Source of the DNA: Neopestalotiopsis rosae
Taxonomy: Eukaryota > Ascomycota > Sordariomycetes > Amphisphaeriales > Sporocadaceae
Reading direction: 5' to 3'
Assembly: GCA_023078685.1 (NCBI GenBank)
Contig: JALGAS010000004.1
Coordinates: 3,162,001 to 3,226,000, forward strand
Length of the DNA: 64,000 nt
Below, one piece after another: positions 1 through 64,000 of this stretch. Below the pieces are notes generated by a model, which was not told the DNA's origin, made no database searches, and saw only the letters and a list, made by a program, of their open reading frames with translations. Every line of letters begins with the position of its first letter. Within the stretch, counting starts at the first letter, position 1. The translations under genes and the position numbers were made by a program.

Positions 1-3000
1 CAAAGCATCTGCGTTGGAGAGAAAGAGTCTCATTTCAGGATTCAATGGTGGCCTTTGCGGTCCCGGAAGGACCTCTTTATCTTTTGCAATTCTAGGCTCA
101 TACCAGCCTGTATACCGCCATTCGTTCGGATCATTGCCAACGCTATCTGAAGCTTCTACCCGTTATCATACTGTTCATAAAACGTGGCTCTATGCTCCTA
201 TTCATGGTCTCCTTCTATAGCAAGATCAATTGTTTGAACATTTACCCGAGCTCAGATACGAATTTAGTGAGAGGAACGGTGATAATTCAGATGATCTCCC
301 AAGAATACATCTCTGAGCTTGTTGCGAAGCGTCTTTGAGTATTGTGTGGCCCTCCTCTCTCTTCACCATGGCTGTGCTGATGAGATGAATCGCGTAGATT
401 TTGTGACATCTGTAATTCCCTATAAATAGTGCAGCTCTATAAGTCACCTCCAAACTTTATGCGCAAGGTCTGTAATGATGATTCCATGCATATGTCTCCA
501 GCTTCTAACGTGTTAACTGCTTCCAAGAAATTGTATGTGCATGCGCCGACTGCGGTTGACCAAGCTTTCAACGCCAAAGGCCAGGCTATATCGACCATTT
601 CCCTCTTCGTTCATTGAGGACAACCTCAGCTCAACTGATTCGTTCTGTGCACATTGGGCAACGTATATGTCATTTGCCTCGAACTCATATCAGGGCATCA
701 CACGATCATCCCATCGATAGTTTTCACGATACAAATCGGCTTTTTTTAAGTAACATGGTACACTAAGGTAGCAAAAGTCTCCGTATTTTGCGTAGATGAT
801 AAACCTGTAGGCTTTAGTTACTTTGTGTTAATTTTTTTCAGTTCTTGAAACAGTTATAAAAAAGTGTTAAATCGCCCTCAGAGTCCCTCGTATGCTGGTG
901 TCCTTATCGTCACCCCATAATGTATGGTGGAAGATCTCAGACCACGCGCCGTTCAAGCCATTTCGGAGTTGCAGGAGATCTAGATCCAGATCTCAAGATG
1001 CGGGTTACGACGCATGGCTGCGAGCTATCGAAAACGGCGGCGCCCGACATGAAAGAAGCAGTCCGGGGCCGGGGAGACGTACGATGCTGGAATTCCATGG
1101 CTTGCGCAGCTCCGAGGTGGCATCGCAGGAACTGGGCGGCGCTATGGGCTACTGGCTTACAGATGTGGTCATTGGGGTGGCGTTGATTACTACAATGTGC
1201 AGAGAGTATAGTGGGCACGATTCGGGGCGCCAACCGAGAAAGCTTGGTTCCTTCAGTCTTTCTGGTCTGGATCCCCTCTGCTGCGCCGTTGAAACGTCAA
1301 ACCGTCTGATATCGAACGAGCAGGTGGGTTCTGTGTGTCCGAGACTTTAGAGGTCTTGATCCGATGCGCGATACGCACCGAAAGATTCACTAGCGAAGAC
1401 TTGTATAATTGTTGCACATCTGATGCACATCTTGACAATGGACAAAGTATGCACGTACTCTGTAGATCGTGGCAATCTGCCTATATCGTACTTGTTCTGT
1501 TGCAAAAAAGCCAGTCAATCAGCCAGCCCCCCTTTTCCTGGTTTTGCATCAAGCGCTATCAGCCTCACCTGGAACTGACAACGAGCCTCACTAAAGCGAC
1601 GAGACGGCAGGGCGATCAAAGATACGCCTGACCAATGAGTGCGCTCAATCTGCATCATGACTGCTATTTCCAATACTTCATATGCCTTGTTTCTTCGACG
1701 ATTGAGCCCCTGAACATCGCAATTCCCATTTGCCTTCTTCACAGGGCTGGATTTTTTGTTTCTTGCCCTTAACCGGCCCCTTGCCTGGGGGGGAAGGGTT
1801 CTAGTGCCAAAGTGCGTGCGTTTGCGTGGGCTGCGGTAATGGCATCCGCTCGTTTCCCATTGATTTTCTCTTGCACAGCCGCAGCGATGGACAGTTGATC
1901 CAAGCTATCGGGACCACTATTTGATGGTCGAGATCTGGGCCGTCTCTTTTTTAGGGACACCACTGGGAAAAAAAAAATGCTTGGCAACGCCTTTTTCCGC
2001 TTTCAATCGAAGATCCTAGCTTAGCATATCACAGCCACCAAGTCAGCATCTTAATCTTGAAAGAAACACACGATCACTTCATCTCCAGGAATCCGTCTCT
2101 AGATATTGTATTATTTCTGCTTGATTTGGATTAAAGCATAAGGATAGATATGGACGTGCCATCCTCGAGCCGGAAAAGTCATTAATACCACGTGGTGGAC
2201 TATTGCCGTGAAGGAATAAATAGAAGGATTGCGAAAAAGAAGAAGAAAATAACCGCCGGAGGAAACATTTGGCGACTCCACAACGGCGCCGGGCACTATT
2301 TAACCCTATCCTCCACAAGCATAATCGAGGACGCGCGGTTGACGTATGGCGGTCCCCCGGGGGCAATTGGGGGGTGACATGGCCCGTGTAAGCTCAGGTA
2401 CGCAAATCATTCCTTCAGGGGAGTTAGTAGGGGTGTGCGTCTTTTGTACCTACCGTGCTACCTAGAAAGGTCCGAAAAAAAAAGGCTCCAAAAACTTGCA
2501 ACTCACAACGTTCTAAGGGGGCCACGGCGAGCCTAAACTTCAGGTGGTTTAGTCTGGTCTATTAAGATTATCATTGACACTTGTTTCCCGGGTGGTTGCG
2601 TATCACGTCTCGAACAGTGAGCGGTCCCACCTGGTAAAATGTTCCAGGCTGGGTACTACCAGGGAACCCTGAATCCTGAAAGTATGCATTGTCCGTAAGG
2701 CACGGGACGAGTGAGATGCGCAATTCGATGGATTTGGTAGTGGATTAGGTAGTTCAAAAAGATAGTCAGACGAATTTTAGGTCGACAACAAGAAAGAAAA
2801 ACAAGATATTGACTTTCATGTCTGAAACGTGATGCAGACTCGGTCGCATTCTCCATAATCTGCAACTATGATTCGAGTATAGCATTTTCCCCCTCCCTCT
2901 GTTCTCCTTCGGGTCCCCTCCTCCTCGGAATTTCCGTGGTTCGTTTGTCGGCAGAGGCCGAGGGCAACGTGGGCACTGATACAACACCTTACGTACAAGC

Positions 3001-5472
3001 GCAGATCCACGTCCTGCCTTGCCTTGCTGCTGCTGCCAGCTTTGTTTTTGGTCTGATGCACCACACAAGATGAAACGCTAGAGATGCTACAGTACCTGCA
3101 ACGACAAAAGTGTTTTCAAAATCCCACCTTGAAAGATGGAGATCGTCTCTTGGCCCCAAGAAAGAACTCCATAATTCTTATTGGGATTTTGGATGTTTTG
3201 CCAAAGAGTCAGGGCGTTTGTTAGAGGTCCTCTTGCGTTTACGAAGCGTCACAAAAGCATTTGTCTTGCATTCACCATTTATACCGTACCATGCAATTAT
3301 TGACAGAAGAGGGTATATTTGGAAGCAGATCACTGATAATTGAACAACCATAACGAATCGCAGTCACCTACAAGTAAAAGCTTATTAGCATTTTGGCAAG
3401 CCAATCGAGTTCAAGGGTTTTTTTCATTTCTTGTTCTGGACCCATTTAGGTCCGAGGGAGCGCCAAAGTGTGGACATCGGACGCGTGTATATACACTGGG
3501 TCCCGTCTGGCCTCGAACCAGTCTGCGCGCTTCCTATTCATAGACTATTACGCAGCAGACCAGGGGGGGAGGTTTAGACGATTTACAAGGGCAGAAAGAT
3601 TCACAGAATCCCATAATGTGGTCGAGGGGGGACCCTGTTCATGCTCATTTGCCTTTCGGACCACTGACCTGAGGGCTGAAGGTATGTACGTAGGTAAGCC
3701 GGAGCCTCTTGTTCTTTCTTGCTCGATAATCTCTGGCCATTAAGTTGGAGTCCTTCGAACAGTCTGCCATGCAGACCTGTTCCGTGGTGGAGGTTGAACG
3801 GACGTGAATGGGATGGGAGCGCTGGGGCCAAGGCGGAGGGGGCCATGGTTCGCGTCCTTCATTTGATATTCCTGCAATTGCGTGCGTATGTTTGCGTAAG
3901 CATTGCCCGTTATATCCAGACACTTGAGCAAGTTCTCCGGTCCAACTTGCTCGTCGCATCCATGACTGCGGAAAGAAATATCAGAACATGTGGTCTACTT
4001 GGTGCAATCACTCGGAGTGTCGTAAGAAGTGCGGTGATGCTTGGCAAAGCCACGATGGGTTGATTGGCCCCCTTATGAACATTTATGATAGTCGAATGAA
4101 CGGTTCACCACCCCTCGGATAAGCGGACCTCTGTGCTATTTCAAACAGGAGATCGACGCAAGGCCGCCTTATTTCGGCCGGCCTTGGCTCAGAAAGAAAC
4201 CTGGGAAACATCTCTGTGGTGGTGCGTGCTGGTAACAAAATAAGATCAGGTTTACACTTGAAGTTTAGCTCAAGCAATAATGTCAATGACACGCGATCTT
4301 GGATCTTCATCTTGGTCCTTATTGCATTCCAATAAAGTAGTCGCAGCTTCATATTCGTCCGATGCAACATAATCTGGAAACAACCCCAGTCCCGTGACGA
4401 ACAGTATGCAAATGACTTGCAAGAGAGAACACCCACGAATGGGACGACGGCCGCGGGGTACTTCCGGTCAGGACCTACGTACCACCTACCAACACTGTAC
4501 ACAATATGCGACCTCTAGTGCTGACAGGTCCTTTTCTGCGGTGGTGAACAAGACAATACTGTGTAAGAAGAAAGTCGGGATGTGCATTTTTGTTTCTTGA
4601 ACTTCCTAGGGGTCTGGCGGGGCTCTGCGACTAGGTTCAATTATGGTTGTTACTTTCACTGCCTCACTCCGAGATGAAGAGGTCCCACGGGCATGGCTCA
4701 GTACTACGTACATGTCTTATGTGGTAATCGATCTATCTGCTCGCGCCCACCGTTGAGGAAATAGGCGTTACGGTGACGGGAGATTTCTCCAACCTTGCCC
4801 TGTGGAGAATGTGAACCAACGCCCTTGGGATGCCGCGTATGCGTAAAGCAAGGGTCCCTCTTCGTGAAGTGGTGGAAGTCCGGCCCCAGATGGATTTGGG
4901 TACGAAACCGTGCATGGATCAAGCTCATTCTTGCCGCTCAGTTTGACCGATGAGGGAATGCTTTGCATAGCTGCGCGTCGTGCCAGCCCAGCCATGGCAG
5001 ATCGGTCAGGCATTGATGATGAGTCTATCTTTGCCATGCTATGCATCTATCCTGCACGAGGTCGGGTCACGGTATACGAAAATTTTGATAGCAATCGGTG
5101 ATTGATTTTTAGGCAGAGACCAAAGTCTTCTACCTTTGCGCTATATGCCGGATCGAACCTAACAAACTATATACATGAATATGGTTATTTGACCGCATAT
5201 GAATGGGTCTGATCGAACCCGGAATACCCAAAACTCCATCCTCGAGGTCGGCAAAGTGACCATCGACTGTAAATGCGCGCTATAGAATAATGAAAATTGA
5301 GTTCGCGGACTCAAGACTCGAACCGTGTTGCCACTCAACGAAGCAACTTGTAACGGTCGATTTTTTAGTTCCCAAAACGCCGTGGATATGCATGCTGACA
5401 GAGCCGATGACCGTGAGATCATGGCGTCTTAAAAGAAACGATTTGTAGATCACAAAAGAAAACCCTTCACTT
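1..5472. other. Left-hand intergenic region, no supportable gene
   Basis: No reading frame here shows a recognisable family, a run of plausible exons, or a signal peptide followed by a convincing body. Open frames such as the minus-strand one at 4083-4502 are compositionally unremarkable and short. The right end is the 3' flank of the WOPR regulator. No tRNA could be folded: the GGTTCGA-like words near 3508, 5212 and 5316 lack matching stems. Base composition is ordinary, without obvious AT-rich relics. Confidence 0.5.
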
Positions 5473-6822
5473 CTAGATGTGAAACTTCCTGTCCAAAGAA
5501 CGAATGGCCTTGGCGTCCTGGTTGTTGTAGGGGTCGTTGGCCGTAACAGCAGCAAGGGCTCTGGGAGAACTGCTCGCGCTACCACTGCTAGCAGGGTTGG
5601 CACTGTTGGGCTCCGAGTTGGCGGGAGTTGGGTGGAGGAGTGCCGACAGGCTTGCCCGACTCGAAGGGTTGACGGTGTCTGAGCCGGCAGTTCGCGGCGG
5701 AGAGACGCTGTGCGTTCTCGGGGGAGTCAGGCGAGGAGCAGCAGTCGGCATCGCAGGCAGAGGCCCCTGAGGGTTACGTGCGCTGGTTGTTGCGATACGG
5801 GGGTCGATCATGACCGCATGAGCAGCAGCTTGTTGTAGCTGTTGGAGACGAGGAGAAGTAGAGGCGGCTATGGACTGGACAGGCGGGTATGCACTGACAG
5901 CAGCAACGGGAGGAAGCCTATCCTGCTCATATGGTGCTGGCGGTCGTGCGTACAAAGAGGATTGGCTGGAAGCAGATGTTGTGGGGGGAGGCAACTGCGG
6001 CAGTGGTTGAGGCAGAGGCTGCATGTGAGGACTGAGCAGGTGAGGCTGCAAATGCGGTTGAGGTTGCAATCTGGGAATGGCATGGGCTTTGGCATCCGGA
6101 GACATGCGTGGTACCCAAGGAGGAGTGCCACTGGGAGACGGTGGCCATGCCGCCATCCAAGCTGGGTGCGGCGGAGGCCAGGCGTAGGGGTACTGCGATG
6201 GTTCTGGAGGTGGAGGCTGAGTAGTGTATGGCTGCATAGGTGTTCTCGTCAAAGCGGGAGGGTTGCTGTCGTGCAAGCTCGACTCTGGATACATGCCCTT
6301 AGCTGGCACAATGTGTCGAAGGCTGGCATCAGAGGTCGGTTGTGGCAATTCCGGAGTGTTGTGCTGCGGCCTCGAGTAGTAGGAAATGAGATGCAAATGT
6401 TGGCCTTGCGAGGTTGTGATGCTGAAAGACTGCTTCATGAGACCGTCTGCCTTGTATCGGTAGCCCTCAGGCTCTCCGTCGGGATCCTCGTCACTATAGC
6501 GGCCGCTGTCCGGGGTCCTGCCGTTGCTGCGTCTCGAGTTGCCAAAGCCACTGCCTCTCTTGCCTTCCATTTCCCGGTATGTGAGGAAGCTGCCCGACAC
6601 TCTGCTGGCACTCCATGACTTGCCGTCAGTCCATCGGCGCATGCCAGCTTCTCTTTCATCCCACACAAAGACGGATCCGGATCTGATTGACTGCCTCTCC
6701 TTCTCTGATAACCGCCTCTGTACTCTGGGCAGAAGACCTAGTCTGCACGCCTCGAACAGCTTGATGGCGTCTGCGGGCGTCCGCACGAAGCCGTGATACG
6801 TCTCCATGGCCTTTGCGTACAT
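5473..6822 (-). CDS. WOPR-domain transcription factor, Pac2/Gti1 type
   Basis: This is a fungal DNA-binding regulator of the WOPR family (Wor1, Ryp1, Sge1, Gti1, Pac2), which controls morphological switching, conidiation, effector expression and secondary metabolism. The single-exon frame gives 449 aa. The first WOPR half is at about residues 6-85: TYHGFVRTPADAIKLFEACR, then LLPRVQRRLSEKERQSIRSG, then RRWTDGKSWSASRV. The second half, with QSFSI and HLISYY motifs, is at about residues 125-170, after a Gly/Arg/Asp-rich linker. The C-terminal 280 residues are rich in Pro, Gln and Ser and look disordered, which is usual for this family. The start could be Met1 (6822) or Met6 (6807), and METYHGF is the usual family beginning. 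Its wording is closer to Pac2/Gti1 than to the Sge1/Ryp1 branch. Upstream lies nearly 15.7 kb without genes. Confidence 0.94.
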   Translation of the reverse strand: MYAKAMETYHGFVRTPADAIKLFEACRLGLLPRVQRRLSEKERQSIRSGSVFVWDEREAGMRRWTDGKSWSASRVSGSFLTYREMEGKRGSGFGNSRRSNGRTPDSGRYSDEDPDGEPEGYRYKADGLMKQSFSITTSQGQHLHLISYYSRPQHNTPELPQPTSDASLRHIVPAKGMYPESSLHDSNPPALTRTPMQPYTTQPPPPEPSQYPYAWPPPHPAWMAAWPPSPSGTPPWVPRMSPDAKAHAIPRLQPQPHLQPHLLSPHMQPLPQPLPQLPPPTTSASSQSSLYARPPAPYEQDRLPPVAAVSAYPPVQSIAASTSPRLQQLQQAAAHAVMIDPRIATTSARNPQGPLPAMPTAAPRLTPPRTHSVSPPRTAGSDTVNPSSRASLSALLHPTPANSEPNSANPASSGSASSSPRALAAVTANDPYNNQDAKAIRSLDRKFHI

Positions 6823-9800
6823 GGGTTACTGTAATGTGGTCGGATTGTAGAAACTCCAGCAAAGACCATATAGCTGGTGGTCGTGATAGTTGGGGAGTAG
6901 TGAGCTATAAGCACGTAGTAGGTACTAATAGAAGTTCGTCGTCGTTGTTGTTGTGGATATTGTTTCCTTCTCTTTCATATACTCTTACTGCTAAGAAAAA
7001 GTAGTAAAAGCAATTAATGGTTGGTGGTGGTGGTTGTGGTGGTTGTAAGAGGTGGGAGTAGACGAGTAATGAAGAAAAAGGATGGAGGTGTGCTTATAAT
7101 ACTATGAAGGTTAAACAATTAAAGTTAGCACAATTTGGCTTGGTTAACCTTTTTTCGTGCCAAGACTTGTCCTTTCGCTTGGCCCCCCCAAGTCTTCTTT
7201 TCTTTCTGCCCGCTCCCTGGGTCAAGATCCACACCTGGTACCCTCGCAGGTAAGTAATGTGGATCGTCCCAAAGAGGGTCGGCCACTGCTTAATCCCCGA
7301 TCTGGTAGGCGAGCACAAATGGCTTGCGCGGCAGATCCAGTCTCCACCCCACGCTAGAGTCGACGAGTAGCCAGGTAGCGTAGAGATAGTGGACTGCGGA
7401 TCCCAGGGCTCCTCTTGTCCACGTAAAGGTTGTCGAGGTTAGGATGGCTTGGCTATTCCGTGGAGTGGGCATCTATCTCTCCAGTCCAGTCTGGCTTGGC
7501 TGGCTGGGCCCCCCCGACCAAGGGTGCTGCTGGAGCTGGGAGCTGGGAGCTGGGAAAGTAGAAGACAAAGTGGCCGGGCCGTCTGTCTGCTTGATTAGTT
7601 GGTGAATTACGTTGCTTGATTGGTTCGGCCGTTGCTCGATTTACGAGGACCATACCTTCACTGCACTTTCTCTCTCTCTCAGCTTTGCGGAAAACTTCTT
7701 GTAGGTACGTACGTACAGCAGGTACGTCTTCTCCTACTGAAAGATTGCAGAAAAGATTACATTAGCCCACTTGGTCGAACAACTTGAGACGATGTCGGCT
7801 AGGACAAGTGACAGAAGCTTGATCCACAATCGCTCATGTACAACATGCACCATCCAGAGGAAACTGCTCTGAATCTTAAACTGTTGTCCAGGTATGGTAA
7901 ACACTGGTGACGGCACGCGCCTCTGCTGCTGTCTGCATGCCTAGGCTACTTTAGCAGGCCATGCATGTATTTGGCACTGGCCATAGCAAAAGACAAGCCG
8001 ACGACTTGCGTGGGGCTTGTTTCTTTGGAGCAAGTTTTACCCGTGGCAGGCTTGCGAGACGGGCAGGGTATTGGATTTTCCTCACGTCACCCGCAAATGG
8101 AGTAGGTCCTGGTGCTGTGCCATATATAACCTGATACACTCCTCGCAGGCCCGCTACGTATACGCATGTGTAGTGTTGTGTAGGCAGTGTACGTACTGTA
8201 GAACATGCGCCCAGGATCCACGACAGGGACGTACACTAGGTGAATGACAGAGGGGGTAACTACTGACCCAATGACGACGCCTACTTGGTCATGTCACTCG
8301 ACTAACCCTCTCGACTGGCCGTGGCTAGCTGAATTTTGAACTCTGGTAAGCTTGACATATCGCTCTAAACCGAGCAAGAGTTGCCAGGACTCAGCCGCCT
8401 AATAATGCTTTGATGCGGGTGGATCAGGTCTGTAGTGAGCAATCTGGCGTCTGCTGTCCCAATCCTGAGCATCTCGATAGGCAGCATATCATCGCCCAGG
8501 TAGTGGCAGAAAAAGCAAAGAATTTCAGGTAGCCCATGTGAAGCGATAACACCAAATGTGGATGTGATGAACCAGTGGGCAATAACTCAACGCTACAGAA
8601 ACAGACAGAAATATGACGGGAAATTTTAAGCTTCATTAATTGGCATGGCACGAAGTTGCATTGCTTCCACTAGAAGGGAGAGTGCGTTCGGGCAGTACAG
8701 GTATGGAGGAGCTCGGCTGTACGTACCTAATCTCGCTGATAGTGCCGAGGATGTACGCGCGTTGGCGTTGCTGGGGACTGCTGCTGGTCCGAGGCGCTGC
8801 AGATGTACCGTATGTACTCGACCAATTCTGATAAGTCAGGTCTGATACGATGATCAGCCCGTTTTTGTTTTCTTTCTGTGCAATAGTCGTCTGCCAGAAC
8901 CAGGACGATGCGCAAAAGCGGATTCCTACTTGAGGGTCGGCGGCAAGACAAAATCCTCTTACAAACAATGAGGGGCTTGAGTTGCTTGTTGGTCCGATGA
9001 ATATGAAGTATATGAGTAGCAACGAGCCGGTATGGCATGCATTGAAGCGCACGAAGAGCCGTCAATGAATCGGTTGATCTGGGGTATGGACTCGACAGTC
9101 TCGGAATGTGGGCGCGCTGCGTTGCTTGGCCTGATCGCTTCTTGCTGCAACGTCCACTCGCGATGTACCGGGCAGTTGAGTATTGTGTGTGTCTGTGGTA
9201 TATCCGATGATCCGTTTGCTTGAAGGGAGTTGCCAGGTAGGGTAGCAAGGGTTTCCCGCCAGTGCTGGAGAGAAATCTCCACTGGACTAGGCTGATGACG
9301 AATGCTGTCTAGACTCTAGAAGGCAGCGATTCGGTGGGAAACAATAATGCTGGTGAAAAGCTTAGAGGGAAAGAAGGGGGTTCCGATGTTGCTAGCCTGA
9401 CTCGACTTTCGGGAAACCCTGGGTGGACTACGTCTTGAATGATTCTTCCGCAGTACGAATGAGTGTGGCAGTGTGAGATGAAGTGATAAGAGTTATGGTG
9501 GTCTGAAGTATACGTGGTAAGTACCAGGCTTGCAATTGGGATTGTTTCGAGAAGTTTGTTTCTCATGCGCCTGGCATCCGTTCTACAAATGCCGTGCTCA
9601 CAGCTTTAAGCGTGCAGTAGCCACGGTAACTGCGACTCTGGAAAGGGCTATGACTGATCTAGGGCTTGGGTAGATCCTATCAGCTAAATGACAGACACCC
9701 AGGGGAGTTCTTTCCAGAGACGTCTTCTCCAACCCCCAGGGTTGTCAAAGAATGGAGCGACTAGACAATGGCCGGCATTTCAATACTTTGCGCGCCCTGT

Positions 9801-12800
9801 ATATCGGAAAGAACTGGCTTTTGTGATCCAACGAGTCTAACTGCTGCCGCCGAAGTGTATCTGAGCCCCCGGAAACCCAGGCGTTAGACATCAGGCTCCA
9901 CGAAGTATTGTGCTAGGCATACGCTCGAACGTCTCTCGGCAGCGCTGGGCGGTCCTCTGGGCATAATGGTCCGAAGCCTTGATTTTTCACGGATCGACCA
10001 AGATATTCGTGCAATTGTGTACCTCTGGGCTCTATCTGGGGTTGAGGGTTTCGATCGACAACAGGGCGAAAGGAACTAGGGGAAGAATAAGGCCTTTCTC
10101 CCACTAAGGAGGCAGGCAAAGAATGCAATTAAGAATACGCCAAGCACAGCTGCTTAATTGCGATACACGCACCGCCACGCTGGCGAATAAGAGTACCTTG
10201 GCAAAGCAGCAGGGCTATATGGGGGACGCATGTACTGCAAAAACGTTGCCAAATGGGCTTTCAAGGCGATCAGCAAATAAACTGTAGACGATGATGTGAT
10301 GCAAAGCCATGCCCAGTGCTTGGCTCTTCGCTAAATTTCAAGCAATTCGACAGCGGCTTTCTACGTCCCCTCCTAAGGGGATGCATGCGGTGCTAGCAGT
10401 TGAGTCAGGGATCTTCCGGAGGATATGCATAAGCTTTCCAGCGATGTCAACAAGCTTAATTCATGGCATGGTGCTCCAGTCTGTCAGGGTTAGTTAGTTG
10501 TGCCGCCAGTGGAGCACTCCAAAGCTGGTTGTCGTCCACTGAAGCTTTCCTACTACCACTAGAAAAGTACCTATAGAATTCGGTGAACATTGGAAGCTGC
10601 ATCCAATATGTTCGGTGTATTCTGAATGCAAGCAAATCTGCTGAGAAGGCTTGAAGAGAAAATCAATCATTCCATGCCTCATCTAGGATGCCTTCTCTTG
10701 AAATTTGCTTATCATCTGACAGGAGAAGATTTGATCATATCGTCCTTGTTGTGCGATGCTCGAAGCTGTCATTTCCTACACTCAAGCCCTTTTGCACCCT
10801 GCTCTACATGCATATACTACAATTTACAGTTACATTTGCGGCACCTACGATGGCACCGGCCCTGGCCTATATGCGCTGGGCCTTATCAAGTATGTTTGCA
10901 ACGGCAAGTTCCATGAATCTTCTGTCTTGCCGACCAGAGCCTCGTCGATCACCAGCCTGCTTTGGTTATACATCCGCGCGAGTCAATTGCTCCAGCTTAC
11001 GAGTCTTGGGTAGCACTCCCCATGACGACAGAGACCTATGCTTGGCACTGATCAGCCGTTATAGGTGGTCAGTCAGCACACCGACCATGTTGTCCAACCG
11101 CCAATTATACTATGCACAAGGTTGTCTTTATCTAGTGTATTTCCACATCTTATATGCATATTATCATGTGTTTCGGTAGAGGCTCTGTGGCATTCTTCTC
11201 TCGCATTGCCGTGATTTACGCGTCTGCCAGCCATGCATGAGAGTCTTGGTCCAATCTTTCTTTGGGTTCGCGGACAGGTCGGTCGCATTTGTTTCCTCGT
11301 TAATGGGCATGAACGACTGGTGCGACGAAATCTGTCCTCGAACAAGCAAAATCCACTGCGTTTGTCCATTGAAAGACTTGTCGGCGCCGTCAGTGGCACT
11401 GCAAGATCCCATGGTCTGGGCATTCCTCCACTGTGACCCGATTTTTGTGTTCGGCCAAGGAAATTGCAGGTCCGACTATACGAGAGAGAAAGCGGTTGGC
11501 TTGGCTGGTAGTCAGCAGTGGCAGCAACAGACTCAGCTCCAGGGCTTATGGTCCCTGGATAGCAACCATCGATTATTAACTTTTGAATGAAGATCTGAGA
11601 CATGAGGCTTTGCAATATGGCATATACTGTCCGTATAGCAGGACTGACCGAGAGCGAAAGCCCCAATATTGATGCAAGTATAATCATTACTGTCCCCTTA
11701 CCCAAATGCACCTTTCAATACATGATGTTGGAATGACGGCAGGAAAATACACTTTCAGCTGCTCAGTCAGCGACTTCAACATTGACTTTGCAGTCGATAC
11801 ATTCACAGTTCAACGGCCGCCCATCAAGGCTTACCCATACGGCGGCAGGTAAAGCTTGTCGTGCAGGTGGCGAATCTCCGTCTGATGCACCATAAGCTTA
11901 TACCCGCATCCAATCCGGCTGAGGTTGGGCTTTTGTGTGACCCCACGGGAGGTGTAAATCCCAACTCTCATCTTTTTTATCCTCCTCTTTCCCTCGCACA
12001 CGCGAGACCCGCCCCCCTTCGTCTCACCTCATCGCGACACACCCATTTTCCCTGTTCCCGTATGGTGTAGCCTTGCAAAAGTAAAGAGGACGTGCCAGGT
12101 GGTTTGACGTCCGCTTTTGGACTCGACTTTGGCTGTTTCGTCAAGATTGGGGCCCCCCTACCGGGACGCACAAACACACCTTTTAGCTCTCTACCCCCAA
12201 AAGCAGAAGGACTCGATCATCTTCTTTATTTCCGCGAAGCCTGTGCAGCCTCGAAAAGAATGAGAGAAGAAAGGCTTTCCCTCTACCAGGGGCTGGCCCT
12301 GTCAAAATAATTTCTTGCCCGGCTGCGAACTGTCTTCCCGCCCTTTTCTACCGGACAGGGTATCCCTTCGCACTGCACACCACCCTTTTACCACGAGATG
12401 ATTCTTCGATTTTGGTCCCTTCCCTCTGCTGCTGACCACCAGGTGTCCTGTGGAGTCGTCTCCCGTCGTACCTTTGGCTGATCGACATCGATCCCGTCAG
12501 AGTCCAATCAATCTCGAGTCCCCCATCCCCGTATAACCAGTGCAATGAAACAGATCATCGCTGACGGCCGGGACTTGAGAGTCATTCCACTTAGGGTGGA
12601 AGTAATCGAGGATCTGCAGGGTGCCGGTTTGCCAGTGCATAATGTGCGTTTATCCCTCCACCGTTAGCTGTCAGCATGTTTTATGGTTCGGAAATTCTTA
12701 TTTTAGCTTTTGTTTTCATTTTCATGCATGGTTCTCTCGTGAATCAATCTTTAATGACGATAGAGTAATCTTTGGGGGTTCCTCCGCCATGGAGTATCAG

Positions 12801-15800
12801 CCACAGCCAAGGTGTCCGGCCATTCGGATATCCGGTACGGCGTGCATACGGGATCTACTCGATCGGGAAAACCTCAGGGGCTGCTCTCCTTACCGCCTAG
12901 CCAGCTTTCACATTGATTGAACTTTGCTCACCCCGAGCTCACAATTTCGTTAGATTTGCACAATCATTTCTAGCACTTGGGATCCCGTAGGATTCAAGCT
13001 TGTTCTTCCTTTGCCAAGCGAGGCGTGCTATCCGTATATTAATAGCGAGCACGGCAGCTCGCTTATTGCATTGGGGCACATCCTAGAAGCACATCCTTGG
13101 TATTCTCGAAGGATCATTCGGATGCTTGCCTAAAGTCGTGCACTGCTGTAATCCCCTGGGACTTGGGATAATCTTTTGACGCAGACCTACCAAAGCAGGA
13201 TTTGTTCACTCTTCCGACTTTCATGATCAGACAGGCAACAGAATAAGCAAAGGACCAACAAGTCCGCGCAATGATTCGGCTGGTTCTTAGCGGCCACGCG
13301 GTGTTTGACCCCCAGTTCACTCACTTTTAAGCTTCAATTTAAAGCTGTCGCTAGCCCCGCCGGGCGATTCCAAAGAATCTTCTTCCACCCCCTCCACACC
13401 CCAAGCCCTTTGTTTCTTGGCTGCATGTCTTGAGGCGGGCTCGCGAAAGGCTCTCCTAGAGGATGCGGCTGTCGCTGTCGTCTATGGTCTCCAAGACGAT
13501 GCATCCTGGAAATCCCATCTTTTTGCTTTCGTTAAGTTTGTCGCTTTCTTTCTTGGTAAAACCTTGGCTTCGATAGGCCCCAAACAATCACGGGAGCGAC
13601 GGCAGGAGGTATAGTATTACGTCGTGTAGGTAGACCTTCCTGACCTCTCCCCCCCTTTCTCCACATGTGAAATTGCCCAAGCAGGCTAGAGGCTTGGGAA
13701 AAGCTCGGCCACTCCTCTTCGCTTCGACGCTTCGACGATTCACCTGCTGCCACACCGTTGGCTTACGCTGACAAAGATTGGGCCGCGCGTTGTGGGCATT
13801 GTTGGCTATTCCCGGTGGAAATGAGTCAGCAGTGAGCATCCATATTATTGCATTTGTAGTCAAGTTCCAACTGCGTATTTGAGTCAATATTCGCCAATTT
13901 TTCCGAATTAGTTTAGCAGTACCATGGATCCTACCACTAGATGGTGGCACCAACTCGGCCGTCAGATGCGAATATGCTGCCTCGAGAGCGAATCTCCAAC
14001 GAAGACTCGGCAACGGCTTGGCATGTGTTTGTTTGTGGTGCGTTTGGCCAGACGGTGAGAGGGAATAGCCGGAGGCGGGTCTATCTCTGTTGGTTTGGTT
14101 GGACGATATTGTATTCCTTGGCACTCGAGCCCGTTTCAAACTGCCCGGCTTTGATTTTTCGTGCTCAACATGTCTGCTAGAGTAGCACAAACGAGCGGCT
14201 TGACCTGAGAAAATAACACCCAGTCCACTCTTTCTTGCTCACTAAAATACTGGTCGTGGGACTATTACGGTGGTGCTGCAAGTCTATGGAGTTACTACGG
14301 AGTCATATAGCTAACGTTATGCATAATATACGAGCCTATAGAGTAGCACCATGACCAAATCACAACGGTGCTGCCGCTGTCATTTTTACTGCAAAAAGTT
14401 CTCTGAAACAGCGCTTGTCATTATTATGTGCAACCGACGAGGGAATCCTCCTCGTACTTCCATTTCTGGCGCTCTACAGCAGACAAGGGCAAAGACGTTA
14501 TGGTTCATCAGAGAAAGATCTTGGGCGGGAGCGGGCATCCTCAAAGGCTCCTTGCAGCGGTCCGTCCTGACGGGACCAATCGTATACGTGCGCTTATCTG
14601 CACCCGGCCCGGACCCCAGATGACACCGTCACAGATCTATTGTACTTGAGTTGGAGAATCACGAGATATTCAATCTCTTCCAACTAGGAATACGCATACA
14701 CCGGCGCACCATTGCAGAACTCGGAAGGGTCATATTCAGGCTATACTATTGTCATTACCATCGTATACTCCGAATGACGCCCGGTGGGGCACGCGAGACG
14801 TGGAAAGTCAGTGGGTAGTAACCCTAATACGGTATACCACGTCAAAAATAGGACAAGGTATCTGGACTGGGTGTGTATATCGTATCTCCGAGCCATTCGT
14901 GCTTTGCCTTGCGAAAAATAACGGAAGATGCATGGCAGCAACAGGAATCTGCAGGAAGCTCAACCCGCGGGCGGATACGCCGCATAGGAAGATGCGGGGA
15001 TGCGACGATGATGTCTCGAAATGGTCATCTCTTGATCACGACCCTGCCTGGCAACGCCGAGTTCGTGCCGAGCAAAAGTATCTTGGACGACTCATCGTTG
15101 AGTGCAGAGCGGAAGCCGATGTAGCATCCTTGTCGTACGCCGCCCATCCAAACACTGGGCACCACGCAGCAACTCGAGATTTCTTGTTTGCCGAGAAATG
15201 TGATTAGTTCTTGGCACTATGCCGGTCTGATTCCCACGGCTCGTTGGTTCTTCCAAGTTGGAGCTGACAGGTCATGATGCTTCGTACTCGACACCGAGAC
15301 TTCTTCTTGTTCTTCCTTTGTACTTGGTTGCACCAAACCCATCGGCCAAGCCTCTGTGCAGATGCGCACGACAGGAAGGTGAATCATGGGTATGGCGAGA
15401 ACGCTTAAATGCGCCACTTTAGCACAAGCTTGCAATTGGGACTGTTGGTTCAGGGCCCTGGGGCAGCTTAAACGAGCACTACCAGCCCTTTTCCCCCCGG
15501 GTCGTTGGACGGATCCTAGGTCCTAATCTCTTATTGGTATATTGAGCTATACGACAATTTGGTCCAGACCTGGACAGACATTCGACTCGGCAAAACATTC
15601 CATTGAACATTTCAAGAATACTGGGACCTATTGTCATGCGATTTTGCTCGTTTCTGCTGCTAGTAGGAAAGCCACGTGGAGCAGTATACGGAACAATAGT
15701 CACTGTGACCATCCCTGAAACCCTGCCAGCAGGCAGTAGTGACAATATTACGGTCGTGCCAGCGGCTGAGTAACCGTTCGACCCAACATATCACAAAAAA

Positions 15801-18800
15801 AAGTGACGGCAGATTGCTCACGGGTCTCAAGTCCCTCATACAAAGATCACACCTACAAATGTGACCAAGAGTAATTGTCGGGACAGCTGTTCGATTGCTC
15901 GACATCGGGCCAACTCATATGCGGCCAAGGCGTCGGTGCTGCGCGCCACAGCACATCTAGCGCCGTGTAACAAAATGCCCCAAACTTCCAAGCATCTTTG
16001 CGTCCCCAAGCCAAGCTGGTAATATGGACGCCGAGTGAGCAAACTTTATTCCGTCTGTGCCTAGCCGCTACCTCGACATTGATCAGGAATCACTTTCTTG
16101 GTATGGGTCCGTTTTATTCGGCTGTTATGAAGCAACCATTTTTACACAGTAATAGAAACAATTCTATACGAGCACCCTTGCCCCAGAATTTGCCCATGAT
16201 ATGATCAATAGTGTTCAGTATGGCGCAGCTTAGGCCTAGAACTTATAGCGTATGTGCGCTTCAGCGTAATTTTGGATATTTAGGAATGCGGCGTCGATAG
16301 TCATCGTATGGACAATCCACGTGGTTCTGAATTCGTGCATACTGATCTGACCTCCCAGCCCGCTCGGGAAACATCAGCAACTGCAATCGCATTGCTGACG
16401 ACTGCTGCCACAAGAAGTAAAAACCACGCAAAGACTAGAGGGAAAGCTGAAAACATAGGCCGCAGGCCGACCGCTAAGGGCTTGTCGTTTTCTTATTCCA
16501 GAGGTCATCGGACTGCCGGCAGCGCCAATGAAGAAATTCTAGACCTGTGGCTTGCAAAGAAGGCGCTCAAGGCGTTGGGCGTTGGGCCTAATCTAGTATA
16601 GGCGCGGCCGTGATGGCGGGGCTCTGGTTCGAGTTCACCTTGGGCCCCGGTGCCCTGGGAAAAATAGAAAGACACGACAAAAAAAGGGACGGGAGAGGAA
16701 GGGCCTGAGAAAAAATCTTAAACAGACGTCAGTCCGGATGCCCGAGTGCCAAGCCCAAGCCAAGCCCCTCCTTCGCTCGTTCGCTGTTCTCTCAATCTAC
16801 TGTACGAATACGCAAAGATACGGCATTCCATGGTGACTCGTCAGTTTTTGTTCTCTGGATCAGCAGATTTCACCCATGCCTCGGGAAATGGAATTTTTCA
16901 TGTCGAGAGCAGCAATCTTGGCAAATCCGTGCCGTGCGATCCTATCGGTCGTTCAGCTGTTTTCCGTTGCTCACCGGTATCCGCCTGTCACGAATGAGAT
17001 ATTAGGTTCTACAGGCATCAATTTTTTACCTTTTCCCAATTTGCATGCAGGGGTATTCTTTTTAAGTGCGAGCGTATCGGCCGCAGAGCCGCGTCTAAGC
17101 CAGTGATGTGGATACGTATTTTTCTTGATTCCTCTGTCAGAGGATCCATCAGACTGGATGCAAATGTTAACTTGCAGCGGTTTCTTGTCATTTGTTTACT
17201 CATCATCAAAAAGTGTTGTTTACGGAAAAGATGTGATCTATTCATGGAAAGAGTCAGCCAACGGCCGTCTGACGCAGCTAACCTGCCGTGGACGGCTCCG
17301 CCGCGCACTATTGTTCCACTGTCTACATAGAATTATAGCCCATACAGCGCCATCCGACCACGTATCCAAACGAGATCTGTGGAAGCCTTGGAACATATCG
17401 ATCCGTCCGTGATTTACATGGGCCACGGCACGGTCGCTAGTCTCAAATTTTACAATTGCATCCCTTGTGATTTGATGATGGAAATCCCGTATTTGGTAAA
17501 CAAGTAGTGGGGATAGTGTAAAAGGGCGACATTGGTAGCTTGGCCAAAATAACGGACGGAATAATGTACCTGGGTATTCGGCGCAAACTCTCTCATCAGT
17601 GGGGCCGCTGCCTATTGGGATGCGATCGTTTCTGTGACCTCCACTGGCGACCAACAAAGTACTATGCGCAAGTGACGAGAGCCCTGCTTACATAGTACAA
17701 AGAGTTCGAATATTTATCCTTGATATGAGGAATGATCGTCGACGTCATGTGTATGGGGTATACTGTCAGCTAATCAGGGCGAGAGTCATCAGAAGTTCAA
17801 GTCCAATAGGAGGACTCATGCTTCATTTTTCTTTGTGCTCCTGGCTCGTACACGACTATTACGCTGTATATTATTTGGGCCCGGGCTGGCTGATGAACAG
17901 GGGGCCCCTGATTGATTACGGTTATGCTCTGGCTCTAATTAAGCTTAACGGAGCTGCATTTTGAGAATTGCTTAGCTCTTTTGGCCTGTGTTCGGGGCTG
18001 TCGGGGGTTACATTTTATTACCTCGCTCGTGGGGCCAGCATCCATCCATTCCCATCCTGCCTCTCCACCCGCACCACTCCTCACTGGTCGTCTGCCCAGT
18101 TGCCCAGGTCTTGGGGGCTCAGGGTTTGCGTAAGACTCGTGTGCCAAGCCTGCCAAGCTTCTCTGCCTTTACAGGGGAATGGCAGATGGGAAAATCAATC
18201 CCAGTCGGCGGATATCCGCACCTGCGCGTCCTTTTGGGTGCCAACTGGGCGTGTTGGTTCAGGAAGGGCTGTGGGAGGCTGGCCTTTTCTGGGTCATTGT
18301 GGTGCATCAATCGGTCCAACCCTGCCTCTATTCCTGCGCTCATCACCTCTCGGTTGGTGATGCACCACGTTCTGCTATCCAATGTAGGCATCGAAACGGC
18401 CGATTATGTTTTCGATACTACGACGCAACCAGTACGGCATCTCCGCAATCAATGGCGATCGTCCATCGTCTGCCAAGGCATGGATCAGCTATACCTGTCA
18501 TCTATGCTTCCAATCAGCGGCCGATGAGGTCTGTATTCTCCACTGGCCTGTTTGACGTGCTGGCTCGGCGTACCTTTGATTGCTCGGAGAAAGGAGGCGG
18601 AAGAAGGATTAAAGACATACTACAGTAGACGCACCCACGCTGCTCGCACTCACACCCGCACACCACACAACACATGCGGCTACGCCATGTCCTATGTGAG
18701 TGACAAGGGCCCCGGTAGGCCAAGCTTTTTTGATGGCAAGGATTATAATCCAAAGTAGTATAGTCAGAAGCACATCAGCCCCGCCAACCCACTTCAGTCC

Positions 18801-21800
18801 CTCCCTGGCTACACTCTAAATTGACATGCTGCCCAGGTGACGCGCGGCCTCATGCTCTTGGAGGTCCACTCGTCTGCCCACAGTCCGGATGATGTTTGAG
18901 ATTGGCAAGAGAAGGCTCCCAGTTGGTTCGATGAACAACAAGCTTTCGTCCTTTAAGAGGTCGGCAAGGCTCCTCGGCAATCCGCCGATGCGTCGTTGCT
19001 CGGAAAACTCAAAGTGCTACATTGATTGATTGCACCTGAGACCCTGACTTGCTTGACAGATAAGTGGTACGCTGCCGCTTTTGTAGACGGTGGTATCGTA
19101 AAGCCGCGGCATCGTCTAACTAGATGCGTATGAATAGACGAGAACAACATCCACCTGACAAACCCACCATCTTCTGATTGATCCTCGTTTGTGATTGGAC
19201 TTTTGATACTCACCATATCTTCGGGTCCTGGGGTTATTGTCAAGAGGCTCGCCGGTTCAGGTTGTCCAAGGGAATAGTGCTCCGGGGTGCACAGGGAAGA
19301 GTGCTAATCTATGCCAAGCAATTATAGGCCACCCCCTACCTCCCCCAGGCTGACGCCATATCTAATTGTGACACACAAGACGACAGATAGCAGTAACATG
19401 AGCACTTTTGTGCGTATATTATATCGCTGATTCATCGTGAGCATGACGCTGACTATGATGACAAACGAGCTCACAAGCATATTACATAGTACAGCACAAT
19501 TGACTTTCGAAACCCAAACGTGGCCTTACAAAGGCGGTCATCTTCCCCCGTTGGGCATGCGACATGTCAAGCATGGGAAAAAGCACTCGCCACATTCGTG
19601 CTTTCCAACGGTACAGTTAAGGTAGGAATATTTGCAATTACAGTTTTCCATGGCCTCGGCGCCAAGGGTCAAATGGCCCTCGTCCTGCCTTTTTGCTTCG
19701 GTCTCGGTCCCGTAACGTACGGGCTTTTTGCCATGGTCTTCCCACTGCAACCTCTCTGTTCCCCGGAGGATCGCGCGCAACCCACTTTGCCGGGTCCTGG
19801 CCCGTAATCCTTCTCGCAACCATAACTTTGTGTGTGAAATAACGCAGGAGCGCAGCTTATTTTGGCCCTTTCCCAACGAACCAACCAACAGAGCTGAAAT
19901 GCAGACGACCCCTTTTTCCCTCCTCTCTTTCCCTTCTGGCTACGGGCATGATGACAAACAAGGTTGATCTGACACCGATGTCCAGAAAGCCCCGGCGTTT
20001 ACGCCGCCGACAAGCATGGCCGATCTGCGCAGTACGTAAATATCATTCGCGATCCCCACCGAAGAGTCCGAGACTTTGACAAATGATGATGGAAGGAGTC
20101 GAGTGTACAGTAATCAATATGATCTGGGCTGATTTCGTCTTGCTTTGAAACGGTCCGAAGAAGAGCCACGAAAGCTGAAAAAAAATTTTTTTTTCCCTGT
20201 CTACCGACGATGCTTTCGGTGTGCTAGGTCAATCCCCTAAAGTTAGAGTTATCAAGAAGGTTAAGGTTGACCAGCCGTCCCAATTGAGCTTTTCTTAACC
20301 TCTCGCCGTCACGGCGGGAATCACTAGGCAGGCTAGGGGAAGCATGTTCCTTGTTTCGTGTAACATCCAAATGTCCGTGGCGTGCGCCATACTCTAATAA
20401 TGACGAACAAATCACGATCCATGTAGTACTCATATCGTGAAGAAGTCGACAAGGCTGCATGCATTATACTGCGCCGTTACCGTCGTGTAGTTCTTACCAA
20501 TGTCAAACATTGGTGCAGTCATATTGGCCAAGGCCAAGGAGACACTGTTCATCATTACCACACTTAGCAAAGATACGTGTATATTGTACACTCGTGATTG
20601 CTAGCTGGTGCAGAACTGAACACCAACTGTTTTCATATCAGCCTCCTTGATCGCTTGCAAGGCTAGTCTGCCCTCGCTCTCGCCATGAGAGGTGCGGGAG
20701 GAATGTTGCCAACGATACCGACCCAAATTAGTTGCAATATTGACCTTTTGGGGCAACAGTCTCCAGGACCATGATCCGGTGTGTTGATACAATCACGCAA
20801 GACACTCAAAAGTCGTTCTACCTTCCCGAGCCTCATTGTCTGAGCATGGATTATCAACTGAGACCTCATATCCTGTCAGCCTTGTCGTGATGCCGACCTG
20901 GGCCGAGATGGCGCGCATTCTGTCGGCTGCGCATTTCAGGATAATTCCATACATTTGTTCTACATTCTATATTCATGACTGAATCCAGTATCAACATTCT
21001 GTGTCAACTTTCTTGAATGTTTGAATAAGAAAGTAAATATATATCGGATTCGAGTAAATGCGTTATTATTTGTAAATAATTTTGGAAATATGTTTCATAA
21101 TGATTCATAGTCAACAAGCAGCAAACAACGTGGTCGTGAGGGCAAAATGACATGACCCCGGCGCTATTCGAGGCATTCTCACATCGCAATAATAGTTGGA
21201 GGCCTAGTACCATACGCTGACTCACATTGATCATCTATGAGAAGTTACAACACGTTATTGTACGGATATAGGTTGCTGGTATCGGTGATGGGGGCCTTAA
21301 GACACAAGACAACGAGTCACAAAGGAATCACCGACGATATATGTCACAATAAGCAATTAGTCAAGACTTTCTCTCACTAGTGTCTGCGGCAGCCGTATTA
21401 CTTTGACTGGAGAAGGAAACTCTTTATTACTTGGCTTTTGTGGCTAACGAGAGCCAACCCGTGAGCTATTTTGAGAATCAATGCTGGTTTTTCTGTACCT
21501 CTAACCCAAAGGTACAAATTATAAATCTTCTTCACGCATTTGTAAGGTATCAAAACTCCATATGATCGTTTTGAACAAAGAACTGTATCTCGCATGACGA
21601 ATGATTTACATCCAAATATACAACAGTGTACTGTGACCAATTGTAGCTAAACGCTTTATTTGTTGACATGTTTTTGACGGAATCGGATCCGGCAAACTTA
21701 CGATAGTGTCGCGAAGTGAACCCCCGCGTACTGTTTCTGAACGAAATAAAGCTGCGTGATTGTGTGATCATGCCATCTTGTGACTTGCCGTACGGTGAGC

Positions 21801-22499
21801 CATATAATCATTCGGTGACACCTTGATGAAACCAGCAAGCTTACCGTAACAGCACCAGTGGTCTACACGCTCGTGGAAGAATCAAGTACAAGGACTGGTT
21901 GGTTTGTGTCGTAGAGACCTTCTGTCGTCTTTTGATCCCACGTCAAACTACAAGGCACATCATGTCGCATCACAGTTGGAATTACCCAAGTATGAGATAT
22001 CAAACCAGATGCAAAAGGCCAAGAGCCCATCGTACAAAGTTGGGGGTATCTATCTAGTCTCTGTCTTGCAAATCGTACACAGCTCGGGAAAAGCCCACGA
22101 GCTTATTTTACACGGCATGACTTGCCGACGGTGGTATTACTTCTGCTTTTGAGCTGTCAGATTTGTACAGCCTTCCCAAATTGGTCACGAGGACTCGGGG
22201 ACAACGCAAACACGGCCCAAACCGAGTTGCCATCGCTGAGTCGTTTTCCTTTTCAGGGTTCTCGAGACACTCAAGCAGGCCATTGCCCGCAGGTCTACAA
22301 AGGGACTATGCAGGATGTTTCTCTCAATCCCCATGGCACTATGCATATTTGCGTAACCTGGAGCAGCCCGGCAGATACCAGTTGAAACAAGACCGGGAGA
22401 GCCGAGTCGCGTATCCCGGTGACACAAAGACATGACCCCACGTCCCAGAGCAGAAAGCGTTGACGAATATGACCTGATTCGAGCCGGTGCCAAGATGAA
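6823..22499. other. Nearly 15.7-kb gene-poor region upstream of the WOPR gene
   Basis: No family, multi-exon structure or convincing single-exon gene was found on either strand. Composition is balanced and not RIP-like. Several stretches look like fungal promoter or leader DNA: a GGT/GTT-rich run at 7019-7050 (CCA/ACC-rich on the WOPR transcript strand), a CT run near 7669, and pyrimidine-rich blocks near 11970-12440 and 18030-18120. Open frames such as the minus-strand one at 11073-11711 and the plus-strand ones near 18000-18700 overlap one another in several frames with no domain, so they look like chance. The region may hold a long 5' leader, introns, distal regulatory DNA or non-coding RNA for the WOPR gene, but the sequence alone does not show which. 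Confidence 0.5.
7532..7555. repeat. Short tandem repeat, GGAGCTG x 3.4
   Basis: The 7-nt unit GGAGCTG is repeated just over three times without mismatch. It lies in the upstream flank of the WOPR gene and has no evident role. Confidence 0.8.
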
Positions 22500-24182
22500 C
22501 TAGCAATCACACCTGCCGTACCATCGAGGAAACGCTGTGGTATCTCTAATGGTTTGGACACCGGACAGGTAGCAAATCAACCGGTCGAATCCCAAGCCAA
22601 AGCCGCCGTGTGGTGGGCAGCCCCAGCGTCGTAGGTCCAGATACCAGTCGAGGTTATTGCCTACCGTCTTTTCAGAATCAGTAGTGCCAGGCACCTGCTC
22701 AGAGGCCGTCGTGTCAAGGCCGTTGAGCTTCATTGACTCGATCAAATTGTCTAGCCGGTGCTCGCGCATGGACCCTCCGACAATCTCGCAGAAATCGGGA
22801 ACGAGGAGATCAAAGCACTCCACAGTCTCACCAGGGGTCGTATTCCCGAGATCATTCTCGGCTGCCTTCATGTAGAAAGCCTTGAAGCTCCGCGGGTAAT
22901 GAGTGACAAAGACTGGTGTTTCCCCATTGCCAATGTGTGCTGCGAGGTATCGTTCATGCTCCGTGCGAAGGTCTTGCCCCCAGACCGGTTTGACTTCAAA
23001 CGACTCGTTCGAGGCAAGGAGGGCGTCGATCGCATCCGTGTAGGTGATACGAGGCCAGGCTTCCTTCACCATGAGACCACGCCAACGCCTCTCGACTTGC
23101 TCTACAGGAGCCATGTCGGCCGAGGACTCTGCAGTTCTGCTCGACATCTCCTTGACAGTTCTAGAACCGTGCAAATCAATGGCAACGTGCTTGAGCATAT
23201 CCTCCACAAGGCCCATAATGGACTCCATATTATCCGTGAAGCTCATCTCGGCCTCCAGCATGTAAAATTCGCTCAGGTGACGCGGGGTGTCGCTCTGTTC
23301 AGCCCGAAAGGTAGGGGATAATGTCCAGACATTTCCGAGAGCTTGTGCCAGAGCTTCTAAATGCAATTGTGCTGAGACTGTGGTGTAGACAGGACGGCGG
23401 TAGAAAGACTTTGCTGTTTCACCTTTAGGCTGCGGGCTCTCATCGACAGTAGAGACACCAAATACTTCGCCAGCACCCTCGCAATCCGAGGCGGTGAGTA
23501 TTGGCGTGTGAGTTTGCACAAACTGACGACTTTCAAAGAAGCGATTCAGAGATGAGATAACTTCTGAACGAAAACGCAGTAGTGTAGAGTTGAAAGGTAT
23601 CCTGGGCCTCAAGTGAGGTATTGACCGTAGAAATTCGGGACTCTGGTACTTCTTCTGCAGAGGGAATGTCTGATGTCATGTCAGTCTGACTTGTCCGTGA
23701 GCATGATGATTTAGGGGAAGAGGTAGATACCTTGGCGTCTGAAGCCCCAAGCACATTCGTCTTCTGAACTTGGAGCTCGTGACTCTGACCTTGTCCACGA
23801 GAGGCGACCCATGACCCGTGCAAACGAACGGCAGCTCCCGTTGTCAGACTAGATGGATAATATTAGTGATATTGGATCATATAAGAGTGGATTCATGGTC
23901 TAATTTGTCCCACCCTTCAGCTTGATCAGCAGGAACCACGGCCTGCAATGAGTCGATTGATGAACCGTCACCCAGAGACACGAAGGAGTGCTTCTTCTGA
24001 GCTCTCACAGAGCGGACGTATCCGTCGATCTCAATCCCCGTGGCTGGCTCTGAGGGTTTCCATTGCAAATACTCAGCTACCGTCCTGGGTAGCGTCGATT
24101 TGTGAGCTCTGGTGCCCTGCCAGCGTACCCGCAGCGCATGGCTGAATAGGGGCCGTCGCGTGGCGGGGCTGAGGATTGACAT
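22500..24182 (-). CDS. Asparaginyl-tRNA synthetase, mitochondrial type
   Basis: This class II aminoacyl-tRNA synthetase charges tRNA-Asn, probably in mitochondria (orthologue of yeast SLM5). Exons are 24182-23914, 23848-23731 and 23669-22500, with introns of 65 and 61 nt, giving 518 aa. The joins restore family text: the first gives AEG-LTTGAAVRL and the second gives SDAK-TFPLQKKYQSPEFLRSIP. An N-terminal OB-fold anticodon-binding domain (residues about 35-130) precedes the catalytic core. Motif 1 follows HLRPRIPF, motif 2 is RHLSEFYMLEAEM, and motif 3 is GLGFDRLICYLSG followed by TIRDTTAFPRW. The start at 24182 gives an Arg-rich presequence (SPATRRP, RVRWQGTRAHK) that fits mitochondrial import. 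An in-frame ATG at 24224 would add 14 residues. All core motifs are present and no lesion is seen. Confidence 0.94.
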
Positions 24183-24224
24183 GGCGCTGAGAGGTACTAG
24201 GAGAGAATGGATGAGGTCATTCAA

Positions 24225-25977
24225 TCCTGCGACAGTCGATTAAACCAGCTTTCAGCACATGATGAGCGCTCACAAAGAGAAAATAATGGTCGGCCCGCGT
24301 ATCATGAATGCCGTCGCGGATCCTGGTGACTCTAGCTTGCCAGCTGGAACCTCTGTCGTGCCCAGGTGTGAGCTTGGTGGAATTTGACATGGATTAAGTG
24401 TTGAACCGGGCACCGGCCGAGAGCTTGGGCCATGTCCGTTGATTGAAATCTTATCTCGATTTTGCACACGCTACATTACAATTTTTGGAAACCACTACAA
24501 CAAAATATGACTTCAGATTATTTTCGTATTAACTTACCCTTGAATCAGTAATAGACTATCACTAATCCAAAATTGCCTTGTATATTAAGTTTATTTACTC
24601 ACATATTTTCTCCATTTTTCTCGACAAAAATACGGCTCATTCACAACACCGAGACAAGGTGCTGTCACTTATTATCTAAGCAAACAAGCGTCTGCGCTCC
24701 GGATCATGTGTAACGCTTCCGCGGCTCGACAGGCGCATGTATGCAATGCAACCCGCTAAAAACGGCCCAAGAGTCACAGTGTGTATATTCTGGACTCCCT
24801 AACTCCCCTAGCAGCTCTGTTTAAGTCGACATGCCTGGTCATGAATCCGTCTATTCCCCTGGTCCTCTTCCCTGGTTCCCTTGACCTGGTCCACAGCCTT
24901 GTTGCTGGCCGTTGCGACTTTGCATTGTTCTTGTTCTTGTTCTGTTCTCCCCATTCTCGCCCCGCACACGGTCCAGCCCCAATAGATGGAATCGTTCTCG
25001 GTGCTATCCTGCACTACTATTGAAGCTCCAACTGCCAGATTGCCGGGACATGCCTGTACGTCCCAGTATGCGGGTGATTCTGCCCATGAAATCTCCAATA
25101 TCCACCAGTACCGAGGTCTTTGATGTGGACGTTTACCTGCGGATTCCTTTGGCCAATTCATTTTCATTTGAGCTAGACTTCCCAAATCCACCCGCGGATG
25201 CAATGCCGTAGCGGTAGCAGCATCAAGTATTTCCCACAGGTTGAGAACATGAACGATTTGCCCAGTGCAGAAGGTGGATCCTCCTAGATCATGACTCGGC
25301 ACATAGGTATATTACCGCTTCGCCCGTATGGAGGCTGTGATGGATCAAACATTGCTTCCCTTGTGCCTCTGGATCCCTACAGCACCCAAAGAAGGCCACA
25401 GAGGTCCATATGTCTTGCTGGGTCCCCCGTCTGCACGTTACATCTCCGCGTCATACAAGATCGATGGGTAGGACAGAGATCTGTCCACAGGTAGCCGATT
25501 CCACGCTCCTGGGAAACAAAAAGACGTTACACGATGCGGACGGGTATTTTTCTGAACACAATATGAACAAGGCGAATTGCTGCGAAACGCAGTCACGTCT
25601 ATATACAGCCTTGACCACCCTCCTCACTTCTTTTCTTCCGTCATATTCATCTGGATGTTTTAGACAGGTCAAGTCGTTTTCAATATATTGTCTCGCTTTT
25701 AAAAAGACATGGTCGAGTGCCAATGATTCCTTCCCTGCCAGTGGCCGAGGAAGCTCACCATGTATTATTGGCTGTTCATGAGGCGGCTTCTAGAAACTTG
25801 CTATAAGTAAAGCAAATCTCTCAAGTAATCCGTCAAATGCCTTTACCGCTTGATGGCATGACATCACAGGAGCAAGATACCTTGGCAAAAGGGTACCCTT
25901 TCGTTTAATCTTATCTCCATTGTGTGATTTAAAGACCCTTCTTTTCCCCTTTCGCACCAATATCCACCATCTACATC
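24225..25977. other. Intergenic region between AsnRS and the PARG-like gene
   Basis: No supportable gene. The AsnRS 5' flank has an AT-rich patch near 24480-24610. The right end is the promoter of the PARG-like gene and contains a 14-bp perfect palindrome at 25888-25901. The open frame on the minus strand at 24808-25302 has no recognisable content. Confidence 0.5.
25888..25901. promoter_or_regulatory. 14-bp palindrome upstream of the PARG-like gene
   Basis: AAAGGGTACCCTTT is perfectly self-complementary and lies about 77 bp before the ATG at 25978. A dimeric regulator site is possible. This is an inference from symmetry and position only. Confidence 0.35.
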
Positions 25978-27194
25978 ATGCCGCCTGCCCGGCCTAAGCC
26001 AAGCGAAGTCGCTGCCGAAACAAAGAAGAATGAGATACCTATGATCAAGTCGGAATACTCACACATCTGGCCCTCTCATTCATACCTCTGGCACTCCCCA
26101 GCTACCCAGATTGAACTTCCACGGCAGCTTGCCATAAGACCAGCGCCGGAGTTTTGTATGTCCAGTATCCTTTGGCAGCTATCCGTCCTATACTGGCGCT
26201 CATTCACTAACTCGATGCAGCCGTTCATCATGCCGATCCTGTGGATTTCACTATCGCGTGGCAAAGAGCACATGAACAAAGTCCACCCCATATCCAATGT
26301 CGCATACCGTTTATTTGCGCTGCGAATGACAGAAGACCAGGGTACGGAATCTCTTGAGCACATAGTAGAAGACAGTGCAACAGAATAGAAGGAAGCTAAC
26401 GTCTTTGACTTCAGAGGGGATTGGGAGACTGGTGTAGTTGGTACGATGAATGCATACCGGTTTAAACGAAAGCGAATCACTAACTAGGACTAGGTTACGA
26501 GGAACGACTATGTCGTCGCAGCAACTTGTCGGCCACTCTTGCTACACCAGCGCCCGACTGGGGAGTCGCGACAAACTATCCAATTCCCAGCGAGGGTGGA
26601 ATCTTCTCACGGAATGTCGTCGTATTTCGGGGCCCCCACGACACTTATGAGAGGCTGCCGGAATGGCACGACCTGCCGGTGATATCTATCCCTGCCGCGC
26701 GGTGGCCGAAGCTTAGTCATGGAGGTACGAAGTATGCCTTTCCGCTGGAGAGGGAAATGGTTATGAACAAGATTCGCGCCGGCCTGCGCATCTGTGCCGG
26801 GGAGGGCTACGACATGGTGGTAATCATGGACTTTGGCCTGGGCAACAGCAACCGCAACCCGCCCCAAGAGATTGCCGAGATGTGGAGGGAGGTTTTCTTG
26901 TGGGACCCCGACCTACGTGGCCGGTTCTCGCGAGTCGCCTTTGTCTTTGAGGACCCTTACCAGAGCACGACCAAGCTCATACTCGACGACATTGCCAAGA
27001 AGAGCAAGAGCGGTTCGAGCTCCAAGAAGTCGAAATCCTCTTCTAGCTCCAAATCAAGCTCCAGCTCCAGCTCTGGCAGCCACTCGTCCCCTAGCGATTA
27101 CGATATCTTCGCAAGCGTCTTCTGCTTGCCAGCAGTGCAACACGAATTGTCCCGCACCGATCCTCGCATCTCTCTCTCAACGCTTGCATCTTAA
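25978..27194 (+). CDS. PARG-like (DUF2263/TIGR02452-type) protein with Ser/Lys tail
   Basis: The product resembles an ascomycete family that carries a divergent microbial-type poly(ADP-ribose) glycohydrolase fold (macrodomain-related). The enzymatic role is inferred from recalled family sequence, not from catalytic residues. Exons are 25978-26155, 26221-26341, 26415-26440 and 26488-27194, with introns of 65, 73 and 47 nt, giving 343 aa. The joins make sense: PEF-SVHHADPVDF, RRPG-GDWETG and VVG-LGYEERLCRRSNL. Recognisable blocks are ERLCRRSNLSATLATP, YPIPSEGGIFSRNVVVFRG, LPVISIPAARWPKL, GYDMVVIMDFGLG and SRVAFVFEDP. A lysine-serine tract (nt 26997-27084) follows the domain, and the last part reads SDYDIFASVFCLP. 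The third exon is only 26 nt. The canonical Asn-rich PARG entry motif is not visible, so activity is uncertain. Confidence 0.75.
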
Positions 27195-30100
27195 TTTGGA
27201 GGTTCTAACATTTGGTCATCTAGCCGGTGGCTCTGTTGTTGGCGGCGTTCAGGATTGGAGGTTGTTTGTGGTCTTCATTTGGCTCCATTTCATGTCACTT
27301 GTATCTATCCCATATGCACCATTCTACAATATGGGTGTCAAGTGAGGGATATATTATGCAATATCATGTAACAGACCCTAATAAAGTAATCTTTCAATGA
27401 TCACACACACTTAACAGAATCTGGTTCAGGGGTGTTCTTGTGTATGGATGTAGGGGACATCCTCCACCACTATCCCCTCCATCTTCGAGATACCTATGCC
27501 TGAGCCATTACTTTTGTGCTTGTGAAGTTTATTCAGTGCAACGGTCGGAGTTACCAAATGTAGTATCACTAAAAGACTAAGCCCTGCGTAAAAACTTCGA
27601 ACTACTATTAGCGGAAGACTGATCAACTCACTCTAATATGGTATAAAGTTGAGGCGATACAAAGGCGCCAGTGAGAGTCCTTCATTTAGAGGTTCGGAGC
27701 CCTACAAAGTTTGTTTGTCGTCCCCCCATTCGTCTTATGCATGCCAGCACAACTCGATTGTGCGGGTCCACGATAGTGGATGGTGGTTACACGCTGCCTT
27801 ATTTCGAGTCAAGATTTATCCAAATCCCAACCATTCCCGCACAATTATGGTCTGGTATGTCTCAGTAGGCTATCTGGGCAGACATTCACAAATAATTGTG
27901 AATAATCGACCATTAACTAGCACGAGTCATTGGAGAATGGACGACAGCGAAAACAAGGTTTGTGAAGTTGCCAGGATGTGAAGCACGGGGGCCAACCCGA
28001 AGCGGCACATCCCTCCCGTCAGTTTCCCGTGAGATTCTGGGCATGGGGTAATCGAGCCTTCGATACGTACATAATAAGGGTTGGTTGCACGAAAGTCCTT
28101 TTGATCAGTCCCGTCGAATCCGACTCTTTCTCCCCCGAAACACAACACTCTACGACCATTCTTCAGCTCCAGCTGCACCTCTTGGGAAAAAAGGCGCATC
28201 GAAAAGATGAACCTCACGGGCCATGACCAATTTTCGACCATTAGATGGCGACACTGATACAGAATCTCAGTGTGACATGGCACTGCAGTGTAACGGCTTT
28301 CTTGCAGATTATCCGCCGGACGAATCGCCTTGGGAGAAAGACGACAGCAAAGCTTTCGAGCCTGCACTCACCTGCTTTGCCAACGCAGCGACAACCAAGA
28401 TACCACCACCATTGAAGGGAGAAACCTTTAAGATCGATCGAGAAAAGAAGATACCGGTTTCAACTATCAGGTGCTCGCCCTATCCTGCAAGCCAAGCGCC
28501 TCAAAGCGGATGCATGCATCCCAAAGATACCCTTTATGATCAATCTGCACACGGCCGAGCTATAATCTGATTGATACGATGGGTCATCTCCGGTCTCTAG
28601 AAAACTGCAAGTTGCCTCTTCTGTCCCATCCTGATACAGAGATCCTGCAATCGCTATGTCGAGCTGCAACCTAGACACCCACCCATTCACACCCAGGTCT
28701 GCCGCGAACGGCGACGGGCCAGTATCGATCCAGCGCAACCACATCACCGCCACTTAGACGACGCGAGACATCGGCCGAAGCATCCGCGGACTGAAGAAAA
28801 AAAAAGATGTTCCGTGGAGAAGTTGCTGCTATGAGGGTCGTTGACTGTCTTAGATCGCGATATTAGCCGCCGTCCAGCTTTTTCTCCACTCCCATCAATT
28901 TCGGACGGACGCAAAGCAAGAAGGCAAGCTGAACTGACATCTAACGTATCAACATTTGACGCGAACTACCCCGATAACACCCCCCGGTGGTCTCTCTGTT
29001 GGACCAATCGCTCCCAAGCGCGAAGCAGCGAATCGAAAACGGCTACAACAACTCGAATCAAATTAGGCATGCGACGCCCGTGCGCATATTGACAGGTTGG
29101 AAAATGAGGAAGAGGAGGAGGAGGAGGAGGTTGCGCCCCAAGCTTCGCTACGGCCGAGGGTGCATAAGCTCGGAGGATCAAAAAGAACATCAGCCCTCTC
29201 TGGCTACACCAAAGGTCGCACAGACGGCACTGCGTGTCTCGGGCCCCGTATAGATTTCGATCATTCTTCTTCCAAGCTACACCGCATTCGCTCCAAAAAG
29301 GCAAGAGTCTATCTCTGCCTGGTTACAGGGTAAGGACACCAAGTTTGTGCGACGAAAAGAAACGTGGGATAGATTGGTGATGCCCAGGCCGTAAGTCATG
29401 CAGAAGGCTGAGACCGTTGCAGCGGTTTGACTGTAGAAGATCAATCGGGGGTAAGGTGATTGGATCGCGCTCCCATAGTAGTGACTAGATCCTTCCAAGA
29501 AATCCGGCATATCTGGACCGGTATGCATCTCTATACTTGCTCGTAGGTACAGAACAAGCTCGACCGTCCGAATTACTTTGCGTCCTGGTTGGCAGCTGCT
29601 TCGAGGGCGCTCCTGCAGACCGCTCCTCATTATGTAAAGTGGGCAAAGGCACATTCTGGCATGCTTCTACAACTATTGCGTACTCGTGAGTTCTGTACAC
29701 TTCAGGCCGCAGGATAAGAATGCCGCAAAATTGGAATGACAGCACCTCACTCAAAGTCAGTTTACTTGTATGCAATAAGAAGCCAATGTGATCACATTTG
29801 CGCGCCGTCTATCTGCATTGTTACTTGAATCGGTGAATGCACTGTACGATATCGAAGTAAAGTTGCTGTGGATGTCGATCTCGTCATGCGTCTGGAGTTG
29901 GTTTATTGATCTAGTGATATTCTGCACGGAGATGCGCTTCTCTCACTTCTATCTATCTACTATGTATCGACTTGTATGTCTATCGAATTGACTATTCTAT
30001 AGTCGTGTAAGGTCTCTCTATATCAAGTCCACTTGTGTTCACCGTATGTAGGTACTATCTCGAGCAACTTTGTAGTAGTCTAGTATTGCATCGGCGACAT

Positions 30101-33100
30101 CTAACAATGGAACTTTCCTCATATAGTGTTAGGATGTTCATAAAATCGGCTCCGTGACGAAAGTAAGATCGTATCTGAATCCAGCAATGTGCCTCAGAAC
30201 CAATGATGTTGGACACTCAGTTCACGTGGGAAAGAGAAAGTGAAAACATTTCGGCGCGAGTCGCAATGTACTCTCATGTTGCCAAGTTCTTTTTCGGAGG
30301 GAAAGGTCATCAGAAGAAGACAATCATGATCCAAATGGCATGAGCTTACACGAGGCTCATACAGCTGTTTGCTGATGTGATGACCAGATGCTTGCAACAG
30401 CGTTCCTCTCGTCCCCGTGCCTCCCTACTAGAAGGCTGGCTAGGATTTAACGATGACTTTTCCGCCACCGGCCATCCCTGCCTGAGGATGATGCTTGAAT
30501 CGGCCAGTAAGTTTCTCAAAGGAACGTCGATTGCTCATGCAGAGAACAAACAGCAACACTACCGTGCATACGTGCTTACCATACTTCACTCGCTCCAGCG
30601 AACAGGGAGACTCGCCAACAACGCGGTACCAACACCCAGCCACGCGGTCTCGTCGCATAGGTTGACCGTTGCTCATCATGCAGTACAACCGTTCCACTAC
30701 GTGACGAAGTGTCCCTGAGAAAGGACCCTGGAAATGCTGAGCGACTGCCACATAGCCCTGTTGATGGAACGCTGCTGTCTTACGCTGTACCAGCTGTCAC
30801 ATCAAGCTTTGTGGGCAAACAAGGCGGCGACTAGTATGCACAGCGCATTCTCCAAGTGCGTGACTTGGGGACATCACGCGTCTATCCATACAATTCGCGC
30901 GCACATACATTGACAAGAGCTGCAATCCCCCAAAAGAACAAAACGAAAACAAAAGCCTCGACAAGATAGGTAGTTGCAAGCAATGGCATGAGCACTATCT
31001 AATTGTCAATGATGGGACTTTTCCAGTCACGCAGTTTGTTGAAAGCGTTCAATGACAGTATGTCACACCAACGCTGGAGACTCCTCCGGCTTTGAGAACA
31101 ACATCATCATAGGAAGATACATAAAAGTTATAGTTCAAAGACATCCATATGTTCACTCTGGTATCTCCAGTATAATCCTTTGTCGAGTTGTTGATCTGCG
31201 GCTGGTCTAGAATTCCGTGCTTACTTTGAGTCTCTACTCCCTGTCTCTTGGAATTCGGAAGTGGCTGGTCGAGTCCTGTTAGCAACGACTTCGTGACATC
31301 GAGTATACCAAATAACTGGCCTCGGATCGGCTTTCGAGCTCTCGATCCTGATTACTGAACAATATTCACAACATTGGCCTTGCTTAGTACTTTGTATTTG
31401 CTGGACTTAAGTTTGGTGCTCTACCAGATGCAAGAATCATGCCATAATCTCGACAGCTAGTTCTGAGCAATCACTGCAGTATCATCGACTCTGGCCTTGA
31501 TTTAGGTATACAGTGAAGAGTTTCATTGGTGCTCTGGTACTTTGTCCTTGACCAATTCCTACCAACTGGCGAAACGTGCAGGCCGATATCACACCGGTCC
31601 AAACACTCGATCGGATTGTGATTCATTCACTGGCCCATCATGTATGAACCATCATTAAGAGCTCACAACATTGGATTAATTAAACCAAATTCCCCTTTTG
31701 TGCATATTCATCGAGCAAAGCAAACTTCGACAAGACTCCAAGAGGGGCTTGGTGGGTGGCTCGGGGGGTTCCAAGAGTCGACCGCCCGCGTCTTGTTCGG
31801 CGAAAAGCTAAAACGCAACCGCTGAATCCCTCGAGACATATGCACCCTAACAAAAATACTACAGGGTAGAATGCATGTAAAACAAAATTAGGCAAGCTAA
31901 GCGACTGCCGGGTCGGGACGCCTCACACGGGATCTGGTAGCGGGATTGTGGTTTGCAACGGACCCAACCCTGTTCGACCACATTGCGTGGACGAAGATCT
32001 TGGGGGCTCTGTTCACATGGCTGCGATCATTCCACTCCCTAATAACGCTGTTGAGGACAGTGAAAGACCCCTAGAACTGGTGTTCCAAGACCCCTAATGA
32101 TGGAGGTTAGTTGCCTGCCCGGCCGTAGATGGAATATGCTAAACAAGAACACTCGACTATGCCCAGCCTCGAAAGAATGGGTCCCCGATCCTTCAGCGTG
32201 AATCCTGATGATAAGATCACCGGGGGCTCTTGTGATTGCATCCTTCAGTATCCAACCGAAGCCAGTGATAAGTTCTTTGCGTCTAGAAAGCTGCGCCTCT
32301 GTGTGAAAGTACATTGCGTCAAGAATTTCTCCGCAACGGCATTGGCTCGCAAGTTACCACCTTCCAACTCTTGTCGTACTCTGGGATCATTGATTCCCAA
32401 GGACCAGATATGTGGTTATTCCCGTCCGCGTCAAGGAGCTCTCTCCTCGCTCTGTGCTCCCCCGGAACATATTTCCGGCGCGTAAGTGACCTTGTCGCAG
32501 CCGCCCATTCTCGGCGTCCAAGACCCTCCACGTGTGTCGCACTGTACGAGGAAAACACACCGGTTTTGCCAAAGCGAGGTGGTTTGGAACCGTTCTACCA
32601 TGGTTCATGAAGCAGGGCTGTCCTTGCGATCCGGCTTCGTGGTGGAGTCGTTGAGACCCAGAGCAACGAAATTGGTATAACGCGAACCATGTTTGCTGCG
32701 CCGAGCTGATGATACAGCAAGTCTGCGGCATTCTAATGGATGAAGTCTGAGCATAGATTCGTATGTCGGGAAGCTGGCAACATCATTAGGCAAGATGCTC
32801 CCCATTGGCGCATTTTCCTGCTGGGAAGCTGTAATGTAAATACCTTCATCTGAGCGCTCATAGTGGAGACGTGTTAGTCGTCGCAATAGTCTCATTCCAC
32901 GATAGCCAGGACCCGGTTCCATGGAGAACTGCTCGCTCCACGCTCCACACTCCACATCATGATTTCGTCTTCGAAGAGACAGACCCGCAAACCCGTGGGA
33001 ACGGAGTTTCCTATCCTAGGTACGGTTTTGTGGCTAGAGTCTAGAGCCCCTGCTCAGCGTTGCGAAGAAGTCGTCGTGCAACCCTCAAACCCTTCGACTC

Positions 33101-34830
33101 TTCTCCAATCAGACAAAGAACGACTAATAGTACTCTTGGTAATATCCAGGATAACAGCCTAGCACAGACATTAGACGATCCGGCAGCTGGTAGAGTTCCT
33201 ATTGGACTTGGAAACGTACTTTGCTCCGGAAGTGCTGGACGGGACTTCCGCTCGCGTCAGAATCATAATGCTGGTAGCTGTCTCTTGACTTCGGAACCAA
33301 CATCCAGCATCCGGCAGTGGATCGATCCTTAGAAAGGACGATGACAGGAAGACTTGACTGGCGATCGTGCGATACGAGTGCTTCAGAGTGCCACGATTAT
33401 TCATCTCGTGATCGCCGAACCCATGCCATTCGGGGAATGGCACCCTGCAGTGCCATGATAGACCCCAGTACTTGCCTTGTATGCAAGTCAGTGACGACAC
33501 GCGCAGGGGAAAACGCTCAAGGGTGATTCCAAGTGCAGGATCGTGGAGAGATCCTGCGATGTGCGAGGCTTGCGTTCAGGGCACTGAGATGGAGCTATTT
33601 GATAATGACACGGAAACTCCCGTCATACAAGTGGTGTAAGAAGTAGTGTACTCCGATGCTCCAATACACGAATGTATCGCTAAAGACGCAAAAGAGTCCT
33701 TTGTATTTCTCGTTGTCAGGCACTATCTAATATCTCGTGACTGTAGTGGATTTGGTTGACTCAATTTCACCCTGGCAAGAAAAAGCTGAAGAGGAATATG
33801 GATCTAATCGCCTATACTTGCACCGCGATGGCGTTAATGTCGTTTCGCATGTACTGCGAAGCTGTCTCTGCAGCATGGATAGCCCATTACCGCCCCTTCT
33901 GAACCCCCTCTTTTCCAGCCATCGATTCATTCACTGACTGAAAAATTACCATTGGAGTTTTCATTCCAAAAGCAAGTTGTCTTGAAATCTTCATTCCGGA
34001 TACGTATGATTCGTCGGACCGCAACTGCCGATGAGAAACCTGAACTCTCGGGCCATGCGGCATGCATCATCCCTGAACACGAAGCGGCCCGAACAGAATT
34101 TTAAGCCTCAACCGCGACGAACTAGTGATCTCGGGAAGCCCTACTTGATCTTAACAGGCGCGTGATAGGCGAGACATTCTCATCATGGACGTGGGAGCAA
34201 TATTGTCTTGACATCCTGTGACGAGCAACGAGCATGCCCAACATTCCACGGATAGCAGTATCCGATAAGACGGGTGAGAGTGGCCTTTGACATGCTAAGC
34301 AAGACGTCCATCAAGGGCTTGGTTCCAAATAGACTCAGTGTCATCAACCACCTACTTTTCCTAGCGAGGCAACTCAAGCAGATAGCCATAGCTCTTGGCG
34401 AATGCAATGAGTATTACTTTTTATGTTGTGGAAACATGGAAGGTTCCTCCCGTCAGAGCTAGATAGAATGCGCTCAAACCCAAAATCCTTGAGTCTGAAT
34501 AAGGGCAGTTGGTCTCGTGGTAAACATTGCAAATGGGAGCTAATGCTTATACACATCAGCGGAGAGGAACGGTCGTGCTAGGAAGTTGAGAAGCTTGACA
34601 GGTTTAGCACATTCAGGCGTGATGCCGAATACAAATTTCAAAAATTCATTTGCGTCGTTATTATCGACATATTTATTCATTGGCTTGAAAATAGGATCGT
34701 TTTGCCCTGAGCTAGATGATATGGGGTAAGCGATTCGCTTCGATTTTGAAACCCCGCGATGTGTCGTGGAGTCTGTGAGTCTCATCACCCAAAAGCAAAG
34801 CCCGCACAAGCCGAACTGTAAGACTTCTCT
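27195..34830. other. 7.6-kb region without supportable genes
   Basis: Open frames on both strands (for example 27927-28367 minus, 29277-29654 minus, 32129-32485 plus, 33171-33500 minus) contain no recognisable domains and overlap each other in conflicting frames. A GAG/GGA microsatellite lies at 29106-29130. The right end is the 3' flank of SEC24. No transposon ORF, terminal repeat or tRNA was seen. Confidence 0.45.
29106..29130. repeat. GAG/GGA microsatellite
   Basis: A run of purine triplets (GAGGAA followed by repeated GAG). It would encode a Glu-rich stretch in one frame but lies in no credible gene. Confidence 0.8.
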
Positions 34831-37800
34831 TTACCAATAGGCAGGTCGAAGTCCGCTGAAGTTGCCCAACGTACTGGCGAGGTTCTCGTCACCATCCTTT
34901 TTCCGATGACCGGCAAGCTGATAAATATTCAAGTTAGTCTTTCCGAGCGCAAAATACAATGGATTTATTGTCGAACGGCCGATGGCGGAACGCGACTTAC
35001 CTCGAGTTGCACACCCTTATGTAATGATACGAGCCAGTCGACGTAGCTCTGAGCTTCGTTGTTCCGATCCTCGACCAGCATTCTCGCAAACTCGAACTCG
35101 GCTCCGTCGATACCTTGACGAGCCAATTGGATTGTCAGAGCCTTGGAGCCACGAAGCGTTTTCAGAAACTCGATAATGTTTCGGACTTGGGCATTCAGAT
35201 GAGTATCCAGTAGCGGCAGGCTCGAGCTATACGGGTCCAGAGCCTTGAGACTGTCTTTGCCCTCACCAAAGAGGTCGGCCAAGAGATTGGGCGATGTTTG
35301 GCTATGGAACCAAATGAGACACTGCTGGCCATTATCGACAAGATACACACCACCGGGCTCAACGCGCGAAAATGATGCACGGAGACTTGGTGGCACCTTG
35401 AGGTGACCATTCTCATCCGGAAAACCGTCCTCAGCAGTGAGATTATGTATCGGGATCATGCGTGGATACAAGTAGACACTGAGCTCACCAGCACCCATGG
35501 TTCTGACCATGCGCATCTCATGTATCCTGCGATCTGAGCTCTCATTCCCGCCCTTGAATGCACGGCATTTTAGAAGACCGAGCATGTACATAGAGAACTC
35601 TTTGAGTCTCTCGGGCATAATCAGCTGGCCCGGAGGGTGTGATGATGTCGTCAAATTCTTCCTGTAGTTGGCCAGTACATCAATAGTTCTCTCCGTAAGG
35701 AGCTGCCGAGTCTCTTTCAGTGTTGCCGAGGTTGTTGCAAGCTTAGTGGCGGCTTCCTTTGCTAGGATCGATACAACAGCATCTTGATCAATCATCTTGA
35801 CACATTCTCTAGTCACCTCGCTGACACTGGCAATAATGTTGCAGCACCGGACGCGCCGTTGACCTGAAGCTGTCGTATACAGAAGCGCAGACTGGAAATG
35901 GGCGTCCAGCTTGGCATCGAGCTTGCCATCATATCCAAAAGTCACTCCGATGGCCTTGTCGGCGTCAATGACTCCAATCTCGAGATCCGCACCAAAGGTG
36001 TGTTGCTGCAAATTCATTAGACCAGGTTCCAAGTACGTATCACTCAAGTAGCCAAACTTACGAGGAATGAACCATGATAGTCCTTGATTTGAAGACCATT
36101 GGAGCACCGAACCTTCATCAGCGCCTGGTATCCAGTCTCTCTTGTCACCGTGTGCTTGATCTCAAGCGAGAGTTTAGCATTGTCTCGGCCCGCCACGAAG
36201 TTGGGATAGTAGAATGTTTCTCCACCGGTCAAGGAAGCGACGTGCCCAATGGTTGCAATATCAAGATAGCCACCAGATGGTGCAGCGAGGAAGAAGTCGA
36301 CACCAATTCCTGAAGCCACCATTCTTTCGGCGGTTTTCTTCCAGCCAGGATGCTCGGCCGTGTACAGCTTCTTGTCTAGCTCTCCGCCCGGGTGCTTGCC
36401 ATCATCGCGCATAAAGAGTCGGCCAGGACCCCACGTCGGAAGTGCTGATAAAGAGCAGATGACCTTGCCGCCAGTTTTCTCAAGAGCGGCGATGGCTGAG
36501 TTGAGGGTAGGCAGTAGGGCGGGTTCTGGGTTCTTGACGCTGGAAAACAGGGTGGGCAATCTGGTGAGCAAGGATGTGATGACTGCTCTGGACTCCACGG
36601 GATCAACGAAGAGGCCGTCGCTGAGGGGCACAAAGGGGTCTTCCACATCTGGCATGACCATCATCTGAGGCTGTTCTAATGATGCCTGTTGTTTGATTAA
36701 TAGTTGTCTAATCATCGAAGCAATATCAAGACTTACATGGCAGCTGTAAAAGTGAATTTCCTTGTCATAGGTCACGAAGCCTACTTTGGCGCCCTGGGGC
36801 AACACCCGTTTTGGCTCTCCATTTTCATCTACCTCATCTTCACCTGCATACAGCGAGGACAAAATACCTTCACAGAAAGCTTCAAGGAAGCCCTTGTTGA
36901 AAGCTTCTTGGGTGACATCGATCAAAAAGAGCCAATTGAGACCAACAGGCTCCTTGGTCCAGTACTCTTTCGGAACCGTGAACTCGACTGTGCCACGACA
37001 CAATTCAGGGCGCTGGTCTCTGTCCACTCTTACGCCTTGGGGCGTAGTGGCACAGAAATATTCCGATGGTGTGTCATTGGGGTACGTGCAGAGATTGCAC
37101 ACGAACTTTCCGCCACCATTTCTGAACACCATGAAAGGATTGATCTGTTCACGAGTTGTTAGTCTTGTTTACCTCTTATTTGCAGGATTGTGTCCGGAAA
37201 GCGGGGCCGCCATCGTCATCATCAGAATGGCCAAGTATGACCCTTTTCGGGAGCTGCTTTTTCGGAGATTTTCAAATTCAGCGAAGATAGGACTCACGCT
37301 GCGGGGTCTAATTAGCATTTACCAAAAGATAGATCTACGGGGTATCTTAAGCGGACTAAACATGAACATGTTTGCTTGAGATCCAGCTGGTGGATCTCAA
37401 GCCAAGCCAGTTCCTGGAAGAGAGTGACACTTACTAGGCTCTACATCTCCTGCATCTTGGCGGACCAACGTCACCAAAGTCTAATACGGGTACTTCGAGT
37501 TCGCCCGGCTGGAGTTTCGCCAAAGGCTGAACAAGCATACCAAGGGGCAGACCAGTAGTTTTCAACCCTTCCGCCGTCGCAGGAATATTATTCATGGTCA
37601 GCCTGGTGAACTGAGGGGCAGAGTTGCCCTGATCATAAGAGACAAATGATGTCGCGGCGGGAGGCGGCACATGACGCTCGAATGTAGGATACGTGTTGTT
37701 CAGGTAGAACTGCTGGGGCACGTCTCGCGAAACGGGCACGCTGGGAATATCGTCGGGCGATACCTGACCGGCGGCAGACGCTGGAACAAATGCAGACTGA

Positions 37801-38372
37801 GGACCGGCGTCGGCAGCTCCGTTCCTGGCAGCAAACTCGGCGGGAGAGGCGAGCGCAGGGTTGAATGGCTGGTTGGAGGGCGCTGGGAATTGGTTCGCGA
37901 ATTGGCTCGGGGTGCCTGGCTGTCCTAGGAACTGACCACCTGCTTGAACTGACGGGTCGGCATTGAGGAATGCAGTCTGCGACGTGCCGGCAGGTGGTAT
38001 TCCATTGAATGGCTGTGAAGAGCCAGCGGCTTCAACGCTATGGAAGGCATGCCTGTCCTTCTTCTTCTTCCTCGCTCCGTGTTGCGCTGCGTCCGCAATA
38101 CCCAAGCCAGCCATCTGAGAAGTCAGGTCCGCCTGCCCAGCGTATTGGTCTTGACCCTGCGGCGCTCCGTATCCCGGCGCACCACCTGGGGAGGGAGCAC
38201 CATAGTATTGCTGCTGGGCCTGAGGCGAAGGCGATCCGAATTGTTGCTGATACTGCTGCTGGGCGACATTTGGTGCGAACTGGGGCGGCGCGGGCTGACT
38301 GGTTCTGTTCGGATCGTTGGGATCGAGCTGTTCGCCTTGGCCGAGCGAGTGGTACATGCTGTAGTCGGCCAT
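34831..38372 (-). CDS. SEC24: SEC24, COPII coat cargo-binding subunit
   Basis: Sec24 pairs with Sec23 in the inner COPII coat and selects cargo for vesicles leaving the endoplasmic reticulum. Exons are 38372-37435, 37298 (one nucleotide), 37144-36737, 36685-36062, 36005-35001 and 34917-34831, giving 1020 aa; each of the last four exons is a multiple of three. Residues 1-200 are Gln/Pro/Gly-rich (QQYQQQF, QAQQQYYGAPSPGG). The zinc finger is at about 305-340, with CRRC and CNLC as Cys pairs. The trunk contains LNWLFLIDVTQEAFNKGF, the beta-sandwich block contains QHTFGADLEIGVIDADKAIG, and the gelsolin-like end contains YLVDNGQQCLIWFH. The last exon (QLE-LAGHRKKDGDEN) ends PAYW. The 51-nt intron at 36736-36686 is in frame without a stop. 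Introns are 136, 153, 51, 56 and 83 nt. Confidence 0.96.
37298..37298 (-). other. SEC24: Predicted one-nucleotide exon of SEC24
   Basis: On the minus strand the sequence reads acceptor CCGCAG, then a single C, then donor GTGAGT. The preceding exon ends GCC TA before GTAAGT (donor at 37434). The next exon begins ATC AAT CCT after GAACAG (acceptor at 37145). TA + C + ATC gives Tyr-Ile, restoring the conserved CRAYINPFMVF segment. Intron 1 (37434-37299, 136 nt) has TGCTAATT before its acceptor, and intron 2 (37297-37145, 153 nt) has ACTAAC. Direct joining would read TA-A, a stop. The splice signals are seen; the splicing itself is inferred. Confidence 0.85.
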
Positions 38373-39352
38373 TTTCGAACAATCGGGGGCGTGCTACCGG
38401 GAAATCGTTTGTCGTATAGTAGAAGCGAGAGGTTTGTGTGACATAGGAAACGCTTCGAGGGAAGGTCACGCAAGGGAAAAGATCATGATGCGTATTGAAG
38501 CTGTTGGGTGCGAGTTGTGGTGGAAACAAAGCGGCATGCGTTTACGCTGCTGCACTTGAGGCCAGAATAATGGTGGCGTTGGGTCGGTCGATCATGAAAT
38601 CTGTCGTTCTAGGAGCTCCTACGCTCTGACGGGGACAGGGGGGGCACTGGGTCTTGGCCCAAAGAGCTCAACTTGTCCATATCATTCTTGTCATTAGTCT
38701 ATGAAAATGTTCCAGCCCAGCAGGAAACCCCTAAAAAGGCCACCGTTGCTGCAGGGGGGACTCTGGCAGTTCGATCCGACTTGTTTTTCCAGCGCCGGTA
38801 CTGTAGGTGGCTTCCAAGTTCTATTTGAGTTTCTTGTTGATGCTCTACAGGGGTGCCTCAATGGGTTTAGCGAAGATCTAACGCTAGAAAGCTCACGGAA
38901 TTCAGAGCATGAGCCTTGTTCGCGTAGCCTGAAGCGAGGTACATTGTCGGCTGCACACGCGCCTTAACGCAGCAGCTGGCTTGGGCCCGCAGCTATTCCA
39001 CCATTGAAGCTGATTTGAAGCTTCGTGCGTCAACCTATCCAAGCTGGAGCAAAAACCCAGCCAAAGCACAAGGCCAATTGTCGCAACACAGATATAGCCA
39101 CTACGCCAACCTCTACGACAGCGGACCGAGTCTACCTGGATATGTTGTATGCTCTAGATTGTGCTCCCTACTGAATGCATTTCTGAATTGATGCCAGTGG
39201 CGCGCGCCACTGCTGGGTCGCTTTCGCGCATTCCAATTTATTGTCTGTGCTGCGTCATCTGAGGCTTCCATTGTCTTTTTGAATTGGGTCACCATCGACA
39301 CGGCTACGACCTTTTCGCAGTCGCACCTGGCCGCTTTCTCCTCGTGATCACA
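38373..39352. promoter_or_regulatory. Divergent SEC24/CFT2 intergenic region
   Basis: About 980 bp separate the divergent start codons of SEC24 (38372, minus) and CFT2 (39353, plus), so both promoters and 5' leaders must lie here. Open frames inside it, such as 38701-38967, show no domain. No TATA box was identified for either gene. Confidence 0.6.
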
Positions 39353-42204
39353 ATGTTCACATTTACACCATTACAAGGCGCCAAGTCGGATTCCACGGCA
39401 GTTCAATCTATCCTCGAGCTCGATGGCGGCGTAAAGGTCCTCGTTGATGTGGGTTGGGACGAGACTTTCGACCCTCAGCAGCTCAAAGAACTGGAAAAGT
39501 ATGCTTCTTTGTCTATAGCTTCATACGTCTGCCCGTTCTTACTGACTTTTCTTGCAGACAAGTGCCGACTCTCTCCCTCGTTCTTCTCACTCACGCGACC
39601 GTCTCCCACCTTGGCGCATTCGCTCATTGCTGCAAGCACCTGCCTCTATTTACGCGCATTCCCGTCTATGCGACAACACCGGTGATCTCCCTCGGAAGAA
39701 CACTTCTACACGAGCTTTATGCCTCCACGCCCCTCGCCGCTACTACGATTCCCAAGTCGTCACTTAACGAAGTCTCATACTCGTACAATGCTCAGGCTGC
39801 GGCAACAGAATCCAACATCCTTCTCCAGCCGCCTACACATGAGGAGATATCGAAATATTTCTCATTGATCAATCCGCTCAAATACCTCCAGCCGCATCAA
39901 CCACTGGGATCCCCATTCTCCCCACCACTAAACGGCCTCTCGATCACCGCATACAACTCTGGTAGCACTCTGGGTGGAACTATCTGGCATATACAACATG
40001 GTCTAGAATCCATCGTTTACGCCGTGGACTGGAACCAGGGTCGCGAGAATGTCTACGCGGGTGCTGCATGGCTAGGTGGTGCCGGTGGTGGCGGTACCGA
40101 AGTTATCGAGTCGCTACGGAAACCAACAGCCCTTGTTTGCAGCAGCAAAGGAGCCACAAAGTCATCACTGCCGAGGGCGAAGAGAGACGAACCTCTACTC
40201 GATACGATAGAAAAGTGTGTCACGAATGGTGGCACGGTGCTCATACCTGTTGATTCAGGTGCAAGAGTCCTAGAGCTAGCCTATCTTCTCGAACACGCAT
40301 GGCGACGCCATGCTTCTAGCAACGATGGCAAACTTCATGCTGCCGAACTCTATCTTGCTGGGCGTAGCATACACAGCACCATGAGATATGCTCGCAGTAT
40401 GCTCGAGTGGATGGATGAGCGAATCGTACAAGAGTTCGAAGAGGTTGCAGATGGGGCTAAGAAAACCAACGGAGCTGCCGACAACGCGAACCAAGCAAAA
40501 CAGGGAGGACCCTTCGATTTCAGATACTTGAAGTTACTCGACCGGAAAGGCCAGGTCGACAAAGTGCTTTCAAGAGCGAATGGCGAGGGTTCTGTCGGCA
40601 GAGTCATACTAGCTAGTGATGCGAGCCTAGAATGGGGTTTCTCAAGAAATGCCTTCAAGGCGTTGGTGCAAGACCCCAAGAACCTGTTGGTTCTCACGGG
40701 ACTCCCCTCCCCGCCTGCTGATGGATCTGCAACCATGTCCAGCATCTTTCACAAGTGGTGGAAAACTGCGGTTGAGGAAAATGGAAAGCATGGCGCTGAT
40801 GCCGTTGGAACCGGTATTGGAACGGATGGAGCACTTATTCAAGTCCTAGGTGATGGTCGGGAGGCAACACTACGAAATGTTCAGAAAGAGCCACTCGAAG
40901 GCGACGACCTTGCAGTATACAGGTTTTGGCTTGCGCAACAACGTCAATTGCAAGATACGTTACAGACTGGTGGTGCTGAAACGCTTGATGCGGGCCTCGA
41001 TATTGACGATGCTTCTTCAGAGTCCTCGTCCGAGTCTGGAGATTCCGAAACACATCAGCAGGGCAAAGTCCTCAATGTCGCTGCAACGCTGGGTAGGGCA
41101 ACTCGAAAGAAGGCTGCTCTAGCTGATGAAGACCTCGGACCTAATATTTTGCTGAAGAAGAAAGGTGTCTATGACTATGACCTTCGTGGCAAAAGCGGTC
41201 GGGACGCCTTGTTTCCTTATCCAGTTCAGCGGAAACGAACAGATGACTATGGCGATCTCATCCGACTTGAGGACTTCCTGAAGACTGACGAACAGCAAGA
41301 AGAAACAATGACTGGAGACGATGATGGCAAACAGGAATCTCAAGATAATCTCGGCAAGAAGCGCAAGTGGGCGGACTCCGCCGTCAACACTGGTCCGACA
41401 TCGGGAACTGAGAAGCGACCGAAGCTCGAACCCAATCTGTCAGACGAATTTGAACTGTCTGTTGTCGACGGGCCCATTAACAATGAGCTTGACGACGTGC
41501 CAGATGATGAAGAGGAGCAGGACGTCAACTCAACAGGCCCCTTTCGACTCAGTATCACTACGGAACAAATTGCCGTGGCCATGGGCATCACTTTCATCGA
41601 CTTTAGTGGTATACATGATAAGCGAAGTCTCCACATGCTTATCCCTCTCATTCAACCCAGAAAGCTGGTTCTTACTGGCGGTAGCGCCTCGGAGACGGAT
41701 GACCTCTCGGTAGAGCTGCCAAAATTGTTCCAGTCTCAGATCGATATCTTTCTGCCAGAAGTGGGTGCATCAGTCGATGCATCTGCAGATACCAATGCTT
41801 ATACGGTCAATCTGGCACCTGCCCTTGTCAAGGGCCTCAAATGGCAGGATGTTGGAGGTGTCAAGATCGCCACACTCGTTGGCCGACTGTCTGTAGCCGA
41901 CGAAGCCAAGAATCCGATCCTCGATCTGCCCGCCGCACTTACAACTGGACTGACAGCAACGCACTCGGTTACTCCCTTCCATGTGGGCGATCTTCGATTA
42001 GCGAATCTCAGAAAGGATCTCAGGGATAGTGGGTACACGACAGAGTTCATGGGAGAAGGTACATTACTAGTCCAGAACTCAGTCATTGTCCGAAAAGCCG
42101 CCACTGCCGGTCGCATTAGCGTTGAGGCGGCAGGATGGGAGACTGATACAGTCCAGATGGTTAGAAAAATGGTGTATGAAAAGCTGGCCGTCGTTGGGCA
42201 CTAG
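39353..42204 (+). CDS. CFT2: Cleavage and polyadenylation factor CFT2 (CPSF100)
   Basis: Cft2/Ydh1 is the pseudo-nuclease partner of Ysh1/CPSF73 in the mRNA 3'-end cleavage and polyadenylation complex. Exons are 39353-39498 and 39558-42204, with a 59-nt intron (GTATGC to TTGCAG), giving 930 aa. The join reads KELEK-QVPTLSL. The N-terminal metallo-beta-lactamase domain begins MFTFTPLQGA. The site where active family members have HxHxDH reads THATVSHLGAFAH, so the zinc ligands are degenerate, as known for CPSF100. The beta-CASP region follows (LILASDASLEWGF is read as VILASDASLEWGF). An acidic Ser/Glu linker lies at about 525-545, and a basic nuclear-signal-like patch (KKRKW, KRPKLE) near 635-655. 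The C-terminal domain contains KSLHMLIPLIQPRKLVLTGG-like text. No disruption is seen. Confidence 0.95.
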
Positions 42205-42510
42205 CCTACCTAGCTTAATTTATATATTTATCTGAGAAGGTATTGATAAACACTTAACATGAATAATCTTCACTTGCTGATGCTCATGTTTGTCGATGCT
42301 CATACTGCTTTGATCACAGCAGGACGTTGAAAGCTTCACTTACATTCATCTCATATGTCTATGACTCGGCGATCCCGACATACACACAGAGAGCGAGGCG
42401 CGGAAGAGTGGTGTCATCAAACGGGATCTACCATATACATCTTGAGTTGATCTACAATAGTCTGCCTGGAAAAGTATCCTAACCGCTCTTGAAGAGTGAC
42501 ATGGTCCTGC
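42205..42510. other. Convergent 3' intergenic region
   Basis: This stretch of about 300 bp separates the converging 3' ends of CFT2 and the ankyrin gene. It begins with an AT-rich run (TTTATATATTTATC) just after the CFT2 stop that could act in 3'-end formation. Nothing else is seen. Confidence 0.5.
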
Positions 42511-43988
42511 TTAACAAGCAAGCAACCAATTGTCAGTTTGCCGTCTCATTCCAACGTTGCTGCCTAACGGAAACATTAGGTCGAAGTCGCCGCTGAAGTC
42601 CCGGCAGTCCCGAATTGCAATAGGGGGGATCTGGGGATCACATCCCTTTCTGTCAACATGATCAACCCCTGCGGTTATCCATCGCAAATAGTCACTCCCT
42701 GTGAACGTCCATTCTGGTGCTACCGTGTTGGGAATGCAGCGAAGAATCCGCAATGCCACGACAAAGAGTTCCGGTTTGTCGGCATCCAGGCACAAGTCGA
42801 GCATGCGCGCCATCTGGACATAGAGGAATTGTTCGGCTCTGAAGAGTTCCGGCTCAAAATTCCATTTTTGAAGGATCCAAAGAGCGTTACTGGGACAGCG
42901 AGCCAGGATCGCCGCCTTGAGCGACAACATCCCCAGCCTTGTCCCTGCACGGCTGTTCGGCCATCCTTCCCAAGTTATTTTTCTTCTGACACGTGAGAGT
43001 CGAAGGACTGTGCAGCGGACGATAAGGTCCATCATACTATGGCTCCCCTCGTGAGTGGCGGCTATGAAAATAGCTCCGTCTCCCTCGAGGTGATAGTAGC
43101 GAAGACTACACATAAAGATACGCATCTCATGAATTCTCCTAAAGACAGATTGCATTTGAGCGAGAACAGCCAATTTCTGGGCACTCAACAGCGCGACACG
43201 AAGACCTGAGACTCTGACCCTCATGTCATAAATCCACGTGTGGGAGATCAAGTACTTGGCCAGCTCTTGATGGCCAGCAGTAATTGCCAAAGTGAGAGGG
43301 TTATGCGCCATATGCGCCATTGTAGGTACGTCGGTATAGAAGCGTGATCCGAACACAAGATCAAGGCTCGGTCTTCCTGCAATTTGTCCTATGGTTTGAC
43401 GTGGTACAATGACATAGGGATCGTGGTAGCAGCCTGCCTGGTGAAGGAGCTTCACTACCTCGATATGACCGTTCTTTGCGGCCAAGAGTAGCGGAGAGTA
43501 GCCCTCGGGGTCCTTCATATCGATGTAGGGCGGCCACGATGCCTGAGCCGCGTTGCAAAATCTTTCGACGCGGATCACGTCTCCTCGTTGAGCTGCGGCA
43601 TGAAAAGGACCGCGTAAAATATGATGGACGGTCTCGCACCATTGATAGTGGCGGTCCTTAACTTCGGTCCAACTTATGTACAGTTTACAACGGCAAAACG
43701 TGCGGGGCGAATGGACAGCCTGTGCAAGAAGGACGTCGGCGATGTAGACTTCGTCCTCGAGCAAATGCCAGAGTGAACGGCAGGCGCTGGCAAGAGAGAA
43801 GAGATCTAATCATACACCGCATATCAGTATCGTGGAAATGGAGATATTCGACGAGAAAAAATTGCCGAGTGAGAGCACATACCTCGAGGATCATCGATAT
43901 GGTTCCTTCCAATACGCCACAACACATCAAAGGAAAGGGCCATTCGCTGGCGTGCAGCTTCCTCAATCACCTGTTCAACGTTAGACAT
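42511..43988 (-). CDS. Ankyrin-repeat protein with F-box-like N terminus
   Basis: Exons are 43988-43883 and 43805-42511, with a 77-nt intron (GTATGT to GATTAG), giving 466 aa. The join reads NHIDDPR-DLFSLASACRSLWH, a Leu/Cys pattern reminiscent of fungal F-box-like domains (residues about 15-60). That label is tentative. At least one well-formed ankyrin repeat is visible at about 140-165 (EGYSPLLLAAKNGHIEVVKL), preceded by a degenerate repeat (GPFHAAAQRGDVIRVERF) and followed by a third-like segment (HNPLTLAITAGHQELAKYLI). The second half has no recognised family and contains several Cys and Trp residues. Such proteins often act as substrate receptors or scaffolds in fungi; nothing here shows a partner. 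The alternative downstream Met at 43764 would lose the N-terminal domain. Confidence 0.75.
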
Positions 43989-45646
43989 CTATTTATCTTC
44001 CTTAAGTTTCGCAAGTTCAAGATGAGATCCATGCTCTAAAGTAAAAATTGCCCGTGCGTGAGATAAACTGCAGCTTCAGAGGGCGCAATTCAGCATACCT
44101 GCATCTTGAACATCGCCTGAGAAGGACTTTCCGATGATGGGAAAGTGTTTCTGCTTAGGCTTGGACGAACGAGTAGTGCATTCCCCACACCGACTGTCGA
44201 CCTGCTGGACCGGTGCTTGGGAAGAGATCGATAAATGATTTGGGAACAGCTTCAGGAATTGAAAAGGAAACGAATAGAGAAATTGTGGTGGAGGCGACGT
44301 GGAAGTCACTGCAGGCAGCGGTACATCAATTGGCGTTTCGGATTTGTGAAAGGGTTTGTTGCAAACGGCAAGCCTGGCGCAAACGATGGACAAGGCCAAC
44401 AAGGTCATCACAGGGCTACTAGTGGGAGGATGTGGTCAATTGTTGAAATCAGGAAATCCAGTACAGCGTGGGTTATCCAATTGGCATAAGCAGATAAACA
44501 TCTGGCAAATATCTGGCAATGCAACTCGACCCTCGAGTTCGAAAGGTCCAGCCTAAGATTACTATAATGACAAAGACCTGGAAAAAGCTGCCATGTTTGG
44601 CGCTTAGCTGCACTTTTATTTATTCAACCTTTGACAAGATGAGGAGCTCTTCCAGATTCCTAACAATCAATGAAACAAAAGCTGAAGATATTGCCAAGTG
44701 CAGCTCGACAGCCACTAGAACCAGAACTGCAGTTGGTCGAGATGTTCTAGATATGCCTGAACGTCGCTTACTTAGGGCATATTGTAGAATTCTTAAAAAT
44801 GGTTAGTGTCTGTTGTATTTATTCTTCGATTCTTTCATCTTTGGAACTGGAATGTTACGTCTGTGAACTGCCATCTCCAGTTGCGACCATAGTCTGCGTC
44901 TGCTTGTCACATCACCTCCACTCCACCAAAACCCAAACGCAGAAGCTGCTACTAAGCCATGACCTTCTTCGTCCTGGTCGACATCTTGTTTACTGTCAAA
45001 ATTGAGTACAGACTTCCTGCACACCTTCTATATGGACACGGTTTGGGTACGCGACTTCCGACATGAACAAGATGACTCGTACCGCACCTGCTGTGCTGAG
45101 AGATTGCAGCAGACATTACTCACCCTGCCGCCCAAACATCTCCCTGGCTCTCGTCTCCAACCCACCATCACCTCTCCCGAGGCTTACCAAAACTTCATTA
45201 CTCATTACTCTGATCGTACATTTCTACTTGTATGCTACGAGTCCAAGCTTGTCAAGTCCATGTGATACTGTCAGCCAGATACTTTTACGGATGATCCAAA
45301 TCACCACACGTCACTCGGTCCGTGGTTAGATCCTGAACTCTACTCGGCATCGCTTCACTGTACGTATCTTCACCGTTTGCTCCTCCCATATTAGTCACCA
45401 AGCTAACAACATCGTATCCAGTCAGTCTCTAGGTAGTCGTGTCCTGACTCTTCTGTCATTTTGATTCTGTTCCAATCCGGCACTGCTCTGCAGTCGGTAG
45501 TCGCCTTTCACTTGCGCGCTTTCACTCCTTGCTGGCCTAGCCTGGAGCTATGCCGACATTGGGGTATCCACGCATCGGTTACTTGACTGATGTGTGTCAA
45601 TTGTCCTGCACGCTTGACACCAATGGCATACTGATCACATGAAACC
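43989..45646. other. Intergenic region between ankyrin and zinc-finger genes
   Basis: No supported gene. A minus-strand frame at 44076-44411 begins with a hydrophobic stretch (LLALSIVCARLAVC) that could be a signal peptide, but the rest is low-complexity and no exon partner is clear. The right end is CT-rich promoter-like DNA of the zinc-finger gene. Confidence 0.45.
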
Positions 45647-46462
45647 ATGGCACCGATAGCGGACGGTCGATTTCAGTGCCCAAATTGCCCTAAAAGCTAT
45701 ATACGACAGGATTATCTTCGCAGACATATAAGAGCCAAGCACAGCGCCAATCCTGACTACAAATGTCGTGAGAACGGCTGTGAGAGGTCATTTCTTTCAA
45801 AAAGTCATCTCGATTCACATACGAAGTGCCAACACAGGCACAAGTGCCCTAACTGCGAGGCAATCTTTACGAGTCACGAGAATCTTCTCAGACATCGGTA
45901 CGACAAGCACCCTAAGAACATTCCTTTCCATGTTTGCGAGATATGCAGCAGAACATACAAAAGTGAGAAACTCTTGAAGGCACATGTTAAACTACACGAC
46001 AAAGACCGCCCTCGCTTCAATTGCAGGCAGTGTTCTAAAAGCTTTGCGCAAAACTGGACCCTCAATCAGCATATAGCGGAGAAGCACAACAGAGTTAGCG
46101 ACCGCGATAATGGTTCACAGGTTGATCGTGAAAAGATGCACTCTGGGAACAGTTCACAGGTTGAGCGTGAGGAGATGCACCCTGAGAACAGTTCACAGGT
46201 TGACCGTGAGGAGATGCACTGTGAGAAGAGTCCTTTCTTTATTTGCCCGATATGCAACGAATCACACATTAGTAAGGTATCCATAAAGGGCCATTTTGAA
46301 AGACACGACAAGGACCCCCTCCGCTTTATTTGCAGGCAGTGTTCCAAAAGCTATCTGGATAGAAGAAGTTTAAACCAGCATATGGCGGAGAAGCACAACG
46401 GAGTTAGCAACCATAATAATGGTTCCCAGGCTGACCGCGAGGAGCCCAAATCAAGTAATTAA
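45647..46462 (+). CDS. C2H2 zinc-finger protein with seven fingers
   Basis: A single-exon frame of 271 aa with seven C2H2 fingers, beginning at about residues 11, 40, 67, 94, 123, 201 and 230. Examples are CPNCPKSY...RRHIRAKH, CRQCSKSFAQ...NQHIAEKH and CRQCSKSYLD...NQHMAEKH. Fingers are almost back to back, so nucleic-acid binding is likely; the target is unknown. Fingers 4-5 with their Asn/Gly/Ser/Gln linker resemble fingers 6-7 with theirs, at both protein and DNA level (compare 46015-46131 with 46323-46440). Between the pairs lie three 13-residue repeats of the form SSQVxREEMHxEN. There is no separate activation or fungal regulatory domain. The start follows an in-frame ATG in an AACC-ATGG context. 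It may be a young, expanding lineage-specific gene. Confidence 0.85.
   Translation: MAPIADGRFQCPNCPKSYIRQDYLRRHIRAKHSANPDYKCRENGCERSFLSKSHLDSHTKCQHRHKCPNCEAIFTSHENLLRHRYDKHPKNIPFHVCEICSRTYKSEKLLKAHVKLHDKDRPRFNCRQCSKSFAQNWTLNQHIAEKHNRVSDRDNGSQVDREKMHSGNSSQVEREEMHPENSSQVDREEMHCEKSPFFICPICNESHISKVSIKGHFERHDKDPLRFICRQCSKSYLDRRSLNQHMAEKHNGVSNHNNGSQADREEPKSSN
46112..46228 (+). repeat. Three tandem 39-nt in-frame repeats
   Basis: Units are 46112-46150, 46151-46189 and 46190-46228. Each encodes 13 residues of the pattern (G/S)SQVxREExMHxxN, and the units differ at only a few bases. They lie inside the C2H2 gene between finger pairs 4-5 and 6-7. Confidence 0.9.
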
Positions 46463-47371
46463 ATTTGTCAAAATAGCAAAACTTGCCTTGTTTGAATTGT
46501 TTTTAGAGTGATTGCAATGCGTCCTTCGCAATCAATGGCAGATCCAGGAGATATCTATGGGCCATGAGAAATTGTGAATACTGATTGAAGCTATGTGACT
46601 TATAAAATACATCATCCTAATTTGAAATGTGTTTTTTCTTTTTGAATACGACAAATACAATGAAGAATTGACTCTGGGCAAGGTGTATCAATTTTGCTAA
46701 ATCATTCAAGATATTTCCAAGTCGACCATTTTGATCTAGTAAACTGTGCCTGGGACATTGATCTACTTTATGGTCTTTTCCTGCCAATATACCTTCCCAA
46801 GTCACGAGATGATAACTTGGTAGCGTTATAAGAAATATTAAGCACCATGCACTGAAACTGCACGCTGCATTTAACATGTATCATTGTGGGGGGTCACGTT
46901 CGTGGGGACGCCCGAACCACAACTTCGCAACCATGAGCACCGTTGAAAGTTGAGCACACTTTTGCGTCACGTCGAGTCCCAATGCCGAAGCGCGTAAATA
47001 AAAGTATTTTTGGCCATCCCTTTCAACCGACAGGCATCAATTGTCCTTGCCTGTTTGGTTGGGGCTAAGGACAATTACGCATCTCCAACTTTTCGCAAGC
47101 GATGCCAATGCGGAGAAATTATAAGAAGTATTCGGGGTAACATGCCACGAGGCCAGTCGGTGATGTGCTTGGCATCCATGATGGCGTGGATGGAAAATCG
47201 GTACAAAACGCAGGGAGCATTCCCCCGACTTCTTGAATCCAATTCGCTTGCGATACTCATGGCTATCTAGCGGTTCTGAATCGCTCATCTACAGCGGCGT
47301 ACTTGCCTAGGTACATAGGCATCCTTGACATTTGATGCAGATTGAGGCAGGCCACTAGCCCCACATCAACA
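46463..47371. other. Intergenic region before the GH43 gene
   Basis: AT-rich 3' flank of the zinc-finger gene, then the promoter of the GH43 gene. The minus-strand frame at 46617-46877 has a hydrophobic start but no recognisable content. Nothing further is supported. Confidence 0.45.
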
Positions 47372-48397
47372 ATGCATACGACGTCGATTGTCCTGGGCTT
47401 GCTGGCCGTCAGCTTGACAACAACGGCGAAATACATTGTACCTGGCGCTCGATGGCTCGACACGAATGGGGAGTTGGTGAATGCCCATGCTGGTGCCGTA
47501 CTATTCGACGACGCTACAGAAAAGTTCTGGCTTTTCGGAGAGTACAAGATACAAAATGCCACAGAGGGCGCCGGAGTGGCAGTATACAGTTCTGACGACT
47601 TGGCCACGTGGGAGAGCCATGGCTTGGCCCTGGGTAGGTTTGCACGCTCCCTGATATTACCGTGTATATTCTGCAGAATTGAAGAGACTCACTTGTCCCT
47701 CCACTAGAACCAATTGCGGGACACCCATACATATCGCCACAGAATATCATACAACGCCCAAAGGTTGTGTTTTCGAATGTCAGCCAGGAGTATCACATGC
47801 ACTGGCACGCGGATAATTCTAGTTATGGACTTTTGCTGCAAGGCTACGCTACGTCGCCGGCCATTCAGGTTCGCCAGCTATCTCCCGAATTCGTGATCGA
47901 CCACATTGCTTATTATAGTTAGGGACCATATACTTTCATCAACGCAACCGCGCCACTCGGCAACTGGTCGCAGGACTTTGGCCTATTCACAGACTACAAG
48001 GACGGGCGGTCCTATGCGCTGTACTCGAACGGAGACAGCCTCTACGGGCGAGATGTCTACGTCACGAGGTACGACGAGGACAAGGCGGAGCTCGAGGAAG
48101 TTGTGCACCGCTTTCCCAAGTACGATCTCGAGGCCCCCGCCATTGTGCAGACCGACGACAGCTACTACGCCATCATGAGCCACAAGACGGGTTACCGACC
48201 AAACAATGTTGTGGCGTTTCGAGCAGATTCGCTCTCTGGACCCTGGTCGCAGCCGTGGATCATCAATCCTCTGAACACGCGTGGCTTGAACAGCCAAAGC
48301 GGGAACACATTGCGGATTGCCGGTTCAAAGCAGACTACATACCTCTACATTGGTGATCAGGTAAGCGAGAAGATTTGACTGGGTCTTCTGAACAACT

Positions 48398-48435
<38 letters not shown>

Positions 48436-49136
48436 CAATTCTCTTCCTTCTTGGGCACATACTGACTGGTGGAAACGCGGTCTAGTGGGATTCAAACTCC
48501 CTTTGGGAAAGCCGATACATTTGGCTGCCATTGAACATCGATGACGAAAAGAAGCACCTTGATATCGAGTGGTACGACATTTATGACCTCGACGTCAAGA
48601 CTGGCGAGTGGTCTGCTGTCGAAGGAAAGACGTACTACAGCAAGGATGCGGCGGCTTCTGGCGACGCTTATCACCAGGAAGCCAACTTTGGCAGTAATGG
48701 TGTGATTGCTACTGGCATCTACGGAAATGACAGTACTGTGACGTTCAACAATATTGAGGGTAGCGGCGAGCCGCAATGGGTGTCATTTTATTACCAGAGT
48801 AAGTTCGAGCTCATCTACGGCTGGAAGAGTTGCGACTAATAGCGCCTCATAGACACTGACGACATGGGCTTTGGGGATCAACCGGGCGGCACACCGGATC
48901 GCATCGGTGGATCATGGCAGCTGCGTCGGATCAGCAGCGTCGTAGTCAACGGCAACAACCAAACCCTTGAAACCTTGTTCCAAAGAGACACCCACAAGGG
49001 AATCATACTATCCACGCCATTGCAGTTGACATTGAATCGGGGCTGGAACAACTCCATAACTATTGGAGGGCTCTTCAATGGATTTGATTACAAGGGCGCT
49101 GATCTGGACAGGATCGTGGTTTATCCCCCAGAGTAG
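47372..49136 (+). CDS. Secreted GH43 exo-beta-1,3-galactanase-like enzyme with CBM35-like module
   Basis: Predicted to cleave beta-1,3-galactan backbones of arabinogalactan proteins outside the cell. Exons are 47372-47633, 47708-47868, 47923-48360, 48486-48798 and 48853-49136, giving 485 aa. Introns are 74, 54, 125 and 54 nt, and all joins keep frame. A signal peptide (TTSIVLGLLAVSLTTTA) occupies about residues 2-19. The GH43 domain starts VPGARWLDTNG, with NAHAGAVLF at its first blade. Glu211 in LEAPAIV fits the catalytic acid. Gln266 in GLNSQSGNTL sits where subfamily 24 galactanases use Gln in place of the usual Asp base; the 55-residue spacing equals that recalled for Phanerochaete Pc1,3Gal43A (Glu208/Gln263). 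The C-terminal 130 residues (QWVSFYYQ, VVVNGNN, GADLDRIVVYP) resemble CBM35. The ATG chosen gives the signal peptide; an upstream in-frame ATG is absent from the coding context. Confidence 0.87.
48400..48435 (+). repeat. 36-nt poly-T run in a GH43 intron
   Basis: An uninterrupted run of 36 T lies inside the 125-nt third intron (48361-48485), upstream of the TACTGACT branch-like site and the GGTCTAG acceptor. The other introns of this gene are only 54-74 nt, so the run accounts for much of the extra length. Its exact length is prone to sequencing error. Confidence 0.85.
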
Positions 49137-49191
49137 TCGGAGCAAGCATCGAGATATCAACATGTATGTTGATATGATCATGTCTCTTATC

Positions 49192-52100
49192 TTACCGAAC
49201 CCTATAAACACGGTTCTTTCTCTTGAAGTACCTAAATAGGTCCTCCAGCGTCTCAAACCCCACATGCGTGACCATGTATTTATTTGTGAGATCGCGGACA
49301 TGATCGATCTCTTGCATCTGTAGTTCAGGTAGCAAATCAAAGACCGAGTCCTCTTCCACACGGTCATCTCTCACCTGGTAGATCGAGCCATGTTAGCCAA
49401 CATCAAGGCGGAGTATCTGTCAAGGATTTATACTTACAATGGTATCGCCGACCACGAACAAAGCGCTGGTGTGCCTCGTGATGCTGAGACAGATCCTGGG
49501 TTCGGTGACCATGAACCCAGGCCCCGACTTTTGGTTCACAGCCAAGACCAAGACGACCACTTGGCCCTCCTGTCCTTGAAAGGCATCAATGGTTGAAGCA
49601 ATGACACGATCTCCATTCTTCACGCCGCGGCGGATTGCCTTACGTAGTCGCCAGAGATTTGCATCGTATGGAGTGATCACCACTACATTCTCTGGTGCTA
49701 TAACGCCCTCGTTCTCGTTGAGCATGTCCCGAATGAGGTCGACTGCAACCTCGTTCTGTTTGTCGTTCCATCGGGATCCATTTTCATCGGTGACGCACTT
49801 TCCTTCACATTCCAGAAAGACAGGCAAAACTTTGCCCTTGGGAGACGTGAGGCTATACTTATCCTCGGACCAAGTCTTGAGTTGGCTGGCGACAGGATTA
49901 TTGACCAGCTGCGTGGACTCGGCGTAGGTGACGTCTTCGATATGCGGGTAGATCAAGTCGCGTGCAACGTCAAAGAGACCGTGGACTATGCGCTCCTGTT
50001 TGTTCAGAACAAGACAAGGATAACCAAAGTTCTTCAAGTGCTGCAAGATGGACACGGCCGCGTGCCGAGCAAAGTTGTTTCGTTTATGCTCGGATACGAC
50101 AACGCCAAGCTGCTTCTCGTCGCCGGCCATGGCGCACATTCGGCACGTTGGGCCCCAGACCATCAATGCGTCGGTCTTGTGCAAACCACCTGCTTCGTCG
50201 AAGACTACGGCGTCAGAGTTGTCTCGGTATTCCTTGTATAAAGAGTTTCCACTGGCATGAGGTGTGGTCGCCACAAAGTCAGCGCCGTTGACAAGGTCCT
50301 GCAATAGTGCTTCGACCAGTGACCATTGCTGGGGCTCCCTATCGGCATCTTGTACTTTGCCCCTGACAAAATGTCGCAGCCTTTTATAGTCATCATGCGC
50401 CCGGAATTTCTGACGCATAGTGAGAAGGACTTCGGCTCTGTCGTGATAAGCTAGTACATATGAGCCAAAGCCGACAACCTTGAAGAGCCACTCGCAAGGT
50501 GAAAGAGTGAGATCATTCTTGGCGGATCTCTGGGTCCGGGTGGGCCCCGATGATTCTTGATAATGATTGCGTATCAAAAAGAAGAAGTTATCAGTCTCTT
50601 TCTTCAAGGAGTGACGGCCGTGAAGGACCAAGGGGGAGCCCCACACGCCATTTCTGACAAGCTCGATGCCGAGGTCGCGAATGCGCACCGCGATATTCTT
50701 TACGGCGACACGAGAGGGTGCACTGATGTAGACATGGTCCACTGTTGGACAGGCGTTGAATAGAAGAGCCACCATGGCAAGCAGACGTGTCTTTCCCGAT
50801 CCAGCGAATCCGGAGATCCCTACAAGACCAAGTACACAGAAGTCCAGATACCTGCACAAGCGCTCTCTGCTGTCTACAGGCAGCATCTTGCATAGAATGG
50901 CATTTGCCCTTGCCCTATTGGAATGCCTCAGGATGTCGATACGAGGGGGCTTGATCAACAATCGATTGCCTAGGTCCATTGTAGCCAGCTGCGACATGAG
51001 CGCTTCTTTCTCCCGATCATCTGCAATTGTTGGCAGAGGTGGCCGCTTGAGGACACTGGTAAAGGAATGGCCCTCCATAAAATCTCGCAAGTACCAGTTG
51101 AGACAACTTTTATGGTAATTCTTTGCAAGGTCTGGGCCTCCTTGTACTGAAGAGTCGAAGTCGAAAAGATCATTGGCAGTATCAACTCGTTGTTTGGCAA
51201 CATCAGAGAAATCATAAAAGGAGACGTAGACCGTGTCCGGAAAGGGGTCGTCATCTTCAAATGCATTATAGAATTGAGGCTGCGCATGTCCGCGCCAGCT
51301 GAAAGAGCCGGGCGAATGAACTTTGATGACCAGGTGATCCGAAGCTTCGCCGTCAAGGACATCGGGGCCTTGGACATGGCCTCCCTACAGGTCATTGCCC
51401 TGGCCCTCTAGTGCTGACCGCCAGAATCCGATTTGAACAGACGAGTGTGGCTTTGTAACGCGCTCAATTGTCGATGGGTATTTATTCTAATTTTCAGCAC
51501 GTATCAGCAGCTTATAAGGCAACGGTAATGGAGTATTGAAAAGTCGAAGTTGAACGACACTCACCAGTTGGCCATTCTCGATTACGACAAAGTATCCTTT
51601 CCAGCTGCGTCGAAGGCCCTCGTTGTCGGCATAAATGAAACGACATTTGAGCGGCAATTTTCGTATAGCTGCCACATTAGTGATGGTGAAGTGGTTGTCC
51701 TGCACCACTGACATAGCCAGTGATGTCAAACAAGCATTTTTGTCTTGATGATACTCGGGCACCTTGTACTGTTCATCAACAGCAGATTGAGTGCTTAATT
51801 GTCTGTCGTATCGAGAAAGATCCCAAGCATGCCTGAAAGAGACTTTTGTCAATACCCTGAGGAATAAGTCAATCGTGTATGGTCTTGACATACAAATTTC
51901 CGAATCGGTAAGTGGCGCCTTGCACTCTGTTCTGAGAAATCTCGAAGTTCAGTGCGATCTTTCCAGCAAGTTCTGAATCCGACGAGAAAATATGGAAATC
52001 CCTCTGGCTCACGACTTTGTACAGAGTACTGACATTGTCGATCTTGGTTCCTTTATTGATGTAACCATCGATTTTCGTATCAATTCCACGGAACGGAATG

Positions 52101-52740
52101 CCGAGCCCCACGAAAATTGGACGTCTTTTGAGTTTCAGGTGAGTGACTGACATCCTGTTTTCTCCCGGCTCTCTATGAAGAAGAGTTCTGTGGTCGTCAT
52201 CTGCAAGTTGCTCGCTAGAGACAATGTCAAAGGTGTCCCGTAGGAAGCAGATGGAAATGTGCAGGGTGCTTTCTTTATCGTCTTCCCCATCTCCGAACGA
52301 GGCCTAGTCGATCGGGGCTCTGGGAAAGAACATAGAGAGCGCGACATAGGGACGCATAACCGAGTCTCCTGGAAACATGACAAACTCGGTACGGAGATTG
52401 GCCGGAAAGCCAATATCTCTGCCACCGAGAACAAGATGTTTCTCAGGATAAAACAAGCCGCACCGAAGATTTCCGGTAGGAGCCATTGTAAACGCGTCGG
52501 CGTTCGAGCTGTGTAGAATGAGAACGTTGATAGAGACAAGGTATCGAGTGCCGATGGTGGGCGAGGTTTGAGAATTATTTTGCCAGAGCTTGACAAGGTC
52601 TAGACCTGCACTCGGAATGTGCTGCTGAAATGAGAGCCGTCAAGTTAGTCCCACACAATACATAATTGATCACGAAGTCGACCGTGAAAGCACAATATTG
52701 TTGCTTACGAGGAAGAATTGCTTGGGCGTTTGTCTTTCCA
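49192..52740 (-). pseudogene. SF1 (UPF1/NAM7-like) helicase gene with two in-frame TAG codons
   Basis: Exons 52740-52709, 52624-51894, 51832-51565, 51486-49438 and 49374-49192 join in one frame, with introns of 84, 61, 78 and 63 nt. The C-terminal helicase is complete: Walker A GFAGSGKT (nt 50811-50788), DEAG box VVFDEAGG (about 50200), GDEKQLG, and motifs V-VI in STIDAFQGQE and ICLSITRHTSALFV. The last exon joins VGDTI-VRDDRVEED. Two TAG codons interrupt the frame where protein-like sequence continues on both sides: 52306-52304 (RAPID-stop-ASFGDGEDD) and 51387-51385 (GQGNDL-stop-GGHVQGPD). The 5' end is unresolved: exon-like pieces exist at 53006-52801 but do not join cleanly. It is a decaying gene, a truncated but active helicase starting downstream, or a case needing unusual splicing. 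Family helicases act on RNA or DNA; the substrate is unknown. Confidence 0.62.
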
Positions 52741-54246
52741 CTGACGCGAGGATTCAGACTCACAGTGACAGAACCTTTCTCTCTAGTTCACAATTTCGCA
52801 TCAGGCTAATCTTTTAGCTGTGTCTGTATCGGAAACAACTGTCAACATCAGTTGTTCTTGTTGTATTGCTGTGGAAGCGTGGATAAAAGCATGGGGGAAA
52901 GCCGTTTGTGATTGAAGCAACCGAGCAGATTTGGTAGGCACTGAGGGGTCAAAGCTAAGGCGGGTTCTCAGGCAGGAAGACAAGTTGGAATACCTAGGAG
53001 GGCCACGAGAGAATGAAATTCAAGCCTCTCATGTTCCAAAAGCAAGTGTAAAAGGAAAGAGCTCGTACCTGCATTATCCTGGATCAGAGAAGTGACAAAT
53101 TGCCAGATGCTTGCTCTGAAGGCCGCTGACGGCAGGAAGTGTGTCGATGATCAGGAACCAGTGAAGCTGAGTGAAGGTGAAAAGCCGGAAACCTAGTACT
53201 CGTTGACGAGACCGAAACGTTAGTGAAGGCAACACCCAATGATCCTGTTGAAAGCCGAGACCAAGGTGTACGATGACGTGGATGCTGTATGCAAATAGTG
53301 ACAACAAGTCAGATCCTCGTCGTATTGACCTGGTAAGCCGCAGGAATGAGAATGATTGTGGCGGATGTTGTCGGGGTGCATGCCAGAAAGCCTGATATTT
53401 ACTGGTTGTTGCAAGGAATAGAAGGAATGAAGATTCTAAGAGTAAGACCAAGCTTAAATGTTCGCCGGTCAAAGTGGATCTACCTCATCTAGGCTACTGA
53501 AATAATCACTTGCCGAGGAAAATCAGGTGTACAGTTGCATGAAACAAATCTTGGAGCAGATTGTTTCCCAGCTGCTGCCACATTGCAGACGATTGTCCCG
53601 AAGAACTGGAATATTGTTCCTCAACGACAATACTGATTTACAAAGAGTTCTGCGAGGCCGGCCAATTCTTTCACAATGTGCACAAATCCCACAACTTCAC
53701 ATTATACAGATTGGCAGCTTTGTGGTACAGGATTCAATATAAATGACAAACACATACAATCTTATCTTGACATCCAATACTAAGATCCAAACAAAAGATG
53801 AATCAACATATTGATGGCGTGAAGTAAAATTTGTCTTAGTCCGAGTCTTCTTTCCGAAATGATATGATAATCGCACGGGGTCAGAGGTGAAATGCAACAC
53901 CATGCTTAGTGGTACCATTCTGCCTAGGTATAGAGTGCATAAATGTGACCTGTGAACCCTGTCTATGCACCATTTGCCACCTACTTGTGCCGCATTCCTG
54001 CATGATGCCCAGCATCCGGCCGGCAAAGAAACTATGCTCTTTCCGAGAATCCGCGGCAACATGCCGAAATGTTTAGTTCATTGTCCAAGTTTGAATGCAA
54101 TGCTACGTTATGGAACTCCCAAGGCCCGCTGTAAATCCGGATCTCACGGAGCCTATATAAAGCGATTGGCTCCCCGCTCTTGGTTGGAGTAAGATCGTGA
54201 ATATTGCTCTTTCAACGATGCTGTAAGAGCTTGATAAACAGTCACA
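52741..54246. other. 5' flank of the helicase gene, unresolved exons
   Basis: The minus-strand stretch 53006-52801 reads like protein (CLRTRLSFDPSVPTKSARLL and onward) behind a CCTCCTAG acceptor at about 53007, but ends at a TGA that no good intron removes. Further upstream only weak frames exist (53074-53472 minus). The right side is the promoter of the FAD oxidoreductase gene. Confidence 0.4.
54154..54161 (+). promoter_or_regulatory. TATA box of the FAD oxidoreductase gene
   Basis: TATATAAA lies 86-93 bp before the ATG at 54247, a typical position for a regulated fungal gene. Confidence 0.6.
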
Positions 54247-55749
54247 ATGAACTGTAGATGGCATCGTTTAGGCACTGCCCTTTTGTCGTATCTGCACGTC
54301 TCGGTAATAGTAGCTGCATCAACACCGAGTAGCAGTATTTCTCGGGATGTAGTGATAATCGGCGGTGGCGCCTCAGGAAGTCATGCCGCCGTGTGGCTCC
54401 GCGACCAAGGAAAGACCGTGGCTGTGGTAGAGAAGCGAGAAGTACTTGTGAGTACTTTCACCTGCCTGTTCATCTGACTTTATTCTTTCACAGTGGTTTC
54501 TGATTACTTCCAGGGCGGCCATACAGCTGTGTACAATGATCCACATACAGGCAAACCGATAAACGTTGGAGTGCAAGGTTGGATCCAGTACGGAGACACA
54601 ATGGGCTTTGTGGAGCGCATGGGAGTTTCGACGAATGGTTCTATGCAATTCACTACACTGACCAGCGAGTTCGTTGACTTCAAGACGGGACTCCCTGTCA
54701 GTGGCTATTCTCCACCGGCAGATGATGACAAATACGCCGCATTGCAGAGAATCCTCGATGTTTGGGAACCATATGAAAAGTTGGTCTTGCCAGGACTCTT
54801 CAACTTTCCCAATGCCAGCTCCATACCAGAAGATCTGCTCATGCCGTTCAGCCAATTTGTGGAGAAGTACAACGTCTCTGCTGGTGTTCCGGCTATCTGG
54901 GAAGCCACTGCAATGGGTCTGAGCAACACAATGGAAGTGCCGACATTGTACGTGATGCAAGGCTCGGGGGTTCCCATGGTTCGCGCTTTGCTCGGTCTTG
55001 GAGCTTCTGTTGTGCCGCCCTCCGGCAGTTTGCATGAGCTGTATGACGCAATCGCTGCTTTTCTTGGCGAGGATGTACTGTACTCCAGTACAGTGATCGA
55101 AGCTGTCCGGAATGAGACGGGCGTCTCAGTCCTTGTGGCCAACGCTAATGGTACAGTGACTGAGATCAACGCCAAGCAACTTCTCATTGCCATCGAGCCA
55201 ACCAATGACAACATGGCACCATTCGACCTGGACGAAATCGAGATGGATGTTTTCAACAAGTTTGGATATGCCACGGTGTACGCAGGCATCCTTGAGCATC
55301 CGTCATTGCAGATCAACACTTCATATTCGAATACTCTGCCTGCTGCTGCACCAGACAATTGGACAGTATATCCCACGGCTCCACAAGTCGGACGTATCGA
55401 TTATCTAGGAGGGACAACCGATCTCTTCCAGTTCACAGCCGTGGGTACTGAAGAAGACACCTCAGAGTTCATTCGTCAGGTGATCAATGACACAATCAAC
55501 GCCATGATTGACGCGGGCACTTTGCCAGAGTCTAACGGCACCCTCAGCTTCCCGGCCTTTGCAAATCATGGCATGATGCACTCGCGAGTTTCGGCCGAGG
55601 AGCTGCTTGCTGGCTTTGTCCAAAAGCAATATGCCCTACAGGGCCGGAGATCGACATATTACACCGGCGCTGCTTTCAGCGCCGGTTTTTCGACAGTTCT
55701 GTGGGCATTCAACGAGCAATTATTGCCAATGGTCATTGAGGGAATCTAA
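54247..55749 (+). CDS. Secreted FAD-dependent oxidoreductase (amine-oxidase / CpaO-like)
   Basis: Exons are 54247-54447 and 54514-55749, with a 66-nt intron (GTGAGT to TTCCAG), giving 478 aa. The join reads EKREVL-GGHTAVYNDP. A signal peptide precedes residue about 25 (ALLSYLHVSVIVAAS). The dinucleotide-binding Rossmann motif is VVIIGGGASGSHAAVWL at about 35-51, with the ribose-binding Glu in VAVVEKRE. The C-terminal FAD contact resembles STYYTGAAFSAGFSTVLW. Several NxS/T sites fit secretion. The overall pattern is that of fungal flavin amine-oxidoreductases related to beta-cyclopiazonate dehydrogenase (from recall). The substrate is unknown. It is often found beside secondary-metabolism genes, and here a LaeA-like methyltransferase and a laccase lie within 4 kb. 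A TATA box is present upstream. Confidence 0.85.
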
Positions 55750-56130
55750 CTATTGGGCCCAATTCCATAATTTGACATTATATTATTGGCTTTCCATTCA
55801 GTTTTCATTAATGATATCTTCCTGTCGTATTACAGCTATAGCTGAATTTACCCGTGCCGCTTTTACTACTAGATTAATCTTCGCAATAGGCCTAGAGGCT
55901 ATTGTCACTATTTTTTAGCGATTAATCCGTCGCTCATTATAGTAATTAAGCAAGAATTAATATACGATTACAAAAAGATTTATATATTTTTCTATTTTCT
56001 CTATAATTTTCTTATATTTCTCATAATTTAATTTAAGAAAATCTTTTTCCAAAAACTATTTCCTTATTCTTTTTATTTTCTCCGTGTTCTACTCTTAGGA
56101 ATGGGAAAAATTCTACTTATTTAGTATATT
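55750..56130. repeat. AT-rich, TpA-rich island, possible RIP-mutated relic
   Basis: Immediately after the oxidoreductase stop the composition becomes strongly AT-rich with many TA dinucleotides and stops in all frames, in contrast to the flanking DNA. This is what repeat-induced point mutation leaves of transposons in filamentous ascomycetes. No terminal repeats or residual transposase could be read, so the origin is inferred. Confidence 0.4.
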
Positions 56131-56520
56131 TGACCTTTATCGACCCTTCCATTATTGCGTATCGTGAAGTAATCTGCTGGAAAGATTCCTTGCTCCTCGG
56201 TTTCCCAGGGGAAGTTGACCTCGTCAATAATTCTTTTGTCAACGTTGAGGGTGTAGAGTATAGTTATAGTCTTGAGGTCTTATTTCTCAACGAACTGCTC
56301 GACCGATACCCAATGTTTGGTAACATTTCTGTCAGGAGCCTCCCAAAAATAAGCTCGTAGCAATATGATACCTGGGTTAACATTTCTGATGATAGCTTCC
56401 ACCACATTACACTCCGTTGTACGCCACATTACATCCCCCATACGTGAGAAGAGAAATAGAAATGAGAAGCAAAGGAAAGAGCAAATGATTTTGGCCGCCC
56501 CAAATTTCTCCATCGACTTC

Positions 56521-56907
56521 CTAGTATGCCTCAACGCTTCCCACAAAGAGTCTGTTGAGTCTCATGCACATCTTGGTGTCTGCTTCAGCCCGGTGTCTTT
56601 GGTAGACCAGGTCTGAATCCGGAAAACAGATCGAGTATACTGTGCTTAGCTGGTGGTTGGGCAAGCCAGGAAGGGACGACTTCCATAGCCTCATGCAGTC
56701 CACAGACTCTCGTGGGAACTTCATGAACTCTCCGAATGTGCCCTCCAAACAACGGAGGTCCAGCGAACCACCCCACATAAAGATAGTGCTAAACTCATCC
56801 ATGCCAGCAGCCATTAGCTTTTGGACAATGTCACGTCGCGTCATGCCAAATGTTCGCTCTCTTCCCTTGTAGATCTTGAGCAGAGTGGTTGATGACTAGA
56901 AATAGAT
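56521..56907 (-). pseudogene. Fragment of an unidentified protein gene
   Basis: A minus-strand stretch opens after a TTTCTAG acceptor-like site and encodes about 125 residues of protein-like sequence (MTRRDIVQKLMAAGMDEFST, IFMWGGSLDLRCLEGTFGEF, SVDCMRLWKSSLPGLP, YSICFPDSDLVYQRHRAEAD) ending in a stop. The pattern loosely recalls fungal RNase H-like exonuclease proteins, but this is from memory and weak. An upstream frame (57031-56831: FAPDSISGYTGHRLRVTPHL) could be an earlier exon in another frame. No start codon region or full domain is evident, so it is probably a remnant next to the AT-rich island. Confidence 0.35.
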
Positions 56908-57377
56908 TCTCTGGAAGTCGTCGACTAATATTCTCGAGATGAGGCGTGACTCTCAAGCGATGGCCGGTGTACCCGCTAATAGAGTCCGGCGCGAACACAA
57001 TCTTGTATGAATTTCTCATACTGAGCTGCATCCACAGGGGTTTTTCACCTATATTAGTTCGGTATGTCTTGGCCCACTTGCGTGTACAGAAGCATTGATT
57101 CTGGACGTCGTAAGCGCTTGAAGCCCAGTTACCGATTCTCTCAAAATAATGTCAGTTGTTTGCATCACCATCACCGCATGGTAAACACAAGTACGAAATT
57201 AACAAGCACTGGCGTTGAAAACTCTATTTACGAGACACATAATCGAATTATCTGCAACAGTGACAAGCGCAGCCACATGTATCCGAATTGCCTACCGCTA
57301 TTCGGGCTTTCGCCCGTAGACCACCCAACTATATCCAGTCAGCGTAGGCTTTGGTTGGTCATCTTTGTGAACTTTAC

Positions 57378-58850
57378 TTACAAGGGGAAGAATGCCTCGA
57401 GGTCCAGATTGCGCATTTCGGGTTTCGTCTGCACAATAGTCTCGTTGATCTCCTCGTCAGAGAAGCCTTTAGCCCGGAGCATCTTCCAGGCAACTCCTCC
57501 GAGGCTGTCCATGAGCATACGGCTCGTGTACTGGCCAACCCGCTTTAGCTTGAGGCTCGGATGCCACTCGTTGATGGGGATGGCAAGTTTGATCTCGACT
57601 ACATCGACGAAGCCAGCTTCCAGGAGCCACTGCTTGTAAAACCTTGATACGACAATGTTCCTTCCCTGAGCAGCTGCTCCCTGAATAGCGAGGTCAAACA
57701 GTCTTTTCAGAGGGTTACTCTCGATGTGAGCCGGGCCTTTGTTGGAGTGAAGCTCCATTGTTGCATCTTGAAATTCTATCCAGCCACCTGGATTGAGATT
57801 CTCGAAAGCCGATCTGATCACAGACTGCGGACTGTCAAAGCAAGTGTAAACATAGCGGAGGTGGATGTAGTCAAAGGGACGGTCGTGTACCCATGGGTGC
57901 TCTTCTGAATCCTCCTGAACGAAGCTGAGGTTGGGAAGTCCGGAAGTCGGTTGAATCTGCGTCAAGTCGCTTCCCACCACTTCGCTTTCGGGATGCAGCT
58001 GCGCAAATTCCACTGCCCAGATGCCGGTACCCTATATGAGCGTTAGAAAACTTTGATCTCCGACTTGAAATTGCCATAGAATCTGCCATTGTCAAATTCA
58101 TGATAAACTGAAAACTCGATTCTGAGACTCTTCAGGCTGTCATCGGGTCTAGCTGTTACTTACTGTTGCAACATCCAGGACTCTTCGTGGAGATCGGATA
58201 GGTGCTAGAGCTAATTGTCCATCTAATAACACCCTTGTACCCGCGCTCTGGAAATCTAAACGGTCTTGTTCTGCCTAGATAATCATGCTGTGTCAGTCTC
58301 AGTATCCAATGCCGTGGATTAGAGGCTTGGATACCGCATCGTTGGGAAGGAAGTATTTTCCTTCACGATAACCCTGATAAGTCCTCCCGTTGGAGTCAAA
58401 TATTGTGCCTGGTGCCAGTATCGAGCCTATTTGTAGCTTTACGTTAGCGACACTTCTGTGCGGCGATAGCGGCAGGAACAACAACGATTACATACCTCCT
58501 GTGATTTGATGTGTATCCAGTTCAGAGTTCACAGTCAAAGAAGGCAGGAATTCCTCCGTGATGAGAGGTGGCGCAACTGCATTCTCGACACTGGAAGGCC
58601 ATGAACCATGTGTATTGTAGGCCATCGGAAAATCTGGATCAATGCCTCCTGCTGATGAGTAAAAAGGGACACGTTGTGACGGGAGTGTGTGAGTTGGATT
58701 AAATAAAAGTGCCTCGGATGCTGATCTTGACAGCGGGGTTACAGGATATGAGTGGTAGGGGTCTTGTGGGACGGTCCCCATATTATAGATTAGATGAAAG
58801 TTGTGCTCGTCTGATGGGTCGACATGGACTTCATGGTGGTTGTTCGACAT
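57378..58850 (-). CDS. LaeA/Umta-like SAM-dependent methyltransferase
   Basis: Exons are 58850-58496, 58426-58335, 58274-58164 and 58031-57378, with introns of 69, 60 and 132 nt, giving 403 aa. Residues 1-120 are a poorly conserved, likely disordered lead (start MSNNHHEVHVDP; another in-frame ATG at 58898). The conserved body begins GRTYQGYREGKYFLPND. The SAM-binding motif I is VLDVAT-GTGIWAVEFA, split by an intron. The next motifs are VVGSDLTQIQP, FDYIHLRYVY and NLNPGGWIEFQD. The end is DLEAFFPL. The family contains LaeA, a global regulator of fungal secondary metabolism, but most members are paralogues of unknown target, and nothing here marks this as LaeA itself. It lies next to a laccase on the same strand. 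Confidence 0.88.
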
Positions 58851-59352
58851 GACTTCAATGTGGTTTGTTATGTGAATTATGAACCACTGATCAGCCACAG
58901 TATTATTTGGGTAATTGCCACTTCCGAGGTTGGAATCATTGAACTGCGCTTCTATAATATCTGTTGAAATCCTGTCACGAACCTAAGAGTTGGATTATAG
59001 TCGAGACCAAGGCGCGTTCTCTTCGGGTTCCCGAGCGGGCATGCCTGCACCAACCGTAGCAGTGCATGTGGCCACTCATGGATCCTCATTGGCCGCCAAA
59101 GCCGTTATCCCTGCCAGAAGACCCACGGACTCAGTTACGGCCGCTCAGGTTCAACTTTCCGCCGATAAACTAAAATATCAAAAAGCTTTCTCGGTTTGAA
59201 AGAAACATTGAAATCTCGAGAATCTTGGCAACGATTCCTTAAATCGACTGGCTAGACTTTGTCAAGATAAATGAAGTCTGCGCATAGAAGCAGTTTTAAC
59301 TGATTTTTAATTAACATTACTATTACGGTAGATGATTATATGGGTTTTTGGC
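58851..59352. other. Intergenic region between methyltransferase and laccase
   Basis: Promoter side of the methyltransferase gene and 3' flank of the laccase gene (both minus strand). The open frame at 58990-59199 has no recognisable content. AT-rich DNA at 59300-59350 may serve laccase 3'-end formation. Confidence 0.45.
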
Positions 59353-62235
59353 TTAAATGCCCGAATCCTCCTGAACAATGGCCTTGGCAGTCTGGTATTC
59401 ACTCCAAGCCTCACAAGTATCTTGCAGACCATCGGTATCGACAGTCTCCATGATCTCGCTTGACCGTTCAATGAACTGTAGAGCGAAACCTTCGCTGGTG
59501 TGCCAGCCAATGTGGCAGTGCATGAGCCAAGCTCCGGGGTTGTCGGTATAGAAGGCAATAGCCACATAGCCGCTACCGGGAAGCATGGCGACGTCTCTTC
59601 GGGGTGGGTTATCAGTATTAAGGGTGATGCTGTCATCGAATGAACCACTGCCCTGGGCGAGGATGACGAAGTCATGGCCATGAAGATGGATAGGGTGGGA
59701 GACGGGCATGTTGGTCTCGATAACGAGATAGACCCAAACGTTGGCTTCATCCAAAGTGATAACTGCGTTGCTGTCCTCGAACTCGGTGACGTTGTTGTAG
59801 AGTTGAAGCAGAGACGGGTCAGCCCAGTCGGTAATCATAGTGGTAGAGTTGACTATTGGGGTCCAACGCGTTAGTGATATGATTAGATCATAATGAATCA
59901 TGCGTAACTTACGGAACCATCTGAATCCTCCACCGTTGTAAGGAGAGACTGAAGCTACTTCCACTGTTCCTGTGTTGCTGAGGGTGACTGTCTGAGAGAC
60001 GTAGGGCACAAGGTTATCAGTCTCGTCATCGCAAGCGTCGGTGTAGTCATAGCCGGTTGTGGTCGGGAGAGTGTTTGAGCCCTCATAGTAAATGGCACCC
60101 TTGATGTTGGTCTTCATGGTGTTGGTACTGCAGCTAGCCATTGGGATACTGCGCATCCAAAAGCTATCGGCGACCGCAGCCTGGTCTGCTGTGACGATGA
60201 CATCGTAGCGTTGGCCTGTAATATTCTTATCAGCACTTTGTATTTGATTACCAACATATGTGCTCATGGTGTATCTTGACTGAGCTCAATGGAAGGCTTC
60301 AAGGCACAAGGGTTCTTACCTCCTCCAAGAGTAATGATCTCGGCAGTATAGGGTACAATGGGAACAAAGTCACTAGCAATGACGGTAAGAGTGTGGTTGT
60401 CGATGCTAAACTTGAAGCTAGAGTCAATGGCTCCGTTGACGATCCTCAGTCGATACGAAGTACCAGGGGTGAATGTCGTGTTCCATCGTTCTCCCGTCTG
60501 CGAACTATCGTCATCATCTCCGTACACGTTCATGCCGTTGATCAATCCGTTGTCTTGGTTTGGTGGACCACTTGTCTCAGCTTGGATGAAAAGCTCATCA
60601 GGAGTCTGATGAGTCCAATCGTTCAAGAAGACGATACCGGCATCCACGTCGTAGTTGGCCGTTGCTGGACCGTTGATGACGATGGGACCGAACACGCCTT
60701 GCCATGCCTGAAGAGCAAAGTGCGAGTGATACCAAGAAGTACCGTATTGGGTGGCCCGCCATTTGTAAGTAACACTGTTTCCGGGAGGTACGGGGCACTG
60801 GGTAATAGACGAAACTCCATCCTGGTCATTTGTGTAGTTTTGGCGAATTCCATGAAAGTGCAACGAAGTTCCGTTCACGGAAGTGGTCAAGGCGTTGGTG
60901 AGATGAACAATAACATTGTCACCTGGTGTCATGGTCAGTAAAAGTCAGAAAAGAGGAAAGAATGGAAAGCCACGAACCCCAATCAGCAGTAATGGTGGGA
61001 CCTGGGAAACTGCCGTTGATGGTTTGTCCATATCGGGTGACTCCGTCAGGAGCAACAGTGCCTTCAGTAAGCTCAAACCAGTATTCACGGGTAACACCAG
61101 TTTCTGGGACCTCAGTGTAGTAGTCGGTGGAAATATCGAAGTCATCACCCCACTCAGAACGAGTTGATGCCGTGTTACCGAACGTAGGTGATGCAGTCGA
61201 CGAACTGGTAGTAGAAGACACGCTTGATGATGAGGCGCTTGATGATGAGACACTTGCAGTGGAAGCAGTTCCAGAGGAAGCAGAGCTAGTGGAAGCAGTG
61301 CCAGTAGAAGCGGTTCCAGATGAAGCAGTACCGGAAGAAGTGGTATCGGAAGAGGCAGTGACTGAAGAGGCAGTACCAGTAGAGGCAGTGCCAGAGGAAG
61401 CAGTGCCGGTGGAAGCAGTGCCGGAGATAGCACTGGAAGAAGCAGTTCCAGAAGAGGTATTGGCAGTAGAAACAGTTTGAGTGGAGGCGGTTCCGGAGGA
61501 AACACTTCCAGTAGAAACGGAGCTGGAGGAAACAATGCCAGAGGAAGCAGTACCCGAAGAAGCAGAGCCAGATGAGACAGTACCGGTAGAAGCAACGTCA
61601 GAGGAAGCAGCTCCAGAAGAAACGGTGCTTGAAGAGACACTTCCAGAAGACACGGCGCCAGAGGAAGCAGTGCCGGAAGGAGTACTGTCAGAAGAGACGG
61701 TACCAGACGACACAGCTCCAGAAGAAACAGTATCAGAGGAGACTACTGCAGAGGAGATATATCCAGAAACAGTTCCAGTGGAGGCTTGTGCAGAAGAGGC
61801 GCCGACTGAGGTAACAACAGCCGAAGAGTGAGTTACCGATGAAGTGCATGTCGTAGAGACGCTTCCAGAGTGGCCATTTGTACCCTCAGAAAATGATACA
61901 GATGAGGGCGAAGCATTCTCAGAGGACTTGACTCCATAACTTGAGAATGATATAAAAGACGACTCTGATGGACGACTTGGAAGACCGGAGTCTGATACAG
62001 AGACTACCGAAGACTGGCTTGCCTTGGTAGAGTCGGATGGGTGGCCGCTAAGAGTTAAAGTAGGAGAGACGGTGGCGACGTTGTGGATTAGAGTTGAAGC
62101 ATAGTCGACCGTACCTGATATGGCAGATACGGTAGAATTGCTTGAAAGTGGTAAACGAGAGTGTTTATGGCAGGCTGCGTTGGCAAACGATGGAAGAGAG
62201 AGCAGAGCTCCGGCTGAAACTAAAGAAAACAACAT
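59353..62235 (-). CDS. Laccase with long Ser/Thr/Ala-repeat N-terminal domain
   Basis: A multicopper oxidase that oxidises phenols while reducing oxygen to water, outside the cell. Exons are 62235-60978, 60922-60320, 60215-59913 and 59852-59353, with introns of 55, 104 and 60 nt, giving 887 aa; family members are usually about 580-620. The signal peptide is LFSLVSAGALLSLPSFANA. Residues about 25-350 are Ser/Thr/Ala/Val-rich with SSGTA/SSGTV-type repeats at 148-350. The laccase core then starts near DISTDYYTEVPETGVTREYW. All four copper signatures are present: HFHGI, WYHSHF, HPIHLHGHDF and HCHIGWHTSEGF. The residue ten after the Cys is Phe, the high-redox-type axial position. The C terminus is DSGI, the ascomycete laccase plug. 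Intron joins restore GPTITADWG-DNVIVHL and GGG-QRYDVIV. A TATA-like box lies about 100 bp upstream. Confidence 0.95.
61180..61790 (-). repeat. Degenerate 15-nt repeat array in the laccase gene
   Basis: The array encodes imperfect five-residue units (SSGTA, SSGTV, STGTA, SSGAV) in tandem. On the opposite strand the same DNA reads as an open VEAVPEEAVP-like frame, which is a shadow. Such Ser/Thr arrays are usually O-mannosylated and vary in copy number. Confidence 0.85.
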
Positions 62236-63685
62236 TATGAAAGAACGAATGACTACCCGAACACAGCGATTCGAGAGAATGCTAAAGGAATGGACCGTTG
62301 AGATGGTTTCGAATTGAGGAGGAAAACCTCTGAAATTATTATACACGCGGGCCGTCGACCATGATGCTCAGTGTCCCGCTCGGCTATAGTGATCTAGATC
62401 CCGGGACAAGCCCCGACCGACCTCACTAACACCGAGAGGCATTGCTCGGAAGATGTGGGCTAGACTTTGCGAAGCTCTGAGCGTTGCGACCTGAGATCGC
62501 GGACCTGAGATTCGTGAATCCTTCTACCGTAGAATATGTGGAAATACAAGGTTACGCGTATTCATCGACTATTCTTGGAGCTAGCCATCGACTGAACACG
62601 AACTCCAAGGCTCCGTTCCGCTGCTAGCGCCAATGCTTGTCAACCCTCCAGCTTTTAGATGACATCCTAATCCGAAAAATTCGAGAGATGTTGTGGATGA
62701 ATCAGGAGCAGTGTGGACACCTGCGCAAAGCACTTGGTCCACCGTCTCCCGTATTCGACCTCTCTTCATAGAACCCCATGTCGCGGGGAGGTCCATGGAG
62801 GAGGCCTGCATAGGCAGTATGGGACCCACGCATAAATGGGGGGAGATGGATAGCCGCGGCGGAAAGATCTGCAAGATCTGCACAGTTTATTCGGTAGCCG
62901 CTGCAATCCAGATCATATCCCACACACATTCCCCTGATTTGCATCTACAAGGATTCAATTGGCCCATTTGTCTTCTCATTATTACTATGATGATTGAACT
63001 TTCTGCAATATCAAAACCATTACCCGTCACTGTAGACTTAATCATCCGTTGGAGCATTTCCGACAAGACCTCCTATTATTTTCGCTTGCATTCGCGTCCA
63101 GATCCACTTAGCTTCCAGCTCTGTCGACTAGTCTCTCAGCGACAAGAGGAAAACACGCAGGAATTCCGACGATACCATTCATAGCGAATGGTCTCGTGTC
63201 AGTGCGCTAGAATCGACTCGACTGAGACTTACCTAACTAAAAATGGACTACCGTTAAGGCCCGTGTGCTCGATAGAGTTCGGAATATCTGCCAAGGCCAA
63301 CGCTGGAGCCATGTTCGGTTACGGCTTCCGGGGTCCCCTAAGCGTCTCCGAAGCGTCGGGTCCTAGTACAATAGTAAAATAAAATGCATTCTGGGCTTTT
63401 GTCGATCAAAGCTTTAATGTGCTGCGGTAGAGCAAATACGATCAATTAGTTCTATGGACGCGTCATCTCAGAGGGAGCGTTCTTGGCATCGCTGAGTCAC
63501 GAGGGCGGAAGTCATACTTCGCAAAGTGTTATCCAGATATATACGCAGCTATTTCATTGCGCGCCTATTGCCAAACCAGATTACTGCAAACTGGCGATAA
63601 CATCACACTCATTTTTTCACCGACTAACTACAAAGTTTTCTTCTCATTCATTCGTTTTATCGTATTTCTCATCTCTTTGTTTACA
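62236..63685. other. Divergent intergenic region right of laccase
   Basis: Promoter and leader of the laccase gene on the left, promoter of the possible small gene on the right. A GTCCCG...CGGGAC inverted pair lies at about 62371-62406. The open frames at 62581-63184 on both strands lack domains. Confidence 0.45.
62336..62343 (-). promoter_or_regulatory. TATA-like box of the laccase gene
   Basis: TATAATAA on the minus strand lies about 100 bp before the laccase ATG at 62235. Position and sequence are suitable; no other core element was recognised. Confidence 0.45.
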
Positions 63686-63895
63686 ATGTTTGCCAAAGCC
63701 TTCCTTGTCGTGCCATTTGGCCTTGGCGCTGCAGCGGCTGCCATTCAGGGCAGAGCTACCGTCTCTAATGTCGGTCTTTATGCCTACGCATCATCCTCTT
63801 CGTATGTACTAGATACCTGTGAAACCACTTTGCTTTTCCAGTTTTCAGAAAGACTTTGTCTTTGAGAGTCTCTACACAACTCCATATTCTGTCTC
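63686..63895 (+). CDS. Possible small secreted protein (partial or short)
   Basis: The first exon 63686-63801 encodes a Met-Phe-Ala-Lys start followed by a hydrophobic, Ala-rich segment (FLVVPFGLGAAAAAI) typical of a signal peptide, then VSNVGLYAYASSS. A GTATGT donor is at 63802 and a TTTTCCAG acceptor ends at 63841. Joining there gives about 60 residues, but another acceptor a few bases on (TTTTCAG) changes the frame, so the end is uncertain and the gene may continue differently. No family is recognised. Confidence 0.3.
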
Positions 63896-64000
63896 AGAAG
63901 TCAATGTCTAGCTGTTGCCTATCTACCTGTTGCTTGATCGATTCGATACATCTCAATACTGTTTGAAGAGAATGGATTAGCTAACATATTTCTTACCATC

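What the first reader, a model, noticed from the sequence alone, without database searches (positions are those of the whole stretch)
37145..37434. One-nucleotide exon in SEC24
The 290-nt gap between SEC24 exon 1 (ending GCC TA before GTAAGT) and the next coding exon (ATC AAT CCT after GAACAG) cannot be one intron: direct joining reads TA-A, a stop, and shifts the frame. Inside the gap the minus strand reads CCCCGCAG, C, GTGAGT at 37304-37292. Splicing in that one C (37298) gives TAC ATC, Tyr-Ile, which exactly restores the conserved zinc-finger segment CRAYINPF. Both resulting introns (136 and 153 nt) have good donors, branch sites (GCTAAT, ACTAAC) and acceptors. The total CDS (1020 codons) is then in frame. 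Single-nucleotide exons are extremely rare (one was reported in Arabidopsis APC11). They challenge exon-definition models and are missed by most gene predictors, which would report a broken or truncated SEC24. Skipping the base creates an immediate stop, so the site could also act as an on/off switch.
Basis: partly seen in the sequence, partly recalled or inferred. Interest (0 to 1): 0.93.

Follow-up and report, generated by a model that had tools for sequence, protein, structure and literature searches.

The report
One-nucleotide exon in fungal SEC24
In a fungus closely related to Pestalotiopsis, the SEC24 gene has a gap that no ordinary single intron explains and that one lone C between two sets of intron signals puts back in frame, so this single letter is very likely an exon of its own, a rare gene structure that gene finders miss.

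Summary
SEC24 (minus strand, 1020 aa) has a 290-nt gap that cannot be one intron: direct joining reads TA-A, a stop. Splicing in C 37298 restores the conserved CRAYINPF. Of 31 enumerated in-frame single-intron paths none has a GTRNG donor with a YAG acceptor. Of 5 two-intron paths only the lone C has strong sites, and only it gives Tyr-Ile. Such a strong site arose in 10 of 20,000 shuffles.

A 1020-aa ORF, 3 residues different, from a 3513-nt contig (the unspliced gene is 3542 nt) has CRAYINPF. It shows that the mature frame holds Tyr, but not which DNA letter supplies it. The closest annotated genome (Pestalotiopsis NC0098) is mis-joined here and includes intron tail.

Two relatives in the same clade encode CRAY followed directly by what reads as an ordinary donor. 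The 1-nt exon therefore likely arose when a 136-nt intron appeared one base upstream of an older donor. An assembly error is the main rival and was not excluded by reads.

Nuclear 1-nt exons are already in print (Arabidopsis APC11; Fusarium CYP621A, 2026, with reads). This is a new member of a known kind with an unusually readable origin. The on/off-switch idea found no support.

The parts
37435..38372 (-). SEC24 exon 1 (938 nt), ends GCC TA inside the Tyr313 codon; carries zinc-finger Cys307 and Cys310
   Evidence: sequence and frame
37299..37434 (-). intron 1, 136 nt, GTAAGT...GCTAAT...CCCCGCAG; likely the later, inserted intron
   Evidence: sequence; no other copy found in the genome; origin inferred from relatives
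37298..37298 (-). one-nucleotide exon, C, third base of the Tyr313 codon TAC
   Evidence: only strong-site in-frame path; chance 10 of 20,000 shuffles
37145..37297 (-). intron 2, 153 nt, GTGAGT...ACTAAC...GAACAG; likely the older intron
   Evidence: sequence; relatives encode Tyr followed directly by GTN
36737..37144 (-). SEC24 exon 3, starts ATC AAT CCT (INPF); carries zinc-finger Cys329 and Cys332
34831..36685 (-). rest of SEC24: exons 36685-36062, 36005-35001, 34917-34831 with introns of 51, 56 and 83 nt; stop TAA 34833-34831
37371..37405 (.). inverted repeat in intron 1: 15-nt arms, 93% complementary, 5-nt loop
   Evidence: role unknown

Best explanation
The C at 37298 is most likely a genuine one-nucleotide exon of SEC24, joined between TA of exon 1 and ATC of exon 3 by two ordinary GT-AG splicing events. 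Shown by sequence: the direct join hits a stop, and the lone C is the only enumerated path with strong splice sites and restores the conserved zinc-finger segment CRAYINPF. Inferred, order of splicing: the acceptor AG of intron 1 and the donor of intron 2 are one base apart, so two spliceosomes probably cannot use both at once and the introns would be removed one after the other, as in stwintrons; removal of intron 1 would change the second donor from CAGC|GTGAGT to CTAC|GTGAGT. Inferred, origin: relatives read as having an ordinary intron directly after the Tyr codon, so the lone C with the GTGAGT behind it is probably the old exon-intron border, and intron 1 appeared later between TA and C.
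For: Direct join stops. 0 of 31 single-intron and 1 of 5 two-intron in-frame open paths have a GTRNG donor and a YAG acceptor; only the lone C gives Tyr-Ile. Chance 10 of 20,000 shuffles. 118 of the 120 listed homologues keep C..C[RK][AST]Y[IMVL]NPF. P0001: complete 1020-aa ORF with CRAYINPF, 3 residues different, longest contig 3513 nt against 3542 nt for the unspliced gene. P0002 of Pestalotiopsis sp. NC0098 (94%) reads RRSMSQINPF; the ORF P0253 on a 115-kb contig, identical to P0002 over 138 residues of exon 3, begins MSQINPF, so P0002 holds intron tail and lacks CRAY. Exon-1 ORFs P0121 and P0122 read CRAY-VRSQ and CRAY-VRVINTLM and fall in the same clade as the window (8 rows, 97/97).
Against: No read or DNA junction was seen. 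P0001 is a protein of another strain and would read the same if that strain had plain TAC|GTAAGT. The members of the P0001 cluster (14) may include fragments. AG-C-GTRAGT is not enriched in the genome (174 against 447 for the control). Order inside the clade is weak (80/53 for window, P0001 and P0002). The reason for the failed Seiridium model P0003 is unknown. Intron 1 has no relative in the genome that would show its source.
Confidence: 0.88

Rival explanations
1. Assembly error: a C was lost from the assembly and the real DNA is GCC TAC GTAAGT, so the gap is one phase-0 intron of about 290 nt and the AG-C-GTGAGT inside it is chance.
For: Single-base deletions are common assembly errors (recalled). 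P0121 and P0122 read as Tyr followed directly by a donor. The Tyr of P0001 fits this too.
Against: A usable strong AG-Y-GT site giving Tyr occurs in 10 of 20,000 shuffles. There is no homopolymer at the place. The separately sequenced Pestalotiopsis sp. NC0098 is mis-joined at the same place, which a plain TAC|GTRAG would not cause. The other three introns of the gene are 51, 56 and 83 nt.
Confidence: 0.06
2. Origin by loss and rescue, as proposed for Fusarium CYP621A: a base was lost at the end of exon 1 (TAC to TA) and a cryptic AG-C-GT in the existing long intron was taken up to mend the frame. The one-nucleotide exon is real, but its origin differs from the intron-gain reading.
For: Proposed in print for a fungal 1-nt exon (PMC12940212). 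Relatives read as Tyr followed directly by GT, so GTAAGT of intron 1 could be the old donor. Intron 1 has no visible source.
Against: It needs a broken intermediate in a gene expected to be essential (recalled), and a ready-made strong AG-C-GTGAGT with the right base (10 of 20,000 shuffles). Gain of an intron at the donor of an older one is documented for stwintrons (PMC5639578 section 8).
Confidence: 0.3
3. Regulatory switch: skipping of the lone C is used to turn SEC24 off.
For: Skipping gives an immediate UAA. A regulated micro-exon is reported in Trichoderma (PMC11121469, abstract).
Against: Retention of intron 1 stops at the same codon (UAG), so the stop is nothing special. No protein ending at CRRCRA is among the 320 fetched, though the listings were capped.
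Confidence: 0.03

Closest known systems
Fusarium CYP621A one-nucleotide exon (PMC12940212, parts 1 and 2 of 3 read)
   Same: Nuclear fungal gene, one-base exon between two GT-AG introns inside a conserved motif, missed by most gene models
   Different: Base is G, central base of a Gly codon in a P450; shown by SRA reads in two species; origin there proposed as loss and rescue
Arabidopsis APC11 one-nucleotide exon (PMC4674806, part 1 of 3 read)
   Same: One base (A) needed for the frame, constitutive
   Different: Plant gene, shown by cDNA and by constructs in protoplasts; a 422-nt span there
Donor-splitting stwintrons such as [D1,2] and [D2,3] (PMC5639578 section 8 and passages; PMC9024468, PMC12403724 and PMC6616335 passages)
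   Same: Two stacked U2 introns at one place, consecutive removal, inferred gain of a new intron at the donor of an older one, in Pezizomycotina
   Different: Here the inserted intron lies one base outside the donor, so a base of exon stays in the mRNA; the outer intron has a complete donor
One-base exon between mitochondrial rnl group II introns (PMC12308204, passages)
   Same: Two introns at neighbouring sites leave a one-base exon, in fungi
   Different: Group II introns in a mitochondrial rRNA gene, not spliceosomal, no reading frame

Membership tests
Nuclear single-nucleotide exon | One base flanked by a usable AG acceptor and GT donor | tested here: met
   CCCCGCAG-C-GTGAGT at 37306-37292
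Nuclear single-nucleotide exon | The base is needed for the reading frame and no other good path exists | tested here: met
   0 of 31 single-intron and 1 of 5 two-intron paths have strong sites; direct join stops
Nuclear single-nucleotide exon | Transcript with exactly that base at the junction | tested here: inconclusive
   P0001 protein has Tyr at the place, from a contig shorter than the unspliced gene; nucleotides not seen, other strain
Donor-splitting stwintron | Internal intron interrupts the donor sequence (GTRAGT) of an external intron | tested here: not met
   Both donors are complete; the split lies one base before the donor
Donor-splitting stwintron | Consecutive excision in a fixed order | not testable with these tools
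   No RNA intermediates available
Introner or repeated intron | Similar copies elsewhere in the genome | tested here: not met
   only the place itself (and, for intron 1, its own inverted repeat) matches at E up to 10; the search skips very common words
SEC24 | Sec23/Sec24 zinc finger, trunk, beta-sandwich, helical and gelsolin domains | tested here: met
   on pieces of the gene; Sec24C is the best solved relative

The most novel reading that the evidence does not exclude
Stacked introns form one series: a new intron can appear at the donor of an old one at different offsets. Inside the donor it makes a stwintron; one base outside, it makes a single-nucleotide exon. SEC24 of the Pestalotiopsis lineage would be a case where the before state (Tyr codon followed directly by the donor, in relatives) and the after state (TA, new intron, C, old donor) are both readable, so that one-base exons can be born by intron gain and not by mending a lost base, and are spliced in a forced order.
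Probability: 0.5. Interest if true: 0.72.

Novelty: new member of a known kind. Interest (0 to 1): 0.6.

Why it matters
[quoted passage not shown] This one lies in a core secretion gene, inside a zinc finger that fixes the frame, and its relatives seem to keep the earlier state, so both the origin and the order of splicing can be tested. It also shows a concrete annotation failure: the published models of two genomes of the same family are broken at this junction.

Tried and rejected
Intron 1 as a copied element: no other copy in the genome. Intron 1 as a decayed copy of the exon-1 tail: a loose alignment was reached by 37 of 500 shuffles, but 192 of 3000 random window segments score as well, and 893 to 1741 of 3000 with other gap costs; dropped. 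Intron 1 and intron 2 as duplicates: 499 of 500 shuffles reach the score. The comparison of joined pieces that scored 48 is an artefact, because both inputs held the same stretch. RNA folding of the introns: z -1.36 and +1.09, nothing unusual. Relatives in viral contigs: 22 pattern matches, none a relative. L003, another zinc-finger hit, reads like Sec23 (recalled), holds ILNPFW, and was not used. Rfam and tRNA scans of the window found nothing. A scan of the other YAGCGTRAGT sites for further 1-nt exons, and the count for YAGTGTRAGT, were planned but not done, because the machine did not answer; whether this genome has other one-base exons is unknown.

Full report
What is there. On the minus strand the window carries SEC24: exons 38372-37435, 37298, 37144-36737, 36685-36062, 36005-35001 and 34917-34831, giving 1020 residues and a TAA stop. 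Pfam finds the Sec23/Sec24 zinc finger, trunk, beta-sandwich, helical and gelsolin domains on pieces of the gene, and solved Sec24C aligns over residues 234-990. The genome is a 53.77-Mb, 17-contig assembly. The nearest named SEC24 is from Pestalotiopsis sp. NC0098 at 94%, family Sporocadaceae. The species of the window was not identified.

The gap. Exon 1 ends GCC TA, the 290-nt gap starts GTAAGT, and exon 3 starts ATC AAT CCT. A direct join gives CRRCRA-stop. I enumerated GT-AG paths with 150 nt of each flanking exon open to shifts and introns of at least 35 nt. Of 31 in-frame, stop-free single-intron paths none has a GTRNG donor with a YAG acceptor. With the outer sites fixed, five two-intron paths are open and in frame; only the one-base C has both strong sites, and only it gives Tyr-Ile without an insertion. 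In 20,000 dinucleotide shuffles of the gap, 10 hold a YAG[C/T]GTRAGT in a usable place and 156 do with the looser donor. In the whole genome YAGCGTRAGT is found 174 times, fewer than its reversed control at 447, so the motif itself is not enriched.

Protein evidence. Of the 120 homologues listed (of 1233 matches), 118 keep the segment C..C[RK][AST]Y[IMVL]NPF. Without the Tyr the Pfam zinc-finger score of a 100-aa piece falls from 64.9 to 52.1 bits. P0001 is a complete 1020-aa ORF with CRAYINPF that differs from the spliced model at 3 residues. Its longest contig is 3513 nt, while the unspliced gene from ATG to stop is 3542 nt, so it comes from a spliced molecule. I read its source code lgn as the Logan assembly of the SRA, whose proteins were called by Prodigal on contigs (PMC12424806, passages); that reading of the code is mine. 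P0001 shows the mature frame, but as a protein it cannot tell a one-base exon from a strain with plain TAC|GTAAGT. The 14 members of its cluster may include fragments and are not counted as transcripts.

Broken models. The two exceptions among the 120 are P0002 (Pestalotiopsis sp. NC0098: RRSMSQINPF) and P0003 (Seiridium cupressi: DFGEINPF), both annotated genome proteins of the Sporocadaceae. P0253, an ORF on a 115-kb contig that is identical to P0002 over 138 residues of exon 3, begins MSQINPF. So the MSQ in P0002 is the end of the intron, and the model drops CRAY to keep a frame. A plain TAC|GTRAG would hardly cause that, so NC0098 probably shares the split codon. For Seiridium the cause is unknown. 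Truncatella (P0007), of the same family, has the segment intact; whether it has an intron there is unknown.

Origin. Exon-1 ORFs of two relatives run on from Tyr into what must be intron: P0121 CRAY-VRSQ-stop and P0122 CRAY-VRVINTLM-stop. Back-read, this is TAY, then GTN, then AGR or CGN: an ordinary donor directly after the Tyr codon. The third base of the codon is not known from the protein. P0254, from a contig of the same length (4243 nt) as that of P0122, reads VVTLQ before INPF. The other 118 of the 120 rows listed in that search (of 375 matches) read straight through the segment, some on long contigs such as P0124 (14 kb) and P0132 (167 kb); the length limits of that search favour read-through forms. 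In a tree of 22 exon-1 proteins the window, P0001, P0002, P0003, P0004, P0007, P0121 and P0122 form one clade (97/97), with weak order inside it: 80/53 for window, P0001 and P0002, and 86/82 for P0121 and P0122. The simplest history, inferred, is: no intron; then one intron after the Tyr codon; then a 136-nt intron between TA and C in the lineage of the window. The lone C and the GTGAGT behind it would be the old border. The alternative proposed in print for CYP621A is loss of a base and uptake of a cryptic exon (PMC12940212). It needs a broken intermediate and I rate it lower, but DNA of relatives is needed to decide. Intron 1 has no other copy in the genome, and a relation to the exon-1 tail or to intron 2 is not significant.

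How it likely works. Both introns have branch-like motifs whose A lies 13 or 14 nt before the last G of the intron (GCTAAT, ACTAAC) and standard donors. With one base between the acceptor of intron 1 and the donor of intron 2, two spliceosomes probably cannot hold both at once. Removal would be consecutive, as in stwintrons, which are argued to arise when a new intron appears in a splice site of an older one (PMC5639578, section 8). The order was not tested. Skipping and retention of intron 1 both stop translation after Ala312 (UAA or UAG), so a failed splice is simply null; no sign of a switch was found.

Rivals. The main rival is an assembly deletion of one C at the end of exon 1. It explains P0001 equally well, and is held down by the shuffle test and by the independent failure in NC0098, not by reads.

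What is known. One-base nuclear exons: Arabidopsis APC11 (PMC4674806, part 1 of 3 read) and Fusarium CYP621A with SRA reads (PMC12940212, parts 1 and 2 of 3 read). A one-base exon between mitochondrial group II introns is described in fungi (PMC12308204, passages), and a placozoan mitochondrial one is in the search listing (PMC5436844, listing only). Searches for one-base-exon terms, microexon with fungi, Pestalotiopsis with microexon, SEC24 with intron, fungi and microexon (15 of 88 listed) and intron gain with microexon listed no report of this one. Only an open-licence library was searched, and the listings were read as titles and abstract starts. The finding is a new member of a known kind.

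Noticed in passing
window 37371-37405: Intron 1 holds a near-perfect inverted repeat (15-nt arms, 93% complementary, 5-nt loop) that folds into a 12-bp stem; no copy elsewhere in the genome.
   Followed up: partly
P0002 and P0003 (related loci, no window place): Published SEC24 models of Pestalotiopsis sp. NC0098 and Seiridium cupressi are broken at this junction; the first includes intron tail and lacks a zinc-finger Cys pair member.
   Followed up: partly
window 39454-42204: Next to SEC24 and diverging from it, a gene with Lactamase_B_6, Beta-Casp and CPSF100_C domains, a cleavage and polyadenylation factor subunit 2.
   Followed up: no
window 5473-6822, 22500-23612, 42511-43764, 49420-51090, 59353-62346: Other ordinary fungal gene pieces: Gti1/Pac2 regulator, class II tRNA synthetase, ankyrin repeats, AAA_11/AAA_12 helicase-like ORF, multicopper oxidase pieces.
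   Followed up: no
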